From Spirochaetaceae bacterium (lineage in GTDB: Bacteria; Spirochaetota; Spirochaetia; Treponematales; Rectinemataceae): 64,000 nucleotides of DNA. Within the stretch, counting starts at the first letter, position 1. Every line of letters begins with the position of its first letter. The notes below the pieces were generated by a model that worked only from the letters and a program-made list of their open reading frames with translations, was not told where the DNA came from and did no database searches. A program made the position numbers and the translations under genes. Location of the stretch: positions 62,001 through 126,000 of the forward strand of contig JAOABY010000001.1 in NCBI GenBank assembly GCA_026418115.1, read 5' to 3'. This document shows positions 1 to 64,000 of this stretch, one piece after another.

Positions 1-803
1 CAGCCTGTTCCGTATGTGTTCTTCACGGAGCCCGCCTCAAAGCAGGTGTGTCCAAAGAGCGCAGCCTGCTGGTCGCCAGCGACACCGGTAACGGGAATTT
101 CAACACCGAAAAGATCTTTGTGTGTTGTTCCAAAGAAGCCTGAAGAAGGAAGTACTTCCGGCAGCAGCAGCGCAGGGACTTCCAGAAGTTCCAGCAGTTC
201 GGGGGCCCACTGGCGCCTGTGAATGTCGAACAGCATCGTGCGCGACGCGTTGGATGGGTCTGTCGCATGCTTTCCCGTAAGACAGTAGATCAGCCATGCA
301 TCAATCGTTCCGAACATCAGTTCGCCACGCTCGGCGCGGTACTTGAGATCAGGTCTCTCACGCATCAGCCAGGTAAGTTTCGTGCCGGAGAAATAGGCAT
401 CGAGCACCAGACCTGTACGAGACCGTACGAGCGGTTCTGCGCCACGCGCCCTCAACTCGTCACAGATGCCGCTTGACCGCCGGCACTGCCAGACAATCGC
501 ATTGTATACTGGCTTGCCGGTAGCGCGCTCCCAGACCACTGTGGTCTCGCGCTGGTTGGTAATGCCGATGGCGGCGATCTGGGAGGGCTCGATCTGTGCT
601 GCCTCAATGGCTCCTTTTGCCGCCGCCAGCTGTGTCGACCAGATTTCCTCTGGATCGTGCTCGACCCAGCCCGGCCGGGGGAAGATCTGCCGGAAAGGAA
701 TCTGTTTTACACCAATAATGATACCATCATGATTGAACAGAATTGCGCGGGAAGTGGTTGTCCCCTGATCCAGCGCGAGGATGTAGGTAGCGTTGCGATC
801 CAT
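1..803 (-). CDS. glpK: Glycerol kinase, N-terminal part (runs off the left edge)
   Basis: ATP-dependent phosphorylation of glycerol to glycerol-3-phosphate in the cytoplasm. The first 267 residues are visible. They begin [19 protein letters not shown], the FGGY-kinase phosphate-binding motif, and later show [22 protein letters not shown] and [18 protein letters not shown], all characteristic of GlpK rather than xylulokinase. The gene continues beyond position 1. No Shine-Dalgarno precedes the ATG at 803; instead a TATACT box ends 6 nt upstream, so the message may be leaderless. Dihydroxyacetone kinase subunits at the other end of the window act on the same three-carbon pool, but the distance makes a link only a suggestion. 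Confidence 0.93.
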
Positions 804-809
804 GGCGCC

Positions 810-815
810 AGTATA
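810..815 (-). promoter_or_regulatory. Candidate glpK -10 box (leaderless start)
   Basis: TATACT on the minus strand ends 6 nt before the glpK ATG at 803, so transcription would begin at or near the A of the start codon. There is no purine-rich ribosome-binding site in the interval. The -35 position (around 833-838) is not close to consensus, which lowers confidence. Confidence 0.4.
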
Positions 816-894
816 GCGCATTTTCATAAGGGGGTGAGAGAGGCTCGATGCACAAATATGGGCTGGGATGGATATCATCCCCGCTCGCTGTTCT

Positions 895-1740
895 TCAGAA
901 GCCCTGCCTGAAGAACTGGTACATCAGAATGCCGCCTGCTACCGCAACATTCAGCGAGTCGACGTCTTTCTCCATGGGAATGCATACCTGCTCGGTGGAG
1001 TGCTCCAGCACCTCAGGCGGCAGACCATATCCTTCATTGCCAAGCACGAGAGCACGTGGCACCTTGTCGCGTAGGGCATCAGCCAGGACAGCGCTGTCTG
1101 TTGCCCTGTCGGTGAGTGCCGCTGCACAGATCCTCCAGCCTGCCTCCCTCAACAGCAAGAGGTCCTGCAGTGCACATGCAAGTATCGGCAGAGCAAAGAC
1201 ATTGCCCATCGATGCCCTGATGGCCTTGCGATAGTAGGGATCGGCACAGCCGGGCCCCAGTGCGATTGCATCGGAGCCCAGTGCAGCAGCCGTTCTTATC
1301 AGCGCACCGAGATTCGATGGATCGGTAACATCCCAGAGCACAAGCAGGCGTGCAGGCCTGGTGCCGCATCCAGCATCCAAGGCAACCGATGCCTCCGATG
1401 CACCAGCTCTCACTGTATCGATGCGCGCAAGCCAGCCATCGAGACTGCCCAGCGCGGGTTTATGAGCCAGTGCCAGTACGCCCCGGTGGAACTTGAAATC
1501 AACCAGCGCGCACAGCTCATCATGCGACATGATCACGAGATGATCCTGTACTCCAGGCATGGTCTGCTAGTAATGTGCCTGCTCCTGGGTACAGACCAGC
1601 AGCTCGGGCACAATGCTGCATGACAGGGCTTTTTCTATGACTATCCGCCCTTCCAGCACCATGAGCCCTTCACGGGCAATATCACGATCCCTGAGCCTCG
1701 CAAGAGCGCGTATGTCAGCCACGTTGCCTGCTCCCTCCAT
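895..1740 (-). pseudogene. TrmH/SpoU-family RNA 2'-O-methyltransferase interrupted by in-frame TAG
   Basis: The reading frame from ATG 1740 carries a SpoU N-terminal substrate-binding segment and ends at a TAG (1569-1567). The same frame continues without shift through 895, giving the SPOUT catalytic domain: LLVLWDVTDPSNLGALIRTA, then VLGNEGYGLPPEVL and the C-terminal CIPMEKDVDSLNVAVAGGIL knot motif. Joined, the product would be about 281 residues, normal for 23S rRNA 2'-O-ribose methylases. The downstream piece alone (ATG 1560) would lack most of the substrate-binding domain. It follows pyk by 18 nt, so it is likely cotranscribed. A nonsense mutation, sequencing error or amber readthrough could explain the stop; the knot motifs remain intact. 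Confidence 0.8.
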
Positions 1741-1758
1741 GCCGTGCAACTGCAACGA

Positions 1759-3219
1759 TCAGGTGATTGTTTCTACCCTGATCATGTTGGTGGTGCCTCT
1801 TCGTGCCAGAGGCAGGCCCGCTACTATCACCACCCGGTCGCCCGCCCTGAGTGCGCCCTGGCGCTTGCAGATACCAAGCACTTCTTCCACCACTTCATCC
1901 AGGCGTTTGCCCTTGCCCGAATGCAGGAAGGGACATACGCCCCAGTTCAGCGCCATCTGGTGGTAGAGCTTTTCATCAGTCATGAAGGCGAGAATGGGCA
2001 TGCGGGGCCTCAGACGTGAAAGAAGTCGGGCAGCATGGCCGGTCTCGGTCAGCACTATCAAGGCTGCCGCATCGATCCGGTATGCGACGGATACGGCATT
2101 GTAGGACATTATGGCTGGTACATCACCGTGCTGTACTTCAGGCGGCACATCCCGATGGAACTCCTGATAGTCGAATTCACGCTCCACTGTCTCGATGACG
2201 GCACGCATGGTCTGGACCACCTGCACTGGATACCTGCCCATTGCTGTTTCGCCAGAAAGCATCACCGCGCTCGTCGAATCAAAGCAGGCATTCGCGACAT
2301 CCGAGACCTCGGCGCGGGTAGGCATGGGATTCTCGATCATGGATTCGAGCATCTGGGTAGCAGTGATAACGGGCTTGGCTGCCAGATAGCCTTTGCGGAT
2401 GATCTGCTTCTGCGCTATTGGCACCATCTCGATGGGCATTTCCACTCCCATATCGCCACGTGCAACCATGATGCCGTCTGCCGCAGCAATAATCTCATTG
2501 ATATTCTGAAGCCCCCTTGCAGATTCAATTTTGGCGATCAGACGAGGCGTGCCCTGAAGTCCTGATGATGCCGCAACACGCTGGACAAGCCGGCGAACCT
2601 CCTCGATATCGGTTGCACAGCGGACAAAGGAGAGCGCTATATATTCGAGCTCGTTTTCAGCAGCCCAGGTGATGTCCGCAATATCCTTGTCCGAGAGGAA
2701 TGGAATGGGGTAGTCAACGCCAGGAATGGTGAGATGGGCCTTGGGACGAAGCATGCCTTCATTCCCGAGCCTCACTACCACGGCCCCTTCTTTCTTGCGT
2801 ACTACCGTACCGGTGAAATAGCCATCCATGAGAATGATCTTCTGCCCTGCCGCACAGAGATTGTCGATATCGGGCAGATTGGTGTACACGTGGAGGGGTT
2901 CGGAAGCGATTCTGGACTCGATGCTCTTGCCGGTGTAGCTCTCAATGACAAGGTCAGTACCGGGTTTGATCTCCAGTGGTGCAGCATAGCCATACAGCCT
3001 GAGCGCAGGTCCTTTGATGTCCGCCATGATGGCTGCCGGTCTCCCGAGTGAAGAGCGTGCTTCGCGAATCATGCCGACGACTTTCTCTGCCTCCTCATGG
3101 CTTTTATGGGAAAAATTGAGTCGGAACACATCTACCCCTGCCTGCATGAGATCCCTGATCATTTCGGGCGATTCGCTTGCCGGACCGGTGGTCGCCACTA
3201 TCTTTGTTCGCTTATCCAT
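1759..3219 (-). CDS. pyk: Pyruvate kinase
   Basis: Transfers phosphate from phosphoenolpyruvate to ADP, the last step of glycolysis. The 486-residue protein shows the family motifs in order: RTKIVATTGPAS, VDVFRLNFSH, MADIKGPALR, LSDKDIADI, then IAKIESARGLQNINEI containing the catalytic lysine and metal-binding Glu, VARGDMGVEMP, and ITATQMLESMI. Length matches ordinary bacterial enzymes of about 470-490 residues without an extra PEP-utilizer domain. The start at 3219 is chosen because AGGAGGG lies just upstream; an in-frame ATG 21 nt earlier has no such site. The interrupted rRNA methylase gene follows directly. Confidence 0.96.
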   Translation of the reverse strand: MDKRTKIVATTGPASESPEMIRDLMQAGVDVFRLNFSHKSHEEAEKVVGMIREARSSLGRPAAIMADIKGPALRLYGYAAPLEIKPGTDLVIESYTGKSIESRIASEPLHVYTNLPDIDNLCAAGQKIILMDGYFTGTVVRKKEGAVVVRLGNEGMLRPKAHLTIPGVDYPIPFLSDKDIADITWAAENELEYIALSFVRCATDIEEVRRLVQRVAASSGLQGTPRLIAKIESARGLQNINEIIAAADGIMVARGDMGVEMPIEMVPIAQKQIIRKGYLAAKPVITATQMLESMIENPMPTRAEVSDVANACFDSTSAVMLSGETAMGRYPVQVVQTMRAVIETVEREFDYQEFHRDVPPEVQHGDVPAIMSYNAVSVAYRIDAAALIVLTETGHAARLLSRLRPRMPILAFMTDEKLYHQMALNWGVCPFLHSGKGKRLDEVVEEVLGICKRQGALRAGDRVVIVAGLPLARRGTTNMIRVETIT

Positions 3220-3401
3220 ATTCCCTCCTGCGGTTGACATGCCCGGCCAAAGCTGGATGAAATCTCCAGCCGAACCATGACAGTAAACCGTATCAGCGTC
3301 GATAATAGACCCAAAGCCTCGGGAATGACGAGAGGTACATCCAGGCCTGCTTGATTGTACAAAACATGAAATTCTGGTACATGAGTAGAACAGGTGAAAC
3401 C

Positions 3402-3791
3402 ATGTCGATCGCAGCTCGCAATATTCTGGTTGTTTTTGTGGGTGGCGGCATTGGCGCTATAGCACGCTATCTCAGCGTACTGGGAATCAAGGCAGCTCTC
3501 GGATCAGTGCTTGCATGGGGTACCTTGACCGTCAACCTTGTCGGCAGTTTTCTGATTGGCGCGGCTTCTGCGCTGGTCGACAGGGAAATCCTGAGTGAAT
3601 CACTCCGTCTGGCACTCATGACAGGCGTGCTGGGGGGCTTTACCACGTTCTCTGCTTTCTCATTGGAAACCCTTGCCCATCTGACAGGAGGCACCCCACT
3701 GAAAGGCCTTCTCGAAATCGTGTTGAACGTCGGTGGCGGCATCTTCCTTGCTGCACTGGGCTATGCTGTTGCCCGCCGCATGCTGGGATGA
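3402..3791 (+). CDS. crcB: CrcB/Fluc fluoride channel
   Basis: Small membrane protein (129 residues, four predicted helices) that exports fluoride as a dual-topology dimer. Visible family features: GGGIGAIARYL in helix 1, the GTLTVNLVGSFLIG motif with the conserved Asn, and the GFTTFSAFSLE motif carrying the phenylalanine box and Ser/Thr track. Start at 3402 is favoured by AGGTGA seven bases upstream; an in-frame ATG at 3381 would add seven residues. It is divergent from pyk. I looked for a fluoride-riboswitch signature in the 180-nt gap ahead of it and did not recognise one. Confidence 0.93.
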   Translation: MSIAARNILVVFVGGGIGAIARYLSVLGIKAALGSVLAWGTLTVNLVGSFLIGAASALVDREILSESLRLALMTGVLGGFTTFSAFSLETLAHLTGGTPLKGLLEIVLNVGGGIFLAALGYAVARRMLG

Positions 3792-3870
3792 ACCGCTACA
3801 GGATAGTGTGGGCCGCTTCAGGAAACCGATGTCCCCACCCGTGCCTGCACTCCACTCGCCTGCATCCCGG

Positions 3871-4344
3871 CTACAGATCCAGAAGCTGTTTCAGCACCGC
3901 GGCATCAAGCCTGAAGGGAGATCCTTTCCCCTGACAGAAATGATGCACCCTCAGCATATGGATTGAAAGCTCGCTGTAGATGAGCATGTCCTCGCCTTCC
4001 GTACAGGCTTCCGGGGGGATGTCTGCAGGTCGTACCGATACCGCATTCTTGTGATACAGACCGTCTCCCCAGGGACAGGGAAGCATGCCTCGGGCTTCTC
4101 CAGACTGTACCAGCAGCCTGCCTATGGTAATAGGTTCACCCATGCCCTGCTCTCCCTCTCGGGCAAGGTCTTCCAGCCGGTCTGCCACCTTGTCGAAATC
4201 AAGGCCATGCTCAAGAAAGGCTTCTTCGTCTTCTGCTATGATGCGGTCAAGCGTACGCTCATCATTTCCCAGAAATCCCGCGGCAGTAAGCACGCCAGGA
4301 GCCATATTTTCAAAAGCCTTCCTGTCAGCAGGTGACTGTTTCAT
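3871..4344 (-). CDS. Conserved-looking hypothetical protein downstream of nqrF
   Basis: 157 residues, soluble, no signal peptide or membrane segment. Strong ribosome-binding site (GGAGGGAG) and position 15 nt after nqrF indicate it is the last gene of the nqr operon. Two cysteines occur in the middle and C-terminal half (MLPCPWGDG and HHFCQGKG), with a His-rich stretch before the second. I do not recognise the family. Its place suggests a role linked to the NQR complex, for example assembly or flavin loading, but nothing in the sequence proves this. Confidence 0.75.
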   Translation of the reverse strand: MKQSPADRKAFENMAPGVLTAAGFLGNDERTLDRIIAEDEEAFLEHGLDFDKVADRLEDLAREGEQGMGEPITIGRLLVQSGEARGMLPCPWGDGLYHKNAVSVRPADIPPEACTEGEDMLIYSELSIHMLRVHHFCQGKGSPFRLDAAVLKQLLDL

Positions 4345-4359
4345 AGCTCCCTCCTCGTC

Positions 4360-5481
4360 TCAGGCAAACTTGTCGTAGTAGATCTTGTTCTCCACAATAC
4401 CGTGCTTTTTCATCACATTCGTGCACGCATTGATCATGCCGGGGGAGCCGCAGAGATAGCCTTCCCAGCCGGCTTCCGGCTTCGGGATTACATTCTGGAG
4501 ATGGCGATCCAGCACATCGGTAATGAGCCCGGTCTGTCCCGTCCAGTTTTCCTCGGGCTTCGGCTCTGAGAGCGCCGGCACAAAGTGGAATCGCGGCCAC
4601 CTGGCTTCCAGCGCTCGCAATTCATCCAGATAGAACATGTCTCTGGTAGTTCTGGCCCCGAAGAAATACCAGACTTCCTTCAGAGGGAAGGCTCCCGTTT
4701 CGAACATGTGGTAGAACATGCTCTTGAAAGGCGCCATTCCCGACCCTCCTGCCACACAGATCATCGTCGCTGGCGTATCATGGACATGGAACTCGCCAAA
4801 GGGGCCTACTAGTTCCACTGGATCGCCTTCCTTCAGCACCTTGTGGACATAGGTCGTTGCAATGCCGCCCGGCACCAGTCGGATCAGCAATTCAACATGC
4901 TTTCGGTCGGAAGGAACCGAAGACATCGAATAGGCCCGCTGTACGCTTTCCTTGATGTCCCCGTAGGGCGGCACCACAAGCTGTACATACTGGCCTGCGG
5001 TAAATTCGATTTCTCCTTCATCCAGCCTGAAGAGCACTTCCTTGATGTCGTAGGTCACATCACGGATTTTCTCGACATGAGTTCGATATTTCCTGATACT
5101 GAACAGTTCGCGTGGCAGTTCTATTTCCAGATTCTGGCGTACCTTTACCTGGCAGGAAAGCCGGACATTCGCAGCGATATCAGCCGGCGACATGAACGGC
5201 AATTCGGTAGGAAGATGTGGCCCGACATCGGTCACTACCTTGCATTTGCAGGCGCCGCAGGTGCCGCGCCCTCCGCATGCAGAGGGCACAAAGATATTCT
5301 CTGCCGCCAGTGTAGCCAGCAGAGGCGACCCACCTTTGACCTTGAGCACCTTCTCACCCTTGTTAATGGAGATCTCCATCTCCCCGTAATTGTTGAGCAC
5401 CTTGTCCAGTATCGAGATGATGAGCGCCAGCACGGTGGAGATGCCAGCAACTGCCAGAGGGCCAACCAGTATGGGACTCAT
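4360..5481 (-). CDS. nqrF: Na+-translocating NADH:quinone reductase subunit F
   Basis: Electron-input subunit: takes electrons from NADH through FAD to a [2Fe-2S] centre. The 373-residue protein has one N-terminal anchor helix (about residues 5-27), a plant-type ferredoxin domain with CGGRGTCGAC plus a later RLSC giving the four cluster ligands, an FAD domain with RAYSMSSVP, and an NAD(P)-binding domain with VAGGSGMAPFKSM and GYLCGSPGMI. This domain set is NqrF-specific and excludes an Rnf complex, whose RnfC/RnfB are absent here. The ATG at 5481 follows GAGGAGG and lies 11 nt after the nqrE stop. Confidence 0.95.
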   Translation of the reverse strand: MSPILVGPLAVAGISTVLALIISILDKVLNNYGEMEISINKGEKVLKVKGGSPLLATLAAENIFVPSACGGRGTCGACKCKVVTDVGPHLPTELPFMSPADIAANVRLSCQVKVRQNLEIELPRELFSIRKYRTHVEKIRDVTYDIKEVLFRLDEGEIEFTAGQYVQLVVPPYGDIKESVQRAYSMSSVPSDRKHVELLIRLVPGGIATTYVHKVLKEGDPVELVGPFGEFHVHDTPATMICVAGGSGMAPFKSMFYHMFETGAFPLKEVWYFFGARTTRDMFYLDELRALEARWPRFHFVPALSEPKPEENWTGQTGLITDVLDRHLQNVIPKPEAGWEGYLCGSPGMINACTNVMKKHGIVENKIYYDKFA

Positions 5482-5492
5482 GCGCTGCCTCC

Positions 5493-6095
5493 TCACTGAA
5501 CCGCGATCATGCCGGAGAACCCTACAAACGCCATTGCCATGAAGCCAATGGTGATGAGGGTTATGCCCGTCCCCTTGAGCCCCGCCGGCACAGCAGTATT
5601 GGCATCAAGTTTCTTTCTGATGGAAGCAAGCAGCATGATGGCGAGCCACCAGCCGGCGCCGGAGCCGAATCCGAACACCACTGCCTGTGGGAAATTGTAC
5701 TTGCGAATCTGCATGAACAGGATGACACCGAGCACTGCGCAGTTCACCGTAATGAGCGGAAGGAAAATGCCAAGCGCCATATAGAGCGAGGGAGAGAAGC
5801 GATCGATGATCATCTCGAGCATCTGCACCACACCCGCGATGACAATGATGAAAATTATGAATGAGAGATACTCGATTCCCAGCGGCTTGATGACAAAATA
5901 CAGCACTGCCCAGCATACCGCCGACGTGATGCCGATTACCATCGTCACGGCGATCCCCAGGCCCATGGAGCTCCTGAAATCCTTCGAAATGGAAATGAAG
6001 GAGCAGGTGCCCAGAAAATTGGCAAGCAGAACATTGCTGGTCAGTATGCTCGCCAGAAACAGCGAGACAAGCCCGACAGACGGCGCATCGATCAT
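5493..6095 (-). CDS. nqrE: Na+-translocating NADH:quinone reductase subunit E
   Basis: Integral membrane subunit of about 200 residues with six predicted helices, homologous to RnfA and NqrD. Characteristic motifs are LLANFLGTCSF near the N-terminus and ITVNCAVLGV in the second half; the two conserved Cys (in GTCSF and VNCAV) correspond to the membrane Fe centre ligands known in NQR/RNF. Start chosen at 6095, where the ATG overlaps the nqrD stop (ATGA) and follows GGAGG. Confidence 0.94.
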   Translation of the reverse strand: MIDAPSVGLVSLFLASILTSNVLLANFLGTCSFISISKDFRSSMGLGIAVTMVIGITSAVCWAVLYFVIKPLGIEYLSFIIFIIVIAGVVQMLEMIIDRFSPSLYMALGIFLPLITVNCAVLGVILFMQIRKYNFPQAVVFGFGSGAGWWLAIMLLASIRKKLDANTAVPAGLKGTGITLITIGFMAMAFVGFSGMIAVQ

Positions 6096-6742
6096 GCCTT
6101 GCCTCCTTTCGCGGCCTTTTCGGCAGCGGCAGCGACACGTGCCTTGCGCACATTGGCGATCCAGAGTGCAAGTGCCACCAGGAAGAATGCGCTGGGCGCC
6201 ATTACCATGATGGTCCACGGAGTAAATCCATCGCCCATGATCCTGATTCCAAAAAGGCTGCCAAATCCAAGGAATTCCCTCACGGTCGCAATGACCATGA
6301 GCACCCAGCCATAGCCAAGCCCATTCGCTATGCCATCCAGAAAGGCAAGCCCCGGTGGGTTGGATGCCGCGAAGGCCTCAGCACGTCCCATGAGAATGCA
6401 GTTGGTGATGATCAGCCCCACATAGGGACCAAGCTGTTTGGAAATCGCAGGCTGATATGCTCTCAGGACAATATCGATAATGATGACATAGAAAGAGAGC
6501 ACCAGTACCTGCACAATCATGCGCACCTTCCGCGGGATCAGGTCCTTGAGAAGGCTGAGTGTCAGGCTGCCCATAGCCGTAGCGAAGGTTACTCCCAGCA
6601 CCATGATGAGGGTATTGCGCAGATTGTTGGTAACCGCCAGGGTTGAACAGATGCCCAGCACCTGCACGAAAATCGGGTTGTTGGTCCAGAGCCCGTCCTG
6701 CATGATCTTGCGTGCAGGGCTCACTTTTGCAGCTGCACTCAT
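6092..6742 (-). CDS. nqrD: Na+-translocating NADH:quinone reductase subunit D
   Basis: 216-residue membrane subunit, six helices, homologous to RnfE. Motifs NNPIFVQVLGICSTLAVTNN and GLIITNCILMGRAEAFA carry the conserved cysteines that, with those of NqrE, hold the membrane-embedded iron centre. The C-terminus is a basic/alanine tail. ATG follows GGGAGG and overlaps the nqrC stop by the ATGA arrangement. Confidence 0.94.
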   Translation of the reverse strand: MSAAAKVSPARKIMQDGLWTNNPIFVQVLGICSTLAVTNNLRNTLIMVLGVTFATAMGSLTLSLLKDLIPRKVRMIVQVLVLSFYVIIIDIVLRAYQPAISKQLGPYVGLIITNCILMGRAEAFAASNPPGLAFLDGIANGLGYGWVLMVIATVREFLGFGSLFGIRIMGDGFTPWTIMVMAPSAFFLVALALWIANVRKARVAAAAEKAAKGGKA

Positions 6743-7362
6743 AGACTGCCTCCCACTTCACGGACAAAAGCAAGAGAGCGGTTCACCAGGGCTTTGACAA
6801 AATCGCTGGTGCGGCTTGCTCCCGTTACCGCATCCACAGTGCCGTTCTCAGGATCGAAATTCCCCTTCCCGCTGCCCTGAGCCACTTCGATCGTGCCATC
6901 AGGCCGCACCTTCTTGCCGCGGAATTGCGCGGTAAACCAGGGTTCACCGATTCTTCCGCCCAGACCTGGGGTTTCCTGCTGATCGATAATCTCGAATCCC
7001 CGAATCACTGTACCCTGGGGATCAGCTGCAAGCACCGCGGTGATGGGACCCCACAGACCAGGCATGGTCAACCGGACTCCCACGTATTGCTGTCCATCGA
7101 TTTCTGCGGTGTAGGCCTGTACCTTGTCCATCACCTTCTCCTTGATGAGAGAGGTATAGGCAGACTCGACCTGGTCCCGGGGCGTAGCCGCATCCGCAAG
7201 CCCGAATGCCTTGACCACTGCAAAGTGCGCCTCAAACAACCTGTTTGCCTTGACTCTCTCCAGGGTCAACTGATTCGCCACCGCCAGTATGACCACAAAC
7301 GCAACGCACACAACGAAGGTGAACACAGCGGCATACACCACCGAATTGCGATCAAGTTTCAT
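6739..7362 (-). CDS. nqrC: Na+-translocating NADH:quinone reductase subunit C (covalent FMN)
   Basis: 207 residues: one N-terminal helix and a periplasmic FMN-binding domain. The flavinylation motif is seen as DAVTGASRTS near residue 180; the FMN is attached by phosphoester to the Ser/Thr after GA in this family. GLGGRIGEPWF and LWGPITAVLA are other family signatures. It overlaps nqrB and nqrD by ATGA. Flavinylation would need an ApbE transferase, which is not in this window. Confidence 0.93.
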   Translation of the reverse strand: MKLDRNSVVYAAVFTFVVCVAFVVILAVANQLTLERVKANRLFEAHFAVVKAFGLADAATPRDQVESAYTSLIKEKVMDKVQAYTAEIDGQQYVGVRLTMPGLWGPITAVLAADPQGTVIRGFEIIDQQETPGLGGRIGEPWFTAQFRGKKVRPDGTIEVAQGSGKGNFDPENGTVDAVTGASRTSDFVKALVNRSLAFVREVGGSL

Positions 7363-8309
7363 TGCGTGCCTCCTTTGGTCTCAGAGGGAGCCGCACTGCC
7401 ACCTGCAGATGGTCTGGAAGGTTTCTTCAACGAATCAACCGCAATATCAATCAGGCTGGCAAAAGTATTGCCAAATAGAATCGCGAAACTCGTGCCTTCA
7501 GGGAAGGCGCTGAACGTACGGATGAGCACTGCCGTTACCCCGATGAGCGCGCCGTACGCATAATGTGAAGGCTGGCGTTTCGGTGCAGATACGGGATCTG
7601 TCGCCATGAAGACCGCCATAAAGAGAAAAGAACCCGCGAGAAGGCTTTCCATGGGCAGAGCGCGCGGTACACGAAGCACCAGCAGCAGAGCATTTGTCAG
7701 GGTCCCTCCCAGCACCGTAGCCAGAATTATGCGCCAGCTGGCAGTCTTGGTGACCATGAGATACACTGCTGCAAGCACAATCAAAAGCACCATACCTTCG
7801 CCAATGGCTCCCGTGCGCAGTCCCAGCAACAGCCTGCCAATTGGTACCTCTCCTCCTGCACGCATGATCGCAAGCGGTGTCGCGGATGAGAGAGCATCTG
7901 CCGCCCCGATGCCAAAATTGCCGAATTCTGTGTAGGCGCGAGAGAGCACGACTGCAAAACTGATGTACACAAAAGCGCGCCCTGCAATGGCCGGATTGAA
8001 GATATTGCGCCCAAATCCACCATAGACACCTTTTGCCATAGCTACCGCAAACACGATGCCAACTGCGAGTATCCAGAGTGGGGTTGCCGGCGGAAACGCA
8101 ATCGCATACAGTGCGCAGGTGACAAGTACTGCCTCGCTCACCTTGCCGGCGCGGGTACGTTCAAACAGCCATTCGGTGCCAATACCGAAGACAAATACAA
8201 CGGCTGCGGCCGCTACCGTCCTCAGACCATACATCCAGATGGAGAAGAGGTAGATGGGAGCGAGCGCGATGAGCACTTTGCGCATCATCGGCTGCTTGAG
8301 GAACTTCAT
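7359..8309 (-). CDS. nqrB: Na+-translocating NADH:quinone reductase subunit B (short form)
   Basis: 316-residue polytopic subunit carrying the Na+ path, with covalent FMN. Motifs GGFGRNIFNPAIAGRAF, the flavinylation site SSATPL, and FMATDPVSAPKR match NqrB. The N-terminus is about 90 residues shorter than the Proteobacterial protein (about 410), beginning close to the second membrane helix region, as in RnfD. It is the first gene of this operon; no nqrA precedes it. SD GGAGG is present ahead of the ATG. Confidence 0.92.
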   Translation of the reverse strand: MKFLKQPMMRKVLIALAPIYLFSIWMYGLRTVAAAAVVFVFGIGTEWLFERTRAGKVSEAVLVTCALYAIAFPPATPLWILAVGIVFAVAMAKGVYGGFGRNIFNPAIAGRAFVYISFAVVLSRAYTEFGNFGIGAADALSSATPLAIMRAGGEVPIGRLLLGLRTGAIGEGMVLLIVLAAVYLMVTKTASWRIILATVLGGTLTNALLLVLRVPRALPMESLLAGSFLFMAVFMATDPVSAPKRQPSHYAYGALIGVTAVLIRTFSAFPEGTSFAILFGNTFASLIDIAVDSLKKPSRPSAGGSAAPSETKGGTQ

Positions 8310-8335
8310 CTCGCGATCCTCCTTGTCCTTGTACC

Positions 8336-8364
8336 ATGGTAGTACAGGCGCAAGGCGGACGCAA
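8336..8364 (-). promoter_or_regulatory. Candidate promoter of the nqrBCDEF operon
   Basis: TTGCGT, 17-nt spacer, TACCAT on the minus strand, about 30 nt before the nqrB start. The -10 overlaps a 10-bp palindrome TACCATGGTA. Consensus match is only moderate. Confidence 0.33.
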
Positions 8365-8372
8365 CGTGAGAA

Positions 8373-8798
8373 TCAATCGGTTTGAGTGGAACAGGTATCG
8401 GAAGGCAACCTGCCGGGCATTTTTCCTGCTGCCTGGCAATCTGCACACAGACCGGTCGCAAAAAAGGTATGTCCGGTGACTGCAAGCCCTTTCTGTCTGC
8501 CGATCTTCTCTATCATGTCTCCGACGACACATTCTCCCAGATCAATGAACCGGTGGCACTCCACACAATGAAACCAGTGCCTGTGGCAGGCTCCGCCAGT
8601 GGTATAGTACCGCTCCGTGCCATGACGGTCGCAATGAAGAACGAACGAATCGATCAGGCCTTTTTCTTCGAGATAGTGGAGAGCGCGATACACTGTGGCA
8701 GTATCGTGCCCGGCAATTCTAGCACCAATCTGGCGTGCCGAGAGAGGCGAGCCCTCCTGCTCCACCACTTCCAGTACAGTCTTTCTTGCCTTTGTCAT
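8373..8798 (-). CDS. zur: Fur-family zinc-responsive repressor (Zur)
   Basis: 141-residue metalloregulator: winged helix with TATVYRALHYLEEKGLI as recognition region, followed by the metal-sensing dimer domain with HRHWFHCVEC and GLCADC, the two CXXC pairs that hold structural zinc in this family. The gene overlaps the end of znuB by ATGA and so belongs to the zinc-uptake operon, which is the reason for calling it Zur instead of Fur or PerR. Its probable binding sites are the two palindromic boxes on the znuA promoter, so the operon is likely autoregulated by zinc. Confidence 0.88.
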   Translation of the reverse strand: MTKARKTVLEVVEQEGSPLSARQIGARIAGHDTATVYRALHYLEEKGLIDSFVLHCDRHGTERYYTTGGACHRHWFHCVECHRFIDLGECVVGDMIEKIGRQKGLAVTGHTFFATGLCADCQAAGKMPGRLPSDTCSTQTD

Positions 8799-9724
8799 GC
8801 CTGCCTCTCCTCTCCAGCCTCTTCGCTGTGCACTGGCTCGGCGGTCGACTCTGGCTCTCCGCCTCTCACCCTTGCTGCAGCGCGAGCCCGGGCCACCACA
8901 ATTGCCGCCAGCGATGAGAGAAAAAACGCCGCGCCTGCAATGAGGACGATGACCGCACCTGCCGGTAGATCATAGTGCCAGGAAACCACCAGCCCTGCAC
9001 CTGAAAACACAACCGAACTCAGCGTCGCAATGATCATCATGCTTTTCAGATTTCTGGCTACGTGTGAGGCGGTACCTGCAGGCAAGGTAAGCATCGCTAT
9101 CACCATCACAATGCCCACGAAGGTCTGGAGCAGCACAATTGCCACTGCAATCACCGCCAGCAGCACCATTGCAATGGCTCTGGTCGGTACACCGCGTGTC
9201 GCAGCAAACTCCTCATCAAACGATGCTGCTTCAATCTGAGGATAGAATCTCAGTATGAGGATCAGCACGATGAGGTCCAGTCCGCCGAGAAGATAGAGAT
9301 CTCTCGTGGTGACCAGCAGAATGTTGCCGAAAAGATAGCTCATCGGGTCTGCATACCCTGGTGTTCTGGCGATGAACACGACACCAAGACTCATGCCGAT
9401 CGCCCATAATGCATTGATGACAGTATCTTCTCTCTGTCTCGCCTTGATGGAGACAAATCCAATGGTAAAGGCTGCAAGCAAGGCAAATACCAGCGCGCCA
9501 GAGAGGGGATTTACCCATGATGGCGCTCCCCGTGCGGAAAGGAAGAGCGCGATTCCTATGCCACCCAGGACCGTGTGCGACATGGCACCCGCCAGCCCTG
9601 CAATCCTGCGCACCGTTACCAGCGATCCCAGCATGCCGAACAGCAGAGATGCGAGCAGCGAGCCAATCACTGCATTCCTCACGAATGGGAGCGATGGATC
9701 ACCCAGAGCTTCAAGGAATCCCAT
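8795..9724 (-). CDS. znuB: Zinc ABC transporter permease ZnuB
   Basis: 309-residue ABC-3 family permease with eight or nine predicted helices, for example GSLLASLLFGMLGSLVTVRR at the N-terminus and IVMVIAMLTLPAGTAS in the middle. With ZnuA and ZnuC it forms the high-affinity zinc importer. ATG at 9724 overlaps the znuC stop by one base (TGATG) and follows AGAGGAGA. Manganese ABC permeases are close relatives; the Zur context favours zinc. Confidence 0.9.
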   Translation of the reverse strand: MGFLEALGDPSLPFVRNAVIGSLLASLLFGMLGSLVTVRRIAGLAGAMSHTVLGGIGIALFLSARGAPSWVNPLSGALVFALLAAFTIGFVSIKARQREDTVINALWAIGMSLGVVFIARTPGYADPMSYLFGNILLVTTRDLYLLGGLDLIVLILILRFYPQIEAASFDEEFAATRGVPTRAIAMVLLAVIAVAIVLLQTFVGIVMVIAMLTLPAGTASHVARNLKSMMIIATLSSVVFSGAGLVVSWHYDLPAGAVIVLIAGAAFFLSSLAAIVVARARAAARVRGGEPESTAEPVHSEEAGEERQA

Positions 9725-10572
9725 CAGTCTTCTCCTCTGCAGCACACATCATCCGGCAGCTCGATGTCATGCCGCACATGCAGCATGTCTCCCCCATACA
9801 GTTCAGAAGCCAGATGTGCAGGCTCCGTGGCATGGCGGTGCACGGAATGCGCCCGCTCCTCATTCTGCCCTACGCAGAGCACCACATCAGCAAGGGCGGA
9901 GATGTACTCAGCGTCATGAGTGGCAATCAGTACGGTGGTTTTCGTTCTGTACTTGAGATTGGCAAGCACCTCATGAAATTTCTTCTCGCTGGTGACATCC
10001 AGGTTCGCCGTAGGTTCGTCCAGCACGAGGATTCTGGGATTACCTACCAGGGCCCGTGCCACCAGCACTCTTCTTCTCTGGCCTCCAGAAAGCGCAGCGT
10101 ACGGCCTGTCTGCGAGATCCGCAACCTCAGCCTGTACGAGCGCGCGTTCGATGCTCTCCTTCCAGTCTTCCTGTGTGCTCTGGGCTGCATCCGCATTCGT
10201 CTGCTGTCTGGCTGAGCGCAAGCCCAGCCCCTCAAGCCGGCCCATCGCTACTACTTCGCGCACTGAAATGGGAAAGGAAGGATCAAAGGCAGCATGCTGA
10301 GGCACATAGCCCAGCACTGCTCTGGTAGCCTGAGGTGGGCGCCCGAACACGAGTATTTCCCCGCGAGTAGGTTTGAGCAGGCCTACCACCAGCTTGAGCA
10401 GTGTGCTCTTGCCCGCACCATTCTTGCCTGTCAGCGTGACGAACTCGCCGGCATGCACATGAAAAGATACATCGCGAAACACCTGAGCCTCACGATAGGC
10501 AAAATGGACATTCCGGAACCAGATTGCCACGTCCTCAGGCGCATGCTGCACGACAGCGTCATGTACACTCAT
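9724..10572 (-). CDS. znuC: Zinc ABC transporter ATP-binding protein ZnuC
   Basis: 282-residue ABC ATPase. Walker A is TGKNGAGKSTLL, Q-loop GYVPQHAAFD, signature ALSGGQRRRVLVARAL, Walker B ILVLDEPTANLD, H-loop IATHDAEY. The C-terminal 40 residues are His-rich (AHSVHRHATEPAHL and MLHVRHDIEL), unusual for an ATPase and possibly metal-binding. ATG 10572 overlaps the znuA stop (ATGA). Confidence 0.92.
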   Translation of the reverse strand: MSVHDAVVQHAPEDVAIWFRNVHFAYREAQVFRDVSFHVHAGEFVTLTGKNGAGKSTLLKLVVGLLKPTRGEILVFGRPPQATRAVLGYVPQHAAFDPSFPISVREVVAMGRLEGLGLRSARQQTNADAAQSTQEDWKESIERALVQAEVADLADRPYAALSGGQRRRVLVARALVGNPRILVLDEPTANLDVTSEKKFHEVLANLKYRTKTTVLIATHDAEYISALADVVLCVGQNEERAHSVHRHATEPAHLASELYGGDMLHVRHDIELPDDVCCRGED

Positions 10573-11510
10573 GGTGTCCCCGGAGCAGTAGAGAATGCGG
10601 CAGCAATCGCCTGCCCCATGCGCTCGATATTCGCCAGCCAATCCGGTGCAAGAGGATCCATGGGGACCACCGATCCGCCAATCGCTGCTGCTACCGTTCT
10701 GGCTGCTGCCTGCGAGAACTGCGTCTGCACGAAAATGACCCTGGCACCATCAGCTTTTGCCCTCGCAATGAGGGCGCTCAGAGCCTTTGGGGTCGGTTCC
10801 TTGCCACCAAGCTCGACAGGTTTCTGAATCAAGCCAAATGCATCCAGAAAATACCCGAATGAGGGATGGTACACATACACCGGTCTGCCTCGATATGGTG
10901 CAAGTTTTCTGCGAAGTGAGTCGAACGCTGCATCTATATCCTTGACATATGCCTGATGGCGCTGGGAATACAGTGCAGCACGAGGAGGATCCATGGAGCG
11001 AAGGGTTTCCAGTATGACAGCAATTTCTGCCTTGACTGCATCCGGTCCGAGCCAGGTATGGGGATCAAGAGCTCCTTGTTTGCCCTCCCCTGTCTGCTCC
11101 TTATGATCATGATCGCCTTCAAACTCCTGTTCTTCACCACTGAGCAGCCGGAATTTCACCTGCCGGCTCACATCGACAATTCTGAGCTTAGGATAGAGTC
11201 GGGCAACCTTGGGTACCAGCGGCTTCTCGAATTCAACCCCGATTAGAAACCAGACCTGTGCCTTGCCGATGCTGGCAAGCTGCTGAGGTGTCGGTTCAAA
11301 TGCATGAGGGCTGGCACCGGGTGGCAACACCACTGTAACTTCTGCCTCTTTTCCTGCAAGCCGCTGTACGAATTCCTGCATGGGCGGGATGCTCACTGCT
11401 ATCCTGAGAGGCCATGAGCTGCTCTGCCCACTCTGCTGGGCAAAGAGTGCCAACGGCAGCACGGACGCCACAAGCAGGAGCAGCATCAGCACTGTGCGTT
11501 TCCGCATCAT
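10569..11510 (-). CDS. znuA: Zinc ABC transporter substrate-binding protein ZnuA
   Basis: Periplasmic (or lipid-free secreted) zinc-capture protein of 313 residues with a signal peptide ending near LFAQQSG. Cluster A-I ligands are visible: PGASPHAFEPTP, DPHTWLGPDAV and YVYHPSFGYFLDAFGL. Between the first two sits a short His/acidic loop, EGDHDHKEQTGEG, the loop type typical of zinc rather than manganese binders. Start at 11510 (first of two ATGs) follows GGAGGGA. The promoter and both Zur-like boxes lie immediately upstream. Confidence 0.93.
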   Translation of the reverse strand: MMRKRTVLMLLLLVASVLPLALFAQQSGQSSSWPLRIAVSIPPMQEFVQRLAGKEAEVTVVLPPGASPHAFEPTPQQLASIGKAQVWFLIGVEFEKPLVPKVARLYPKLRIVDVSRQVKFRLLSGEEQEFEGDHDHKEQTGEGKQGALDPHTWLGPDAVKAEIAVILETLRSMDPPRAALYSQRHQAYVKDIDAAFDSLRRKLAPYRGRPVYVYHPSFGYFLDAFGLIQKPVELGGKEPTPKALSALIARAKADGARVIFVQTQFSQAAARTVAAAIGGSVVPMDPLAPDWLANIERMGQAIAAAFSTAPGTP

Positions 11511-11532
11511 GGATTGCTTCCCTCCTTCATCA

Positions 11533-11555
11533 ATTTTGCAAATCATTTGCAAAAT
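11533..11555. promoter_or_regulatory. Zur-like operator 1 (perfect palindrome)
   Basis: ATTTTGCAAAT, one central C, ATTTGCAAAAT: an exact 11-1-11 inverted repeat. It covers the -10 element of the znuA promoter. The odd single-base centre is the geometry of Fur-superfamily boxes. Confidence 0.85.
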
Positions 11556-11579
11556 ACTGCTTAGATGGAAAAAATGCAA
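11551..11579 (-). promoter_or_regulatory. znuA promoter
   Basis: Minus strand TTGCAT, 17-nt spacer, TATTTT. The -35 overlaps operator 2 and the -10 overlaps operator 1, so a repressor on either site would block polymerase. Confidence 0.75.
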
Positions 11580-11591
11580 GTCATTCGCAAA
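11575..11591. promoter_or_regulatory. Zur-like operator 2
   Basis: TGCAAGTCATTCGCAAA matches the core of operator 1 (TGCAAATCATTTGCAAA) at 15 of 17 positions and starts exactly 38 bp further from the gene. It overlaps the znuA -35 box. Confidence 0.75.
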
Positions 11592-11612
11592 CCAATTTCC
11601 CCAAGACTGAAT

Positions 11613-11641
11613 TTGCAGCCGGACAGCACTGGCAGTATCAT
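11613..11641 (+). promoter_or_regulatory. Promoter of the ferritin-like gene
   Basis: TTGCAG, 17-nt spacer, TATCAT, 46 nt before the ATG at 11687. It lies just outside the Zur-like boxes and points away from znuA. Confidence 0.6.
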
Positions 11642-11686
11642 AAATAGTGAGAACACAAGCGAGGAGAAAGGGACAAGGAGGCATAC

Positions 11687-12181
11687 ATGGATGCGCTCAT
11701 GCAGGCCATTAAAAATGCAATGAAAGCCGAAGTCGACAGTGTCACCATCTACTCTGAAGCCGCGCTGCGCGCCGAAGGTGATGTCGCGGAATTCTTTGCC
11801 TCACGTGCTGATGAAGAAAAACGTCACTACAACTGGCTTCTGCAGTATTACAAAGAACTGCTGGGCGGGCATTCCCCCTCTACCAATGTGGCTGCCGAAC
11901 TCAAGGGAACCGCCCATCCCAGCCCCATTTTCAGCCAGGAGTTCCTGAGAAGGGTGGCTTCTGACCGTCATCTCAGTGCTGCTGTGTCGAGTGCCGTCCT
12001 GCTTGAACTCAATGCCACCGAACATTACAGAACCATGGCGCTACAGGCACATGAACCGCACCTCAAGGCTTTTCTCAATTCCCTGGCGGACTGGGAATCC
12101 CGCCACTATGCAGATCTGCTGAAAATTCAGGATGAATCCCGCCAGTACTGGTTTGAGATCCAGAATTTCGAACCATTTTGA
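11687..12181 (+). CDS. Ferritin-like diiron protein (rubrerythrin-type, no rubredoxin domain)
   Basis: 164-residue four-helix protein. Two carboxylate-bridged iron sites are suggested by KAEVDSVTIYSEAA, SRADEEKRHYNWLL, ATEHYRTMAL and WESRHYADLLKI, the E-xx-H spacing of rubrerythrins. There is no C-terminal CXXC rubredoxin domain, so it is an erythrin-only protein, in anaerobes usually concerned with peroxide removal or iron/metal handling. SD AAGGAGG precedes the start. It diverges from znuA; metal-linked control is plausible but unproved. Confidence 0.85.
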   Translation: MDALMQAIKNAMKAEVDSVTIYSEAALRAEGDVAEFFASRADEEKRHYNWLLQYYKELLGGHSPSTNVAAELKGTAHPSPIFSQEFLRRVASDRHLSAAVSSAVLLELNATEHYRTMALQAHEPHLKAFLNSLADWESRHYADLLKIQDESRQYWFEIQNFEPF

Positions 12182-12186
12182 CCAAC

Positions 12187-12216
12187 GACGGGGCACGCCA
12201 CGGAATGTGCCCCGTC
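12187..12216 (+). terminator. GC-rich hairpin after the ferritin-like gene
   Basis: GACGGGGCAC, 10-nt loop, GTGCCCCGTC: a perfect 10-bp stem six bases after the stop codon. There is no U-tract, so it may stabilise the 3' end or act as a weak terminator. Confidence 0.5.
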
Positions 12217-12294
12217 CGCATCCATGTTCTTTCACATAGAGTGAAGCCCCAGCCCGCCTGTACCAATCGTGCGCTTTCCTGCTAGAGTACGCCA

Positions 12295-13497
12295 ATGGCC
12301 ATAGTTGAGCGACCCTATACCACGTTGTACTGGTCTCTCTTTGCTGTCTTTTCTCTCTTCGGCATCTCAATGACGATCATCGGCTCATCTCTGCCGAAAA
12401 TACTCGCCGATTTCCACTGGAATTACTCCATTGCCGGCATGGTGATCGCCGCGGCTTCGGTTGGCTACTTCATTGCCACTTTCAGTGCGGGCAACATTCT
12501 TGCCAGGCTTGGTTTCAGAAAGACACTGAGCATCGGTTTTCTGCTGATCATTGGTTCGCTGTTCCTTTTTGGTCTGCATGCAACCCCGGCATTGAATATC
12601 TTTCTCTATTTTCTGTGTGGCATTGGTCAGGGTTTTCTGGAGGTTGCCGTCAATGCGGCAGTGATGCGCATGGATACGAGTGGCCAGGGAAGAGCCATGA
12701 GCCTGCTGCATGGTGCTTTTGCTCTGGGCGCCGTTATTGGGCCTCTCGCCATGAGCATCATTCTGAGCCTGAACATCGCGTGGCTGCTCATGTTCCGGAT
12801 CACCGCCATCCTCTACCTGCTCCTGGCTCTTGTGCTCCAGATGCTTCCTTTTAGAGTGCTCGGTGAGACAGATCGGTCCTCCCGCGCATCAGGTGCGGGT
12901 GGCACTCTGTATCGGCAGCCAGCAGCCTGGCTTGGATTTCTCGCTCTCATGTGCTATGTGGGGGCAGAACATAATTTTTCCAACTGGATCAGTGAGTATG
13001 CGGTATCGGTATTCGGCGCAATGCCTGCCACCGGCTCGCTCCTGGTTTCTCTGTTCTGGTTGGGACTGATGGCAGGAAGAATGGGAGTACCGCTTGTGGC
13101 CAGGCGGATGCGTCTGACGACGCAATTGCAGAGATTTGCCTTGTTGATGGCTGGTTCCTTTGTGCTCGTCTTCAGCCTGGGATGGCTGGGGCGGGGGGCC
13201 TTGCCACTGGTGGCTCTTCTCTCCTTTGTTGCAGGTTTTGGCTGTTCGATTCTGTATCCGACAGTCATGACGATGCTGGGTGGGGCTTTCCGGGAGCAGC
13301 AGGGTCCTATTATAGGTTTTGCAGCAACCGGAGGGGGAGTGGGAGGGTTTGTCTTCCCGCTGCTGCTTGCGCAGATTGGTGCCCTTGCCGGCATACGGGC
13401 AGCATTTGCCGCGAATGCACTCATCGCACTTGGCATGCTGGCAATCGACCTGGCACTGGTACACAGGCTTCGCAGGATGCCATCCATGAAATTTTGA
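12295..13497 (+). CDS. Major facilitator superfamily transporter
   Basis: 400 residues with 12 predicted helices and a central break near residue 195 (GETDRSSRASGAGG). MFS signature loop 2-3 is NILARLGFRKTLS; the second-half loop GRMGVPLVARRMRL is the related motif. The segment GCSILYPTVMTMLGGAF resembles sugar-cation symporters of the FucP/glucose type, but the substrate cannot be read. The ATG has no ribosome-binding site; TAGAGT ends 6 nt upstream, so translation may be leaderless. Its stop codon is embedded in the promoter of the following trpR-like gene. Confidence 0.88.
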   Translation: MAIVERPYTTLYWSLFAVFSLFGISMTIIGSSLPKILADFHWNYSIAGMVIAAASVGYFIATFSAGNILARLGFRKTLSIGFLLIIGSLFLFGLHATPALNIFLYFLCGIGQGFLEVAVNAAVMRMDTSGQGRAMSLLHGAFALGAVIGPLAMSIILSLNIAWLLMFRITAILYLLLALVLQMLPFRVLGETDRSSRASGAGGTLYRQPAAWLGFLALMCYVGAEHNFSNWISEYAVSVFGAMPATGSLLVSLFWLGLMAGRMGVPLVARRMRLTTQLQRFALLMAGSFVLVFSLGWLGRGALPLVALLSFVAGFGCSILYPTVMTMLGGAFREQQGPIIGFAATGGGVGGFVFPLLLAQIGALAGIRAAFAANALIALGMLAIDLALVHRLRRMPSMKF

Positions 13498-13522
13498 CCC
13501 CTTGGCGGATCAGTGGTATACT
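13494..13522 (+). promoter_or_regulatory. Promoter of the trpR-like gene
   Basis: TTGACC, 17-nt spacer, TATACT. The -35 box contains the stop codon of the upstream MFS gene. The -10 ends 9 nt before the ATG at 13532, placing the transcription start on or within three bases of the start codon. Confidence 0.7.
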
Positions 13523-13531
13523 TGTCAGGCT

Positions 13532-13837
13532 ATGCACCGTAATCCCGAACTGATGCACACTTCTCTGCACGAGATGGCGCAGGCGCTTGCCGGCGCAGAT
13601 GCTGAGCTCATTGAGCAGTTCTTCTACTCGCTTTTTACCGAGGCCGAGGCAGATGAGATGGCCAAGCGATGGGCTCTTGTCAAGGAACTCGCTCGCGGCA
13701 CGCCGCAGCGCAAAATTGCCGATCAACTTGGCCTGTCGCTGTGCAAGATCACCCGCGGCTCTCGGGAACTCAAGAAGGATGGCTCTCCCTTCAGACAACT
13801 GCTCGCCCGGATCCACTTCGAGGATGGTCAGCAATGA
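13532..13837 (+). CDS. TrpR-type repressor
   Basis: 101 residues. The segment FTEAEADEMAKRWALVKELA, GTPQRKIADQLGLSLCKITR and GSRELKK aligns along the whole helix-turn-helix core of Escherichia coli TrpR ([20 protein letters not shown] ... ITRGSNSLK). TrpR represses tryptophan-related operons with tryptophan as corepressor. No trp gene is in the window, so its targets are unknown. Start at 13532 is preferred over the upstream TTG because the promoter leaves no room for the latter. The next gene overlaps its stop codon. Relatives of the YerC/YecD type are an alternative, but the KITRGS pattern suits TrpR. Confidence 0.8.
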   Translation: MHRNPELMHTSLHEMAQALAGADAELIEQFFYSLFTEAEADEMAKRWALVKELARGTPQRKIADQLGLSLCKITRGSRELKKDGSPFRQLLARIHFEDGQQ

Positions 13838-14412
13838 TGGAAATTCCTCTCAGGCTGATCGCCCGCAAGGATGGCAGCCTTGTGTACGGAGTGCCTGTCT
13901 GGTTCCGGCTGGTGATGGCCTCCATGTGTGCCGTCGTGGCTGTAGCGCTGCTGCTCGGTGGTGTTGCATCAAGTGTTCTTGCATGGATTGTTCTTGGTTT
14001 GCTTGTTCTTGGAGTACTGTATACCGAAACATGGGTCTTTGATGCCGCCCGTGGCAGCATTCAGGGAACCGTAGGATTTTTTCCCCTTATAAAAAAACAC
14101 GAAATACCATTTTCGAGCATAGAAGCCATCATGCTGGAGCCCTATGCGCGAGGAACCGTTCCTGGCGGCAGGGAAGAAGCCGAAAGCAGGCGCGATGCCT
14201 TGACGGAGATGAGATCCGGCGCCGAGAACCGCAGCAGCCATTACGAAGGGCTTAAACGCAAGAAGCTCTTCATAGCCATGATCATCGAGACCCATAAGGG
14301 AGAACGCTATCTTATCGATCTGGTTCCGGCAAGGCAGGCTCACAGGCTCGACCAGACAGCGCGCGCCCTCGCCGCCTATGCCGGCTGCACCTTCAGACAG
14401 GCAGAGAGCTAA
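13834..14412 (+). CDS. Membrane-anchored protein of unknown function, PH-like
   Basis: 192 residues. Two hydrophobic segments (about residues 22-45 and 48-65) are followed by a soluble part. Its beta-rich pattern, FDAARGSIQGTVGFFPLIKK, IPFSSIEAIMLEPY and a final alpha helix, resembles bacterial PH-like domains, with a charged Glu/Arg insertion around residues 105-130. ATG overlaps the trpR-like stop (ATGATG), so the two are translationally coupled. I do not recognise a defined family. Confidence 0.75.
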   Translation: MMEIPLRLIARKDGSLVYGVPVWFRLVMASMCAVVAVALLLGGVASSVLAWIVLGLLVLGVLYTETWVFDAARGSIQGTVGFFPLIKKHEIPFSSIEAIMLEPYARGTVPGGREEAESRRDALTEMRSGAENRSSHYEGLKRKKLFIAMIIETHKGERYLIDLVPARQAHRLDQTARALAAYAGCTFRQAES

Positions 14413-14453
14413 GCAAGAAACCGGCGCACTTTTCTGTCGTGCACTCCTGCGCG

Positions 14454-16925
14454 CTACCTGACCGGCTCTGCGAGGATATCCCCCAGTTCCACCAGTCCAT
14501 TGCTTTCTCTGGGCAGCACCATGGTCGATACGCCGACCGTCTCAGGCCAGACTATGCGGTACGTGCCGGGCACAAGGCCATAGATCTGGAAATTTCCATC
14601 ATCATCGGTAAAGGTCTGATCGAAGAAACTGCCGTCTTCGCGCAGCACATCGCCTGCAACGAGTGCCACCGGCCTGCCATCGGAACCAAGAAGCCGCCCG
14701 GTGACGTACAGCAACCTTTCAAGCCCGCCACGATAGAGGAAACCGGAGCGGTATTTCGGTGCCAGTCCTGCCTGAGGAAGTGTCGCCATCACATCGGCAT
14801 TCGCTTCGGGGAAATCCATCGAGGCAACCACTTTCCGGTACGATGAGAGTGGCGCAGCAATCGGCCAGCCCCGGGTAATCTGCGTCGAGCCTGATTCCAC
14901 CTTGAACGACACAGCATTGCCGCGAGTCGATCGGTCAGGTGCAAAAATGACGAACGCATCGTACAGAGGCTTTGACACTGCGAGCGCCCCTCCTGCAAAC
15001 GACAGCGCTGTCGAGAGGTTCAGATTGAGCGAACCAGCAGGCTTCCCGCTCGCACCCCCATAAATGGCTCCTGCGCTGCCCGAGAGCATGAAATACTGGC
15101 TGGAAATACCCGAGCTCACTGAAATTGTGCCTGGGTTGCTTCCTGTGCCAAGAAGGTTGTTTGCCTGGACACTGTATCCTATCCCTTTTCCAACAGGGAT
15201 CGTATCACTGTAGTAGAGCGTTCCCTCACCCTGTGCTGACTGGCTATAGGAGATCCTCCGCATGCTTGTAGCGGGATCAGTCGCGCTGAACGAGAGTACA
15301 AGGCTCGGCCTTGGCGGTCTGTTGCTGGTCAATTCCATTCCGGCACTGATTGAGAAAGAAGTATTCTTGTTTGAGTACGTGCCCAGATTGCAGGCAATCG
15401 TGGTGCTGTCTGTTGGCGTGGTGCCCAGTCTTCTGTTCCAGTTTGCAGAAAAGCCAATGCTGCTGCGCTGGCTCATCATGGTACTCAATCTGGCGCCTGC
15501 CTTGATTGATGCGTCGGTTTCGGTTGGGATCGATGATGGTTGGGGAGCGCTGAATCCTCTTCCCGTATAGCCAAAGGAGAGTCCCAGACTTGGCGCATTC
15601 TTGCGATAGCTGATCTGCAGGCTGTAATCCAGATCTCCCGCAAAGGACAGTGGTGTCGTCCTCCCATCCCATGCCGTCAGCAGTGCAGCATTGCCGCTCA
15701 GGCCTCCGATGTCCGTTCCCGCAATGAAACTGAGACCTGACAATAAGGAACGCTTGTCTGCCTGAAGGTTCAGCCCCACCGTGAGCCCGGACAGCACACC
15801 ATAGCGCACCGAGAGGGAAGCGAGAGGTTCATATGGCGGGAGTCTCCCAAGACCCACCGAGACGGCATAGTCCGCCTTGCCTGCAACCAGAAGTCCTGAT
15901 TCAGTAGCCACAAAGCGCGTGAGAGGCCTGTAGATGAGCGTTCCATCGGTCTTTGCAACATCTTCGACCTCGAGCTCTATCTCATTGAGACCATACGCGA
16001 ACGGAATGTCGTAGATGCGGTAATTCCCCTTGTCGAGCTTCAGAATCCTGATGACTGCTCCGTTGAGCTTCATCCGGACCATAGAGGCCTTCTCAAGAGT
16101 AAACCTCACCGAAGGAGCATAATTCTTGTCATAACGGCTGAAATAGGGAATGGAGACGAGCGTCAGGCCATAGATTTCAGGCCTCGACTGATAGCCTGTG
16201 CCCTCCGTGCCGACCATCCCGGCAAAGAGCCTGCCTTCAATGGCAGGGATATCATATACTGCCCGCACCCCGCTGAATGCTGCGCTCATTGTGGAATTTG
16301 AGTAATTCATATTTGCGCCATACTCGACAGCGACCGACCAGAGGTTGAGCAGGCCTGTGGCGCTCAGGCTCAAGGGTGTGGCAAAACCAGCATCGGTTAC
16401 CCTCAGCTGGCATCCAAGATTGAAATTGATGACTCCTGCGACAGGAGACGGTTTCAGCCAGCGATCAGCGATCACCTTCTGTTCAGGCGAAAAATCGATT
16501 TCCCTGAGTGCAGTGTATTCGCCTGGAGTTTCAATGTAATAGGAAAGGGTCTCCATGTCCCAGCGAGTCCTGAACCCTACGAGTTCCAGATCTTTCGGCC
16601 CAAGCCACTCCAGAAGACTGAATGTCATGCCAAAAATCCGTTCCATCTGGGCTGGGGAGAGATACGGCTCCAGCAGCCTGCGCAGCATGGCTTTCCGCAG
16701 AAACGGATTGTCCATATCAATGCGTACCTCGACATCACCGATCAGACGGTCGTTCACATAAAGAGTAACTGGCGCTTCTGTTTCAGGTACGGGCTCAATG
16801 TTTGTCTCAAGTACTGGCGGCATGGCAGATTGCCCCGGCAAGGCAGCCTGAGCCCCGGCTGCCGACAATGCCACCAGAGCCAGTAAGAGGATCGCGATAC
16901 TTCTAGAGTGCAGCCACGCTGACAT
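14454..16925 (-). CDS. Outer-membrane usher of an archaic-type chaperone-usher pathway
   Basis: 823 residues with a signal peptide (about 1-27). It would be the pore that receives chaperone-bound pilins and assembles them outside the cell. Near residues 315-370 is the segment NYRIYDIPFAYGLNEIELEV ... DGT, followed by FVATESGLLVAGKADYAVSVG, which reproduces the barrel/plug-border signature of ushers (PGPF-dlp ... DG ... lLa-G-dy--slG). The long middle is beta-strand rich with alternating hydrophobics. The C-terminus, RPVALVAGDVLREDGSFFD through YRIVW, matches the small usher C-terminal beta domain. It overlaps the preceding subunit gene by 23 nt. Divergence is high, so the call rests on these motifs and on the neighbours. 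Confidence 0.85.
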   Translation of the reverse strand: MSAWLHSRSIAILLLALVALSAAGAQAALPGQSAMPPVLETNIEPVPETEAPVTLYVNDRLIGDVEVRIDMDNPFLRKAMLRRLLEPYLSPAQMERIFGMTFSLLEWLGPKDLELVGFRTRWDMETLSYYIETPGEYTALREIDFSPEQKVIADRWLKPSPVAGVINFNLGCQLRVTDAGFATPLSLSATGLLNLWSVAVEYGANMNYSNSTMSAAFSGVRAVYDIPAIEGRLFAGMVGTEGTGYQSRPEIYGLTLVSIPYFSRYDKNYAPSVRFTLEKASMVRMKLNGAVIRILKLDKGNYRIYDIPFAYGLNEIELEVEDVAKTDGTLIYRPLTRFVATESGLLVAGKADYAVSVGLGRLPPYEPLASLSVRYGVLSGLTVGLNLQADKRSLLSGLSFIAGTDIGGLSGNAALLTAWDGRTTPLSFAGDLDYSLQISYRKNAPSLGLSFGYTGRGFSAPQPSSIPTETDASIKAGARLSTMMSQRSSIGFSANWNRRLGTTPTDSTTIACNLGTYSNKNTSFSISAGMELTSNRPPRPSLVLSFSATDPATSMRRISYSQSAQGEGTLYYSDTIPVGKGIGYSVQANNLLGTGSNPGTISVSSGISSQYFMLSGSAGAIYGGASGKPAGSLNLNLSTALSFAGGALAVSKPLYDAFVIFAPDRSTRGNAVSFKVESGSTQITRGWPIAAPLSSYRKVVASMDFPEANADVMATLPQAGLAPKYRSGFLYRGGLERLLYVTGRLLGSDGRPVALVAGDVLREDGSFFDQTFTDDDGNFQIYGLVPGTYRIVWPETVGVSTMVLPRESNGLVELGDILAEPVR

Positions 16926-17460
16926 AGATGATGTCCCTGTAGAATCCGGCTTCCCATTCGATGCCCGGCGGGCAGGGAGGAACCGTTATCTTATAGACAA
17001 ATCCCTGTCCGGCAGAGCCACCGGTGGTACGTGAAGTGAATTTTACCGAAATAGCCTTCTCGCTACCTGTAGGAAGCGTAGCATTGAGAATGCGAGCAGT
17101 GGGCGTGTTGGTACCCGCCTCATTGAAAGTGAATGTATAGGGGATGACGGTCGCACCGGGGTCCGTGACAAACAGATTGTTCACTACCATCGTGAGTGCG
17201 CCTTTTTCTGCCCACACCGCAAATACCCAGGATGCCGAATTGCTCATGATCACGATCGTCGCACTCCCGACATTACCCTTTACAGGATCGATAGAACCAA
17301 GATCCAGCCCTGGGGCAGACAGTATTGCTATTTTGCTCGATACCTTGGCATTCATGGCCAGCAGAGAATCCTGCTGAAAGGCAAGGGTTTGCGCCCTGAC
17401 CATGAGCGGGCCGGCCAGGGCAAGCATCATTACCGCCATGATACATCCAGACTTTTTCAT
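16903..17460 (-). CDS. SCPU-like secreted pilin subunit (last before the usher; possible tip)
   Basis: 185 residues with signal peptide ending near MVRAQ. Features of spore-coat-U/archaic pilins: a central VIPYTFTF motif and the C-terminal strand FYRDIIYVSVAAL ending at the stop codon. It is the only one of the four subunits with a Pro/Cys-rich loop (TVPPCPPGIEW) before the last strand. Start at 17460 follows AAAAGGAG; longer in-frame starts would precede the signal peptide. Being adjacent to the usher and different in its C-terminal loop, it may be a tip or minor subunit; that is inference. Confidence 0.8.
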   Translation of the reverse strand: MKKSGCIMAVMMLALAGPLMVRAQTLAFQQDSLLAMNAKVSSKIAILSAPGLDLGSIDPVKGNVGSATIVIMSNSASWVFAVWAEKGALTMVVNNLFVTDPGATVIPYTFTFNEAGTNTPTARILNATLPTGSEKAISVKFTSRTTGGSAGQGFVYKITVPPCPPGIEWEAGFYRDIIYVSVAAL

Positions 17461-17484
17461 ATGCTCCTTTTTTCCCTCCTCCCA

Positions 17485-17506
17485 CTGGATTGCCAGGCGA
17501 ATCCAG
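17485..17506. promoter_or_regulatory. Hairpin ahead of the usher-proximal subunit
   Basis: CTGGATT, 7-nt loop, AATCCAG on the plus strand, a 7-bp stem in the 141-nt gap between the chaperone and the subunit, directly upstream of its purine-rich SD region. It could be an mRNA processing or stability element. Confidence 0.35.
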
Positions 17507-17601
17507 CGGAATTCCGGATCCACTGCAGCCGTCATACAGCCGGCCAGGAAGAATATTTTTCCCTTCAGCCGTGCTGCCCGAATGCAGTGAAGGTGACTTC
17601 C

Positions 17602-18348
17602 TTATTCAATCTCTGCACTGATCGTTCCCTGATAGCTTCCTCCAATCTGTGCAGACTCCCACGGTACAAAAATGATGCGCTGGGACTTGGCAAGAATATT
17701 CTGCCCCGCAAGCACTTCCAGTGCTTTTTCTCCGAATTCTGCCAGGAGTGTGCCGTCCTTGCCGGTAAGACGGATCACAGGATTGGATATGAGGGCATGG
17801 CGCGTTCCCTCATTGCTGATGGTGATCCTCAGGCCTTTCCTGCCATCCTGCTCGACTCCCACAGCCTGGCTGACCAGCAATCTGGTTTCTGCATTTTTAG
17901 GTGTTATATACAGCGCCGCGACGTAGGTCAGCAGGATATTCACTCCGGAAGAGGTGGCTTTGGCAAAATCGACAGGGAGCTGTTCAGCTACGACTCTGAA
18001 TGCCAGTTCGACCGGCACGGCAGGGTTGCCCTTGTACTGCACCTTGACATTCTGGGAGCTGTTTGGTTTCAGAACCACACGCGCCGGAAATACCAGAAAG
18101 AGCTTGTCAGCTGGCTCATTCGACTCGACGCCTGCCGGATCGATGCTTCTGGTCATCACTTTGATGGATACCGCGATCTGCTTGTCCGACTCGTTGGTGA
18201 CTTTATAGGTTATCACGGCATTCGGGCCGCTGGATTCGATGGATGCCGACATGGGCGAGAATGAAAATGCCGCCACAACGTTGGCGCTGCCGATCAATGT
18301 CAGCACCACCAGTAGCCACGTCAGCTTCCTCATGCGCACGCTCTGCAT
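17602..18348 (-). CDS. Periplasmic PapD-like pilus chaperone
   Basis: 248 residues with signal peptide (ends about VVAAFSF). Two immunoglobulin-like domains: the N-terminal one opens FSFSPMSASIESSGPNAVIT and contains LFLVFPARVVLKPNSSQNVK, the G1-strand region equivalent to the conserved FPP--vL-P--sQ-vrv motif of pilus chaperones, then FRVVAEQLPVDF before the interdomain hinge. The C-terminal domain ends IGGSYQGTISAEIE. Such chaperones fold pilins by donating a strand and deliver them to the usher. Start at 18348 is supported by AAAGGAG. Confidence 0.88.
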   Translation of the reverse strand: MQSVRMRKLTWLLVVLTLIGSANVVAAFSFSPMSASIESSGPNAVITYKVTNESDKQIAVSIKVMTRSIDPAGVESNEPADKLFLVFPARVVLKPNSSQNVKVQYKGNPAVPVELAFRVVAEQLPVDFAKATSSGVNILLTYVAALYITPKNAETRLLVSQAVGVEQDGRKGLRITISNEGTRHALISNPVIRLTGKDGTLLAEFGEKALEVLAGQNILAKSQRIIFVPWESAQIGGSYQGTISAEIE

Positions 18349-18450
18349 ACAAGCTCCTTTACACATGCCTTTCGGCTCATTATGAAGGTCAATCCCATGC
18401 ACTGTCAAGAAAAAGCCATGGCCCGCCTCAGCACCGACCTGCCTTCATGC

Positions 18451-18478
18451 AAAAAGAGCGGCTGTGTGACAGCCGCTC
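18451..18478 (-). terminator. Intrinsic terminator after the main pilin gene
   Basis: On the minus strand GAGCGGCTGT, CAC loop, ACAGCCGCTC followed by TTTTT. It lies between the third subunit and the chaperone gene, so most transcripts from the strong pilin promoter should stop here, with read-through supplying chaperone and usher. Confidence 0.85.
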
Positions 18479-18503
18479 CTCTCTCTTCCCATATACAATG
18501 GGA

Positions 18504-19052
18504 TCAGTTTGCAATCAGAGTAACGGTAATGGTATCAGTGTAGACAAGACCGGCATACCAGTTGGCAGTATCCTCTGCTCCATACGTAATGCTCATGGTA
18601 ATGGTTTCACCAGTCGAACCACCGGTAATTCTGGTACTGTAGGATTTTGTAAGGCCGGCAAAGGGAATTGCCTGAGCATCGAAGGCTGTGCCAATCGTTG
18701 TTCCACCCACGAGGGTAAAGGTATAGGGAATTCTATAAGTGTCAGTACCTGCGGTGGCAACAAGTGCGCTGTCAGCTCCGTTATTGATCGGTGAAAGTGC
18801 AGTAACCTTCAGCGTCCAGTACTTGAGATTGGTGGCTGCCTTTGCAGTTGCAATCTGCTTGGTCTCACCTGCAGTGTTCAAAGTAAATTTAGTCAACTCA
18901 GTCATGTCAGACAATGTAAGGTAGCCCACAAGCGCTGCCTTAACTTCTACACTGTCAGATGCATTTGAAGGAGCTGCCGGTGGGAAAGTCTGTCCAAATA
19001 CAAATCCAGTAACCAGCAACACCATTGCGGTAATGATTGCCAACTTTTTCAT
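18504..19052 (-). CDS. SCPU-like secreted pilin, probable major subunit
   Basis: 182 residues; signal peptide ends TGFVFGQ. Mature protein lacks cysteine and is rich in Thr/Ala/Gly. It has the family centre YRIPYTFTLVGG and final strand LVYTDTITVTLIAN, which matches the YxDTxTVTL ending of spore-coat-U-type pilins. It has its own near-consensus promoter, a 5' hairpin next to GAGGAGG, and its own terminator: the arrangement expected of the abundantly made structural subunit. Confidence 0.85.
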   Translation of the reverse strand: MKKLAIITAMVLLVTGFVFGQTFPPAAPSNASDSVEVKAALVGYLTLSDMTELTKFTLNTAGETKQIATAKAATNLKYWTLKVTALSPINNGADSALVATAGTDTYRIPYTFTLVGGTTIGTAFDAQAIPFAGLTKSYSTRITGGSTGETITMSITYGAEDTANWYAGLVYTDTITVTLIAN

Positions 19053-19063
19053 TTCTTCCTCCT

Positions 19064-19076
19064 CAGCGTTTCGCTG
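19064..19076 (-). promoter_or_regulatory. 5' UTR stem-loop of the main pilin
   Basis: CAGCG AAA CGCTG immediately upstream of the GAGGAGG ribosome-binding site; a compact hairpin of the type that protects abundant mRNAs. Confidence 0.45.
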
Positions 19077-19138
19077 TTTTCTATTGTTCGATGGATATTG
19101 CGCACAACGTGCCTCTATCCAAACTATCTACTAACTCT

Positions 19139-19167
19139 AGAATACTGCCAACCTATCTCCAAGTCAA
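19139..19167 (-). promoter_or_regulatory. Promoter of the main pilin gene
   Basis: Minus strand TTGACT, 17-nt spacer, TATTCT. The spacer starts TGGAGATA, similar to the TTTGGAGAAA found in the other pilin promoter and again at 19184-19193. Confidence 0.75.
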
Positions 19168-19205
19168 TAACCTTATCGGCTAATTTCTCCAAAATATGAA
19201 TTTTC

Positions 19206-19700
19206 TCACAGCAGCGCCACGGTAATGGTCACAAAATCATGATAGGTATCCGCACGTATCGGCATTTCCATCTGGTCGAACCGTGCGTACCTGATCCTCA
19301 CTGGAAATTCTGAAACCGAAAGCGGCTGCGTCGTGGCATGAGCCACGGAAAATTCGCTCGAAAGATCAATGTTCTCGATACTGCCGAATGCGAACTGGTA
19401 GGGAATCGTGTCGGTATTGCCAGGCGTCATTCCTATCAGCCTCCCACCAAACTGCGAGCGGATCGAAATGGTCCAGTATGCTACTACATTCGTAGTGATG
19501 ATCACCTTACCTAGATATGCCGAGGTGGCGTTCATGAGATCAATGATTTCCACATTTTCCATATCGGTGCTGACTATGAGATAAGGTGGTATTACCGCCT
19601 GCAGTTCCGTGGTGAGTGTTCTGGGCTCAAAGGCTTGCACATTCGCTGCCACCAGGATGGCCAGCAGAAAAAGCGCCGCCCTTTTTATTCCTTTTTTCAT
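19206..19700 (-). CDS. SCPU-like secreted pilin subunit
   Basis: 164 residues; signal peptide ends VQAFEP. Pilin hallmarks are the central DTIPYQFAFGS and the terminal TYHDFVTITVALL. No cysteine in the mature part. The ATG at 19700 follows GGTGG; an in-frame ATG four codons upstream is possible. It follows the first subunit closely and is separated from the main pilin by that gene's own promoter. Confidence 0.82.
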   Translation of the reverse strand: MKKGIKRAALFLLAILVAANVQAFEPRTLTTELQAVIPPYLIVSTDMENVEIIDLMNATSAYLGKVIITTNVVAYWTISIRSQFGGRLIGMTPGNTDTIPYQFAFGSIENIDLSSEFSVAHATTQPLSVSEFPVRIRYARFDQMEMPIRADTYHDFVTITVALL

Positions 19701-19735
19701 GATAGCCACCATCCCTGCACCCGCACCTGAGACCT

Positions 19736-20215
19736 TCAGAGCATGGAAACTGTGATTATCACTGTATCGAGATAGGTATCGGCCGCAAGAGCCGGGACAA
19801 TGGAGGCTGCCGGCTGATAGAAGGCTTTGAGCCGGAACGTATAGGTGCCTGCCCCTGTCAGCGTTGCCACAAGATCGCTCGCCAGAGAGCCCTGCAGCAG
19901 CACCTGCGCATTCGCATCATTGATCAGCGCAACGGTATAGGGATACTGCATGTTCTGTGTCTGGCCGAGCATGTAGCCACCATTCACCGAATGCACAATG
20001 ATCTGCCAGGTGCCATTGGTATTGGAGCTTATGGTAACCGAACCCAGATTAGCATTGTCCGATGCAGTATCAATGACAGTGGATTCAGGCAGGTCACCCG
20101 TCACTGCTACCTGTTCGCCTATGATCGCGATGATTTTGGTGCTTGAAGACGTACCGGCTGCAAAAGCTGCTGCAGTAACGGCTAAAAGTAGAACGAGACC
20201 AAACACTTTCTTCAT
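19736..20215 (-). CDS. SCPU-like secreted pilin subunit (first gene of the locus)
   Basis: 159 residues; signal peptide ends AAAFAAG. Shows NMQYPYTVALI in the centre and TYLDTVIITVSML at the end. Strong SD GGAGGT. Transcribed from its own promoter at 20259-20287. Confidence 0.83.
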   Translation of the reverse strand: MKKVFGLVLLLAVTAAAFAAGTSSSTKIIAIIGEQVAVTGDLPESTVIDTASDNANLGSVTISSNTNGTWQIIVHSVNGGYMLGQTQNMQYPYTVALINDANAQVLLQGSLASDLVATLTGAGTYTFRLKAFYQPAASIVPALAADTYLDTVIITVSML

Positions 20216-20258
20216 TTTTTACCTCCGGCCATGACGCCTACTTCTCTATTTGATATGA

Positions 20259-20287
20259 AATATATCCACTTTCTCCAAATTCTGCAA
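20259..20287 (-). promoter_or_regulatory. Promoter of the first pilin gene
   Basis: Minus strand TTGCAG, 17-nt spacer containing TTTGGAGAAA, TATATT. The decamer recurs upstream of the main pilin promoter (19184-19193). Confidence 0.65.
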
Positions 20288-20348
20288 GTCATGCGATACT
20301 ATTTTTTTCGCTTTTTCCCAGAAGATCGCCTACATATCGCCGCATATG

Positions 20349-20374
20349 AAAAAAGACCGCCTCAGAAGGCGGCC
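20349..20374 (-). terminator. Terminator of the opp operon
   Basis: Minus strand GGCCGCC, TTCTGA loop, GGCGGTC followed by TTTTTT, about 40 nt after the oppF stop. Confidence 0.88.
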
Positions 20375-20413
20375 TCTCGGTTTGATCAGAAACAGACTTC
20401 CAGACGTATGGAC

Positions 20414-21418
20414 TCAATCCGGATTGTGGTACAGGAAACAGGCAACCTTGTGGCCCGGGCTTGCTTCCTTAAGCTGAGGCTTGCACTGCTTGCAGACATC
20501 CATACGCTTCCAGCAGCGATCATAGAAGTTACAACCCTGGCGTTGCTTGTCTGGTGAGGGCACATCGCCAGTGAGGATGATACGCTTGCGCTGTGCCTCA
20601 ACCTTGGGATCGGGCACCGGCGCAGCAGAAAGGAGCGCCTGGGTATAGGGATGCAATGGCTTGGAGTAGAGCTCCCGGGAGTCGGCAATCTCGACGATGA
20701 GGCCGAGATACATGACCGCCACGCGGTTGGAGATGTACTTGATGACCGAAAGATCGTGCGCGATGAAGAGATAGGTGAGCCCGAACTCTTCCTGCAGATC
20801 CTTGAAAAGGTTGAGTATCTGGGACTGAATCGACACGTCGAGGGCTGACACAGGCTCATCGCAGAGAATCAGCTCAGGGTTGAGTGCAAGGGCACGGGCA
20901 ATACCGATGCGCTGGCGCTGACCGCCGGAGAACTCATGAGGATAGCGGTTCTTGAAGAAGCGGGAGAGTCCCACTTTCTCCATGAGCTGCTCGACACGGT
21001 CGTTGCGGTCTTCCACCGACATGTCGATGAGCCCGCGCTTCTGGAAGATCTTGATGGGCTCGGCAATGATGTCGCCAGCAGTCATGCGGGGGTTGAGCGA
21101 GGCGTAGGGATCCTGGAAGACCATCTGCATGTTCTTGCGGGCTTTGATGAGCTCGTCAGCAGGCATTTTGGTGAGGTCTTTGCCATTCAGCATGACCTCA
21201 CCCGCCGTGGGCTTGTAGAGCTGGGCTACTGCGCGCACCGTAGTGGACTTGCCACAGCCAGACTCACCGACCAGTCCGACAGTCTCACCTTTCTTGACTT
21301 CGAAATCGACACCATCAACGGCGTAGATATAGCGCTTGGGACCGGCAAAAAGACCAGTCTTGATGGGGAAATGCATCTTGAGGCCGCGCACTTCCAGGAG
21401 GTTCTTGGTTTCAGACAT
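20414..21418 (-). CDS. oppF: Oligopeptide ABC transporter ATPase OppF
   Basis: 334 residues. Walker A GESGCGKST, Q-loop MVFQDPYASLNPRM, signature FSGGQRQRIGIARAL, Walker B LILCDEPVSALD, then the Opp/Dpp C-terminal region with cysteines CNFYDRCWKRMDVCKQC that bind an Fe-S cluster in this subfamily. Provides energy for peptide uptake with OppD. ATG 21418 follows AAAGGAGG and overlaps the oppD stop. Confidence 0.93.
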   Translation of the reverse strand: MSETKNLLEVRGLKMHFPIKTGLFAGPKRYIYAVDGVDFEVKKGETVGLVGESGCGKSTTVRAVAQLYKPTAGEVMLNGKDLTKMPADELIKARKNMQMVFQDPYASLNPRMTAGDIIAEPIKIFQKRGLIDMSVEDRNDRVEQLMEKVGLSRFFKNRYPHEFSGGQRQRIGIARALALNPELILCDEPVSALDVSIQSQILNLFKDLQEEFGLTYLFIAHDLSVIKYISNRVAVMYLGLIVEIADSRELYSKPLHPYTQALLSAAPVPDPKVEAQRKRIILTGDVPSPDKQRQGCNFYDRCWKRMDVCKQCKPQLKEASPGHKVACFLYHNPD

Positions 21419-22403
21419 TGGTGGCCTCCTTTGCGTAGAGCCAGCAGGACGCCGAATGGCCATTCTCGAACTGCGCCTGTGCTGGGTATTTCTTCTTGCA
21501 AATATCCATCGCCTTGTCACAGCGTGGGTAGAAGGGGCAGCAGTCCGGCAGATCGATTACGTTGGGCGGCTGGCCGGGGATGGAGTAGAGACGCTCGGTG
21601 TGCTCCTGATCCAAGCGAGGCACGGAGCGAATCAGGCCGCGGGTATAGGGATGTTTTGGATCTTCAAAAATTTCGGCAGTTGGCCCGCGTTCCACGATGC
21701 GGCCTGCATACATGACACAGATGGTATCGCACATGCCTGCAACCACGCCCAGCGAGTGAGTGATCATGATCACTGCCGTACCAAGGCGATGAGTGAGGTC
21801 TTTCATCAGCTCGAGAATCTGTGCCTGAATGGTGACGTCGAGCGCACTGGTAGGCTCGTCCGCAATGAGAATCTCAGGATTGCAGGACAGCCCCATGGCG
21901 ATCATGACGCGCTGGCGCATGCCACCCGAGAACTGGTGCGGGTACTGATCAATGCGGGTCTCCGGAGCGGGTATTCCCGCCAGACGGAGCATCTCGATGG
22001 CTTTCTCCTTCGCAGCCTGCTTGTCGAGCCCCTGATGCAGCTGGATGGTCTCGATCATCTGAGTCGAAATGCGCAGGAAGGGGTTCAGTGATGTCATCGG
22101 ATCCTGGAAGATCATGGAGATCTTGTTACCGCGGATCTTGCGAATCTCGTCAGCAGGCATGGTGAGGAGGTCCTTGCCATGGAACAATACCTGGCCACCG
22201 GCAATCCTTCCGGGCGGCGAAGGAATCATATTGATGATGGAGAGGTTGGTGACACTCTTTCCGGAGCCCGATTCGCCGACAATGCCGAGCGTCTCGCCCC
22301 GATGCAGGTCAAAGCTGACGCCATCGACCGCCTTGACGATGCCCTCGTCCACCTTGAAATAGGTCTTCAGATCACGTACTTGCAGAATTACTTCGTCAGT
22401 CAT
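21411..22403 (-). CDS. oppD: Oligopeptide ABC transporter ATPase OppD
   Basis: 330 residues. Walker [12 protein letters not shown]-loop [12 protein letters not shown], signature [15 protein letters not shown], Walker [14 protein letters not shown]-terminal [15 protein letters not shown] cysteine motif. The pair with OppF forms the nucleotide-binding heterodimer. Confidence 0.93.
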
Positions 22404-22415
22404 GACAGCTCCTTG

Positions 22416-23660
22416 TCAGGTCCGGTTCTTGCTCTGCGGATCGAGGGCGTCCCGCAGGCCATCGCCGAGGAAGTTCATGCAGAACAGGAAGAGAGTCATC
22501 GCGGCGGCGGGTCCGAGCAGTTGCCATGAATATGATTCCATGGCTCGGACACCTTCCGACACCAGAGTTCCCCAGGATGCATCAGGTGCCGACACACCGA
22601 GACCGAGGAAGCTGAGGAACGACTCGTTCATGATGAAGCTGGGCATCATGAGGGTCGAGAAGACGATGATGACGCCAAGAGTGTTCGGAAGTAGATGCCG
22701 GAAAATGATACGCGGCGTGCTGGCGCCCATGGAGCGCGCTGCTTCCACGAACTCGGAATTCTTGAGGCTGATAATCTGACCGCGGACTACGCGTGCGATC
22801 GTCAGCCAGGATACCAGCGCTATGGCTACAAAGAGGACGACAAAGCTGCCTCGTGCCTTCTCACCGATCATCGCCATGATGATAATGACGATGAGCATGT
22901 AGGGCAGGCCGTACATGATGTCGACAAAGCGCATGATGAGGTTGTCAAGCCAGCCACCGATATAGCCGGAAATCGAGCCGATGATGATGCCCACGAGGGC
23001 AGCGGTCAGTGTACCTACGAGGCCAATGGCGATGGAAATGCGACCTCCATAAATAATGCGCGCAAACATATCGCGCCCGAGGTCGTCAGTACCGAGAATG
23101 TACACCAGCTTGTAGTCAGGATTGGTGTCAAGTTCTGCCTTCACGTGCTCCAGCGTCTCTTTCTGAGCTATCAGCTCGCGAACAACAGGGTCAGTAGTAT
23201 TGCCAGAGAAGCCCTGTCCCTCATAGGTAAAGGTAAAAGCGCCGGTTTCGCCCTGGTCTCCCATTTCGGCCTGGTCTGTTGTCCCGGATTCAGCGGTCTG
23301 ATCCGTTGTCCCGAAATTGAAAAACGAGAAGGCATCCTGCTGAGACTCGCGCTCCTTGAGGCGCTCCTCCAGATCGGCAATGCGCCCTTCAATCTTCTTG
23401 ATCACCAGCTCGCCAGCAGGCCGGAACGAAGGCGGAAGGCTTGCGTTATTGATGACCTGCTTGCGGTAGTCGATGAGAATGCCTGCACTGGTCAGCACAG
23501 GCGCAAAGAGGCTGATAAGTATATAGATGCTTACAATATAGAGACTTACCAGAGCCATCTTGTTCTTGCGGAGGCGCTTCCAGGCGTCAGCCCACAGAGA
23601 GACCGGCTTCATGACCTGGTTGAATTCGTTGACTGCATGTTGTTGCTTGTTCTTCGCCAT
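22416..23660 (-). CDS. oppC: Oligopeptide ABC transporter permease OppC with a large periplasmic insertion
   Basis: 414 residues, about 110 longer than typical OppC. Helix 1 (about 25-47) is followed by a long non-membrane insert with a charged coiled-coil segment (IKKIEGRIADLEERLKERES), a Gly/Thr/Gln low-complexity part in which GTTDQ occurs twice, and a second helix-like segment (ELIAQKETLEHVKAEL). Normal OppC sequence resumes at LGTDDLGRDMFARI; the EAA loop is EAARSMGASTPRIIFRHLLP. Either ATG 23660 or an overlapping GTG 15 nt upstream could be the start. Confidence 0.9.
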   Translation of the reverse strand: MAKNKQQHAVNEFNQVMKPVSLWADAWKRLRKNKMALVSLYIVSIYILISLFAPVLTSAGILIDYRKQVINNASLPPSFRPAGELVIKKIEGRIADLEERLKERESQQDAFSFFNFGTTDQTAESGTTDQAEMGDQGETGAFTFTYEGQGFSGNTTDPVVRELIAQKETLEHVKAELDTNPDYKLVYILGTDDLGRDMFARIIYGGRISIAIGLVGTLTAALVGIIIGSISGYIGGWLDNLIMRFVDIMYGLPYMLIVIIIMAMIGEKARGSFVVLFVAIALVSWLTIARVVRGQIISLKNSEFVEAARSMGASTPRIIFRHLLPNTLGVIIVFSTLMMPSFIMNESFLSFLGLGVSAPDASWGTLVSEGVRAMESYSWQLLGPAAAMTLFLFCMNFLGDGLRDALDPQSKNRT

Positions 23661-23671
23661 ACCAGCACCAC

Positions 23672-24598
23672 TCACTTGTAGGAGATTCTCGGATCGAGGA
23701 GTCCGTACACCAGGTCAACCACAAGGTTGGCGATGATGAGGATCACCGAGTAGACAACGACTTCGGCCATGATGAGCGTATAGTCGCGGTTCAGTGCCGA
23801 CTGGACAAAGGGTCGTCCAATGCCCGGAACCAGGAATACCGATTCGACTACTACCGAGCCGACTACGATACCGGAAAAAGCGGGGCCCAGGTAGGTGACA
23901 ACCGGAAGGAGCGCGCCCTTCAGCACATGCTTCCAGACGACCACAGACTCCTTGAGGCCTTTGGCACGTGCAGTTCTGATGTAGTCCGACCGGAGCACCT
24001 CGAGAATGCTTGCGCGGCTCAAGCGCGCGATATATGCAAAATAGGGGAAGGAAAGTGTCAGAGCGGGCAGAATTATGGCCTTGAGCCCATGTGTGGAAAT
24101 CCACTGCCCGATAGGCAAGATCTTCAGCTTCATGCCGAAGACCAGCTGCAGCACCGGTCCCATGACAAACAGAGGAACCGAAATGCCTATGACCGCTATT
24201 GCGACAGCTACATAGTCCTGCCACCGGTTCTGCTTGAGTGCCGAGATGATGCCAACACTCACGCCTCCAACGACAGCCAGCAGCAGGGAGGTAACACCGA
24301 GAGCCATGGAAACCGGAAGGCCTCTGTCAATGATTTCGTTGACGGTCAGATCGCGATAGCGATACGAAGGACCGAAATCCCAGCGGATGACATCGCCCAT
24401 GTAGCGGAGATACTGCTTGAACAGGGGCTCATCCATGTGATAGCGCTTGAGCAGGTTCTGGAGAATGGCCTCCGGAACGTCTCTTTCTCTGGCAAAGGGC
24501 CCGCCGGGTGCGAGCCTGATGAGAAAGAAGCTCAGCGTAATGATGATGAACAGCGTCGGAATAAGGCTCAACGCTCTCCGAATGAAATACCGTGCCAT
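23672..24598 (-). CDS. oppB: Oligopeptide ABC transporter permease OppB
   Basis: 308 residues, six helices. N-terminal MARYFIRRALSLIPTLFIII and the family LxxxRLAPGGPF segment; EAA loop YIRTARAKGLKESVVVWKHV. The start at 24598 follows AAAAGGAG. Promoter -10 TATAAT lies about 115 nt upstream. Confidence 0.93.
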   Translation of the reverse strand: MARYFIRRALSLIPTLFIIITLSFFLIRLAPGGPFARERDVPEAILQNLLKRYHMDEPLFKQYLRYMGDVIRWDFGPSYRYRDLTVNEIIDRGLPVSMALGVTSLLLAVVGGVSVGIISALKQNRWQDYVAVAIAVIGISVPLFVMGPVLQLVFGMKLKILPIGQWISTHGLKAIILPALTLSFPYFAYIARLSRASILEVLRSDYIRTARAKGLKESVVVWKHVLKGALLPVVTYLGPAFSGIVVGSVVVESVFLVPGIGRPFVQSALNRDYTLIMAEVVVYSVILIIANLVVDLVYGLLDPRISYK

Positions 24599-24712
24599 TC
24601 GGATCCACTCCTTTTGCTCGCACACAAGACACTCATGCCCGAGAGGACTGAGGTGAAGCATCCTGTGTGACCGGAATTTCAACTGCCGAGATGATATTTC
24701 TCAGGGCAAAGC

Positions 24713-24718
24713 ATTATA
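24713..24718 (-). promoter_or_regulatory. -10 box of the oppBCDF promoter
   Basis: Exact TATAAT between the oppA terminator and oppB. No good -35 at 17 nt; TGGATA sits 18 nt upstream. Confidence 0.45.
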
Positions 24719-24773
24719 CACTATTAAACCGAAAATATCCACATGAAAAAAGATAAAAGAGTATTGACAGCAG

Positions 24774-24800
24774 AAAAAAGGCCGGCGCCCGAGCGCCGGC
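24774..24800 (-). terminator. Terminator between oppA and oppB
   Basis: Minus strand GCCGGCGC, TCGG loop, GCGCCGGC followed by TTTTTT. Separates the abundantly needed binding protein from the membrane components. Confidence 0.9.
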
Positions 24801-24825
24801 CTCATGCATCAGAAACTGACCCGGA

Positions 24826-26376
24826 TTACTTCTTCGGGCGGACAAACTTCCACGGATGGGTGTTGAGCGGGTTCGGATACCAGCCGTCCCACTTGTCCAG
24901 GTTGATGAGGTTCTGGGTCACATAGAAGTAGAGCGGGAGCACTGCCATATCCTGATCGATCAGGATGTTCTCGGCCTCCTGCATGATCTTGAAGCGCTCG
25001 GCGCCGCTGGTCACGCGGGATTTCTGGATGAGCTCATCGTACTTCTTGTTGGAGTAGAGGCCATCATTCTGGGTTCCGCCAGTTACCCACATATCGAGGA
25101 AGGTAGACGGATCAAGGTAGTCACCTATCCAGCCAGCGCGGGCGATGTCAAAGTTGTGGGACTGCGAGCGGGTATCGAGGTAGGTGCCCCATTCCTGGTT
25201 CATCAGGTTGACGGTGATACCCAGGTTTTCCTTCCACTGTGCCTGGATGAACTCAGCGATGCGCTTGTGGTTGGAGCTGGTATTGTAGAGGATGGTGAGC
25301 GTCGGGAAGCCCTTGCCACCGGGGAATCCGGCATCAGCGAGGAGCTTGCGTGCCTGCTCGGGGTTGTAGGCCAGACCCTTGGTCGGGGTATAGCCGGCAC
25401 TGGGCGGCACAAAGGAATCAGCAGGAACCTGACCACCGCGGGTAACCTTCTCAACAAGGGCCTTCTTGTCGATCGACATGGCCAGCGCCTTGCGGACACG
25501 AGCGTCATCGAGCGGCTTGCGGGTCACGTTGAAGATGTAGTAGTAGGTGCCGTACTCGGGAGCAACATGGAAGTCCTTGCGGAGCTTGACTTCGTCCATG
25601 AGCTCGGAGGGAACGGTCTCGACCCAGTCTGCAGCACCGGTCTTGTAGAGATTGTAGCCGACGTTCACATCATCGTTGGCGATGAAGGTGATCTTCTTGA
25701 GGCCGACATTCTTGGCATCCCAGTAGGTGGGGTTCTTCTCGACAACGATCTTCTCCTGGGGCTTCCACTCCTTCAGGACGAAGGGGCCATTGGATACGAT
25801 CTTGCCGGGCTTGACCCAGTCGGCGCCATACTTCTCGATCGCATGGATCGGGACGATGGCGAACGCATAGTGGATGGTCATGTCAGCAAAGAAGGGAGTG
25901 GGGCCTACCAGCTGGACTTCGAAGGTGTACTTGTCTACTGCACGGATCTTGACATTCTCGGGGCCAGCCTTGCCTTCAAGATAGTCCATGGCGCCAGCAA
26001 TGTAGGAGGCCGGAAGGTCGGCATACTGGAATGCATTCTTGGGATCCATTTTGCGGAGCCAGGATTTGACGACCGTGTCGGCGGTGATTTCGACGCCGTC
26101 GGACCACTTCACGCCTTCACGAATGTTGAAGGTGATGGTCTTGAAATCCTTGCTGTAGGACCAGCTCTTGGCTACGCCAGGAACCGCGCGGTTGGTGCGG
26201 GGATCGGCAACAGTGAGGCCCTCAAAGAGCGCCATGTAGATGCGGTGTTCGGGCACGCCTTCGACCGCATGCGGATCGAGAGAGACGGGCTCGGTACCGT
26301 TGACAATGGTGAACTCCTGGGCGCTCAGACCAAGCACCGCAAGAAGCGCGAACAAAGCGACAAGACTCTTTCTCAT
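24826..26376 (-). CDS. oppA: Oligopeptide ABC transporter substrate-binding protein OppA
   Basis: 516 residues, signal peptide ends LGLSAQ. SBP family 5: NGTEPVSLDPHAVEGVPEHR at the mature N-terminus, then AKSWSYSKDFKTITFNIREG, VKWSDGVEITADTVV and FNVTRKPLDDARVRKALAMS. There is no lipobox Cys, so it should be free in the periplasm. Start is the ATG following GGAGGTAGTG. It has its own promoter and terminator. Confidence 0.95.
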   Translation of the reverse strand: MRKSLVALFALLAVLGLSAQEFTIVNGTEPVSLDPHAVEGVPEHRIYMALFEGLTVADPRTNRAVPGVAKSWSYSKDFKTITFNIREGVKWSDGVEITADTVVKSWLRKMDPKNAFQYADLPASYIAGAMDYLEGKAGPENVKIRAVDKYTFEVQLVGPTPFFADMTIHYAFAIVPIHAIEKYGADWVKPGKIVSNGPFVLKEWKPQEKIVVEKNPTYWDAKNVGLKKITFIANDDVNVGYNLYKTGAADWVETVPSELMDEVKLRKDFHVAPEYGTYYYIFNVTRKPLDDARVRKALAMSIDKKALVEKVTRGGQVPADSFVPPSAGYTPTKGLAYNPEQARKLLADAGFPGGKGFPTLTILYNTSSNHKRIAEFIQAQWKENLGITVNLMNQEWGTYLDTRSQSHNFDIARAGWIGDYLDPSTFLDMWVTGGTQNDGLYSNKKYDELIQKSRVTSGAERFKIMQEAENILIDQDMAVLPLYFYVTQNLINLDKWDGWYPNPLNTHPWKFVRPKK

Positions 26377-26408
26377 CACTACCTCCTGTTTTGAAAAGAG
26401 TACACATA

Positions 26409-26437
26409 ACTATATACCGGTTTGGGTCGCAATGCAA
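26409..26437 (-). promoter_or_regulatory. oppA promoter
   Basis: Minus strand TTGCAT, 17-nt spacer, TATAGT; the start codon is about 33 nt downstream of the -10. Confidence 0.65.
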
Positions 26438-26440
26438 CAT

Positions 26441-26616
26441 GAATCAGAATCATCATGCATTCAAGGGGACATTCTGTGTCCCTCACCTATGGTACTCTCT
26501 GGACATAAGGTAAGCGAGAGAAGCCCTCAGTCACTGCCAGCAGCCTCGAGGAACAACCTCTCGACTTCCTGCAACACAAGGCTTCCTGAAACAAAAATAT
26601 CAAAAAAAGTAGTCTG
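26441..26616 (+). other. Gene-free stretch ending in an orphan terminator
   Basis: No convincing reading frame. It holds a small hairpin GGGACA TTCTG TGTCCC near 26467-26483 and leads into the strong plus-strand terminator at 26617. Nothing upstream on the plus strand needs that terminator, so a short untranslated RNA is possible; no good plus-strand promoter is visible. Confidence 0.3.
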
Positions 26617-26654
26617 CCGGCCGGGTTTCCAGGTGAAGCCCGGTCGGTTTTTTT
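26617..26654 (+). terminator. Strong plus-strand intrinsic terminator
   Basis: CCGGCCGGGTTTC, short loop, GAAGCCCGGTCGG followed by TTTTTTT. It stands between divergently placed oppA and the alcohol dehydrogenase gene. Confidence 0.8.
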
Positions 26655-26769
26655 GTATTCACTGGTTTCCCGCTGCGTATCTCAATGTTTCCTTCACAGT
26701 GTAGCCATGCTGGCTGCCTGTGCCTCATCCATAGTAATATCATGCAGATTCGCTGGAAAGGGGCGGAAC

Positions 26770-27927
26770 ATGCCGTACGAATTCCAATTGCCTACTCGTA
26801 TTTTTTATGGAAGAAAATCTGTTGAACAGGCAGCAGACATACTAGGAAATATCGGCGCTCATAGTGTGCTGATTGTATCCGGCAGATCCCGTACTGCTTC
26901 CTCACCTGCCCTGGCTGCTCTCTGCTCCAGCCTTGAGGCTGCCGGGATGCGCTGTATCAGATTCCCGGAGGTTGAAGCTGATCCCTCGGTGGATACGGTA
27001 GCAAGGGGAGTCTCGCTCTACCGACAGGAGAGCTGCGATGCCATCATCGGTTTTGGAGGGGGGAGTCCGATCGACTGCGCAAAGGGAATTGCAGCAAGCA
27101 TAGGCGAAGGTTTGCCTATTGAGAGTTTCGTTGGTACCGGGAGAGTATTTTCTGCTCCTGTTCCTCCACTTGTGGCAATTCCTACTACGGCTGGGACCGG
27201 CACCGAGGTCACCAATGCTGCCGTCTTCACCCTGCTCGATGAAGGAGGCACCAGAAGAAAGAAGGGCACGAGTGGCATCACCCTCTTCCCGCGAGCAGCA
27301 ATTGTTGATCCAGAATTGCAGATGAGCATGCCACCCAGTCTGACTGCGGCGACAGGCATGGATGCGCTCACCCATGCGGTAGAAGCCTATGTCAGCAGGA
27401 TGCATACGCCCATGAGCGATACGTTCTGCCTGGAGTCGATACGGCTCATCGGACGGAGTCTCCGTACCGCCTGTCGGCATGGGGAAGATGTGGAAGCCCG
27501 ATCCGACATGGCGCTTGCCGCGATGTATGCTGGCGTCGCACTCTCTCAGGCTAGCCTTGGCATGGTGCACGGTTTTGCGCATGCTGCAGGTGCGATGGCC
27601 AATCTGCCCCATGGACTGGCAAACGCTATTCTTCTTCCCTATGTGATGGAATCGCTCATCTCCGATGCAGGTACCCGGCTGGCAGCAATCGGCGATGCGC
27701 TGACGGGAAGGCATGACTGCAGCCCTGCTGACAGCGTAGAGGCAATCCGTGAGCTGAACGATGCAATCGGGATTCCTCGCAGCCTCTCAGAGGCTGGCGT
27801 AGACAGTACCCTTTTTGAACCGATGCTTGCCGATGCACTTGGTTACCGACGGCGCAAGGCCAGCCCCCGGGATTTCACGGATGACGAGCTGAGAGAAGTG
27901 TTCGCGAGGGCTTTCAGCGGACGCTGA
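26770..27927 (+). CDS. Iron-containing alcohol dehydrogenase
   Basis: 385-residue group III alcohol dehydrogenase, NAD(P)-dependent interconversion of aldehydes and alcohols. N-terminal FQLPTRIFYGRKSVEQ is typical; nucleotide-binding GFGGGSPIDCAKGIA and PTTAGTGTEVTNAAVFT; iron ligands in MDALTHAVEAYVS and GMVHGFAHAAGAMANLPHGLANAI. Substrate (butanol, propanediol, lactaldehyde) cannot be fixed from sequence. Start is the ATG right before PYEF; the longer frame upstream overlaps the terminator. Confidence 0.92.
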   Translation: MPYEFQLPTRIFYGRKSVEQAADILGNIGAHSVLIVSGRSRTASSPALAALCSSLEAAGMRCIRFPEVEADPSVDTVARGVSLYRQESCDAIIGFGGGSPIDCAKGIAASIGEGLPIESFVGTGRVFSAPVPPLVAIPTTAGTGTEVTNAAVFTLLDEGGTRRKKGTSGITLFPRAAIVDPELQMSMPPSLTAATGMDALTHAVEAYVSRMHTPMSDTFCLESIRLIGRSLRTACRHGEDVEARSDMALAAMYAGVALSQASLGMVHGFAHAAGAMANLPHGLANAILLPYVMESLISDAGTRLAAIGDALTGRHDCSPADSVEAIRELNDAIGIPRSLSEAGVDSTLFEPMLADALGYRRRKASPRDFTDDELREVFARAFSGR

Positions 27928-27931
27928 CCTT

Positions 27932-27946
27932 CTCCGCCATGCGGAG
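27932..27946. terminator. Short hairpin between convergent genes
   Basis: CTCCGC CAT GCGGAG in the 27-nt gap between the alcohol dehydrogenase stop and the sbcC stop. No T-run; only a weak candidate. Confidence 0.25.
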
Positions 27947-27954
27947 CAGCACGC

Positions 27955-30900
27955 TCAATCGCGTTCGAGCAGGATGGTCGAGCCCTTTGTGCCTTTTTCC
28001 ACCATGATTCTCGAGGGAATGCGTTCCTGAAGTTCCTCGACATGCGAGATGATGCCGACCATCTTGCCGCCGCGAAGTTCATCCAGCACAGAGATGGCAA
28101 GTGAGAGCGATTCCGCATCCAGTGAACCGAAGCCTTCATCGATAAACAGGGACTCCAGGCGCGCGCTACCTGACTTTTCCTGAATGGTGTCGGCCAGTCC
28201 CAGCGCCAGACTGATTGCGAGCATGAATTTTTCTCCGCCTGAGAGTGAGCCTACATGGCGACGTGCGCCATTCCACCCATCCAGCACGTAGAGATCCAGA
28301 CCCGCATTGCCTTGTGCATTGTAGCTTTGCATATCGGCTTCGGCCTGGTAGCGCCCCGAGGTCATGCGATAGAGGCGTTGGGATGCGCGGTCGACGATCT
28401 CGGCGAAGTGGCGATTGAGCACCCAGAATTTAAAGGGTACTCTTCGACTGCGATTGAGGTTTCCGCTCAGAAGCTGGTTCAGTTCGCGGGCAACCGCATG
28501 ACGTTTGCGAAGCTGCTCATATTCTTCGCGGAGCGCCATGAGTCTTGCGAGGTTGGATTGCATCAGAATATGGCGGTTCTTCAGGTCTGCCAGCCTGCAG
28601 CGGACGTCTTCAAGTGCAGCGGCGAGTTCCTGTTTCTGCTCCTCCAGAGTACGCAGGGTTCCCTCAAGCCATGCCTCGGTATCTTCATCCGGCTCGGCTG
28701 GCAGCGGTATAAGAGAATCGGGAATTGCCCTGCAGGCGTCTCTATATGCCTGGAGGCGGGTTTCAAGGGCTTGCCTGGCTTTTGCGTGCTGCATTTCAAA
28801 ATCGCGTATTTCATCATCAAGTCGCCTGATCTGCTGGGCGGACCAGGCACATGCGTTCAGATCAGCATGCAGGCGTACAAGTTCAGAGTCCTGGATTGCA
28901 TACTGACCGAGCACGGATCGGAGGGAAGCAAGAGCGACACGCAGGTTTTCAGCCTTGTCGGCATACGCGCATGCCTCAAGGCGCTCGATGAGATTCAGCA
29001 TGGACTCCTCGATTCGCCCGGTTGCTGCTGTCTGAGCATTGACCGAGGAGGGGCCAGGTTGAGTGACGGCAGTTTGCTGCAGCAATGCGAGTGCCTGATA
29101 TACCTGGTGCTCGGTCGCTGCCTGCAGGAAGCTCAGTGCAGCCTCTGCAAGGGCCCGTGCAGCATGGATCGCTGCCATGGAGCGCTCATGGAGGATTGTT
29201 CCAGCTCTCGTGAAATTCTCTTCCCACTGGCTGACCTTTTTCTGTGAGGTTTTAAGCGAGGCTGTTACCTGTTCGCGGTCACGCTGTGCGGCCGCGAGCT
29301 GAGGTTCCGGATTATCGGGCCCCGCCAGACGTTCAGCCTCCTGCAACTGGCCGATCAGCTGATTGGCCTGCGCTTCCTGAGGGGCTTTCGATTCCAGCGT
29401 TTTCTCCAGTTGATTACGAAGCTCGCCAAGCTGTTTTTCGAGTGAGGCGAGCTCCCTGGCCCGGCTCTGCATGAGGGTTTCTGCTGCAGAAAGTGCCTGC
29501 CGGACGGCATCGGAAGCCTGCTTGATTCGCTTGAGCATCTCCATGTCAGGAAGACTCATGGTACTGCTTTGGCCTGCCGCGACCTCACTGGATGCCACAA
29601 GCGTTTCGAGTCTTGCCAACGCTGCATGCTGGCTTTCGAAAGACAGTACAAGGTCGGGGAACAGCTCGGCGGGCAGCGCCTCGGGGCACCCTTCATTCGC
29701 TTGCCTGACAAGTAAGGCACACTGTTCGCGGAGACGGGAAGCCTGTTGTGCCAAGTGCGTAGAGAGATTTTCCCGACTCTTGCCGAGAACTTCAAGGTCC
29801 TTCTCGCTTGAAATGCAGTCCCGCTTAACCTCGTCATATACCCGGCCGGCATCTTTCATTTCCTTTTCCGTGGGCGCACCAGCCTCGCACACAGCCGGTC
29901 GAGGATGATGTTCCGAGCCACAGACAGGACAGGGCTTGCCTTCTTCAAGTGTGCTGGCAAGCAGAGCTGCCTGTGCTTCTCTGGCGCGGCGTTCGAGTTC
30001 CTCCCGCACCGTGCGCGCCCGCTCAAGCCTGTTAATAAGGTCCTCGCTCTTTGCGCGTGCAGCCTCGATGTCAGCTTCATTGTCCCTGAGTTTCTGAGCA
30101 TCGGTGTCGTATTCAGTAAGCACCTGGATCAGAAGTTCCACGTTGTGGGTGAGTTCAGTTTCATACTGCCGGTACTGGGTCAGTACATCCTTCCAGCCGG
30201 TCAATGCCACCAGCGCGCTTTTCTGCTCCTCGCCTTGCTGGATCTGCGATCGGATGCTTGCAGCTTTGTGTTCGATATCGTCCAGCCTGCGGTGTGTCTC
30301 CTGCAAATTCCTGGACAGAGATTCTTTTTTCTTCCATGCAGTAACCTGTGCCTCGAGTTCGGTGCAACGTGTGAGCAGAGATGCACTCTGCTTTTCGAGA
30401 TTCTCCTGGCGTTCTCGCTCTGCTTCAATCTCTTGCCGCTTATCCGCAAGAATCTGCCACTGATCGGCAGCATCCTGCACATCCGATACACTCTTCCACC
30501 ATGCAACAAGGGTTGAGCCAAACTCCTGGCGCTGCACGGCAATGGCTTCGATCTGGCGGGCGGCCTTGAGCTGTTCCCGCAAGTGCTGATAATGTGGCAT
30601 GCGTGTGTCCAGGCTTGCTGCCTCGAACGCCGCTTCACGTGCTTTCTGCAGGGATCCGAGTACGGTACGCAGATTGGCCAGCCTGCCCTCGAGTGCCTGC
30701 GCTTCCGATTCTTTCCGGGAGCAGGTTTGGGTGAGCGATTCGATATCGCCCGCAAGGTTTGCCAGCTCTTGTTCGGGTGCCTCGCCCAGCTCGCCTGCAA
30801 GCTTCTCCTCCTCCTGGTGTTTCTGATCCAGCATGCCTTTCAGTGTTCTTTCATGATCGGCTGCTCTCGTTGTTACGCGATCATAGAGCGAAACATCAAA

Positions 30901-31437
30901 AAGCTTCTCAAGAATCGCGACGCGTTCCGTTGAATTCATTTCAAGGAATTTCTGGAACTCACCCTGTGGAAGCAGCACTATCTTCGAAAATTCTTCAACG
31001 CTCAGGCGAAGTATTTCCTTGATGCGTTCATTTGCCTCACGGGTCCGATCTGTCACCGCCTCGTATCTCGCTTCAGATTCATTGAAATGGTAGAGGGTTA
31101 CTTCAGAGAGTTTCGTTTCCGTGTCTCCGTTGCGTTTCCGGCGGATGGATGGCAGTGTACGGTAGATCTTCCACTGCTCGCCATTCGCCTGAAATTCGAA
31201 TGACACCCAGGGAACGCAGTCTTCCGGAGAGAATCGAGACCTGAGTTCCTTCTCCAATGAGGCGCGGGCGCCAGGAGCCTTCCCGAACAGGGCATAACTC
31301 ATCGCATCAAAGATAGTGGTCTTGCCGGAACCGGTTTTCCCAAAGATCAGGAAAAACTCATCGAGCTGAGAAAAATCAATTTCCTGGGCTGTAGGATAGG
31401 GGCCGATATGTTCAAACGCGAGGCGCAAAGGTTTCAT
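27955..31437 (-). CDS. sbcC: Exonuclease SbcCD ATPase subunit SbcC
   Basis: 1160-residue SMC-like ATPase. Walker A GKTGSGKTTIFDAMSYALFG at the N-terminus, two long coiled coils, a zinc hook CPVCGSEHHP near residue 510, and C-terminal signature SLSGGEKFMLAISLALGLAD with Walker B SLFIDEGFGSLD. With SbcD it cuts hairpins and DNA ends in repair. Its ATG overlaps the sbcD stop (ATGA). Confidence 0.95.
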   Translation of the reverse strand: MKPLRLAFEHIGPYPTAQEIDFSQLDEFFLIFGKTGSGKTTIFDAMSYALFGKAPGARASLEKELRSRFSPEDCVPWVSFEFQANGEQWKIYRTLPSIRRKRNGDTETKLSEVTLYHFNESEARYEAVTDRTREANERIKEILRLSVEEFSKIVLLPQGEFQKFLEMNSTERVAILEKLFDVSLYDRVTTRAADHERTLKGMLDQKHQEEEKLAGELGEAPEQELANLAGDIESLTQTCSRKESEAQALEGRLANLRTVLGSLQKAREAAFEAASLDTRMPHYQHLREQLKAARQIEAIAVQRQEFGSTLVAWWKSVSDVQDAADQWQILADKRQEIEAERERQENLEKQSASLLTRCTELEAQVTAWKKKESLSRNLQETHRRLDDIEHKAASIRSQIQQGEEQKSALVALTGWKDVLTQYRQYETELTHNVELLIQVLTEYDTDAQKLRDNEADIEAARAKSEDLINRLERARTVREELERRAREAQAALLASTLEEGKPCPVCGSEHHPRPAVCEAGAPTEKEMKDAGRVYDEVKRDCISSEKDLEVLGKSRENLSTHLAQQASRLREQCALLVRQANEGCPEALPAELFPDLVLSFESQHAALARLETLVASSEVAAGQSSTMSLPDMEMLKRIKQASDAVRQALSAAETLMQSRARELASLEKQLGELRNQLEKTLESKAPQEAQANQLIGQLQEAERLAGPDNPEPQLAAAQRDREQVTASLKTSQKKVSQWEENFTRAGTILHERSMAAIHAARALAEAALSFLQAATEHQVYQALALLQQTAVTQPGPSSVNAQTAATGRIEESMLNLIERLEACAYADKAENLRVALASLRSVLGQYAIQDSELVRLHADLNACAWSAQQIRRLDDEIRDFEMQHAKARQALETRLQAYRDACRAIPDSLIPLPAEPDEDTEAWLEGTLRTLEEQKQELAAALEDVRCRLADLKNRHILMQSNLARLMALREEYEQLRKRHAVARELNQLLSGNLNRSRRVPFKFWVLNRHFAEIVDRASQRLYRMTSGRYQAEADMQSYNAQGNAGLDLYVLDGWNGARRHVGSLSGGEKFMLAISLALGLADTIQEKSGSARLESLFIDEGFGSLDAESLSLAISVLDELRGGKMVGIISHVEELQERIPSRIMVEKGTKGSTILLERD

Positions 31438-32810
31438 GCCTGCACCTCCTCGTCAAGCAGAGAAAGGAAGGTTTCCATGAGGTCCTCATCAGGTTCCGTA
31501 TCTTTAATATAGGAAGTAAAGGCTCGAAAGTGCTGTATGCAGCGATCCCGTGAAGTCATCTCGCGCTCTGCATCTCCGGCAGAGCCTGAGGTAGCACATG
31601 CGGTGTCTGATTCTTCGCCCTTCATGGTTGCAAATTTCCGCTCCAGCACATCCCATCGCAAGCCAAGCATATTCGGATAGACCTTGATCAGGTCGTCAAA
31701 GGCGTGGTGAATCTGGCGCTCATCGGTGAGATACGCCTCTATATAATCCTCATCTGGCTGATCGAGCCCGTCACCTCGTCGGAGCAGTTCTTCGAGGCTC
31801 CCACGTAGCCTTTTAAGGCGATGCAGAGGGTGCAGAGTAATCTGTGTCACTCGGTAAGGCGGATGATCTGCCGTGCCCGACTGTGAGTCGATCCCGGCGC
31901 TCTGGGGTACGACTGTGGTTGCTATGTCGGTGGCAAAAACCTTCTTTAAAGAATTGGATGGCTCATTGCACTTATCAGCATGGATTTCCATGGTCAGTTC
32001 TACGTGGAGCATCCCCTTCTGCTGCTCACCTTCCGAGAAATCCATTGCATGGGGAGCGCCTGAATAATGAATGCCGGGAGCGATTTCCTGCATTCGATGG
32101 AGGTGTCCCAGCGCAACATAGTCAAATCCTGCGAAAGTCTCCGCTGATACGGCCTCCGCTCCTCCAATGTAGGAGGTTTCGGTTTCGGAAATCTGAGCCC
32201 CTGCTACATAGCAGTGCGCTGCAAGCACATTGCAGGAATACCTTGAACGCAGAGGCTGAATCATCTCCATGATCGTATCGAAATAGGCTTGCTGGCACAG
32301 CCTCTTTCTCGGTGTCTCTTCCGAATCGCCCCCTTGCAGCGCTGCTCTTCCTGAACGCTGTCTGAAAATCTCAAAAGCACCATGGCTTATGAAAGGCAAA
32401 GCCCAGATGGCCAGACGGGCTCCCTCCTTTTCGAGTACCGCAACAGGCTCGGTGTCTATCCTGTCCACAATATGAATGTTGACAGGCTTGAGCAATTCGG
32501 CTGCATAGGCAAGACGGCTCGAGGAATCATGATTGCCCGGCAATACCACTATGGGTGCTTCAGATGGCAATGCAGTGCGCAAATCCGCCAGGAAGCGTCC
32601 AAACAGAACCAGCGACGATTCCGATGGTATGAGCCGGTCGAAAACATCTCCGCAGATCAGCACTGCATCCGGAGCCAGCCTGCCGGCCTGCGCGACAACC
32701 TGGTTCAGAACAAATCGCTGATCCTCCGCTAAATCTTTGCCTTTCAATGTCTTTCCAATATGAAGATCTGCCATGTGCAGCAGAGAGAAGCTTGTGGTTC
32801 TGTTTTTCAT
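31434..32810 (-). CDS. sbcD: Exonuclease SbcCD nuclease subunit SbcD
   Basis: 458 residues; Mre11-type metallophosphoesterase motifs in order: LHMADLHIGKTL, LICGDVFDRLIPS, VLPGNHDSSSRL, LAAHCYVAGA, YVALGHLHRMQEI. The C-terminal region after about 300 is longer than in Escherichia coli and acidic near the end. ATG at 32810 follows AAAGGGA; an earlier in-frame ATG lacks a binding site. Confidence 0.94.
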   Translation of the reverse strand: MKNRTTSFSLLHMADLHIGKTLKGKDLAEDQRFVLNQVVAQAGRLAPDAVLICGDVFDRLIPSESSLVLFGRFLADLRTALPSEAPIVVLPGNHDSSSRLAYAAELLKPVNIHIVDRIDTEPVAVLEKEGARLAIWALPFISHGAFEIFRQRSGRAALQGGDSEETPRKRLCQQAYFDTIMEMIQPLRSRYSCNVLAAHCYVAGAQISETETSYIGGAEAVSAETFAGFDYVALGHLHRMQEIAPGIHYSGAPHAMDFSEGEQQKGMLHVELTMEIHADKCNEPSNSLKKVFATDIATTVVPQSAGIDSQSGTADHPPYRVTQITLHPLHRLKRLRGSLEELLRRGDGLDQPDEDYIEAYLTDERQIHHAFDDLIKVYPNMLGLRWDVLERKFATMKGEESDTACATSGSAGDAEREMTSRDRCIQHFRAFTSYIKDTEPDEDLMETFLSLLDEEVQA

Positions 32811-32883
32811 TGTTGTCCCTTTCTTGAGAGGCTTCATTGTAGTATCTTGAACACCGGGACGCAACTCTCACAGGAGGATTGGC

Positions 32884-33867
32884 ATGCTCTACCGTCGTCT
32901 GGGATCAGCAGGCATCAAGGTATCGGTGCTGTCGCTCGGCTCATGGGTAACGTATGGGAAACAGGTCGATGTTGATGATGCAGTGAGCATGCTGCGTACT
33001 GCCTACGATCATGGCGTCAATTTCTTTGACAATGCGGAGGCCTATGCGCGCGGAGAGTCTGAACGCATCATGGGCCAGGCTTTCCGTAAGCTCGGCTGGC
33101 GCCGCGGGTCATATCTTGTGTCTACCAAGCTATTCTGGGGGCTCAACGAAGGTCCTAACGAGAAAAACACACTCAACCGCAAATATCTGCTCGAAGCGAT
33201 TGAAGGAAGCCTTGAGCGCCTTGGCATGCGGTACGTAGATTTCCTTTTCTGTCACCGCCCCGACCCCGAAACCCCCATCGAAGAGACCGTGTGGGCCATG
33301 CACGACATTGTCTCCTTGGGGAAAGCGCTGTATTGGGGTACGAGCGAATGGTCTGCCGATCAGATCAGGGAAGCCTGGGATATTGCAGACCGCCGCAATC
33401 TGCGAAAGCCGCAGATGGAACAGCCGCAGTATTCCCTTCTGGTCCGCGACAAGGTAGAGCGCGAATTTGCCCGTCTCTACGAGGGTATAGGATTGGGACT
33501 GACCACCTGGAGTCCGCTTGCAGGTGGTCTCCTCTCCGGCAAGTACGCCAACGGTATTCCCGATGGCACTCGCTTCTCGCTTCCCGGCATGGAATGGCTC
33601 AAGGAGCGCTGGTTCAAGGATGAGATGGTGAAGGCAGTGGAAGGGCTCAGACCTATTGCCAACGAGCTGGGCTGCACCATGAGCCAGCTCGCCATAGCCT
33701 GGTGCGCTCGCAATCCGCATGTCAGCACGGTCATCACAGGGGCAAGCCGCATCGAACAGCTAGAAGAGAACCTGAAAGCGCTCGACGTAATGCCTGCATT
33801 GACGCCAGATGTGCTGGCCCGAATCGATGCAGCACTTCTCCCGGTCATGCAACGCCAGTCCCTCTGA
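32884..33867 (+). CDS. Aldo/keto reductase (voltage-gated K+ channel beta-subunit-like family)
   Basis: 327-residue TIM-barrel NADPH oxidoreductase. Catalytic tetrad visible as FFDNAEAY (Asp, Tyr), VSTKLFWG (Lys) and [13 protein letters not shown] (His). The pattern [36 protein letters not shown] and LQYSLL-type QPQYSLL region belongs to the YghZ/Kv-beta branch. Preceded by AGGAGG. Substrate unknown; such enzymes reduce aldehydes such as methylglyoxal. Confidence 0.92.
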
Positions 33868-33870
33868 AAG

Positions 33871-33897
33871 AAAAGGCGCTCCCTTCGTGGGAGCGCC
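33871..33897 (-). terminator. Terminator of the deacylase operon (bidirectional hairpin)
   Basis: GGCGCTCCC, 5-nt loop, GGGAGCGCC; on the minus strand followed by TTTT. It sits between convergent genes and may serve both. Confidence 0.75.
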
Positions 33898-33925
33898 CTG
33901 TGCTCCTGGCACCTGGCTTGAGGCC

Positions 33926-35065
33926 TCAGCTCTGTGGCGCTGAGGGTGGATTGAGCCAAGCTCCCAGCCCATCGGTCATCAGGTCATCATAGCTGGGCAG
34001 CCCTTCAAATTCGAGCGGCTGGTCCTCATGAGAGAGCGTCCACGAGAATGCCAGCTCCTGGATTCCTGCAAGGTGCCGTCCTACCCTCTCATCAAGAGGA
34101 TGCCCCTTTTCATCATACGGCACATAGAGCCTGCCGAGCCTGGCGGCGCGCACGTACCACTTGTCCTTGCCGGTCAGCACCAGCGCCTCATCGGTACGGC
34201 CTCTGAGCCGTCCCTGGGAGGCGTTCGCTGTTTCCATCAGCACCGGCAGAGTGTCGGTGAAATCGCCAAGTTCGCGGTGCGTGAGTCCTCTCAGATTGAC
34301 CGGTGAAGGCTCGAGCCTGATGGCGATATCCTGCATTTCGAGACCGAGCACCGTATCCGAGGCAAGCGACATGGCCTTGGGGTGGGCAACTATCGCATTG
34401 ATGACGGGATATTCAGGTGATGCCTCATGCAGGTCCACGGTAATCGTGATGTTTTCCTGCTTGATGAGCTGCACGATACCATAGCAGATGCGCTCGGTGA
34501 GCGTACCATCCGGCCTGCCGGGGTATCCTCGATTGAGGTTGCGTGTTTCGCTGCCGGAGAGAGTCTGGCCAGAGGAGGCATGTATGTACACATTGGGATC
34601 AGGCCACTGATGGATAGGGTTGGTTGCCCTTGAGCCATAGCGGAATACTCTTGGTCCCGCAGGAGTCTGAATGGTGAACTTCTGAGGAGCTCCTTCCTGG
34701 GCATCATTGTGTGTGAATCCTGATGCATTTGCCCGCGGGATGACATACAGCGTGCCTGAAGGAAGCTGGGCTCTCTCTATAAGCATGACCGCGGCGAGGT
34801 GTCCGGAAGGTTCGTTGGGATGAGTGCCACCCAGTACCAGCATGGAAGCACCCGGTTTGGCGCCACGCAGTATGTATACTTCAGTATCGCCAGGGCTCCC
34901 TTTGAGCCCAGGGAACCAGTCCGAGAGCATCTTGATCTCCGATACCCCTGGTCCCTTCACAATGGGAGTCTGCTTCCGCGCTTCGAGAAAGGAAGTACCA
35001 GCGATCGCTGCCGCAATGAGGGCAACCGCAGCACAGAGTATTGCAGTGATGGTATGCTTTTTCAT
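33926..35065 (-). CDS. Membrane-anchored succinylglutamate desuccinylase/aspartoacylase-like hydrolase
   Basis: 379 residues with an N-terminal anchor or signal (about 6-26). Metallocarboxypeptidase-fold zinc site: [13 protein letters not shown] gives the H-xx-E pair, and [13 protein letters not shown] the third His and a Glu characteristic of the AstE/AspA family. Predicted to hydrolyse an N-acyl amino acid or small peptide on the outer face of the inner membrane. It is the last gene of an operon with a TRAP-type permease and gamma-glutamyltransferase, suggesting a joint job in salvaging acylated or gamma-glutamyl amino acids. Confidence 0.82.
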
Positions 35066-35075
35066 GCAATGCTCC

Positions 35076-35219
35076 TCATTTTATCAGTAAGAGCCGTAGC
35101 AGCAGCGGCACCATGACCATCGCTGCAGTAACCTGCAGAGACGGTTTTTTTGTGCTGAACAGCACCCAGAGCGTCAGACCGAGTACCATTGCGAGTATGG
35201 CAAGGTAGATATACAGCAT
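35076..35219 (-). CDS. Small 47-residue membrane protein
   Basis: Two hydrophobic segments, about residues 2-21 (IYLAILAMVLGLTLWVLF) and 28-46, joined by a STKKPS turn. A strong ribosome-binding site (AGGAGG) precedes the ATG and the stop lies 10 nt before the next gene, with SD for that gene overlapping. Spacing and SD argue for a real gene in the operon. It follows the TRAP-type permease, where the family normally has a separate small subunit DctQ; this protein is far shorter, so any such role is a guess. Confidence 0.65.
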   Translation of the reverse strand: MLYIYLAILAMVLGLTLWVLFSTKKPSLQVTAAMVMVPLLLRLLLIK

Positions 35220-35232
35220 GTGGGTGTTCCTC

Positions 35233-36504
35233 CTAGTACAGAGCCCTGATCTGCCGGGAGAACAGAATAAAGGTCAGTGCCACCGCAATGATGAGCAGGG
35301 CGGGAACCAGCAGCTTTTTCAGGATAGTGCCATACTTTTCGATACCTACCACCTTGGCTGCGAAAATGGCCGCAAGTGCGGTGGGAGGCATGAAATCGCC
35401 GAGCGCCGCAATCAACGACAGAGACGCAGCGGTTATGATCTGATCTCTCCCAAGCAGTGCGAGCATGAAGGGTACTCCCAGAACGCTTGCTGCACCAAAT
35501 GCCGATATGGCGCCAAACAGCGGTATCGAAATTGCAATCATCACCAGCAGAAGCTCCTGCGGTACCGACAGAGCATTGACCACAATGAAACCGCGCACGC
35601 CTGTGGCAGTCATCACCTGGATGAGCATGCCCACACCAACAAGGATGCCAAGTACCGGCAGGGCATCTTCCATTGCCTTCCTGGCTGACTGGAGGATGTC
35701 AAACCGTTTGCCTGCAATCCAGGTGAGTGCGGTTCCCAGAAGGAAGATCAGCGGCATACCCAGACTGAGTACACGCGGGAATGCCTTTTCAAGCACCATG
35801 AGTACAAGCACCACCACAATAGGCGCAAAAAGCTTGATTGCACCGTACTGCTGCAGCGTACTGAAATCGAGCGACTCGACAACCTTCGCCTGATCCACTC
35901 CCCGCACCTTGCGCCAGCCGAACCACAGCGCAAACACGATCGCCAGCGGTATGGTAAGCAGAAGAAGTGGTATCTCAAACCCGACATATGGCATGTCGAT
36001 ACCGCCACCTATGATCATGACGGGAATATTGACCGGCGGAGCTATCATTCCGAGGATGGCTGCAAGCGAAATGAGCGCGCCGGCATCAACTTTGCTCATA
36101 CCCATCACAAAGAACATGGGCGCTACCACTGCTCCGGCAGTGAGCACCGATGCCGTTGAGCTGCCCGTAATCATGCCGGGAACCATGATCACCAGTGTGA
36201 GCAGGATCATGAGAAGGGACGGAACCTTGTGGAATCGCTTGACGACAACAGCCGTCAGTGCCTCGAGAGCACCGGAGTCCCGGAATCCCATCATGAACAT
36301 CATTGCCGTAGCAATGGTCAGAATGGTATCAACATAGCCAAATGTGCCTTCGACCAGATGACGGATGGGATCCTGCAGCCCGCCCGCAAGCGCTCCAGCG
36401 GTAGCTGCAACCAGCATGGAGGCAGCTACAGGCCACTTAAGCAGAAAGCAGCCAGCGGCGAAGACACCAACCATCAATATAAAAAGAAGAAATTCAGGTG
36501 ACAC
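35233..36504 (-). CDS. TRAP-type large permease (DctM-like)
   Basis: About 423 residues, 11-12 helices. Family signatures: GMITGSSTASVLTAGAVVAP, ISLAAILGMIAPPVNIPVMI, and in the second half FGAISAFGAASVLGVPF and DFMPPTALAAIFAAKVVG. DctM subunits drive Na+-coupled uptake of organic acids, usually with a DctQ small subunit and DctP binding protein; neither is recognisable here. GTG at 36504 is well spaced from GGAGG; ATG 36516 or GTG 36519 overlapping the upstream stop are alternatives. Confidence 0.85.
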   Translation of the reverse strand: MSPEFLLFILMVGVFAAGCFLLKWPVAASMLVAATAGALAGGLQDPIRHLVEGTFGYVDTILTIATAMMFMMGFRDSGALEALTAVVVKRFHKVPSLLMILLTLVIMVPGMITGSSTASVLTAGAVVAPMFFVMGMSKVDAGALISLAAILGMIAPPVNIPVMIIGGGIDMPYVGFEIPLLLLTIPLAIVFALWFGWRKVRGVDQAKVVESLDFSTLQQYGAIKLFAPIVVVLVLMVLEKAFPRVLSLGMPLIFLLGTALTWIAGKRFDILQSARKAMEDALPVLGILVGVGMLIQVMTATGVRGFIVVNALSVPQELLLVMIAISIPLFGAISAFGAASVLGVPFMLALLGRDQIITAASLSLIAALGDFMPPTALAAIFAAKVVGIEKYGTILKKLLVPALLIIAVALTFILFSRQIRALY

Positions 36505-36515
36505 CACAACCTCCA

Positions 36516-37085
36516 TCACTTGTTGAAGGCTGCTGCAAGAGGGTCGCCCGCCTGCGTGATTTTCTGCACGATATCGAGCGGTATTTTGGTGCCGCAGAGT
36601 TTGGTGAACAGACCATCACCATTGCCGTCTTCAACTACGATGACGTAATCACAGAGGGGTACTGCAGCATTGATGAATCTGTCGGAGAGTTCGCCGCGCC
36701 TGGCTTCACCTCCAATGTGAAGGCCTATTATCTTCATGCCTTTCTGTCGCGCTGCCGTAAGCAATGCCTTTGCGCGATCCAGCTCGGCTTCTGCAGAAAT
36801 GCCCGCGGCACCAAGGCCTTTGGAAGAGCCCCCAATGACGACCACCAGTGTCCTGGCATTGGAAGATGCCAGAGCTGGCGCTTTTACCAGAGAATCAAAG
36901 GTGAATTGCAACTTGGCCCGGGTCATGAGGGTTTTCACCATTTCTGCATCTGCACTCTGACCAATGGAGGTGAGCAAGGCAGGCTGATCGGCAATTGGAG
37001 CCTTCAGGTTGAATGCAAAAAGGGGAGCAACTGTAGCCAAGGCTATCAGAGCAAGTACGAAGGAAAACTTTGCTGTGCGAATCAT
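36516..37085 (-). CDS. Secreted protein resembling DUF6305 family
   Basis: 189 residues; signal peptide ends ATVAPLFAFNLKAP. The mature part has an alpha/beta pattern with ARTLVVVIGGSSKGLGAAGI and GMKIIGLHIGGEARRG followed by CDYVIVVEDGNGDGLF, which resembles small periplasmic proteins found next to TRAP-like permeases (DUF6305, from memory). It overlaps or abuts the permease gene. A role as the substrate-recognition partner of that permease is an inference. Confidence 0.7.
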   Translation of the reverse strand: MIRTAKFSFVLALIALATVAPLFAFNLKAPIADQPALLTSIGQSADAEMVKTLMTRAKLQFTFDSLVKAPALASSNARTLVVVIGGSSKGLGAAGISAEAELDRAKALLTAARQKGMKIIGLHIGGEARRGELSDRFINAAVPLCDYVIVVEDGNGDGLFTKLCGTKIPLDIVQKITQAGDPLAAAFNK

Positions 37086-37113
37086 GTATATACCTCTTGT
37101 CATGGAAAGTGGA

Positions 37114-37149
37114 GAGCAGCCGGCTCCCCGACGGGGCAGCCGGCTGCTC
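37114..37149 (-). terminator. Large hairpin after gamma-glutamyltransferase
   Basis: GAGCAGCCGGCT CCCC, 3-nt loop, GGGG, one bulged C, AGCCGGCTGCTC. Very stable, with only a short TTT downstream on the minus strand; it may attenuate transcription between the gamma-glutamyltransferase gene and the transporter genes. Confidence 0.55.
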
Positions 37150-37189
37150 GAATTTCTAGAATGCAGGTTATGGCTAAGCCGTCACCCTT

Positions 37190-38875
37190 TCAGAACGCTG
37201 CTGCCTGTCCGTCGCGTCTTGGATCGGCGCCACCGTACAGCAGACCTTTGTCATAGTCATACAGGACTGCATGGACACCGCCAAAGTAGGCATCATAATC
37301 TCCACGCACCGTGATGGTGTGGCCAAGTTTCTTCAAGCCTTCATAGGCATTGATCGAGTAGCGGCCTTCAAGGTTGAGATTGCCCGACGCCATCTGGAAC
37401 ACACGTGGCGCCATGATGGCATCCTGGATGGGCACTCCAAAGTCAACAACTGCGGAAATGACCTGGGCGACTGTCGGGAAGATGCGGGTAGCACCGGGCG
37501 AGCCAATTGCCATGAAGGAACGGCCCTTCGGGTCAAGCACAAGAGTCGGGCTCATGCTTGAGAGCGGGCGCTTTCCGGGCTCTACCGAGTTGACCGACCC
37601 AGGGGTGGCGACGAAGTCGTCCATCTCATCATTCATGATGAACCCGAAGCCTGGAATGGTGACACCAGATCCGAAGAAGTAATTGATGGTCTTGGTGATG
37701 GCGACCATGTTGCCGTCCTTGTCCATCACTGAAAGATGCGTGGTTGAACCAGACTCATATTTCGAGGGGTCGCCGGCTGTGACCGATGCTGCAGGCTTTT
37801 CCATGCTGATCTTGGCTGCCAGTTCCTTCGCATATGCTTTGCTGGTGAGACCGGTGAGCGGTACCTTTACGAATTCCGTATCGGCCATGTACTTAGCTCG
37901 ATCCGCGAAGGTCAGCTTGAGAATCTCGGCCCAGAGGTGTGCATTGGCGGTGTTCTGCCAGCCGATCTTCTTCATGTCGAAGTTTTCGAGAATGTTCAGC
38001 ATCTGGATGAGGTGCGTGCCACCGGACGAAGCAGGAGGCACCGAGTAAATGGTATAGCCTCTGTAGGTTCCCACCACAGGCTTGCGGATCTTGATCTCGT
38101 ACTTTGCAAGATCCTCCAGCGTCATGATACCGCCACGTTTCTGAACTTCTGCGACGATTGCCTCGGCGATATCTCCCTTATAAATGGCATCGGCACCTTC
38201 CATCCCGATTCTCACCAGCGTCTTGGCGAGATCGGGATTGTAGATCACATCCCCCACCTCATAGGGAAGCCCATCTTTAAGGTAAATTTTCGCTCCATTC
38301 TCGTATTTGACCAGCTTCTGGTAGTTGTCCTTGATGATGGAAGCGAGGTTTACCGTTACGGGAACGCCTTTGAGAGCCCAGTTAATGGCTGGCTGCACGA
38401 TATCCATGCGGCTGAGTTTGCCTGAGCCAAAGTGCTCAAATGCATACAGCAGACCTTTGACTTCTCCTGGGACGCCGACAGCAAGCCCGCCCTCAATGGT
38501 GGAATTCGGCACTACCTTGCCATCCGGGCCGAGGTACATGGTTGGAGTGGACTTCATGGGTGCGACTTCGCGGAAATCGATAACCACCGCCTCAGGCATG
38601 TCCTTCATCTTGATGATCATGAAGCCGCCGCCTCCGATTCCCGAAGCATTGGGTTCAAGCACTCCCAGCGCAAAGGCGGTTGCAATGGCTGCATCTACAG
38701 CATTGCCGCCCTGCTTCAGGATATCGATACCTACCTGTGATGCTTCAGGCTTGGCAGCAGCCACCACGCCGTTTGATCCCACGGCAGCCCTGCCATACAG
38801 ATTGACCGGCAACTGCGCAGACACCGCGCCCAAGGCGAGCGTCAGCAGCGCCATAACCGCCAGACTCTTTTTCAT
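37190..38875 (-). CDS. ggt: Gamma-glutamyltransferase
   Basis: 561 residues, signal peptide ends LGAVSAQLP, so periplasmic. Releases gamma-linked glutamate from glutathione and related compounds. Autoprocessing and nucleophile Thr in GSTTHLSVMDKDGNMVA; other motifs are GNAVDAAIATAFALGVLEPN, GIGGGGFMII, FREVAPM, PPASSGGTHLIQML and KRPLSSMSPTLVL. Length is right for the uncleaved precursor of the two-chain enzyme. ATG 38875 follows GGAGGTGC. First gene of the operon with the TRAP-like permease and deacylase. Confidence 0.94.
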   Translation of the reverse strand: MKKSLAVMALLTLALGAVSAQLPVNLYGRAAVGSNGVVAAAKPEASQVGIDILKQGGNAVDAAIATAFALGVLEPNASGIGGGGFMIIKMKDMPEAVVIDFREVAPMKSTPTMYLGPDGKVVPNSTIEGGLAVGVPGEVKGLLYAFEHFGSGKLSRMDIVQPAINWALKGVPVTVNLASIIKDNYQKLVKYENGAKIYLKDGLPYEVGDVIYNPDLAKTLVRIGMEGADAIYKGDIAEAIVAEVQKRGGIMTLEDLAKYEIKIRKPVVGTYRGYTIYSVPPASSGGTHLIQMLNILENFDMKKIGWQNTANAHLWAEILKLTFADRAKYMADTEFVKVPLTGLTSKAYAKELAAKISMEKPAASVTAGDPSKYESGSTTHLSVMDKDGNMVAITKTINYFFGSGVTIPGFGFIMNDEMDDFVATPGSVNSVEPGKRPLSSMSPTLVLDPKGRSFMAIGSPGATRIFPTVAQVISAVVDFGVPIQDAIMAPRVFQMASGNLNLEGRYSINAYEGLKKLGHTITVRGDYDAYFGGVHAVLYDYDKGLLYGGADPRRDGQAAAF

Positions 38876-38947
38876 ACGCACCTCCATTTTCTTTTCATCC
38901 TGAAAATATGAACTATTTTTAAGCAGAATATAGACGCTGTCAATAAT

Positions 38948-38991
38948 GAGGGGCTGCCCTCGCCCTTGTTTGCAAGCATTGGCAGCCCCTC
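38948..38991 (-). terminator. Hairpin after the lipoprotein gene
   Basis: GAGGGGCTGCC and GGCAGCCCCTC form an 11-bp perfect stem; its 22-nt loop contains a smaller CTTG-TTTG-CAAG hairpin. T-run is poor (ATTATT). Confidence 0.5.
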
Positions 38992-39038
38992 CTCCGAAGC
39001 CTCACCTCTCAGGCAAGGCACCTGATCCTATCAGAAGA

Positions 39039-40199
39039 TCACTTGGCCGGCAGATTCTTGAACAGCAGGTGATCATCATCTGCAGCACGGCCGGTATGCC
39101 AGTCGCTGATGTAGCTTATGGCATTGACCGGTGTCAGAGTATTGCCGCTGAGTTTGAAGACATCCCAGCAATTGCCTCCTACGCCAGTAGGAACATTATA
39201 GGTCGCAATAAGGGTTGCGCCCTTGTATACCTTGACCTGCGCACCAGAGGATGAAAGAGCTGTCGATGGATAGGTTGGAGATGCTCCACCATTGGAATAG
39301 TCATGAATATAGTAGCGGTACTCGCCCGATCGCTTCGTGTAGATAGTAATTGTTTCAGGGCCATAGGAAGTAGTATCGTCCACATCGAGGGCAACCTCCG
39401 GATTATCACCATCAGGATATTCCTGATCGCTGTAATAGACGTGGAAGCGATCTATGCCTTCTGTAGGGCCAGTCAGATGACTGTCGAGGTCTGAGGGCGT
39501 GGGACCCCAGGTGAGCACGAAGCGGTAGACATTCTCCATGTTTTCAGGGCTGATTGCGGTATTCTGATTGTTGATCGTATTTCCTGGTACAAGAATTACC
39601 GTGAATACGGTCGTGATGAATCCGCTCTTTGATACTTCCGCAGAGTAATAACCTCCACCGCCAAGGTCCGTTGTCGTTACGGTGTAATTGCCGCTGCTGT
39701 TCGTCGTTGTCGTATAAAGAACTGCGCCAACATTCTGATTGATGCCAGCCCTGAACTTGAGCGTTGCCCCATCAACCGGCTGGCCATTGAATGCATTGGT
39801 GATCTTGCCATTGGCAATACCAACTCCATTGTAAGCATTGCTGATCTGCAGCAACGATTCCAGATAGGTTGTTTCGTTTGCAGTTACCGAGATGCCATAA
39901 TAGTTGGCAGTCAAGTAACCGGTCTTTTCAAAGACCGCTTTGTGACCATTCCCTGCTTTTACCTGGTTTATCGTGTAATTGCCGCTCGCATCAGTATTCC
40001 CTGATCCAAGCAGCACATTTGCCGCAGAATAGATCTTCACGGAAACGCCCTCAATAGGAGCGTTGGATACTGCATCTCTGACTGCTCCTGCGACACTTCC
40101 CTCGCCACCTCCTCCCAGCAGGCTCAGCAGCAGCTCACATGATGTGAGCAGGAGCATGCTTATCAACCCTACGGCAAGTACTTTGAGAAACCTTTTCAT
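39039..40199 (-). CDS. Lipoprotein with two carboxypeptidase-regulatory-like domains and a YfaP-like C-terminal domain
   Basis: 386 residues. Lipobox LLTSC puts the lipidated Cys at about residue 21. Two beta-sandwich repeats follow: GSVAGAVRDAVSNAPIEGVS to about 105, and ANGKITNAFNGQPVDGATLK to about 205, each with the SGNYT motif. The C-terminal part (about 225-340) contains LTWGPTPSDLDSHLTGP and RYYIHDYSNGG, resembling the DUF2135/YfaP type. Likely a surface or periplasmic binding protein. SD GGGAGG precedes the start. Confidence 0.82.
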   Translation of the reverse strand: MKRFLKVLAVGLISMLLLTSCELLLSLLGGGGEGSVAGAVRDAVSNAPIEGVSVKIYSAANVLLGSGNTDASGNYTINQVKAGNGHKAVFEKTGYLTANYYGISVTANETTYLESLLQISNAYNGVGIANGKITNAFNGQPVDGATLKFRAGINQNVGAVLYTTTTNSSGNYTVTTTDLGGGGYYSAEVSKSGFITTVFTVILVPGNTINNQNTAISPENMENVYRFVLTWGPTPSDLDSHLTGPTEGIDRFHVYYSDQEYPDGDNPEVALDVDDTTSYGPETITIYTKRSGEYRYYIHDYSNGGASPTYPSTALSSSGAQVKVYKGATLIATYNVPTGVGGNCWDVFKLSGNTLTPVNAISYISDWHTGRAADDDHLLFKNLPAK

Positions 40200-40223
40200 A
40201 TGTGCCTCCCTATGGACGAGTAT

Positions 40224-40241
40224 TACTGACTAGAATCAGTA
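40224..40241. promoter_or_regulatory. Inverted repeat upstream of the lipoprotein
   Basis: TACTGA, 6 nt, TCAGTA, 25 nt before the lipoprotein start. Possible operator or short RNA hairpin. Confidence 0.3.
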
Positions 40242-40283
40242 TAGGAGAAAAATTGCAATCTTTCCTGAAAAAAATGAAAAATC

Positions 40284-40925
40284 TCAATTTTTCACAGGGA
40301 GCACAACTTCAATACGCGATGGGTCAATCCTCGCGGAGAGGCAGAAGGTCCTTGCAAACGCACGGACACCTTCTGCGATCGTTTCCCGAACTTCCGGATC
40401 GGAAAGACTCTGTCTTGCTTTCTTCAGCAGATCCTCACTGAGTTCTTCCTTCATCTTTGCCACTTTTTCCTTAAGCTGCAACACGGTTCTGGCCAGCACG
40501 GTTGCACCTTCCGTGCGGATTTCAATACTGTCGGTATGAATCGCCGGCAGAAGACATTCAGGTTCTGGAGTGAACAGGGTGAGCACTCTCTGCCTGCCAT
40601 CCCATGACACTTTCCATGCTGACGGATTGTCAACTGGCAATACATAGGTAATGTCTGCAAGAACGCTCAGATGAATGATTGCCTTGAGCTTGAAGATGGC
40701 GAGCAGTTTTCCTGTAAATTCCTTTGAGGCAACGAGGCGCTCTGTTGCCCGCGCAGCCACCAGCATGGGGGCCGGTCTGAGGTTCTCAAGATAGACAGTA
40801 AATTTCTCCTGGGCAGACGGCTGTCGATGGGAGAGTACGAGTATGATGGCCACGGTAACCGCTGCCAGGAGCACCGTAATGATCAGACTGCCGACTACAG
40901 CAGGTGACAGGCGTTCCCGGTCCAT
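40284..40925 (-). CDS. Membrane-anchored protein, DUF4230-like
   Basis: 213 residues: one N-terminal helix (about 9-31) followed by a mixed alpha/beta domain. TERLVASKEFTGKLLAIFKL, DITYVLPVDNPSAWKVSWD and ending SARIDPSRIEVVLPVKN recall DUF4230 proteins, but the match is from memory and not firm. It starts 3 nt after the C69 peptidase stop, so the two form an operon. Function unknown. Confidence 0.68.
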   Translation of the reverse strand: MDRERLSPAVVGSLIITVLLAAVTVAIILVLSHRQPSAQEKFTVYLENLRPAPMLVAARATERLVASKEFTGKLLAIFKLKAIIHLSVLADITYVLPVDNPSAWKVSWDGRQRVLTLFTPEPECLLPAIHTDSIEIRTEGATVLARTVLQLKEKVAKMKEELSEDLLKKARQSLSDPEVRETIAEGVRAFARTFCLSARIDPSRIEVVLPVKN

Positions 40926-40928
40926 CGG

Positions 40929-42242
40929 TCAGGCACCCCACTGTACTTCCCACTCGCGGACAACCGCCGCTATTTCGCCAGCATAGGCTGTTGCAACTCG
41001 CTGAGCCGCCTCCCGGTCTCCATGCTCCACATCTGCACTCATGGAGGCAACTGCCCGTTCCGCAAGTTCCAGTATCGAGCGCTGAGCTGCATCTCTCGAG
41101 GCGATAAAATCCAGTTGCTCACTCAGTCGCAATCTGCCGGCAGCATGCGCCCATGCTTTCCGCCGCAGCCAGTAAGCATACGGATCCTCGCCTCCGTCCA
41201 GAGATTTCCTCCAGAGTGGCAGGAAAGTGCCATCCCGACAGAGCAAGGGTTTGTAGAGCGACAGGCAGGGATATGATGCATCAGTACGCCAGATGACGGC
41301 ACAGTCTGACCGGTATTCCACCACCATGGAGGCGGTCGTCGCGCTTATGGGAAAGAAGCCGGGGTGTATGCAGAGATTGCCCATGCGCCCAAGCAACCGG
41401 CCTGGACGAGGCTGGGCATCGTGGGAACGGAGCATTTCGAACACCGCCATGAGACCATCCGGAGTCTCGGAAATTGCAGCCCCTCCCTCAGAAGTAGTCG
41501 CGAGCAATCGCATTCCTCGCCCCAGGGCAGATGATCGACGCTGTTCTGCCCGCGTGAAAGCCAGATATTTACGATCCTCAACATGCGCTCTCCACGAAGT
41601 GCGAGAGCCCTTGCGGCCCGGATCAGCCTCATCAGAGCATGCGGCCCGCTCGTTGACCGGAGCGATTTCCTTTCTTGATTGCATATCCAGACGCTTGTAG
41701 TCATCCTCTATGCAGTAGCAGTTGGAGATGGCATCAACCTGCATGGCCTTGCGCCAGGCCCATCGTGCGCCAGCAGTCTCTACTACATAGGCCTCTGTCG
41801 GATCACAGACAAGAAAGCTGTTGCTGTAGACGAGCCTGCCTTTGTACGCCCCATTTCCACCCTGAGCATGGTGTTCCACAAAGCAGGTGATGAAATCCCT
41901 GGCTTCAGCAGCAGTGGTGCAGGAGAGGAGAGCAGCGTACAGGATATCCATGCCCAGAATGCCATCTTCCGCTGCAGGATATCGCGAAAACACTGCTTCA
42001 TTCCCTATTGCCAGACCATGTGCATTGATTCCCATCTCACCGCCCTGTATCCAGGAAGGTTTGGAGAGCATGAGTTCCCAGCCTCCGTCTTCGACCTCTA
42101 CACCTGTGCCTATTTGAATTTTCCCCGGTGTCCGGCTCTGCAGGTGTACGAGAACCTGAGGCTCTTCCTGATGCCGGTCTGAATTCTTGGCAAATATCCA
42201 GGTACCACCGCTCGCCTTGCCTATCGTGATGGTGTCACACAT
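40929..42242 (-). CDS. Secernin-type C69 family peptidase/dipeptidase
   Basis: 437 residues. MCDTITIGKASGGTWIFAKN SDR is the N-terminal nucleophile signature: Cys2 would be exposed after Met removal, as in Ntn hydrolases. GGEMGINAHGLAIGNEAVF and later SFLVCDPTEAYVVETAG complete the family pattern. Secernins are related to dipeptidases; exact substrate unknown. No signal peptide. SD GGAGGA precedes the ATG. An inserted Arg/Ser-rich segment near residues 205-240 seems specific to this protein. Confidence 0.83.
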   Translation of the reverse strand: MCDTITIGKASGGTWIFAKNSDRHQEEPQVLVHLQSRTPGKIQIGTGVEVEDGGWELMLSKPSWIQGGEMGINAHGLAIGNEAVFSRYPAAEDGILGMDILYAALLSCTTAAEARDFITCFVEHHAQGGNGAYKGRLVYSNSFLVCDPTEAYVVETAGARWAWRKAMQVDAISNCYCIEDDYKRLDMQSRKEIAPVNERAACSDEADPGRKGSRTSWRAHVEDRKYLAFTRAEQRRSSALGRGMRLLATTSEGGAAISETPDGLMAVFEMLRSHDAQPRPGRLLGRMGNLCIHPGFFPISATTASMVVEYRSDCAVIWRTDASYPCLSLYKPLLCRDGTFLPLWRKSLDGGEDPYAYWLRRKAWAHAAGRLRLSEQLDFIASRDAAQRSILELAERAVASMSADVEHGDREAAQRVATAYAGEIAAVVREWEVQWGA

Positions 42243-42302
42243 GGTGTGTCCTCCGCTCGGGCGCGAATATACGCTTTCTTCACTCTAGCGCAGCGTGAAT
42301 TC

Positions 42303-42331
42303 TTCACGCAAGACATTGAACATGGTACATT
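42303..42331 (+). promoter_or_regulatory. Candidate promoter of the TPR-GT2-acyltransferase operon
   Basis: TTCACG, 17-nt spacer, TACATT. Fair match only; located between divergent genes. Confidence 0.35.
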
Positions 42332-42353
42332 GGTTGTGGAGTTATTGGAAGAA

Positions 42354-43247
42354 ATGACAGATTTGCACCCTGGGATGTCACATCTCTTGCGAATAGGTGC
42401 CATGATCCTGCTCATGGGGGCAATTGTGCCCTCCGAGCTGATTGCGCTCGAGCCACCGCCTGCCAACCCGCCAGCACTGCGGTCTGTTTCCTTCCAGCAC
42501 GCCGGTACTGTAGCACAGCAGCAGGTCCTTGTCCCTGGAGTACCGTTCGGCTCTGAAGTACCTCCCATAATCATCGATCTCTTTGCGAGTATCCGCGATG
42601 CAACCTACAACAACCTTGATCCGGGGGATATTGAGTCCAGGGTGAGGGAGCTTGAAAAACTCATCACTATTACCGGCATTGCAACGCGCGAAGCCCTGCT
42701 CATGCAGTCCAGGGCATGGTTTCTTGCAGGCAGAGCGTGGAAGGATCAGGGAGACAATCGCGAAATCAAACACAAGGCTGTGGAATGCCTGGAAACATCA
42801 TTGGGATATGCAGAAGCACTTCTTTCGTTCGATGGAGAAACGCCTCATGCTCTGGTTGCCAAGGCTGAAGCGCTGTCCGAACTCTGCCTGCTCAAGGATC
42901 TCACCTTTCTCCTCCGATATGGGCCACTGGTGGGGAATCTGGCTTCAAAGGCTCTGGCACAGGACCCCTGTCACCTGCGGGCTGCAATCCTCAAGGCAAA
43001 TGCGCTTGCCTATCCGCCTCCCCTCTGGGGCGGCAATTATCGAAATGCCCTTGCGCAGTTTGCACAGATATTGCAATGGTACGGCAATGGCATGCCGCCG
43101 GACAGCCTCTTTGATGTCCGTATTGGCATCGCAACCGCCTATCATAATCTGAAAATGCCCGAGCATGCCGCGTGGTGGTTTACCCGGGCTCTCGACCTCT
43201 ACCCTTCCAACATGTATGCTGTACGAAAGGACTACAGGATCCCATGA
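42354..43247 (+). CDS. TPR-like protein of unknown function
   Basis: About 297 residues. A short N-terminal hydrophobic stretch (LLRIGAMILLMGAIV) may anchor or export it. The remainder is helical with TPR-like repeats: REALLMQSRAWFLAGRAWKD, KAVECLETSLGYAEALLSFD, LVGNLASKALAQDPCHLRAA, AYHNLKMPEHAAWWFTRALD. It ends ATGA-overlapping with the glycosyltransferase gene. ATG 42354 has a nearby GGAAG; ATG 42375 and an earlier frame from 42246 are alternatives. Confidence 0.72.
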   Translation: MTDLHPGMSHLLRIGAMILLMGAIVPSELIALEPPPANPPALRSVSFQHAGTVAQQQVLVPGVPFGSEVPPIIIDLFASIRDATYNNLDPGDIESRVRELEKLITITGIATREALLMQSRAWFLAGRAWKDQGDNREIKHKAVECLETSLGYAEALLSFDGETPHALVAKAEALSELCLLKDLTFLLRYGPLVGNLASKALAQDPCHLRAAILKANALAYPPPLWGGNYRNALAQFAQILQWYGNGMPPDSLFDVRIGIATAYHNLKMPEHAAWWFTRALDLYPSNMYAVRKDYRIP

Positions 43248-44386
43248 GCATCCAGACGGTGACACTTCTATACGGAATCCTAACATTCGTAGCCTGCGTC
43301 TTTTTCTTTCTGCTCACTGTTTCAAACATTCTCTGGCAATTTCATGGAACCTACACCATTCCGCTGAAGACCGGTCCCCATGTCAGCGTGCTTGTCCCTG
43401 CGCGTAATGAGGAGCAGCACATACGCCAATGTCTTGATTCACTGCTCGATCAGGAATACATGAACTACAGCATCATCGTGATCGATGATGATTCCGAAGA
43501 TGATACATGGAACATTCTCCGTGAATACATGCTGCGCTTCCCGAGAAAACTGAGGGCAGTCAAAAGCAAGTCTCTGCCGGAAGGCTGGTATGGTAAACCC
43601 CACGCAATGCACCAGCTCGCATCGATGGCACAGGGGCCATATTTACTCTTTACTGATGCCGATACCGTGCACTCGCCCCGGTCAATTGGCAAGGCGGTCG
43701 CAATCGCTGAATCGAAGCAGGCAGACCTCGTGACGGGCTATGTGCACCACTTGATGCCAACCTTCGGCGAAGCCATCGCAGAAGCAGGAATCTATCTCGT
43801 CACCATGCTTTCACTGCCGCTCTGGCTGGTTCCCAGCAGGAGATTCCCCCGGATAAGCCATGCAGTGGGCCAGTACATGCTCTTCAGAAAGGCTGCATAT
43901 GATCGCGTGGGCGGCTATGCATCAGTACGGGACAAGGTGACGGAAGATGTGCGTATTGCCCAGCTGCTGAAGCAGGCTGGCGGGAAAATCGTGTTCTGGG
44001 ACCTGAAGGATTACGTGTCCTGCAGGATGTACAGCTCATACCATGAGGCAATCGAAGGTATGGCGAAAAACGCTTTTGATTACATGGACAAGAATGTCCT
44101 TACACTTATTGGTGGAACGCTCTTTACCACGGCTGCCTTTCTGATACCTGTGCTCAGCCTGGTGCTTCCCTTGCCCTGGCTTGAACCGGCTGCGCCATAT
44201 CTGAAATCTTCAGCGATCCTTACCTTTTACTCCTGGGTGCTGCTGACAATCGACAGGCGGCTACCCTTCTTTGTCCCTCTCGTGTATCCGATTGTGCTCA
44301 TCAATGCGATGTCCGCTTCATGGAGGGGCTTCGACCGGATCAGAAGAAAGGGTGGCATTCTATGGAAGGGCCGGAAGGTGTCCTGA
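43244..44386 (+). CDS. Family 2 membrane glycosyltransferase
   Basis: 380 residues. N-terminal helix (about 6-28), GT-A domain with VSVLVPARNEEQHIRQCLDS, IIVIDDDSEDDTW, LLFTDADTVHSP (DxD) and KVTEDVRIAQLLKQAGGK (the ED acceptor-base motif), and three C-terminal helices. Closest in style to CrtQ-like enzymes that glycosylate hydrophobic carboxylic acids such as carotenoids or other lipids. The acyltransferase gene follows with zero spacing. Confidence 0.86.
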   Translation: MSIQTVTLLYGILTFVACVFFFLLTVSNILWQFHGTYTIPLKTGPHVSVLVPARNEEQHIRQCLDSLLDQEYMNYSIIVIDDDSEDDTWNILREYMLRFPRKLRAVKSKSLPEGWYGKPHAMHQLASMAQGPYLLFTDADTVHSPRSIGKAVAIAESKQADLVTGYVHHLMPTFGEAIAEAGIYLVTMLSLPLWLVPSRRFPRISHAVGQYMLFRKAAYDRVGGYASVRDKVTEDVRIAQLLKQAGGKIVFWDLKDYVSCRMYSSYHEAIEGMAKNAFDYMDKNVLTLIGGTLFTTAAFLIPVLSLVLPLPWLEPAAPYLKSSAILTFYSWVLLTIDRRLPFFVPLVYPIVLINAMSASWRGFDRIRRKGGILWKGRKVS

Positions 44387-45121
44387 ATGAGATATCGGAA
44401 AGGTGATCCGCTGGTCCACGATACAGCTGGGAAAAGGCTTCTGATGGATGTGCTGACCGGCCTTACGGCCTTCAATGGCACACTGGTGTCCAAAGCGCTG
44501 TATGGACTGGAAACCCATGGCAGTGGGAGGCCGCCCCGGCCAGCGATACTGGTCAGCAATCACTGCATGCCGCTCGATCCACTCTTTCATGGCATCGCCA
44601 TGTTTCCACAGAGGAACTATTACACGTTGCTGGAAGAAACGGTGGAATCGCCAGTCCTGGGTACGCTGGTACGGCTGCTTGGGGGCATCCCTCTGCCTCG
44701 GGACAGCAGAAGACTGGCAGATATAGAAGCTGCATTGGTGCATGCATTGAAAACACGTGGTTTCATCCACTTCTACCCGGAGGGAGAATGCTTTCTGGGC
44801 AATCAGAACATTTTCCCTTTTAAGGCGGGGGCGTTCTATTTCGCGATTCGTCTGCAGGTGCCCGTAGTGCCTATTGTGACTATTCTGAAAAGGGTGCAGA
44901 AGAAAAGACGCACCCAGCTGACAGACATACAGGTGTCAGTGCATCGGCTCGCGCCGCTGTATCCCCCGCAAGCATGTCGCACGGCTCGTGCAAACCTGGC
45001 AGCAGCACGGCATTTTGCGCAACAGGTACATGATGTCATGCAGGCGGAAATCGATCGCTGCGGAGGCGACAGAAGTCTCTATCGCGGGCCAATGCCCCGC
45101 ATCAGGGGAGTGAATGACTGA
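44387..45121 (+). CDS. PlsC-like acyltransferase
   Basis: 244 residues. LPLAT motifs: SNHCMPLDPL (the H-x4-D catalytic pair) and GFIHFYPEGECF (substrate-binding EG motif), then VPVVPIVTILKR. Either a lysophosphatidic acid acyltransferase or, as the gene directly follows a GT2 gene, an enzyme acylating the glycosylated lipid product. Loss of a hydrophobic N-terminal helix makes it peripheral. Confidence 0.84.
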   Translation: MRYRKGDPLVHDTAGKRLLMDVLTGLTAFNGTLVSKALYGLETHGSGRPPRPAILVSNHCMPLDPLFHGIAMFPQRNYYTLLEETVESPVLGTLVRLLGGIPLPRDSRRLADIEAALVHALKTRGFIHFYPEGECFLGNQNIFPFKAGAFYFAIRLQVPVVPIVTILKRVQKKRRTQLTDIQVSVHRLAPLYPPQACRTARANLAAARHFAQQVHDVMQAEIDRCGGDRSLYRGPMPRIRGVND

Positions 45122-45197
45122 AGGCCATTTCGTCTTCCCTTGATGGAAGCCGCTGCAACATCTGCCAGCCATGCCGGTCAATGGGAGGTGCCTCTCA

Positions 45198-47063
45198 CTA
45201 CAGGAAAAGCCGGCATGAGACTGCCAGTATCTTCTTCCACACCGGCTCGTTCACAGCCCGTTCCAGACCAAGTTCATCCTTCCACCATGTATAGGAGAGG
45301 CCGAAGGCAGCGCTCAGCTCGAATGGTACCGAAATGCCAGGCACCCGCGGAGCTACCGGGCGCCATGCCACCTCAACACGCCCTATATGATTGTAGTCAT
45401 AGATGCCATCATGAAGAAAATCCTTGTTATACTGAGTGAGCTTGCTGTAGTCCATGTACTTGTAAGGATCGCCAAATATCCGGGGCAGGCCGGCATTCCA
45501 GTCACTCCAGGGATTGTCACCATGGCGCACAAATGCATACCTGATGCCGATACGGAGTCCATCGGAAGGCATGGCATCGAGCTTCACCAGAAATTCATCG
45601 GAATTGGGCGGCAGATAATAGCCGAGGTTTTCGCCATCCTGCGTATATGAAGTATCGACCCTTATGCGGTAATCGGGGTACCAGGTAGGATAATGCGAAT
45701 AGACAAAAGGCTCTATCTTTGTATATTGCACGGTAAGCATACCGAACGGCACACCCGGCAGACGAACCTTCGCTCCACCCTGCAATGCAAACATGTTGCG
45801 CGCCTTGGTAAACAATTCAGAAAGATTCGTGATCTCCATCTCATCCGCATAGAACGAACCATAGAGCGTAGCAATGCCGGGTATGATGGCTTTCCCATCA
45901 ATCTGGACACCGAGGTTGTCGATATCTGCAAGCTGGTTCTGGTACATCACCGAGAACAGGAGAGGGGCCATGTAACCAGGCTCGAATCGCTTGGCACCTA
46001 CCAGCGTGCTCGTTGCCGATAATGCAAGCCAGTCAAAGGGAAAGAGTTCCATTCGCTGGAGGCCGAGCATCTTCTGCCAGGAGATTGACGAAAAATAATA
46101 GTAGTCTCCATCGGCTGGTTCAAAAATGCCATCGCCGTCCCTGTCATACAGTTTTTGCGCAGTGCTGCTTTCCTGCCCGCCTTTCTGCCAGTTGGTAAGG
46201 GAGCCCAGAAGACTTGTCACAGCGAAATATCTTGATGGCCGGAATTGAACTTCAGTTCCCACAAAGGGACGAGCCGTAGCAGAAAGCGAAAAAGATCCTG
46301 CTCCTACTCCCCAGTCTCGTCGGAATCGCGAAAAGCGCACCATGAGCGATCCCGAATCCGTTTCGGCGGCGATATCCTGACGGATGTCGTAGCTGAACAT
46401 AGGATAAAGAATAGGCGTACCATTGGCATACCTGTCCATGAATGGATCACTAGAGTATCTGCTTGGGCTGAAATCGATATGGCCTGCATCACATTCTTTT
46501 GTAAACTCATATGCCAGATAGCTGCCACGCTCAATTTTGTCAAAAGTAAAACCAGCCTCCCCTTTCAGAGAAAGCCACGGAACGGGGTCCCCGGCGATGT
46601 ATGGCACAATGCGGGAATTGAACGACCAGAGGTCCTTCGGATCTGCTGTCCCTGCGCCGTCCAGAAGATCCCAATAACCGCCTGTATCCAGGCGCGTCGT
46701 TGATTCAAACCGCAACCCTACCCTTGCGCCGGTACCTGCATCCTTCAGAATTGCATCCTCAATACCTTTGCCTGAGGTAAACTCTTCAAACCATCGCCGA
46801 ATCATGCCCTGCTCTGCTGGTGAAAAAGCTTCAGGATGCCCCATCATGGTTGCAAGGAGGGCAGCTATCTGTCGACTTGTGTATGGCTTCACAGATGAAA
46901 GCCTGGCCACTACACCTCGCATCTCGGCAGCATCTATGGCTGCATAGACTGGATGCTGCAGCTCAACCGCCAGGTGCCCCTGCGCTGCCGCCTGGCTGGC
47001 AAGTCCAAGCACCATGATCATGCTGATAGCCAAAAGCACATGTTTTTTCATCATCAGACTCAT
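45198..47063 (-). CDS. Outer-membrane beta-barrel protein, capsule-assembly (Wzi)-like
   Basis: 621 residues; signal peptide ends SQAAAQGHLAVELQHPVY. Short helical N-terminal domain (MRGVVARLSSVKPYTSRQIA) followed by about 480 residues of amphipathic strands rich in Tyr/Phe/Trp, ending in an aromatic-hydrophobic strand (KKILAVSCRLFL). The motif FSRFRRDWGVGAGSFSLSAT resembles Wzi-type barrels (W/GxG-slls). Probably surface polysaccharide anchoring or a porin. SD GGGGGAGAG before ATG 47063; the leader upstream contains a remarkable hairpin. Confidence 0.78.
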   Translation of the reverse strand: MSLMMKKHVLLAISMIMVLGLASQAAAQGHLAVELQHPVYAAIDAAEMRGVVARLSSVKPYTSRQIAALLATMMGHPEAFSPAEQGMIRRWFEEFTSGKGIEDAILKDAGTGARVGLRFESTTRLDTGGYWDLLDGAGTADPKDLWSFNSRIVPYIAGDPVPWLSLKGEAGFTFDKIERGSYLAYEFTKECDAGHIDFSPSRYSSDPFMDRYANGTPILYPMFSYDIRQDIAAETDSGSLMVRFSRFRRDWGVGAGSFSLSATARPFVGTEVQFRPSRYFAVTSLLGSLTNWQKGGQESSTAQKLYDRDGDGIFEPADGDYYYFSSISWQKMLGLQRMELFPFDWLALSATSTLVGAKRFEPGYMAPLLFSVMYQNQLADIDNLGVQIDGKAIIPGIATLYGSFYADEMEITNLSELFTKARNMFALQGGAKVRLPGVPFGMLTVQYTKIEPFVYSHYPTWYPDYRIRVDTSYTQDGENLGYYLPPNSDEFLVKLDAMPSDGLRIGIRYAFVRHGDNPWSDWNAGLPRIFGDPYKYMDYSKLTQYNKDFLHDGIYDYNHIGRVEVAWRPVAPRVPGISVPFELSAAFGLSYTWWKDELGLERAVNEPVWKKILAVSCRLFL

Positions 47064-47079
47064 GTCTCTCCCCCAGCAT

Positions 47080-47179
47080 AAAAAAAACCTTCGTGCGCCG
47101 TCGACACCGGGGGGTAGGGTCTGCCGCCGGGGTTGGGGGGTAAGCGGCTTGGGGCCGGCACCGAACGAAGCACGAAGGC
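47080..47179 (-). ncRNA. Structured leader or small RNA with G-run/C-run core and terminal U8
   Basis: The minus-strand transcript expected from the promoter at 47186-47214 would begin about 47179 with GCCTTCGTGC. It pairs perfectly with GCACGAAGG 74 nt later (stem 47088-47096 with 47170-47178), and this is followed at once by eight T residues (47087-47080). The loop is C-rich on the RNA and G-rich on the plus strand (see next). It could be an attenuator in the leader of the outer-membrane protein mRNA, an independent RNA of about 95 nt, or a composite terminator for tex. I do not recognise a known riboswitch or SRP/6S class. Confidence 0.5.
47109..47154 (+). other. Potential G-quadruplex tract
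   Basis: Five G-runs (6, 3, 4, 6 and 4 long) separated by 2, 9, 2 and 10 bases in 46 bp of the plus strand. It forms the loop of the leader hairpin. Confidence 0.6.
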
Positions 47180-47185
47180 GAAATA

Positions 47186-47214
47186 AATATACTCTGCACG
47201 GAGAAGGAAAGCAA
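47186..47214 (-). promoter_or_regulatory. Promoter of the leader RNA / outer-membrane protein gene
   Basis: Minus strand TTGCTT, 17-nt spacer, TATATT. Expected start falls on the first base of the hairpin. Confidence 0.55.
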
Positions 47215-47308
47215 GACCACTTTTCCTTTCACCAGCAATGGGAACGAGAGAGCCCGGACTCATATGCACGGCAGGGCGTCCCGGACTTCAGGAGAGCGGC
47301 TCCAGCCT

Positions 47309-49747
47309 CTATTTTCTCTCTTTCAGCAGCTTTGCGAAAGGATTGTAAGTCGTACCGTCATCATTACGAGCCGGCCTCTCCTGCTTTGACCGTCCACCAT
47401 CCTGCTGCATGGGCTGCGGGCTCCGCTCACTGGCAGCATGATGCGGTCTGTCGTCCTTTTCGCCGCTGCCACGTTTGACATGTACTACCACTCTCCTTTT
47501 GCCCGCTGCTGTCTGCTCCGTCTTGTTCTCTCCCAGGCCAGCCGCGCCGGCACTGCCAGACGCAAGACCTCCCGAATACGAAGGGTTGCTCTTCAGCGAC
47601 AGGCCTATTCTGCGCCGTACCGGATCGACGCTGATAATGGTGAATTCCCTGGTATCGCCTACTTTCAGAACTTCCATTGGATCGTTCACAAAGCGGTCGG
47701 ACAGCTCGGACACATGAATCAGCGCGCTTTCCTTGATCCCAATGTCGATAAAGGCTCCAAAATCAACGACATTCTTGACCTTGCCCTTCACCTTCATGCC
47801 GGGAGCAAGATCTTCGAATGTGAGCACTCCCTGCTGGAGGAGCGGTGGCGGCAGATCCTCGCGCGGATCACGATTCGGCTTCTTGAGCTCGGCGATAATA
47901 TCATTGAGCGTGATATCGCCTACCCCGTACTTTTCTTTGAGTTTCGCTCTCTCCTTTGTGTCCGGATCCCGCCCCGCTCGAATGATGGGAAGCAGCTCGG
48001 AAGCCAGGGGATAGTTTTCCGGATGTACCCAGGTATTGTCGAGTGGATTCGTACTCTCGGGAATCTTCAGAAAGCCCGCACACTGCTCAAAAGTCTTTTC
48101 GCCAAGACCTGGGATCTCCCTGAGCAAATCACGCGACCTTATCACACCATTGGCATCACGGAACTTTACGATCTTTTTTGCAAGGCTCGCATTGATGCCG
48201 GATACATAGCGCAGGATAGTATGACTCGCGGTATTGAGGTTGACGCCTACCTGATTGACTACCGAACTGACTACCTCATCGAGCCGGTCTGCAAGCTGTT
48301 TCTGATTGACATCATGCTGATAAAGCCCAACACCTATGCTTTTGGGATCGATTTTCACAAGCTCAGACAGCGGATCCTGCAGGCGTCTGCCAATTGAAAT
48401 CGCTCCTCGTATAGTCAGGTCGAGGTCGGGGAATTCCTCTCTGGCTACGTCGCTTGCGGAGTATACCGATGCCCCATCCTCATCAACCACGGCATAGCGG
48501 CAATCAAGCTTGTATTCAGCAATCGCTTCAGCGACCAGTCTCTGCACTTCAGTGCTGCCGGTGCCATTGCCGACCGCAATGGTCGCAACACGATGCCTCG
48601 TCACTGCATTGGCAATATCCTTCTTGCCCTGGTCGGGACGGGTTTCCTGATTGATCACGAAATACTCAAGGAACTTGCCAGTCTCATCGAGTGCAGCGCA
48701 CTTGGTACCGGTACGTATGCCCGGATCGATACCCAGCACCCGCGTGCCTCGCAGAGGAGGCTGCATCAGAAGGTTTCTCAGATTCGTACTGAACACATCG
48801 ATGGCATGTGTCTCAGCCTGCTCCGTCAGATCAGAGCGCACTTCACGCTTGACCGCCGGCAGAAGCAAGCGGTACAGCCCATCGATAATGGCCATTTCAT
48901 GATGATGGTTTGCAGGGCGGACTCGAGCGAGCATCGCCTGTTCCATCATAGGCTCATCGATCTCGATGGCCACATCGAGCTCACCTTCACGCTCGCCACG
49001 GTTGACAGCCAGAATTCTATGATGCTTGATGGATGCCAGCGGTTCCTTATAGTCCCAGTACATCTGATAGGTTGATGTCTCGCGTTTGAAATCATCTCCC
49101 ACGCCCTTGACCACAAGCTGCCCATGATTGAGCACGAGCGATTTGAGTACTGCCCGCATCGTCGCATCCTGGGAGAAACGCTCAGCCAGCACATCCCTCG
49201 CGCCGGCAAGCGCATCATCGACAGTAGCAACAGAGAGTTCGGGATTTACTTCATCAATGCGCACAAACCCCGATGCTGTGCGCTCAACCTCCGTCGCAGC
49301 AGCAGACGACATGATGTCTGCCAGAGGTCCGAGCCCCTTTTCCAGAGCTACCATGCCTCTTGTCTTTTTCTTTTTCTTGAAGGGAGCCCAGAGATCCTCA
49401 AGCTCTGCAAGGGTGGTCGCTGACCGGATGTTTGCAAGCAGATGTTCATCGAGCTTGCCTAGAGAAAGGATCCCCTTGATGATCTCGATGCGCCGCTCTT
49501 CAAGATTCCGGTAACTCTCATATTTATGGATACAGTCGCGTACTTGTACTTCATCCAGACTGCCAGTCCGTTCCTTGCGATAGCGGCTGATGAAGGGAAT
49601 TGTACAGCCCTCTGCCGACAGCTCGAGGACAGCCTGCACCTGTGACTGCCGTATGCCGAGGTCCTGTGCGATTCTTGCCGTTAATCCATCATGGTCAACC
49701 TGCAGTGACTCAATTGTTTCCTGGTTGATGGCATCAAATATCTGCAT
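47309..49747 (-). CDS. tex: Tex family RNA-binding transcription accessory protein
   Basis: 812 residues. Order: Tex N-terminal helical part with IPFISRYRKERTGSLDEVQV, YqgF/RNase H-like core with GTRVLGIDPGIRTGTKCAAL, helix-hairpin-helix (NQVGVNLNTASHTILRYVSG and LREIPGLGEKTFEQCAGFLK), S1 domain (GMKVKGKVKNVVDFGAFIDI) and a basic low-complexity tail. Binds RNA, linked to transcription and stress responses. ATG 49747 lacks an SD; a -35/-10 pair places the transcript start at the ATG. The TTG at 49783 would fall in the -35 box. Confidence 0.94.
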   Translation of the reverse strand: MQIFDAINQETIESLQVDHDGLTARIAQDLGIRQSQVQAVLELSAEGCTIPFISRYRKERTGSLDEVQVRDCIHKYESYRNLEERRIEIIKGILSLGKLDEHLLANIRSATTLAELEDLWAPFKKKKKTRGMVALEKGLGPLADIMSSAAATEVERTASGFVRIDEVNPELSVATVDDALAGARDVLAERFSQDATMRAVLKSLVLNHGQLVVKGVGDDFKRETSTYQMYWDYKEPLASIKHHRILAVNRGEREGELDVAIEIDEPMMEQAMLARVRPANHHHEMAIIDGLYRLLLPAVKREVRSDLTEQAETHAIDVFSTNLRNLLMQPPLRGTRVLGIDPGIRTGTKCAALDETGKFLEYFVINQETRPDQGKKDIANAVTRHRVATIAVGNGTGSTEVQRLVAEAIAEYKLDCRYAVVDEDGASVYSASDVAREEFPDLDLTIRGAISIGRRLQDPLSELVKIDPKSIGVGLYQHDVNQKQLADRLDEVVSSVVNQVGVNLNTASHTILRYVSGINASLAKKIVKFRDANGVIRSRDLLREIPGLGEKTFEQCAGFLKIPESTNPLDNTWVHPENYPLASELLPIIRAGRDPDTKERAKLKEKYGVGDITLNDIIAELKKPNRDPREDLPPPLLQQGVLTFEDLAPGMKVKGKVKNVVDFGAFIDIGIKESALIHVSELSDRFVNDPMEVLKVGDTREFTIISVDPVRRRIGLSLKSNPSYSGGLASGSAGAAGLGENKTEQTAAGKRRVVVHVKRGSGEKDDRPHHAASERSPQPMQQDGGRSKQERPARNDDGTTYNPFAKLLKERK

Positions 49748-49754
49748 GGTCGGT

Positions 49755-49783
49755 ACGGTACGGGAAGAAAACGAAAAATTCAA
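49755..49783 (-). promoter_or_regulatory. Candidate tex promoter (leaderless)
   Basis: Minus strand TTGAAT, 17-nt spacer, TACCGT, ending 7 nt before the ATG. Confidence 0.45.
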
Positions 49784-49856
49784 GCACGGGGATGCTGGAC
49801 GCTAATTGTATGAGCGTGTACATTATCGGTTGTTGCAGTGAGTCGAGAGGGGAGTA

Positions 49857-50486
49857 ATGGGTAGAAGCTCGTTCAAGATCAGAACTTTTTCTGCTTTGGA
49901 AGTCGCCAGACTCTGTGGTGTAGTCAATCAGACTTCTATCAACTGGATACGCTCGGGGCACCTGAAGGCATTCACGACCCCCGGGGGACAATACCGCGTC
50001 TATGCCGAAGATCTGGTATCATTCCTGAAAGAAAGGGGTATGAAGATTCCTGAGGAGCTGCGGGAAGATCTCACCATACCGGTCGACACCGGGCTTGCGC
50101 TGATTGTCGATGATGACAAGGATCTGAATACCATTCTCAAACGATATCTGGAACGAAGGATCGAAGACCTTCGGGTTGCTCAGGCGTTCGATGGATTTGA
50201 AGCAGGCAAGGCACTCGCGGAACGACATCCCGCGATTGTCTTTCTTGATATAGATCTGCCTGGGGTCGATGGTATAACGCTCTGCAAGCGCATACGTTCC
50301 GATGAATCACTGGGACAGCCCCATGTCATTGCGATCACAGGTCTGGATGCAGAAGAAGCACAGGCGAACATGCTGCAGGCTGGCGCTGATGCATTTTTCT
50401 CCAAACCTCTGAATTTTGAAGCTGTCATTCAGAAAACCATCGAATTGCTCGAGTCTCGGAAAGCAGCAACTGAAAAGGCGGAGTGA
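49857..50486 (+). CDS. MerR/excisionase-type HTH fused to a response-regulator receiver domain
   Basis: 209 residues. N-terminal winged-helix (residues 10-60): FSALEVARLCGVVNQTSINW, IRSGHLKAFTTPGGQYRVYAEDLVSFL. C-terminal REC domain (about 80-200): acidic pocket LIVDDDKD, phosphoacceptor Asp in VFLDIDLPGVDG, conserved Thr/Lys in IAITG and FFSKPL. The order (DNA-binding first) is inverse to most response regulators. Partner kinase not in the window. SD AGGGGAG. Confidence 0.88.
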   Translation: MGRSSFKIRTFSALEVARLCGVVNQTSINWIRSGHLKAFTTPGGQYRVYAEDLVSFLKERGMKIPEELREDLTIPVDTGLALIVDDDKDLNTILKRYLERRIEDLRVAQAFDGFEAGKALAERHPAIVFLDIDLPGVDGITLCKRIRSDESLGQPHVIAITGLDAEEAQANMLQAGADAFFSKPLNFEAVIQKTIELLESRKAATEKAE

Positions 50487-50517
50487 CCCCGACAACCCCA
50501 TGCCAGAAGAGGGGAGT

Positions 50518-51084
50518 ATGAATACGGTTGCACTCTATCGTTCGCTGGACGGAAGATTCAGCGTGCATGTGGGAGACATTACCACCTTTTCCTGTGATGC
50601 CATTGTCAATGCTGCAAATAGCACGCTGCTGGGCGGAGGAGGGGTGGATGGCGCGATACACAGAGCCGCCGGTCCTGCCTTGCTCGAAGCCTGCAAAATG
50701 GTTCGTTCCACTCTCTATCCGGAAGGGCTTCCAACCGGAAAGGCAGTTGCAACAATCGCCGGCAATCTCCCTGCCAGAAGAGTCATCCATACAGTAGGGC
50801 CGATCTGGAGAGGCGGCAAGCACAATGAAGATGCCCTGCTGGCCTCCTGCTACCGTGAATGCATGCGTCTGGCTCGAGAGGAACATCTGCTGCACATCGC
50901 TTTCCCCGCAATATCCACCGGTATATATGGTTTCCCCCGTGAACGTGCTGCACACATTGTATGGCAGACAGTGCAGGCAGAGCTGGCAACCAATGCGCTG
51001 CCACGCCAAATCTCACTCATATTCTACTCCGAGGAGGATGCCGGAATCTTTCTCCGGGAGAACGGTCTACCTGCCAGGCAGTAA
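50518..51084 (+). CDS. Macrodomain protein (O-acetyl-ADP-ribose deacetylase-like)
   Basis: 188 residues. ADP-ribose pocket motifs: DAIVNAANSTLLGGGGVDGA, IHRAAGPALLEAC, and IAFPAISTGIYGFPRERAA, closely like YmdB. Removes acetyl from O-acetyl-ADP-ribose or ADP-ribose from proteins. It follows the HTH-REC gene by 31 nt and has GAGGGGAG ahead of the ATG, so they may be cotranscribed. Confidence 0.92.
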   Translation: MNTVALYRSLDGRFSVHVGDITTFSCDAIVNAANSTLLGGGGVDGAIHRAAGPALLEACKMVRSTLYPEGLPTGKAVATIAGNLPARRVIHTVGPIWRGGKHNEDALLASCYRECMRLAREEHLLHIAFPAISTGIYGFPRERAAHIVWQTVQAELATNALPRQISLIFYSEEDAGIFLRENGLPARQ

Positions 51085-51145
51085 AGCCTGGATGGCAGAC
51101 TCTCTTGACGTGAGCGCCCTCTATGGCTAATATTTTTCTCACCGC

Positions 51146-51216
51146 GCGACCGTCGTATACCGGTATTACCCGAGCTTCCCAAGCTCGTGAAGCGGGTTCG
51201 ACTCCCGTCGGTCGCT
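51146..51216 (+). tRNA. tRNA-Gly (anticodon CCC)
   Basis: Acceptor GCGACCG pairs with CGGTCGC; anticodon arm CGAGC-TTCCCAA-GCTCG gives anticodon CCC; T arm GCGGG-TTCGACT-CCCGT. Discriminator T, CCA not encoded. The D arm is slightly imperfect. The 3' half is repeated exactly 7.5 kb downstream. Confidence 0.9.
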
Positions 51217-51218
51217 CT
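51185..51218 (+). repeat. 34-bp direct repeat, left copy (attL-like, inside tRNA-Gly)
   Basis: From the 3' side of the anticodon stem to 2 nt beyond the discriminator base; identical over 34 bases to 58697-58730. tRNA 3' ends are the usual targets of tyrosine integrases. Confidence 0.88.
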
Positions 51219-51223
51219 TGCTG

Positions 51224-51252
51224 AAAAAAGCCTGCGTAATGCAGGCTTTTTT
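51224..51252. terminator. Bidirectional terminator
   Basis: AAAAAAGCCTGC, GTAAT loop, GCAGGCTTTTTT: serves the tRNA on the plus strand and the DapA-like gene on the minus strand. Confidence 0.92.
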
Positions 51253-51259
51253 CATAGCA

Positions 51260-52147
51260 TCATAACCCCTGCGCCATCTCGCGCATCATCCTGTCGATGA
51301 TCGCCCTGTCTTCTGCCTCCAGCGGGCGTTTGGGACTGCTGGAATAGCCACCCGCCAGGCCCATCCCGTCCAGCACATATTTGAGAGCTTTGTGTGCCTT
51401 GCCCGAATATTCCAGGTATCGCAGCCATGGCAGCAGTCTGCGATAGAGATCCCATCCCTTTTGATAGTCCTTTTTTTCTGCGACGAGTTCATAGAGCTCT
51501 ACAGTCTCTTTTGGGAGAATATTGCCGAGTACGCAGACCCATCCCTGTGCACCCATGATGAATGATTCGTAGGCCATGTCTTCCCAGCCGCAGAAAATGC
51601 TGATACTGTCCTCGGTGCTCATCCTGATTTCAGTGATTCTTCGTATATTGCCGGTGCTCTCCTTGATGTACTCGATGCCCGGTACCTCGGAGAGCCTTGC
51701 TACTGTTTCCGGGAGAATGTCAACTTTTGAGCTGCCGGGATTATTGTAGATCATTATTGGAATACTGAGAGCTTCCGCAATCCGGCGATAATGCCCATAG
51801 ATTTCTTCCTGATCCGGCGTGTAGTAATACGGAGGCAGCACCAGCACTCCTGCCGCTCCAGCCTTTTCAGCATACAGAGCATTCCTGATCGCCTTTTCCG
51901 TGGTCTCTGCCGTCGCGCCAACCACCACAGGCACTCTGCCATGGACCGTCCCCATCACACAGTCGATAATGGCTTTCTTGTCTTCATCCTCCAGACTGGC
52001 AAACTCTCCTGTACTTCCCAGTGGAATGAGACCATGCACACCCTGCCGTATCAGCCAGTCTACATTTTTTTCAATACCGAAAAAATCGACCTTCCCTTCC
52101 GCGGTGAAAGGCGTCACAGTCACTACAAACACACCATGTAATTTCAT
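51260..52147 (-). CDS. DapA-family (DHDPS/NAL) Schiff-base aldolase
   Basis: 295-residue TIM barrel. Family residues: GSTGEF phosphate/keto-acid pocket near 45, catalytic Tyr in IMIYNNPGS, Schiff-base Lys in GIEYIKES. The set does not decide between dihydrodipicolinate synthase and pyruvate aldolases such as N-acetylneuraminate or keto-sugar-acid lyases. In an operon with AOR and serine dehydratase, genes not linked to lysine synthesis, a catabolic aldolase yielding or using pyruvate plus an aldehyde is more likely. SD GGAGG. Confidence 0.9.
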   Translation of the reverse strand: MKLHGVFVVTVTPFTAEGKVDFFGIEKNVDWLIRQGVHGLIPLGSTGEFASLEDEDKKAIIDCVMGTVHGRVPVVVGATAETTEKAIRNALYAEKAGAAGVLVLPPYYYTPDQEEIYGHYRRIAEALSIPIMIYNNPGSSKVDILPETVARLSEVPGIEYIKESTGNIRRITEIRMSTEDSISIFCGWEDMAYESFIMGAQGWVCVLGNILPKETVELYELVAEKKDYQKGWDLYRRLLPWLRYLEYSGKAHKALKYVLDGMGLAGGYSSSPKRPLEAEDRAIIDRMMREMAQGL

Positions 52148-52183
52148 GTTTTCCTCCGTTGTGCTTCCGGACTTCCTGTTCGC

Positions 52184-54061
52184 TCACTTTTTCAGGCCCA
52201 AACGCGCAAGTGTTGCATCAGAGGGGATTCCCGTCACCGGATCCCAGCCTCTTGCTTCATAATATTCCTGCAGCATTGCCGGAAAGTCCGAGATCCCGCA
52301 CGCCGGCTCATGGGCATACTTGCCGAAAGCCGGTACAGCGCATACCCGTTCGGGCAACATGTCATCAGCCTTGGAAAAACCTTCCCGCACATTGAACAGC
52401 CTCTGCAGGTTGATGACGCGCTCTGAGACTTCAAGCAATTCTTCCGCACTGACATCATGGTCCGTCACACACGAAAGCATGGCGGCAAGCTTATCCACGC
52501 CGACACCGGCGTACATGAAGAATTTGCACGTTCCCAGTATCTCGGGAAGATTGAGACCATTCTGCATCAGGGCGACAGCCGCACCTTTGCCAGATTCGGC
52601 CCATCGATCCACTTCATACGGATCGGGAAGCCCATACCGGCACAAACCCCAGTCCATTTTCCCTGCATCCCAGGCCATCGCTTCTACAGGGTGGATATGG
52701 CACATTCCCCGGTTACCGGTGCCATAGCTGACAGCGAGTGATTTCCCCGACCGTGGGTCGTGCGCTGGCCCCTCAAGCCCTTTGACATGTATTGCAAATT
52801 TTTCAGAGCCTCTTCCTATTCGTTCGGCTGCCTTTTTTACGCCATCTGCAAGGAGTGCTCCAATCCCCTCCCGATTTGCGATCATTCTCACCAGAACCGG
52901 CAGGATTTCGGCATTTCCCCATGAGAGATCCAGCCCTCCGGTATCGAAATCCTGCAGCAGACCAGCTTCTGCGCACTCAAGCAGAAATGCGATGGATGCG
53001 CCGGCCGAAATAGAATCAATACCATATTGATTGCACAGATACGTTGCATGAACTGCCGCATCCATATTTTCATTCAGAACATATGCAGTAAAACAGGAAA
53101 TTGATTCATACTCCGCTCCGCCATGTTCCGGCGTCGCATATTGCCCCTCACTGACTCTTACTTTTCTGCCGCAGGAAATGGTGCAACCCCGATAGCAGGG
53201 ATAGGGCTTGATGAAATTGTGCTTCATGAACCTGTCGAGCAATTCAGCTCCTTTCCCCCATGAATTCGATTGCCAATTCCTGGTAGGCCAGTCACCCTTT
53301 TCATCATTTGCACCCAGATCACCAATGGTGCCGTAATCATGGAATCCTATTGCAACAGGATTCGTCCTCAACTCATTGAAATAGCCCTTGAGAAGTCCCT
53401 TCAGAGCCTCGGGTCTCCCTATTGGCACTTCACCGGTACCCTGTACGACGATTGCAAGCAGATTCTTGGATCCAAGCACTGTTCCAGCCCCGGTTCTCCC
53501 CGCTGCTCTGTCTCCGAACATCACTGAGGCATAGGTAACTCCATGCTCGCCAGCTGGTCCGATACATGCAATGGAAGAGTTTCCCTTTGGTATTTCCTTT
53601 CTGATCAGCTCCATCTTTTCCGAAACAAGCTTGCCTGCCAGATGTTCTGCAGGTCTGAATTCAACCCTCCCATCGCTGATGTACGCATAGACCGGTCTGG
53701 GGGCCTTCCCCTGGATCACAAGATAATCAAAACCGGCTCTTCGCAGATCAGGGCCAAAATCACTTCCCGCTCTTGCTTCACTCCAGGCTCCCGTATGCGG
53801 AGACTTGAAACAGAGCTCCACACTCCCCCCGCCAGGAATGCTGTTCAGTGTAAGAGGACCTGTGGCAATGATTACCATCGATTCTGGGCTGAGCGGGTCG
53901 AGCCCCGCTTTCTGACCATCATAGAGCAATCTCGCGGCAATTCCCGTCCCTCCAATATAGTTGCGCGCGAGATCTCTATCGATACTTCCTGACGAGCCAG
54001 TGAGAGTACTGAGATTGATGGACAGATAGTTCCCTGCATACCCCATCAATGCATTGCCCAT
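52184..54061 (-). CDS. Aldehyde:ferredoxin oxidoreductase (tungsten/molybdenum bis-pterin)
   Basis: 625 residues. Oxidises aldehydes to acids with ferredoxin. N-terminal pterin domain with IGGTGIAARLLYD, GPLTLNSIPGGGSVELC, SPHTGAWSEA and FDYLVIQGKA; pterin loops around residue 185 (DRAAGRTGAGTVLGSKNLLA); Fe-S ligands PCYRGCTISCGRK and, near the end, LGTCKFF. The first cluster motif reads CX3CX3C where classical AOR has CX2CX3C. ATG 54061 follows GAAAGGAG. Its MoaD-like partner is directly upstream. Confidence 0.92.
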   Translation of the reverse strand: MGNALMGYAGNYLSINLSTLTGSSGSIDRDLARNYIGGTGIAARLLYDGQKAGLDPLSPESMVIIATGPLTLNSIPGGGSVELCFKSPHTGAWSEARAGSDFGPDLRRAGFDYLVIQGKAPRPVYAYISDGRVEFRPAEHLAGKLVSEKMELIRKEIPKGNSSIACIGPAGEHGVTYASVMFGDRAAGRTGAGTVLGSKNLLAIVVQGTGEVPIGRPEALKGLLKGYFNELRTNPVAIGFHDYGTIGDLGANDEKGDWPTRNWQSNSWGKGAELLDRFMKHNFIKPYPCYRGCTISCGRKVRVSEGQYATPEHGGAEYESISCFTAYVLNENMDAAVHATYLCNQYGIDSISAGASIAFLLECAEAGLLQDFDTGGLDLSWGNAEILPVLVRMIANREGIGALLADGVKKAAERIGRGSEKFAIHVKGLEGPAHDPRSGKSLAVSYGTGNRGMCHIHPVEAMAWDAGKMDWGLCRYGLPDPYEVDRWAESGKGAAVALMQNGLNLPEILGTCKFFMYAGVGVDKLAAMLSCVTDHDVSAEELLEVSERVINLQRLFNVREGFSKADDMLPERVCAVPAFGKYAHEPACGISDFPAMLQEYYEARGWDPVTGIPSDATLARLGLKK

Positions 54062-54105
54062 TGCTTTCTCCTTTCTCCGCCATAGGGGGAGCACATCTCC
54101 TCCAT

Positions 54106-54384
54106 TCAACCGCCAACCACAACCTTGAACACTTTTATTTCCTGACCATCGAACAGACGTTCATCTGCATTCCTGATTACTTTGGAGCCGGAAATCAGAA
54201 CGACCGCTCCACGAAAGCGCTTCTCGCCTCGATTCCATAATGAGAGTGGCAGTCTGTCTGCCATCTCAGCATCGATGCGGTCATACAGGTCCGCAAGACA
54301 GGCGCCTTCCGGCAGATCCATCTGATATTCCGGAGTACCGAGCTCCTTTGCCAAAAGCCCCATCGCAATCAGGGAGACCCTCAT
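54106..54384 (-). CDS. MoaD/ThiS-like sulfur carrier
   Basis: 92 residues, beta-grasp fold, C-terminal VVVGG di-glycine that is thiocarboxylated. Such paralogues commonly sit beside AOR genes and serve synthesis of the tungstopterin or molybdopterin dithiolene. ATG overlaps the end of the regulator gene (ATGA), AOR follows after 44 nt. Confidence 0.85.
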   Translation of the reverse strand: MRVSLIAMGLLAKELGTPEYQMDLPEGACLADLYDRIDAEMADRLPLSLWNRGEKRFRGAVVLISGSKVIRNADERLFDGQEIKVFKVVVGG

Positions 54385-55325
54385 ATCAACTTCTCCCGAA
54401 CATGCGCCGGTTCATTCTGTTTTCTGCGTTTTTCCTTTTCCAGCAATTTCATGAGGACTGCTTCCTGACCGAAGATATGCGATGAGAGCAGCCTCTCCGC
54501 TTCAGTCCATTTCCGGTCCAGCAACGCACGTATGATTGCCAGGTGCTCATTCGCCATCTCCTGAACCTCCTCGGTCTCCGGAGCTGCAAAATAGAACAGT
54601 TCCGTGTAATACCTGGCCACGTACTGCTGAAAGAACTGGCGAATATATCGATTGCCGGAAGTATTGATGATGTATTCATGCAGGCTGTTGTCAAAATCAG
54701 CCAGATTCCCGTGTGCTCCGCTGGCGCATCGTGCGTGAATCTCTTCAAGCTGCTGAGGATCGAGAAATTTCCGGGCCAGCCTGAGTGCCTTGATTTCAAG
54801 CATTTCACGTATCACCAGGTATGCACGCATATCCTCAATGCCCAGCGGATGCACAAGCCATCCTCTCCGAGGGATGTGATCAATGAGACCAGCTCCCGAG
54901 AAATGGCTGAATACCTGCCGGACAATCGATCTGCCTACACCAAGCTGACTTGCCAGCGTGTTCTCACGGAGATAGCGAGGAGTCTGACTGAGACTTGCCT
55001 TTACTACCTCTTTGAGCAGGATCTCATCCCAGTTCATCACAGGTGGAGGCACATCCCTGACGTTTCTGACAGTGAGCGCACCTTTCTTTTCGTGATTGAT
55101 CTGCAGCCGCCTGTTGGGGAGCCGTATGATGAGCCCCTTACGTACCAGTTCACTGGTTGCCAGACGTACTGGGGTTATACTGACGTTGTAGTATGCTGCC
55201 AGACTCTTGAGCGACAGATCCTCAACTTCCGGATCGCCTGCAGCAATTCTGTTTTCCAGATCCTGGCAGATATAACGCGTCAGATTTGATGGTCTGGCTG
55301 TTTGATCCTGTGCTCTTCCAGGCAT
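54381..55325 (-). CDS. GntR/FadR-type regulator with two winged-helix domains and an FCD domain
   Basis: 314 residues. First HTH (about 15-75): LTRYICQDLENRI, LKSLAAYYNVSITPVRLATS ELVRKGLI. Second HTH (about 100-160): LRENTLASQLGVGRSIVRQV and FSHFSGAGLIDHIPRRGWLV. The C-terminal helical FCD domain (MRAYLVIREMLEIKALRLA onward, with DNSLHEYIINTSGN) is the ligand-binding part of FadR/GntR regulators. Ordinary members have only one HTH. It likely controls this catabolic cluster. Start 55325 follows GGAGATAGGG; ATGs 18 and 24 nt upstream are alternatives. Confidence 0.85.
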   Translation of the reverse strand: MPGRAQDQTARPSNLTRYICQDLENRIAAGDPEVEDLSLKSLAAYYNVSITPVRLATSELVRKGLIIRLPNRRLQINHEKKGALTVRNVRDVPPPVMNWDEILLKEVVKASLSQTPRYLRENTLASQLGVGRSIVRQVFSHFSGAGLIDHIPRRGWLVHPLGIEDMRAYLVIREMLEIKALRLARKFLDPQQLEEIHARCASGAHGNLADFDNSLHEYIINTSGNRYIRQFFQQYVARYYTELFYFAAPETEEVQEMANEHLAIIRALLDRKWTEAERLLSSHIFGQEAVLMKLLEKEKRRKQNEPAHVREKLI

Positions 55326-55361
55326 AGCCCTATCTCCATTCATATGCATGATCTGGAAATT

Positions 55362-56933
55362 CTATGAGAGCCTGCTGCGTATGTCCATTGATGTCTTTGT
55401 CTTCCCCAGCCCTCCCAGGGTACATCTGAGCTCCAGCGGCAACTTCTGGCCGATATCATAGACAGCAGCAATCGTTTCATCCAAAGGAATTACCTTGTCA
55501 TATCCCGCCAGTGCCATATTCGCGCAGGCAAGCGCGTTGACTCCTCCCATGATATTTTTCCCAAGGCATGGCACTTCAACTCTGTTTGCCACAGGATCAC
55601 AGGCCAGGCCAGTCACATTCTGCAAGGCCATCGATGCAGCATCGAGGCATTGCTGCGCTGACCCCCCAAGGAGCTGGACCAGACCAGCAGCAGCCATGGA
55701 AGAGCCTGCACCACATTCGACCTGGCAGCCAGCGACTTCTGCTGAGAAAGTGGCGTTTTCTGCAATGAACACTCCAATCAAGCCGGCGGCAAGCATGGCT
55801 CTGGTAATATCATCATGCGATTTACCGAGCTCCCTGGCGGCTCCAATAATAGTTCCCGGCAGACATCCACACGAGCCGGCTGTGGGCGCCGCAATGATGA
55901 CCCCCATCGAACTCTTGACTTCCATGATTGCGGTAATGCTCTTGATAATCCGATTGGTAATAGGACATGGAATCAAACGGTTCTGCTGCCCGCTTTCATC
56001 TATTTTATACGCCTGCGGTCCAAGAATCCTGTCAGCGTACTCGGTTCCTGCAAGGCCTTGGTCAATTGCATGTTCCATGATGTCAACAAGAGCTGACATC
56101 TTCCCGAAAACATCCCGCTCATCCGTATGTCCGCGTTGTGCTTCGTAGAGAGCCGCCAGTTGCCACAGTTCCCTTTCGCCATTTCTGGCTATCCAATCCT
56201 CAAGCTGCGTTGCTGTCACGAAAGGCACTGCACAGTCTGCACTCGAGAGAGTGGGGAGTATCGGTTTCAGATAGGTGAGATCCTTGATTTGGCCGATATT
56301 TTTCAGCGCAGACAGTATCTCGTCGGCAGGTGCAGCATGCATCTTCACTGCAATGAGTACGACACCAGCTCGCTCCTGCATGGTGATATCATCACAATCG
56401 CGAACAATCCCCCTTATCATGTCGATGGTCGACTGGGAATCGCGACCGTCTGCATCGATTGTGATCAGCAATTCATGAAAATCGCCACATATGGATACAT
56501 CAAAGCCGTTGAATTTCTCCATCCTGATGGCGCCGCCACCGACAGAAATGGCTTCCCACTCAACACATCTGCCTTGTGAGGAAAGAGCCTTTATGCGGTA
56601 ATTGCCGGGATGTCTGGCGCCATAGTCGAGAATCTCGTACCGGATGTCGATACCCTTGTTTTGCGCTATTTCGCAGGCTCTTGGGACTGAGGGATCGTTC
56701 AGCTCCATTCCCAGAATCCCGCTCGCAAATCCGATATCGGAGCCATGACCATGGTATGATTCGGCCAGAGACCCATTGATATCGAACTGGACAGTCACGT
56801 TCCTGACATCTCCCTGCAGGGACTGGCGAACCAGCAGACCAATCCTTGCCGCTCCTGCCACATGGGAACTGGAAGGCCCTCGCATGACGGGGCCAATCAC
56901 ATCATTGAAAATACTCGCCGGAAGCCTGTTCAT
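55362..56933 (-). CDS. sdaA: Iron-sulfur L-serine ammonia-lyase (single-chain)
   Basis: 523 residues. Converts L-serine to pyruvate and ammonia; oxygen-labile [4Fe-4S]. Beta-domain at the N-terminus with VIGPVMRGPSSSHVAGAARI; alpha-domain with APTAGSCGCLPG, VECGAGSSMAAAG and GLACDPVANRVEVPC holding the cluster cysteines. Longer than the usual 450-460 residues, mainly by the middle segment (about 180-270). Start follows GAGGTAAGGA. Upstream gap holds a long inverted repeat. Confidence 0.93.
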   Translation of the reverse strand: MNRLPASIFNDVIGPVMRGPSSSHVAGAARIGLLVRQSLQGDVRNVTVQFDINGSLAESYHGHGSDIGFASGILGMELNDPSVPRACEIAQNKGIDIRYEILDYGARHPGNYRIKALSSQGRCVEWEAISVGGGAIRMEKFNGFDVSICGDFHELLITIDADGRDSQSTIDMIRGIVRDCDDITMQERAGVVLIAVKMHAAPADEILSALKNIGQIKDLTYLKPILPTLSSADCAVPFVTATQLEDWIARNGERELWQLAALYEAQRGHTDERDVFGKMSALVDIMEHAIDQGLAGTEYADRILGPQAYKIDESGQQNRLIPCPITNRIIKSITAIMEVKSSMGVIIAAPTAGSCGCLPGTIIGAARELGKSHDDITRAMLAAGLIGVFIAENATFSAEVAGCQVECGAGSSMAAAGLVQLLGGSAQQCLDAASMALQNVTGLACDPVANRVEVPCLGKNIMGGVNALACANMALAGYDKVIPLDETIAAVYDIGQKLPLELRCTLGGLGKTKTSMDIRSRLS

Positions 56934-56999
56934 GGATCCTTACCTCATTCTTGCCGAATCCCAAAGCCCTTGCCGCAATCAGGCCAGCCAGCCACTTCA

Positions 57000-57039
57000 G
57001 ATCGATGCAGAATCATAAGACTACAATCCTGCATCGATC
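57000..57039. repeat. Long inverted repeat between symporter and serine dehydratase genes
   Basis: GATCGATGCAG, 18 nt, CTGCATCGATC: perfect 11-bp arms. Could be an intercistronic RNA hairpin or a regulator site; no T-run, so not a normal terminator. Confidence 0.65.
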
Positions 57040-57081
57040 CTTGCATGGCATCACCTTCACCTTGTTCGTTTGAAGCACCTG

Positions 57082-58389
57082 TCAATCAAGGAATGATCCC
57101 TTGGGTCCCCATTTTCTGAGAAGGCCTTCGCTCTTCGCGACAATCGTTGTTCCGACCAGATCGCCAGTAACGTTGACCGCAGTTCTTCCCATATCAAGGA
57201 TGACGTCGATTCCCAGAATAATTGCAAAGACGGCAGCAACCATGGTTCCCGCTTCCACATTCAGGCCAACCATGTTCATGACTGCCAGAAGCACTACAGG
57301 GCCTGAACCGGCAATGCCAGCCGTTCCCATGGTGCCGACGGTCACGACAAACACGACTATCAGCTGCTGGGCAAATGAAAGATGAATGCCGGAGGCATAT
57401 GCCGCAGTGAACACGGCAATGATCTGATAATACGCTTCACCGTCAAGGTTAATCTGTGAGCCGAGCGGCAGGGTGAAGCCTCCTATGCTTCTCGGTACGC
57501 CGAGCTTCTCCTCAGATGTCTTGATGGTCAGGGGGAGGGTCGCGCTGCTGCTGCAGGTGGAAAAGGCCATGAGGGTTGCATCCTTCGCACGGGAGAGGAA
57601 CTGGAAATAATTCACCTTGCTCAGGGAGAGAAGCACTCCATAGACGATAAACAGCTGGAATGCATATCCCAGATAGCACAGGCCGATGACGGAGGCTGCA
57701 GAGCTGATCAGTTTTGTTCCTTCCTTTGCAAATATATCAGAGATAATTGCGAAGATACCGATTGGAGCAAACTGGAGCACCGCATGAGTAATGCGGAACA
57801 TGATCTCTGCGCCACCTTCGCAGAATTTGTAGACCGTCATGACCGCTTCGCTGATTCGGCTATCCTTGTGATCTCTGAGGAAGGAAACCGAAAGCCCAAA
57901 GAACAATGCAAATACGAGAACCTGGAGATAGGCTCCCTTGGCGAAGGCTGCAGCCACGTTATCGGGAACCATGTTCAGAAATACGTCTGCGATTGCCGGA
58001 CTGGTTACTGTTGCCCCTTCAGCAGAGGTAACTGCGGAAGATGCAAGTGACAATCCGAGGCCCGGTTTGAAAATGTTTGCCAGAATCAAGCCGAAGCATG
58101 CTGCGCAGAAAGTTGTCGCAAAATAATAGATGAGTATCTTCCCCGCAACCCTGCCTATTTTCGATGCAGGCATGCTTCCAACACCCATGACAATCGCAAA
58201 GAAGATGAGGGGAAGGATGATCATTTTGAGAAGCCTGATCATCAGGCTTCCCAGGGGTGAGATCACTGAGATCTGAGGACCAACCACCAGGCCCACAATT
58301 GCACCAGCAATCAGCGCCGTAAGGATTCTGTAGACAAGGGGTACACCCAAGTACCAGCCAAGCCATCCCTTCTTGCCTTCACTCGTCAT
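57082..58389 (-). CDS. Dicarboxylate/amino-acid:cation symporter (DAACS)
   Basis: 435 residues, eight helices plus two re-entrant loops. Motifs: SSSATLPLTI (hairpin 1), LPLGSQINLDG (the NMDGT-like helix 7 site), and DMGRTAVNVTGD (helix 8). Imports acidic or small neutral amino acids or C4 acids with Na+ or H+. The operon with serine dehydratase suggests serine, but the Asp of the D-xxRTxxN motif that contacts acidic substrates is compatible with aspartate/glutamate. SD AGGAGG. Confidence 0.92.
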   Translation of the reverse strand: MTSEGKKGWLGWYLGVPLVYRILTALIAGAIVGLVVGPQISVISPLGSLMIRLLKMIILPLIFFAIVMGVGSMPASKIGRVAGKILIYYFATTFCAACFGLILANIFKPGLGLSLASSAVTSAEGATVTSPAIADVFLNMVPDNVAAAFAKGAYLQVLVFALFFGLSVSFLRDHKDSRISEAVMTVYKFCEGGAEIMFRITHAVLQFAPIGIFAIISDIFAKEGTKLISSAASVIGLCYLGYAFQLFIVYGVLLSLSKVNYFQFLSRAKDATLMAFSTCSSSATLPLTIKTSEEKLGVPRSIGGFTLPLGSQINLDGEAYYQIIAVFTAAYASGIHLSFAQQLIVVFVVTVGTMGTAGIAGSGPVVLLAVMNMVGLNVEAGTMVAAVFAIILGIDVILDMGRTAVNVTGDLVGTTIVAKSEGLLRKWGPKGSFLD

Positions 58390-58476
58390 TCTGCGCCTCC
58401 TTGATAGATGTTCCGTCCCGGATCATGAACCAATCCAGAGGAATTCATGGAAAATCGGGGCGGTTTCCAACTATAG

Positions 58477-58496
58477 TTACATTGTAGGCAATGTAA
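58477..58496. promoter_or_regulatory. Perfect palindrome on the symporter promoter (candidate operator)
   Basis: TTACATTG, TAGG, CAATGTAA: 8-bp arms, covering the -10 element. Likely target of the operon's GntR-type regulator, by position only. Confidence 0.7.
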
Positions 58497-58509
58497 TTTA
58501 TATTGTCAA
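58481..58509 (-). promoter_or_regulatory. Promoter of the island operon
   Basis: Minus strand TTGACA, 17-nt spacer, TACAAT: near-perfect sigma-70 consensus about 90 nt before the symporter start. Confidence 0.85.
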
Positions 58510-58696
58510 CAAAAAAATTTCAGGTTTTTCATGCGCCCCCATGGAATGTTTTGCACGGACTGGCCTGGAGATGGATAGAATCTGATAGATGGATGAGAGA
58601 TAGAGCCATTCAGAAAACATGTTTTTCAGGCTGCGCCTGCGGCATGCTTCACTGAAGGTTCTGAGCTGTACGACACGCTCAAGCATGCACAATGGG
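58510..58696. other. Non-coding stretch inside the right end of the island
   Basis: No reading frame with a plausible start, RBS or motif on either strand. If the island model is right, this is where element-end sequence or remnants of a lost integrase would lie, but I see no recognisable integrase residue. Confidence 0.4.
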
Positions 58697-58730
58697 TCGT
58701 GAAGCGGGTTCGACTCCCGTCGGTCGCTCT
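58697..58730 (+). repeat. 34-bp direct repeat, right copy (attR-like tRNA-Gly fragment)
   Basis: Exact copy of 51185-51218: tRNA-Gly 3' half without any 5' half. The sequence to its left shows no anticodon loop or D arm. Confidence 0.88.
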
Positions 58731-58749
58731 ATTCTTCTTTCATTCTCGC

Positions 58750-59397
58750 TCAGATTTGCGGACCGGTTATTTCCGTTGCCATGAATATGCCTGGCGTCAC
58801 TGTTTCGTACTGATGCCAGGGATATTCATAGCGCTCATTGTACATAGGCTGGTGCGTACCGCCTGGCGCTAGATAATCTTCCCGGTACAATGTTGCAATA
58901 TCGTTTTCCCTGCATTGCTGCATTTTTCCATAACCGATGATCTGGGTATGCACTTCCCTGAATTCACTTGTACCCCAGTGTGTCCTGTGCAGGCCAACAT
59001 GAAGGGGAACAGCATGAGCATAGCACATGTTCACCTCGACATTTCCGAGGTGTTCCTTGGGAGAGCGCCAGAGCTGGACGCCCTTATGGCGCTCGAGTCC
59101 CGTCGCATCGAATACCAGTGTCCATGCCGAGCGAATGTGCTTGTACAGTTTCTTAATTTCAGCTTCAGCATACCTGTCGAAATGTTCAATAAGTATCGCT
59201 CGATGAATATTTCCCAAAACCGTATTGGTGACAACCGTCGAGCAAAAAAATCCAAGCAATTGCTCTTCAATTTTCACCCCTGCTTCGGAAAGATTGAGAA
59301 GAATGCATCGATTCTTCCCTATCTCTAAATATTCCTCATCAGTGATGTACTTTGCTGAAAAGAAGGGTTCAGCGAACGATAACTGCTGTATGCTCAT
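58750..59397 (-). CDS. Cupin-like protein of unknown function
   Basis: 215 residues, soluble. The C-terminal two-thirds have a double-stranded-beta-helix pattern with several His: HAVPLHVGLHRTHWG, FREVHTQIIGYGKMQ, YLAPGGTHQPMY, YPWHQYETVTPGIFMATEI. This resembles metal-binding cupins or sugar isomerases, but I do not recognise the family. ATG 59397 overlaps the racemase-family stop (ATGA). Confidence 0.72.
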   Translation of the reverse strand: MSIQQLSFAEPFFSAKYITDEEYLEIGKNRCILLNLSEAGVKIEEQLLGFFCSTVVTNTVLGNIHRAILIEHFDRYAEAEIKKLYKHIRSAWTLVFDATGLERHKGVQLWRSPKEHLGNVEVNMCYAHAVPLHVGLHRTHWGTSEFREVHTQIIGYGKMQQCRENDIATLYREDYLAPGGTHQPMYNERYEYPWHQYETVTPGIFMATEITGPQI

Positions 59398-60086
59398 TGT
59401 TTTCCATCCATGAGTTGGGCAACATGGCGAAACGCTTCCCCGTTCACATAATAGAGAGGGACTTTCCACTTCTCGGACCGAAATGCAGGCTCAGCAAGAG
59501 CAAGCGGTATCTGCCCGAGGACGATGCAATCGACGTTGTTCTTTTCCATTGCATGCATTTCCTCTACCAGTAGTGAATCGTGTGCTTCCTTTTTCCCCTC
59601 TTGGAAGTACCTGAATGCTGTTGTATTGACGGAAAAGATGAGTTCAATCCGTTTCCCCATCATGCTGGCTTTCTGCTCAAGCCGTTCTTGCACACAGGGT
59701 ACTGTATGCTCGGTCGTACAGATGATTCCTATCCTGGTGTGTTCCTTTACAGCCTTCTCCAGCATTATTTCGTCCAGCTGCACGCATGGAATCGAGACAG
59801 CCTGTTGTGCAAAAGCAGTGGCTCTGGCCATGAGACTGCAGCATGAAACAATTACCAGGCACCCCTCATGCTCAAGCTCATGAGCATAGTGCAGGTAACG
59901 CACCATGTTTTCCCGGGGCATTTCTCCTGGCGGGGCTCTGAAATTGCTAGCTCTTATTCTGCTGTCATACAGGTGCACACATTCAACATCAGGGACATGG
60001 GCTCTCATGCCATTTTCCACCATATCGATGGTCGCTGGCGTGGTATGAAGAAAACCTGCCTTTGCACGAGCCTTCATGGCATCCAT
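59394..60086 (-). CDS. Asp/Glu/hydantoin racemase family protein
   Basis: 230 residues. Two-cysteine racemase architecture: first catalytic-type Cys region CLVIVSCCSLMARATAFA and the second lobe NVDCIVLGQIPLAL; FLHTTPATIDMVENGM at the N-terminus resembles the family. Position relative to a cupin-like and a VOC gene suggests an isomerisation pathway for a small acid. Substrate not known. SD GGAGTAGG. Confidence 0.78.
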   Translation of the reverse strand: MDAMKARAKAGFLHTTPATIDMVENGMRAHVPDVECVHLYDSRIRASNFRAPPGEMPRENMVRYLHYAHELEHEGCLVIVSCCSLMARATAFAQQAVSIPCVQLDEIMLEKAVKEHTRIGIICTTEHTVPCVQERLEQKASMMGKRIELIFSVNTTAFRYFQEGKKEAHDSLLVEEMHAMEKNNVDCIVLGQIPLALAEPAFRSEKWKVPLYYVNGEAFRHVAQLMDGKQ

Positions 60087-60089
60087 AGC

Positions 60090-60503
60090 CTACTCCTTTG
60101 GCCACTCAAAAAATTCAATGAGCCCGAGATATCTGTGTCTCAGAAAGCAGATCAGATTTTTCTGAAAAACTCCGTTCGTTATCTCCTCATGAACTGAGTA
60201 CTCTCCTGTCGCCAGGAGCTGTTCTACAGTTTTATGGATGTCGTCGACATCATAGCAGAGATGATGCAGGACAACAGGTTCGGTGGTCGCATCGAGGGCT
60301 GCGCCTACAAACGAAGGCTTCGATGGATCCGCTGGCTGCATTATCTCCACCACCAGATCGCCCAGGCGCACCCGCTGTACGAACATATTCTTCGGAACAT
60401 GGTGCTTGATATCATCATGCACTTTCTGATACCCGAGGCTGAGAAATCCATCGACCGCCGTGCGCAGATCGCGAGCCGCATAGCCAAGATGATTCAATTT
60501 CAT
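60090..60503 (-). CDS. VOC-fold (glyoxalase/epimerase-like) protein
   Basis: 137 residues with the paired beta-alpha-beta-beta-beta modules: MKLNHLGYAARDLRTAVDGF at the start, LHHLCYDVDDIHKTVEQL in the middle, LIEFFEWPKE at the end. His/Glu ligands at the usual places suggest methylmalonyl-CoA epimerase-like or lactoylglutathione-lyase-like chemistry. First gene of a three-gene operon. SD GGGAGG. Confidence 0.82.
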   Translation of the reverse strand: MKLNHLGYAARDLRTAVDGFLSLGYQKVHDDIKHHVPKNMFVQRVRLGDLVVEIMQPADPSKPSFVGAALDATTEPVVLHHLCYDVDDIHKTVEQLLATGEYSVHEEITNGVFQKNLICFLRHRYLGLIEFFEWPKE

Positions 60504-60529
60504 GATAGATTGCCTCCCAATGTTATTTT

Positions 60530-60552
60530 CCGATATACTGGTGATATATCGG
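60530..60552. promoter_or_regulatory. Palindromic operator candidate ahead of the VOC gene
   Basis: CCGATATA, CTGGTGA, TATATCGG: perfect 8-7-8 inverted repeat between the promoter and the start codon. Confidence 0.6.
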
Positions 60553-60560
60553 TCATGATT

Positions 60561-60591
60561 CCATTACCGCACCATGTTGAGCGGATGTCAA
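60561..60591 (-). promoter_or_regulatory. Candidate promoter of the VOC-racemase-cupin operon
   Basis: Consensus TTGACA at 60591-60586; -10 either GGTAAT at 17 nt or TAATGG at 19 nt. The palindrome lies just downstream. Confidence 0.4.
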
Positions 60592-60858
60592 GTATTAATG
60601 CTTATTAGTGCCTATAAAACATGATACGGCAGGAGGAGCAATCGCACTTACCGGCGATGCAGCGGGGGCAGGTTCTGTTCTGCCTGGAATTGGTACATTT
60701 GCAGGCGATGCGGGGGCAGCTCCATTGTCCTTTTCAGTATCGCCGATTTTTCAGAGATTCCAGCTTGTGCGCTCCGTCATTTTTATGGCAGAGCGCAGTT
60801 ACGCAATCGACCTATTTCAATAAGCGTATGAAAAGCCAACAGGAAATGGCTTTCAGCA
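60592..60858. other. Intergenic stretch with a short imperfect repeat
   Basis: Contains GGCGATGCAGCGGGGGCAG near 60653 and the shortened copy GGCGATGCGGGGGCAG near 60703. A 71-codon plus-strand frame covers them but has no ribosome-binding site and a low-complexity product, so I do not call a gene. Confidence 0.4.
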
Positions 60859-62178
60859 CTAACCTGCATCATTCCCCAGCATGACCTGAATAATCCGGGC
60901 ATCGGTGGAACGCATTCCCTGGGAGCCAATTATACCGACATTGCGGATCGTCGCATCAACATCAGGTCCTACCAGACCCTCGCCATCGGAGAAACTGCGC
61001 CCTTCCTTCAGTGCAAGTTCCTCACCCATGATTGCTGCTTCCAGCGCCGTAGCAATCTTCGAAGCGCACGACGCCTTTGCTCCATCGCACAGAATGCCTC
61101 CCGCTGTTGCAACTGCATTCGTCACCACCGCGCCTATTACTGCAATCGAGCCGCCTTCCAGCCATGCAATGCCCGCTGCTGCTCCAGCCGCAGCGCTCAC
61201 GGCACCACAGTAGGCTGAGAGCTTGCCGATATATTCTTTTTGCTCCAGAGCCACCAGGTTGCTGATCACAAGGGCCCTGATGAGCCGATCTTCACCTGCT
61301 CCAAGTTCCTTGGCATATTCAATTACTGGCAATGAAACGGTAAGCCCCTGATTCCCCGAACCAGAATTGATCACCACCGGCATGGAACAGCCTGCCATTC
61401 TCGCATCACTTCCTGCTGCGGCCCTGGCTCGTGCTCGCACCCTGACATCAGAGCTGTCTCTTCTGCTCAACAGCGTTTTCCCCACCGAAACGCCATACGA
61501 GCCTTGCAACCCTTCTTCCGCGATCGCCTGATTCATCAGAATCTGCCGACGGATCACAGGCGCTACATCCTCGAGCTTCACACTCTCGGCGAATGCAACG
61601 ATATCCGGAACATTGAGCAGAGAATATTCATGGCGATCAGCACTCACCTTTGAAGCCCGTCCGAGTGGAAGCGCCTTGCCCGCTGGATAGAGCTCAACCC
61701 CATCCTTTTCGATGCGATGTATACCTGTATGGGTATCCTTGACCACAACTCGTGCACTCCGCTCAGTTGCGCCTTCGCCAGCAAAGAGGCGGACATCGAT
61801 GTACAGCCCCTCGATGCCATCCGCAAGTGCCACACGACAGAAGCCACGATCCCGCATCGGGGCAATCAGCTTGCGGTCCTCTGGTTGCAGCGCTTCCAGA
61901 ACCTCGAGTTCCCTGTCCGCCGCATTTGCGAGCACTCCTGCAATCACCGCTACATCGATGCCGCGCAGCCCACCCGTATTCGGCACCCGTACGCTCTTTA
62001 CATTCTTGACAATATTTGCGCTACAATATGCCTCAGCTCGCACCGGCATCTCGCCAAGCACTTCTCTCGCCTTCGCTGCGGCAAATGCCACTGCGATCGG
62101 CTCGGTACAGCCCATGGCGGGTACCAGTTCCTCCTCGAGAATGGCACAGAATGCGCGATATGTTGTTTCGTTCACCAT
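60859..62178 (-). CDS. L-cysteine desulfidase / serine-dehydratase-alpha-like (YhaM/CyuA) protein
   Basis: 439 residues. EEELVPAMGCTEPIAVAFAA, MPVVINSGSGNQGLTVSLPV and GGILCDGAKASCASKIATAL are the hallmark motifs; the Cys residues coordinate an Fe-S cluster. Enzymes of this family split L-cysteine to pyruvate, ammonia and sulfide. SD AAAGGA. Confidence 0.88.
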   Translation of the reverse strand: MVNETTYRAFCAILEEELVPAMGCTEPIAVAFAAAKAREVLGEMPVRAEAYCSANIVKNVKSVRVPNTGGLRGIDVAVIAGVLANAADRELEVLEALQPEDRKLIAPMRDRGFCRVALADGIEGLYIDVRLFAGEGATERSARVVVKDTHTGIHRIEKDGVELYPAGKALPLGRASKVSADRHEYSLLNVPDIVAFAESVKLEDVAPVIRRQILMNQAIAEEGLQGSYGVSVGKTLLSRRDSSDVRVRARARAAAGSDARMAGCSMPVVINSGSGNQGLTVSLPVIEYAKELGAGEDRLIRALVISNLVALEQKEYIGKLSAYCGAVSAAAGAAAGIAWLEGGSIAVIGAVVTNAVATAGGILCDGAKASCASKIATALEAAIMGEELALKEGRSFSDGEGLVGPDVDATIRNVGIIGSQGMRSTDARIIQVMLGNDAG

Positions 62179-62220
62179 CAGATTTCCTTTCGGGTTATTC
62201 GGTCGAAGCGAAGTATCCTA

Positions 62221-62838
62221 TCAGCCGGCAATGTGTGTCAAAGCCTCAAAAATGAGCCTCCCGGCCACAGAGCCACCATCGAGCAGCCCCAAGCTCTTCT
62301 CCCCATAGTAGGCAGCACGGCCATGTACCGATTTCATGGTTCTCGTCGCCTCGCTGCCTTCGGTGGCAGCCTTGGCTGCTGCTGTCAGGGCTTGAGCGGC
62401 GCCTTTGTCCAGGTTGGCACGGAGCGCCCTGGCTGCCGGTTCCAGGCTGTCAAGGATTGTCTTTTCACCAGGTTTTGAATGAGCTTTTTCCATCATGAGC
62501 GCCAGTCCGGCCTCGTAAGCTGCAGTCATGTCTTCCAGGCTTGCCTCGGTTTTACCTTTCAGAGCCTTGGCCATACCCATCAGAACAAAAGATGTTATGG
62601 TTCCCAGCGTTGAGGGAGCTGCATCATTGAACCGCGTGGCACATTTCATGAAGAGCTTGCCAAGATCCTGTTCGGTTTCCTGTTCGAGCATCTGAGCCAG
62701 TGCCGAATAGCCCTGCACCATCGTGATGCCCAGGTCTCCGTCACCGTTTTGCTGATCAAGAGCAGTGAGATAATCCTTGTTCGCCACCATGATATCCCGG
62801 ATGGCTGCTGCTGCCGTTCGAAGCATCGATGCTTTCAT
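62221..62838 (-). CDS. dhaL: Dihydroxyacetone kinase subunit DhaL (ADP/ATP-binding)
   Basis: 205 residues. All-helical barrel with Mg-nucleotide motif QQNGDGDLGITMVQGY and APSTLGTITSFVLMGMA; C-terminal GGSVAGRLIFEAL. Works with DhaK. Whether phosphate comes from a PTS protein DhaM or from ATP cannot be seen, as no dhaM is nearby. ATG 62838 lies 12 nt past the dhaK stop. Confidence 0.92.
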   Translation of the reverse strand: MKASMLRTAAAAIRDIMVANKDYLTALDQQNGDGDLGITMVQGYSALAQMLEQETEQDLGKLFMKCATRFNDAAPSTLGTITSFVLMGMAKALKGKTEASLEDMTAAYEAGLALMMEKAHSKPGEKTILDSLEPAARALRANLDKGAAQALTAAAKAATEGSEATRTMKSVHGRAAYYGEKSLGLLDGGSVAGRLIFEALTHIAG

Positions 62839-62849
62839 GATCACAGGCC

Positions 62850-63857
62850 TCACTTGTTCTCGCTGGTATAGAAAGGCGTACTTGCCGGCGCACGCAGATA
62901 CCGCTTCAGTTCTTCATCGAGCTTGAAAATGGTGACTGACAGACCCGCCATTTCCATGGAAGTCGCAAATTCTCCCACATGAGGCATGAAGACCTTCACG
63001 CCACGTGCAGCAAGCAACTTTGCCACGGCACGATACACGATCAGAAGCTCTTCCAGAGGAGTTGCGCCCAGACCATTCACCATGACAGAAACCTCTGATC
63101 CCTCATTCAGTTCGAGCTCCGCAGCAATCTTGTCAAATATCAGACTTGCCACCGCATCAGCAGTCATCATCTCTCTGACTTCGATCCCTGGCTCACCGTG
63201 AATGCCCATACCAATTTCGATCTCATTTTCTTTGATACTGAATGTAGGCTTGCCTACCTGTGGCACGACGCAGGGGCTCAGTGCTACACCCATTGTCCTG
63301 ATGTTGTCGAGAGCCTTCTGCGCTACCGCAGCTACCTGGTCGAGATTGAGGCCTTCCTCTGCTGCCGCACCTGCAACCTTGAATGCGTACACCATGCCTG
63401 CAACTCCCCGTCGCTTTTCCGCCATCTCAGGAGGACTGGAGGCAACATCATCACGGACACGCACCGTCTTCGTCTTGATATCCTCGAACTCGGCCATCTC
63501 GCAGGCCATGTCGAAATTGAGGTTGTCGCCACCATAGTTGCCATAGAGACAGAGCACACCTGCACCGCTGTCCACAGCCTTGATCATCTCGAACATCTTC
63601 TGGGAAGAGGGAGAAGCGAAGACGTTGCCAACCGCGCATCCATCCAGCATGCCCCTGCCCACATATCCCAGAAAGACCGGCAGATGACCCGAACCGCCAC
63701 CAGTGACGATGGCTACCTTGCCGGGACGCGCAGGTGGATTCCTCAGCACGATGCGACTGTCTCCATTGTGCAGCCGAAGGCGGTCTCCATATGCCATCAT
63801 GATGCCTTCGATAACCTCTTCAACGAAGTCTTCCGGCTTGTTGATCAGCTTTCTCAT
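62850..63857 (-). CDS. dhaK: Dihydroxyacetone kinase subunit DhaK (substrate-binding)
   Basis: 335 residues. MRKLINKPEDFVEEVIEGIM, VTGGGSGHLPVFLGYVG, LLCLYGNYGGDNLNFDMA-type segment, and GIHGEPGIEV with the His that forms a hemiaminal with dihydroxyacetone. SD GAGGAGGAGG before ATG 63857. Confidence 0.94.
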   Translation of the reverse strand: MRKLINKPEDFVEEVIEGIMMAYGDRLRLHNGDSRIVLRNPPARPGKVAIVTGGGSGHLPVFLGYVGRGMLDGCAVGNVFASPSSQKMFEMIKAVDSGAGVLCLYGNYGGDNLNFDMACEMAEFEDIKTKTVRVRDDVASSPPEMAEKRRGVAGMVYAFKVAGAAAEEGLNLDQVAAVAQKALDNIRTMGVALSPCVVPQVGKPTFSIKENEIEIGMGIHGEPGIEVREMMTADAVASLIFDKIAAELELNEGSEVSVMVNGLGATPLEELLIVYRAVAKLLAARGVKVFMPHVGEFATSMEMAGLSVTIFKLDEELKRYLRAPASTPFYTSENK

Positions 63858-63879
63858 AGAATTCCTCCTCCTCGTGGCT

Positions 63880-64000
63880 TCATTCTCCCAGATATGCTCT
63901 CCGCACCTCATCGTTGTGCAGAAGGTCAACGCCCCGTCCCTGCTGTGTAATGCGACCATTGACCAGCACATAGCCGCGGTCCGCTACCTGCAGGGCCATT
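63880..64000 (-). CDS. C-terminus of a LivF-type ABC transporter ATPase (runs off the right edge)
   Basis: 40 codons: [20 protein letters not shown], then [16 protein letters not shown] and stop. This is the end signature of LivF, the ATPase of branched-chain amino-acid/urea-type ABC importers. It sits 22 nt before dhaK in the same direction, so the importer and dhaKL may be one operon. Confidence 0.8.

Follow-up and report, generated by a model that had tools for sequence, protein, structure and literature searches.

A non-classical, archaic-like chaperone-usher locus with nearly cysteine-free pilins in a Rectinema spirochaete

The stretch of DNA analysed here (the window, 64,000 nucleotides) belongs to the genome of a Rectinema species, available as a draft of 141 contigs that is 96% complete. 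In the list of its open reading frames, six on the minus strand occupy positions 14454-20215, and the genes that a preliminary description had placed there, encoding an 823-residue usher-like protein, a PapD-like chaperone, and four small secreted proteins, are all present at the coordinates first given. They are transcribed in the order pilin 1, pilin 2, pilin 3, chaperone, pilin 4, and usher; the features are as follows, with the basis of each assignment in parentheses.

19736-20215, minus strand: pilin 1, 159 aa, with a signal peptide, a YPYT motif, and no cysteine (open reading frame; member of the iterative pilin/tip profile)
19206-19712, minus strand: pilin 2, 168 aa, with an IPYQ motif and no cysteine (identity to relatives, AlphaFold model, PDB fold matches)
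18504-19052, minus strand: pilin 3, 182 aa, with an IPYT motif and no cysteine (open reading frame; iterative pilin profile; relatives)
18451-18483, minus strand: intrinsic-terminator-like hairpin with a T-tract, 21 nt past the pilin 3 stop (sequence, folding energy)
18379-18408, minus strand: promoter-like site TTGACA-18-CATAAT, about 30 nt upstream of the likely chaperone start (consensus scan)
17602-18348, minus strand: PapD-like periplasmic chaperone, 248 aa; longer open reading frame at 17602-18408 (Pfam PapD_N, family profile, key residues)
16903-17460, minus strand: pilin 4, 185 aa, with an IPYT motif and one mature cysteine; longer open reading frame at 16903-17535 (open reading frame; relatives)
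14454-16925, minus strand: outer-membrane usher, 823 aa (Pfam, profile, AlphaFold model, tree)

For the chaperone and for pilin 4, starts were picked by ribosome-site inspection, their longest open reading frames beginning further upstream, and pilin 4 overlaps the usher start by 23 nt. Every frame is open, and conservation among relatives is at 30-50% identity. The hairpin past pilin 3 has a folding energy of -32 kcal/mol (z -5.5), and hairpins of unrelated sequence, also followed by a T-tract, lie at the same place in both loci of the sister genus g13 (L083 and L082). The promoter-like site before the chaperone, an 11 of 12 match to the consensus, is regarded as weak because such sites are no more numerous in the region than in shuffled sequence. 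It is therefore likely, as a deduction from this layout, that most transcripts end after the pilins and that pilin output exceeds chaperone and usher output.

A search of Pfam for the Usher, PapD, and SCPU families, which the preliminary description had proposed, gave an equivocal result that was settled by profiles built from relatives. The chaperone scored 30.7 bits against PapD_N, above the cut-off of 23, and its PapD-like identity holds. The usher reached 20.1 bits against Usher, below the curated cut-off of 27.1, while a genus-mate's usher clears that cut-off at 38.3 bits. The window pilins matched no Pfam family; they share an iterative profile with the two-domain tip homologs of relatives, which pass Pfam SCPU and yield a profile that matches CsuE at 8e-6. 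An NCBIfam search of the locus returned nothing useful.

The usher call would have fallen had the protein failed to match the usher barrel by HMM or structure, and both comparisons upheld it. As a single sequence the window usher found no real match among solved structures, so a profile was needed; one built from 20 spirochaete ushers matched FimD (6e-11), PapC (2e-5), and an F1 usher fragment. The AlphaFold model, built from 13 rows with a mean pLDDT of 74.6 and a poor plug region (pLDDT 50-70), aligned with FimD end to end over 847 columns (E 2e-34). Profile and model together give the usher plan of the superfamily, with an N-terminal domain, a 24-strand-type barrel with a plug, and two C-terminal domains, the last of them carboxypeptidase-regulatory-like (741-791).

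Among solved structures, the chaperone family profile matched CsuC best (2.8e-5) and then EcpB (5.8e-4). The superfamily's invariant proline is present in all 19 spirochaete chaperones aligned, in which the equivalents of CsuC Pro59 and Arg89 are both invariant, and the equivalent of CsuC Tyr116 is a tyrosine in 18 of the 19. Residues that define non-classical chaperones (PMC4654587) are thus present. In CsuC, Arg89 is the non-classical anchor and Tyr116 occupies donor position P0, and the spirochaete proteins carry this pair, as expected of archaic chaperones. Their donor positions form the hydrophobic series V-I-L-Y in the alignment. The carboxylate anchor of the second domain (CsuC Arg174 and Tyr196) was not recovered in the weak domain 2 alignment, in which the Arg174 position holds a non-polar residue with an invariant histidine nearby.

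For the four pilins, a central (I/Y)PY(T/Q) motif and a C-terminal YxDxxxV strand had been described. The central motif (YPYT, IPYQ, IPYT, and IPYT in pilins 1 to 4) and the YxD (YLD, YHD, YTD, and YRD) occur in all four, and the sharing exceeds chance; the seventh residue of the strand is V in two pilins and I in the other two. Each pilin has its counterpart in the sister genus: pilin 1 is nearest to pilin 1 of L082 (E 2e-22), pilin 2 shares 41-46% identity with the second pilin in each of the two g13 loci, pilin 3 is related to pilin 3 of L082 and L083, and pilin 4 matches pilin 4 of L082 (E 5e-29). A non-Ig fold would have overturned the pilin assignment. The model of pilin 2, the sole pilin modelled, has a pLDDT of 89.6 and matched CfaB (4e-5), the Csu pilus subunit CsuA/B (2e-4), and also Caf1 in a PDB fold search, and the assignment stands. 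In that model, residues 28-43 or so lie outside the sheet as a free N-terminal extension that is likely to be the donor strand, so that the incomplete Ig fold with a donor strand is seen in the model and fold search of pilin 2. Hydrophobic N-terminal extensions are present in all four pilins.

The near-absence of cysteine that had been noted was borne out, with 0, 0, 0, and 1 in the mature parts of pilins 1 to 4. It extends across the phylum's pilins that were compared, 22 of 25 having no mature cysteine and three having one, whereas most of the proteobacterial pilins compared contain at least two. Cysteines of the pilin domain are marked as invariant for archaic pilins (PMC4654587, Fig 1 legend), and the spirochaete pilins lack them. 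On these grounds the locus is placed as a non-classical, archaic-like, cysteine-free variant of the chaperone-usher family and not as a certified archaic member. Profiles, AlphaFold models, and trees all uphold the proposal of a non-classical chaperone-usher locus, closest to the archaic type, in a spirochaete; as to the archaic type itself, the CsuC-like chaperone, its key residues, and the usher tree agree with it, and the missing cysteines do not. Pilins of this kind provide a natural test of how far the assembly pathway depends on disulphides.

The closest well-characterised relative is the Csu pilus of Acinetobacter baumannii (archaic, or sigma, type), whose order of three pilins, chaperone, usher, and two-domain tip is that of the sister loci and whose CsuC, CsuE, and CsuA/B are matched by the chaperone profile, the tip profile, and the pilin fold, respectively; the Pro59, Arg89, and Tyr116 equivalents are a further likeness. 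The window differs from it in having an extra pilin between chaperone and usher and no tip gene at the locus, in its pilins without the invariant cysteines, in the carboxypeptidase-regulatory-like domain that ends its usher, and in a very low level of identity. The nearest ushers found outside Spirochaetota belong to loci of Sphingobium TomTYG65, Novosphingobium PP1Y, and Leptolyngbya BL0902, which share the order of pilins, chaperone, and usher; the two sphingomonad loci also have a tip-sized gene after the usher, and the full order of pilins, chaperone, usher, and tip kept in g13 matches these alphaproteobacterial loci. Their ushers, however, are only 22-28% identical, and their pilins mostly contain at least two cysteines. 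The alternative (alpha) pili CFA/I and ECP have in common with the window the best fold match of pilin 2 (CfaB), a chaperone-profile match (EcpB), and the non-classical arginine, but CsuC outscores EcpB, and both the gene order and the two-domain tip of SCPU type agree with an archaic system. In architecture and fold the usher is like those of classical systems (FimD/PapC and Caf1); the window chaperone, in contrast to theirs, has the arginine said to be restricted to non-classical systems, and in a usher tree that included no alternative-type usher, the spirochaete ushers and their nearest relatives outside the phylum were split from the classical ushers at 100/100. Archaic systems have been given for Proteobacteria, Cyanobacteria, and Deinococcus-Thermus, with spirochaetes not listed (PMC4654587), and a 2016 survey tabulated Spirochaetae, without discussion, among the phyla with fimbrial ushers (PMC4827864). 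A literature search that covered few subscription papers found no paper on spirochaete chaperone-usher pili.

The locus had been called complete, which it is not by the standard of its relatives. A two-domain gene of 305-343 aa directly follows the usher in g13 (L044/L083) and in most other loci, and in g13 L045/L082 the contig ends inside the tip gene; in the window the slot after the usher is empty, and the two-domain tip that archaic operons contain is absent from the locus. The related statement that there is no two-domain adhesin is thus right for the locus, but it fails for the genome, where contig C82 (G000:C82:6052-7035) encodes a two-domain tip-like protein of 327 aa (profile E 2e-25) and contigs C44 and C97 encode further single-domain pilins; the G+C contents of C82 and C44 are those of the window. 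Genus-mates likewise keep several pilins apart from the usher. Since one usher was found in the host genome, the simplest reading is that a single machine serves these scattered subunits, and we infer that they include the tip candidate on C82.

The empty slot could also mean that the tip adhesin gene was lost when the locus moved and that the locus is now decaying, with a functional adhesive fibre no longer made, and the convergent gene only 42 nt from the usher stop would suit such a loss. This is quite improbable, given that all six frames are open, that the conserved residues are retained, and that elsewhere the genome has a two-domain tip-like gene and two further pilins, with genus-mates also keeping pilins apart from the usher. 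Only slightly less improbable is a thin, tip-less, capsule-like polymer resembling the F1 antigen in place of a pilus with a tip adhesin: the locus has no tip gene and the fold matches of pilin 2 include Caf1, but there are several distinct pilins rather than one, the gene order is of the Csu type, and conserved two-domain tip genes are found throughout the family, one of them in the host. The locus is real, apparently intact, and divergent, an archaic-like chaperone-usher system that is ordinary in kind.

No flagellin gene was found in the host genome, and Rectinema cohabitans and a related isolate are rod-shaped, non-motile, and without flagella (PMC6052044). From the computed families, folds, key residues, gene order, and hairpin, the locus very probably specifies a fibre system of the non-classical, archaic-like chaperone-usher kind in a spirochaete without flagella. 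In the assembly scheme that these features suggest, the four secreted pilins, with their incomplete Ig folds, would reach the periplasm by means of signal peptides, where the chaperone would hold each of them by lending a hydrophobic strand (V-I-L-Y) while its conserved arginine anchors the pilin C terminus. Each pilin would then be handed on to the outer-membrane usher barrel, and the fibre would extend outward as the N-terminal strand of the next subunit displaces that of the chaperone. The terminator hairpin between pilin 3 and the chaperone probably holds pilin output above that of chaperone and usher, the tip is probably supplied by the unlinked gene on C82, and attachment, whether to surfaces or to partner cells, is the most likely role of the fibre. 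With its relatives mapped, the Rectinema locus offers a putative surface organelle that can be tested in non-motile spirochaetes living alongside other anaerobes.

The preliminary description had considered the system either unusual for a spirochaete or acquired. Ushers are present in all 10 sampled members of the host genus, and loci of this sort are a regular feature of Rectinemataceae, with further cases in several other families of spirochaetes, which argues against an import from Proteobacteria. Beyond the phylum, the closest ushers found do come from Alphaproteobacteria and Cyanobacteria, but a proteobacterial origin was rejected and is hardly credible: those ushers are 22-28% identical, against 50% to the sister genus; the window usher nests inside a fully supported spirochaete clade; the G+C content of the locus is 0.53, near the window's 0.54; and movement seems confined within Rectinemataceae.

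Acquisition on a smaller scale did find support. The window usher groups with that of g13 at 100/100, and constraining it to its own genus was rejected (AU p 1.5e-71), whereas a galE tree unites the host and its own genus (100/99). In genus-mates the locus lies between galE, tRNA-Phe, tRNA-Val, and malQ, and the loci of g13 and g14 also lie beside tRNA-Val and near galE. The host has galE, both tRNAs, and malQ together with nothing between tRNA-Val and malQ, which leaves the ancestral site unoccupied. At the place where the locus lies in the window, the flanking-gene side that faces the locus differs in every genus-mate compared, which makes an empty-site comparison there uninformative. The conflict between the usher and galE trees, together with the empty ancestral site, is best explained by lateral replacement and suggests that the window's version was swapped in from a g13-like lineage within Rectinemataceae. 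An old duplication followed by differential loss would account for the conflict as well, the locus being old in the family and some relatives holding two ushers (G333, G404). It is the less favoured history and rather unlikely, as none of the examined Rectinemataceae genomes has both versions, the ancestral site in the host is empty, and the AU test rejects placing the host usher with its own genus at an extreme p value. The choice between duplication and transfer bears on the history of the locus only and not on its function.

Spirochaetes are textbook swimmers with internal flagella, and flagellin was found in 351 of the 393 genomes sampled here. In the survey of spirochaete genomes that had been proposed, the usher profile matched in 45 of the 393, of which 37 were kept after filtering; eight (G313, G061, G110, G116, G164, G210, G226, and G240) were set aside because only the C-terminal carboxypeptidase-regulatory-like domain matched. 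Ushers occurred in 30 of 42 flagellin-less genomes versus 7 of 351 with flagellin, and nearly all of those 30 belong to one other family, f13, which we suspect to be Sphaerochaetaceae. Among Rectinemataceae, 16 of 19 flagellin-less genomes had an usher versus 3 of 11 with flagellin (p = 0.004); counted by genus, the link was not significant (6 of 7 versus 2 of 7 genera, p = 0.10). No usher was found in the three genomes of the flagellin-less genus g54 (family f10). Because few independent losses are involved, the skew is a lead rather than a result, and the concentration of ushers in flagellum-less spirochaetes is a new and suggestive observation. It is conceivable, though we would put it somewhat below an even chance, that such fibres are a recurrent surface organelle where spirochaetes have lost their internal flagella, in the form of an old spirochaete branch of archaic type with cysteine-free pilins, which at least two separate flagellum-less lineages retained or acquired and which passed between genera. 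The skew turns the consequences of motility loss into a testable hypothesis, and this possible link to lost flagella adds to the value that the locus has through its spirochaete branch, its cysteine-free pilins, and the swap within the family. The f13 ushers are about 1,100 aa long; a PapD-like chaperone adjoins them, as do V-ATPase genes in the loci tested.

In the host genome, the ancestral site of the pilus locus (L137:6407-8262) was empty, with the order galE, tRNA-Phe, tRNA-Val, and malQ and no gene between tRNA-Val and malQ. Two orphan single-domain pilin genes were identified on other contigs of the host draft genome, and a small conserved protein gene was convergent with the usher gene of the window:

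L098:7859-8461, contig C44: orphan single-domain pilin
L142:6203-6733, contig C97: orphan single-domain pilin
Window 13843-14412, (+) strand: small conserved protein gene

Neither orphan pilin was linked to any chaperone or usher, and the C97 pilin differed from the window pilins in containing several cysteines. The small protein, which had no Pfam match, was found in most of the Rectinemataceae sampled.

The pilus locus was enlarged in G019, a Rectinemataceae genome with flagellin (L060:5543-13838). Surrounding its one chaperone gene and one usher gene were two tip genes, both encoding two-domain proteins, and four genes for single-domain pilins.

A second type of spirochaete usher, about 1,100 aa in length and not recognized by Pfam, was present in genomes of family f13 (L072-L078). 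This usher was adjoined by a PapD-like chaperone gene and, in L072, also by V-ATPase subunit genes; an adjacent pilin gene was not detected in most cases. In the f13 genome G373, pilin-profile matches of 237 and 210 aa were located near a usher candidate of 1,091 aa (L079:4359-13845).
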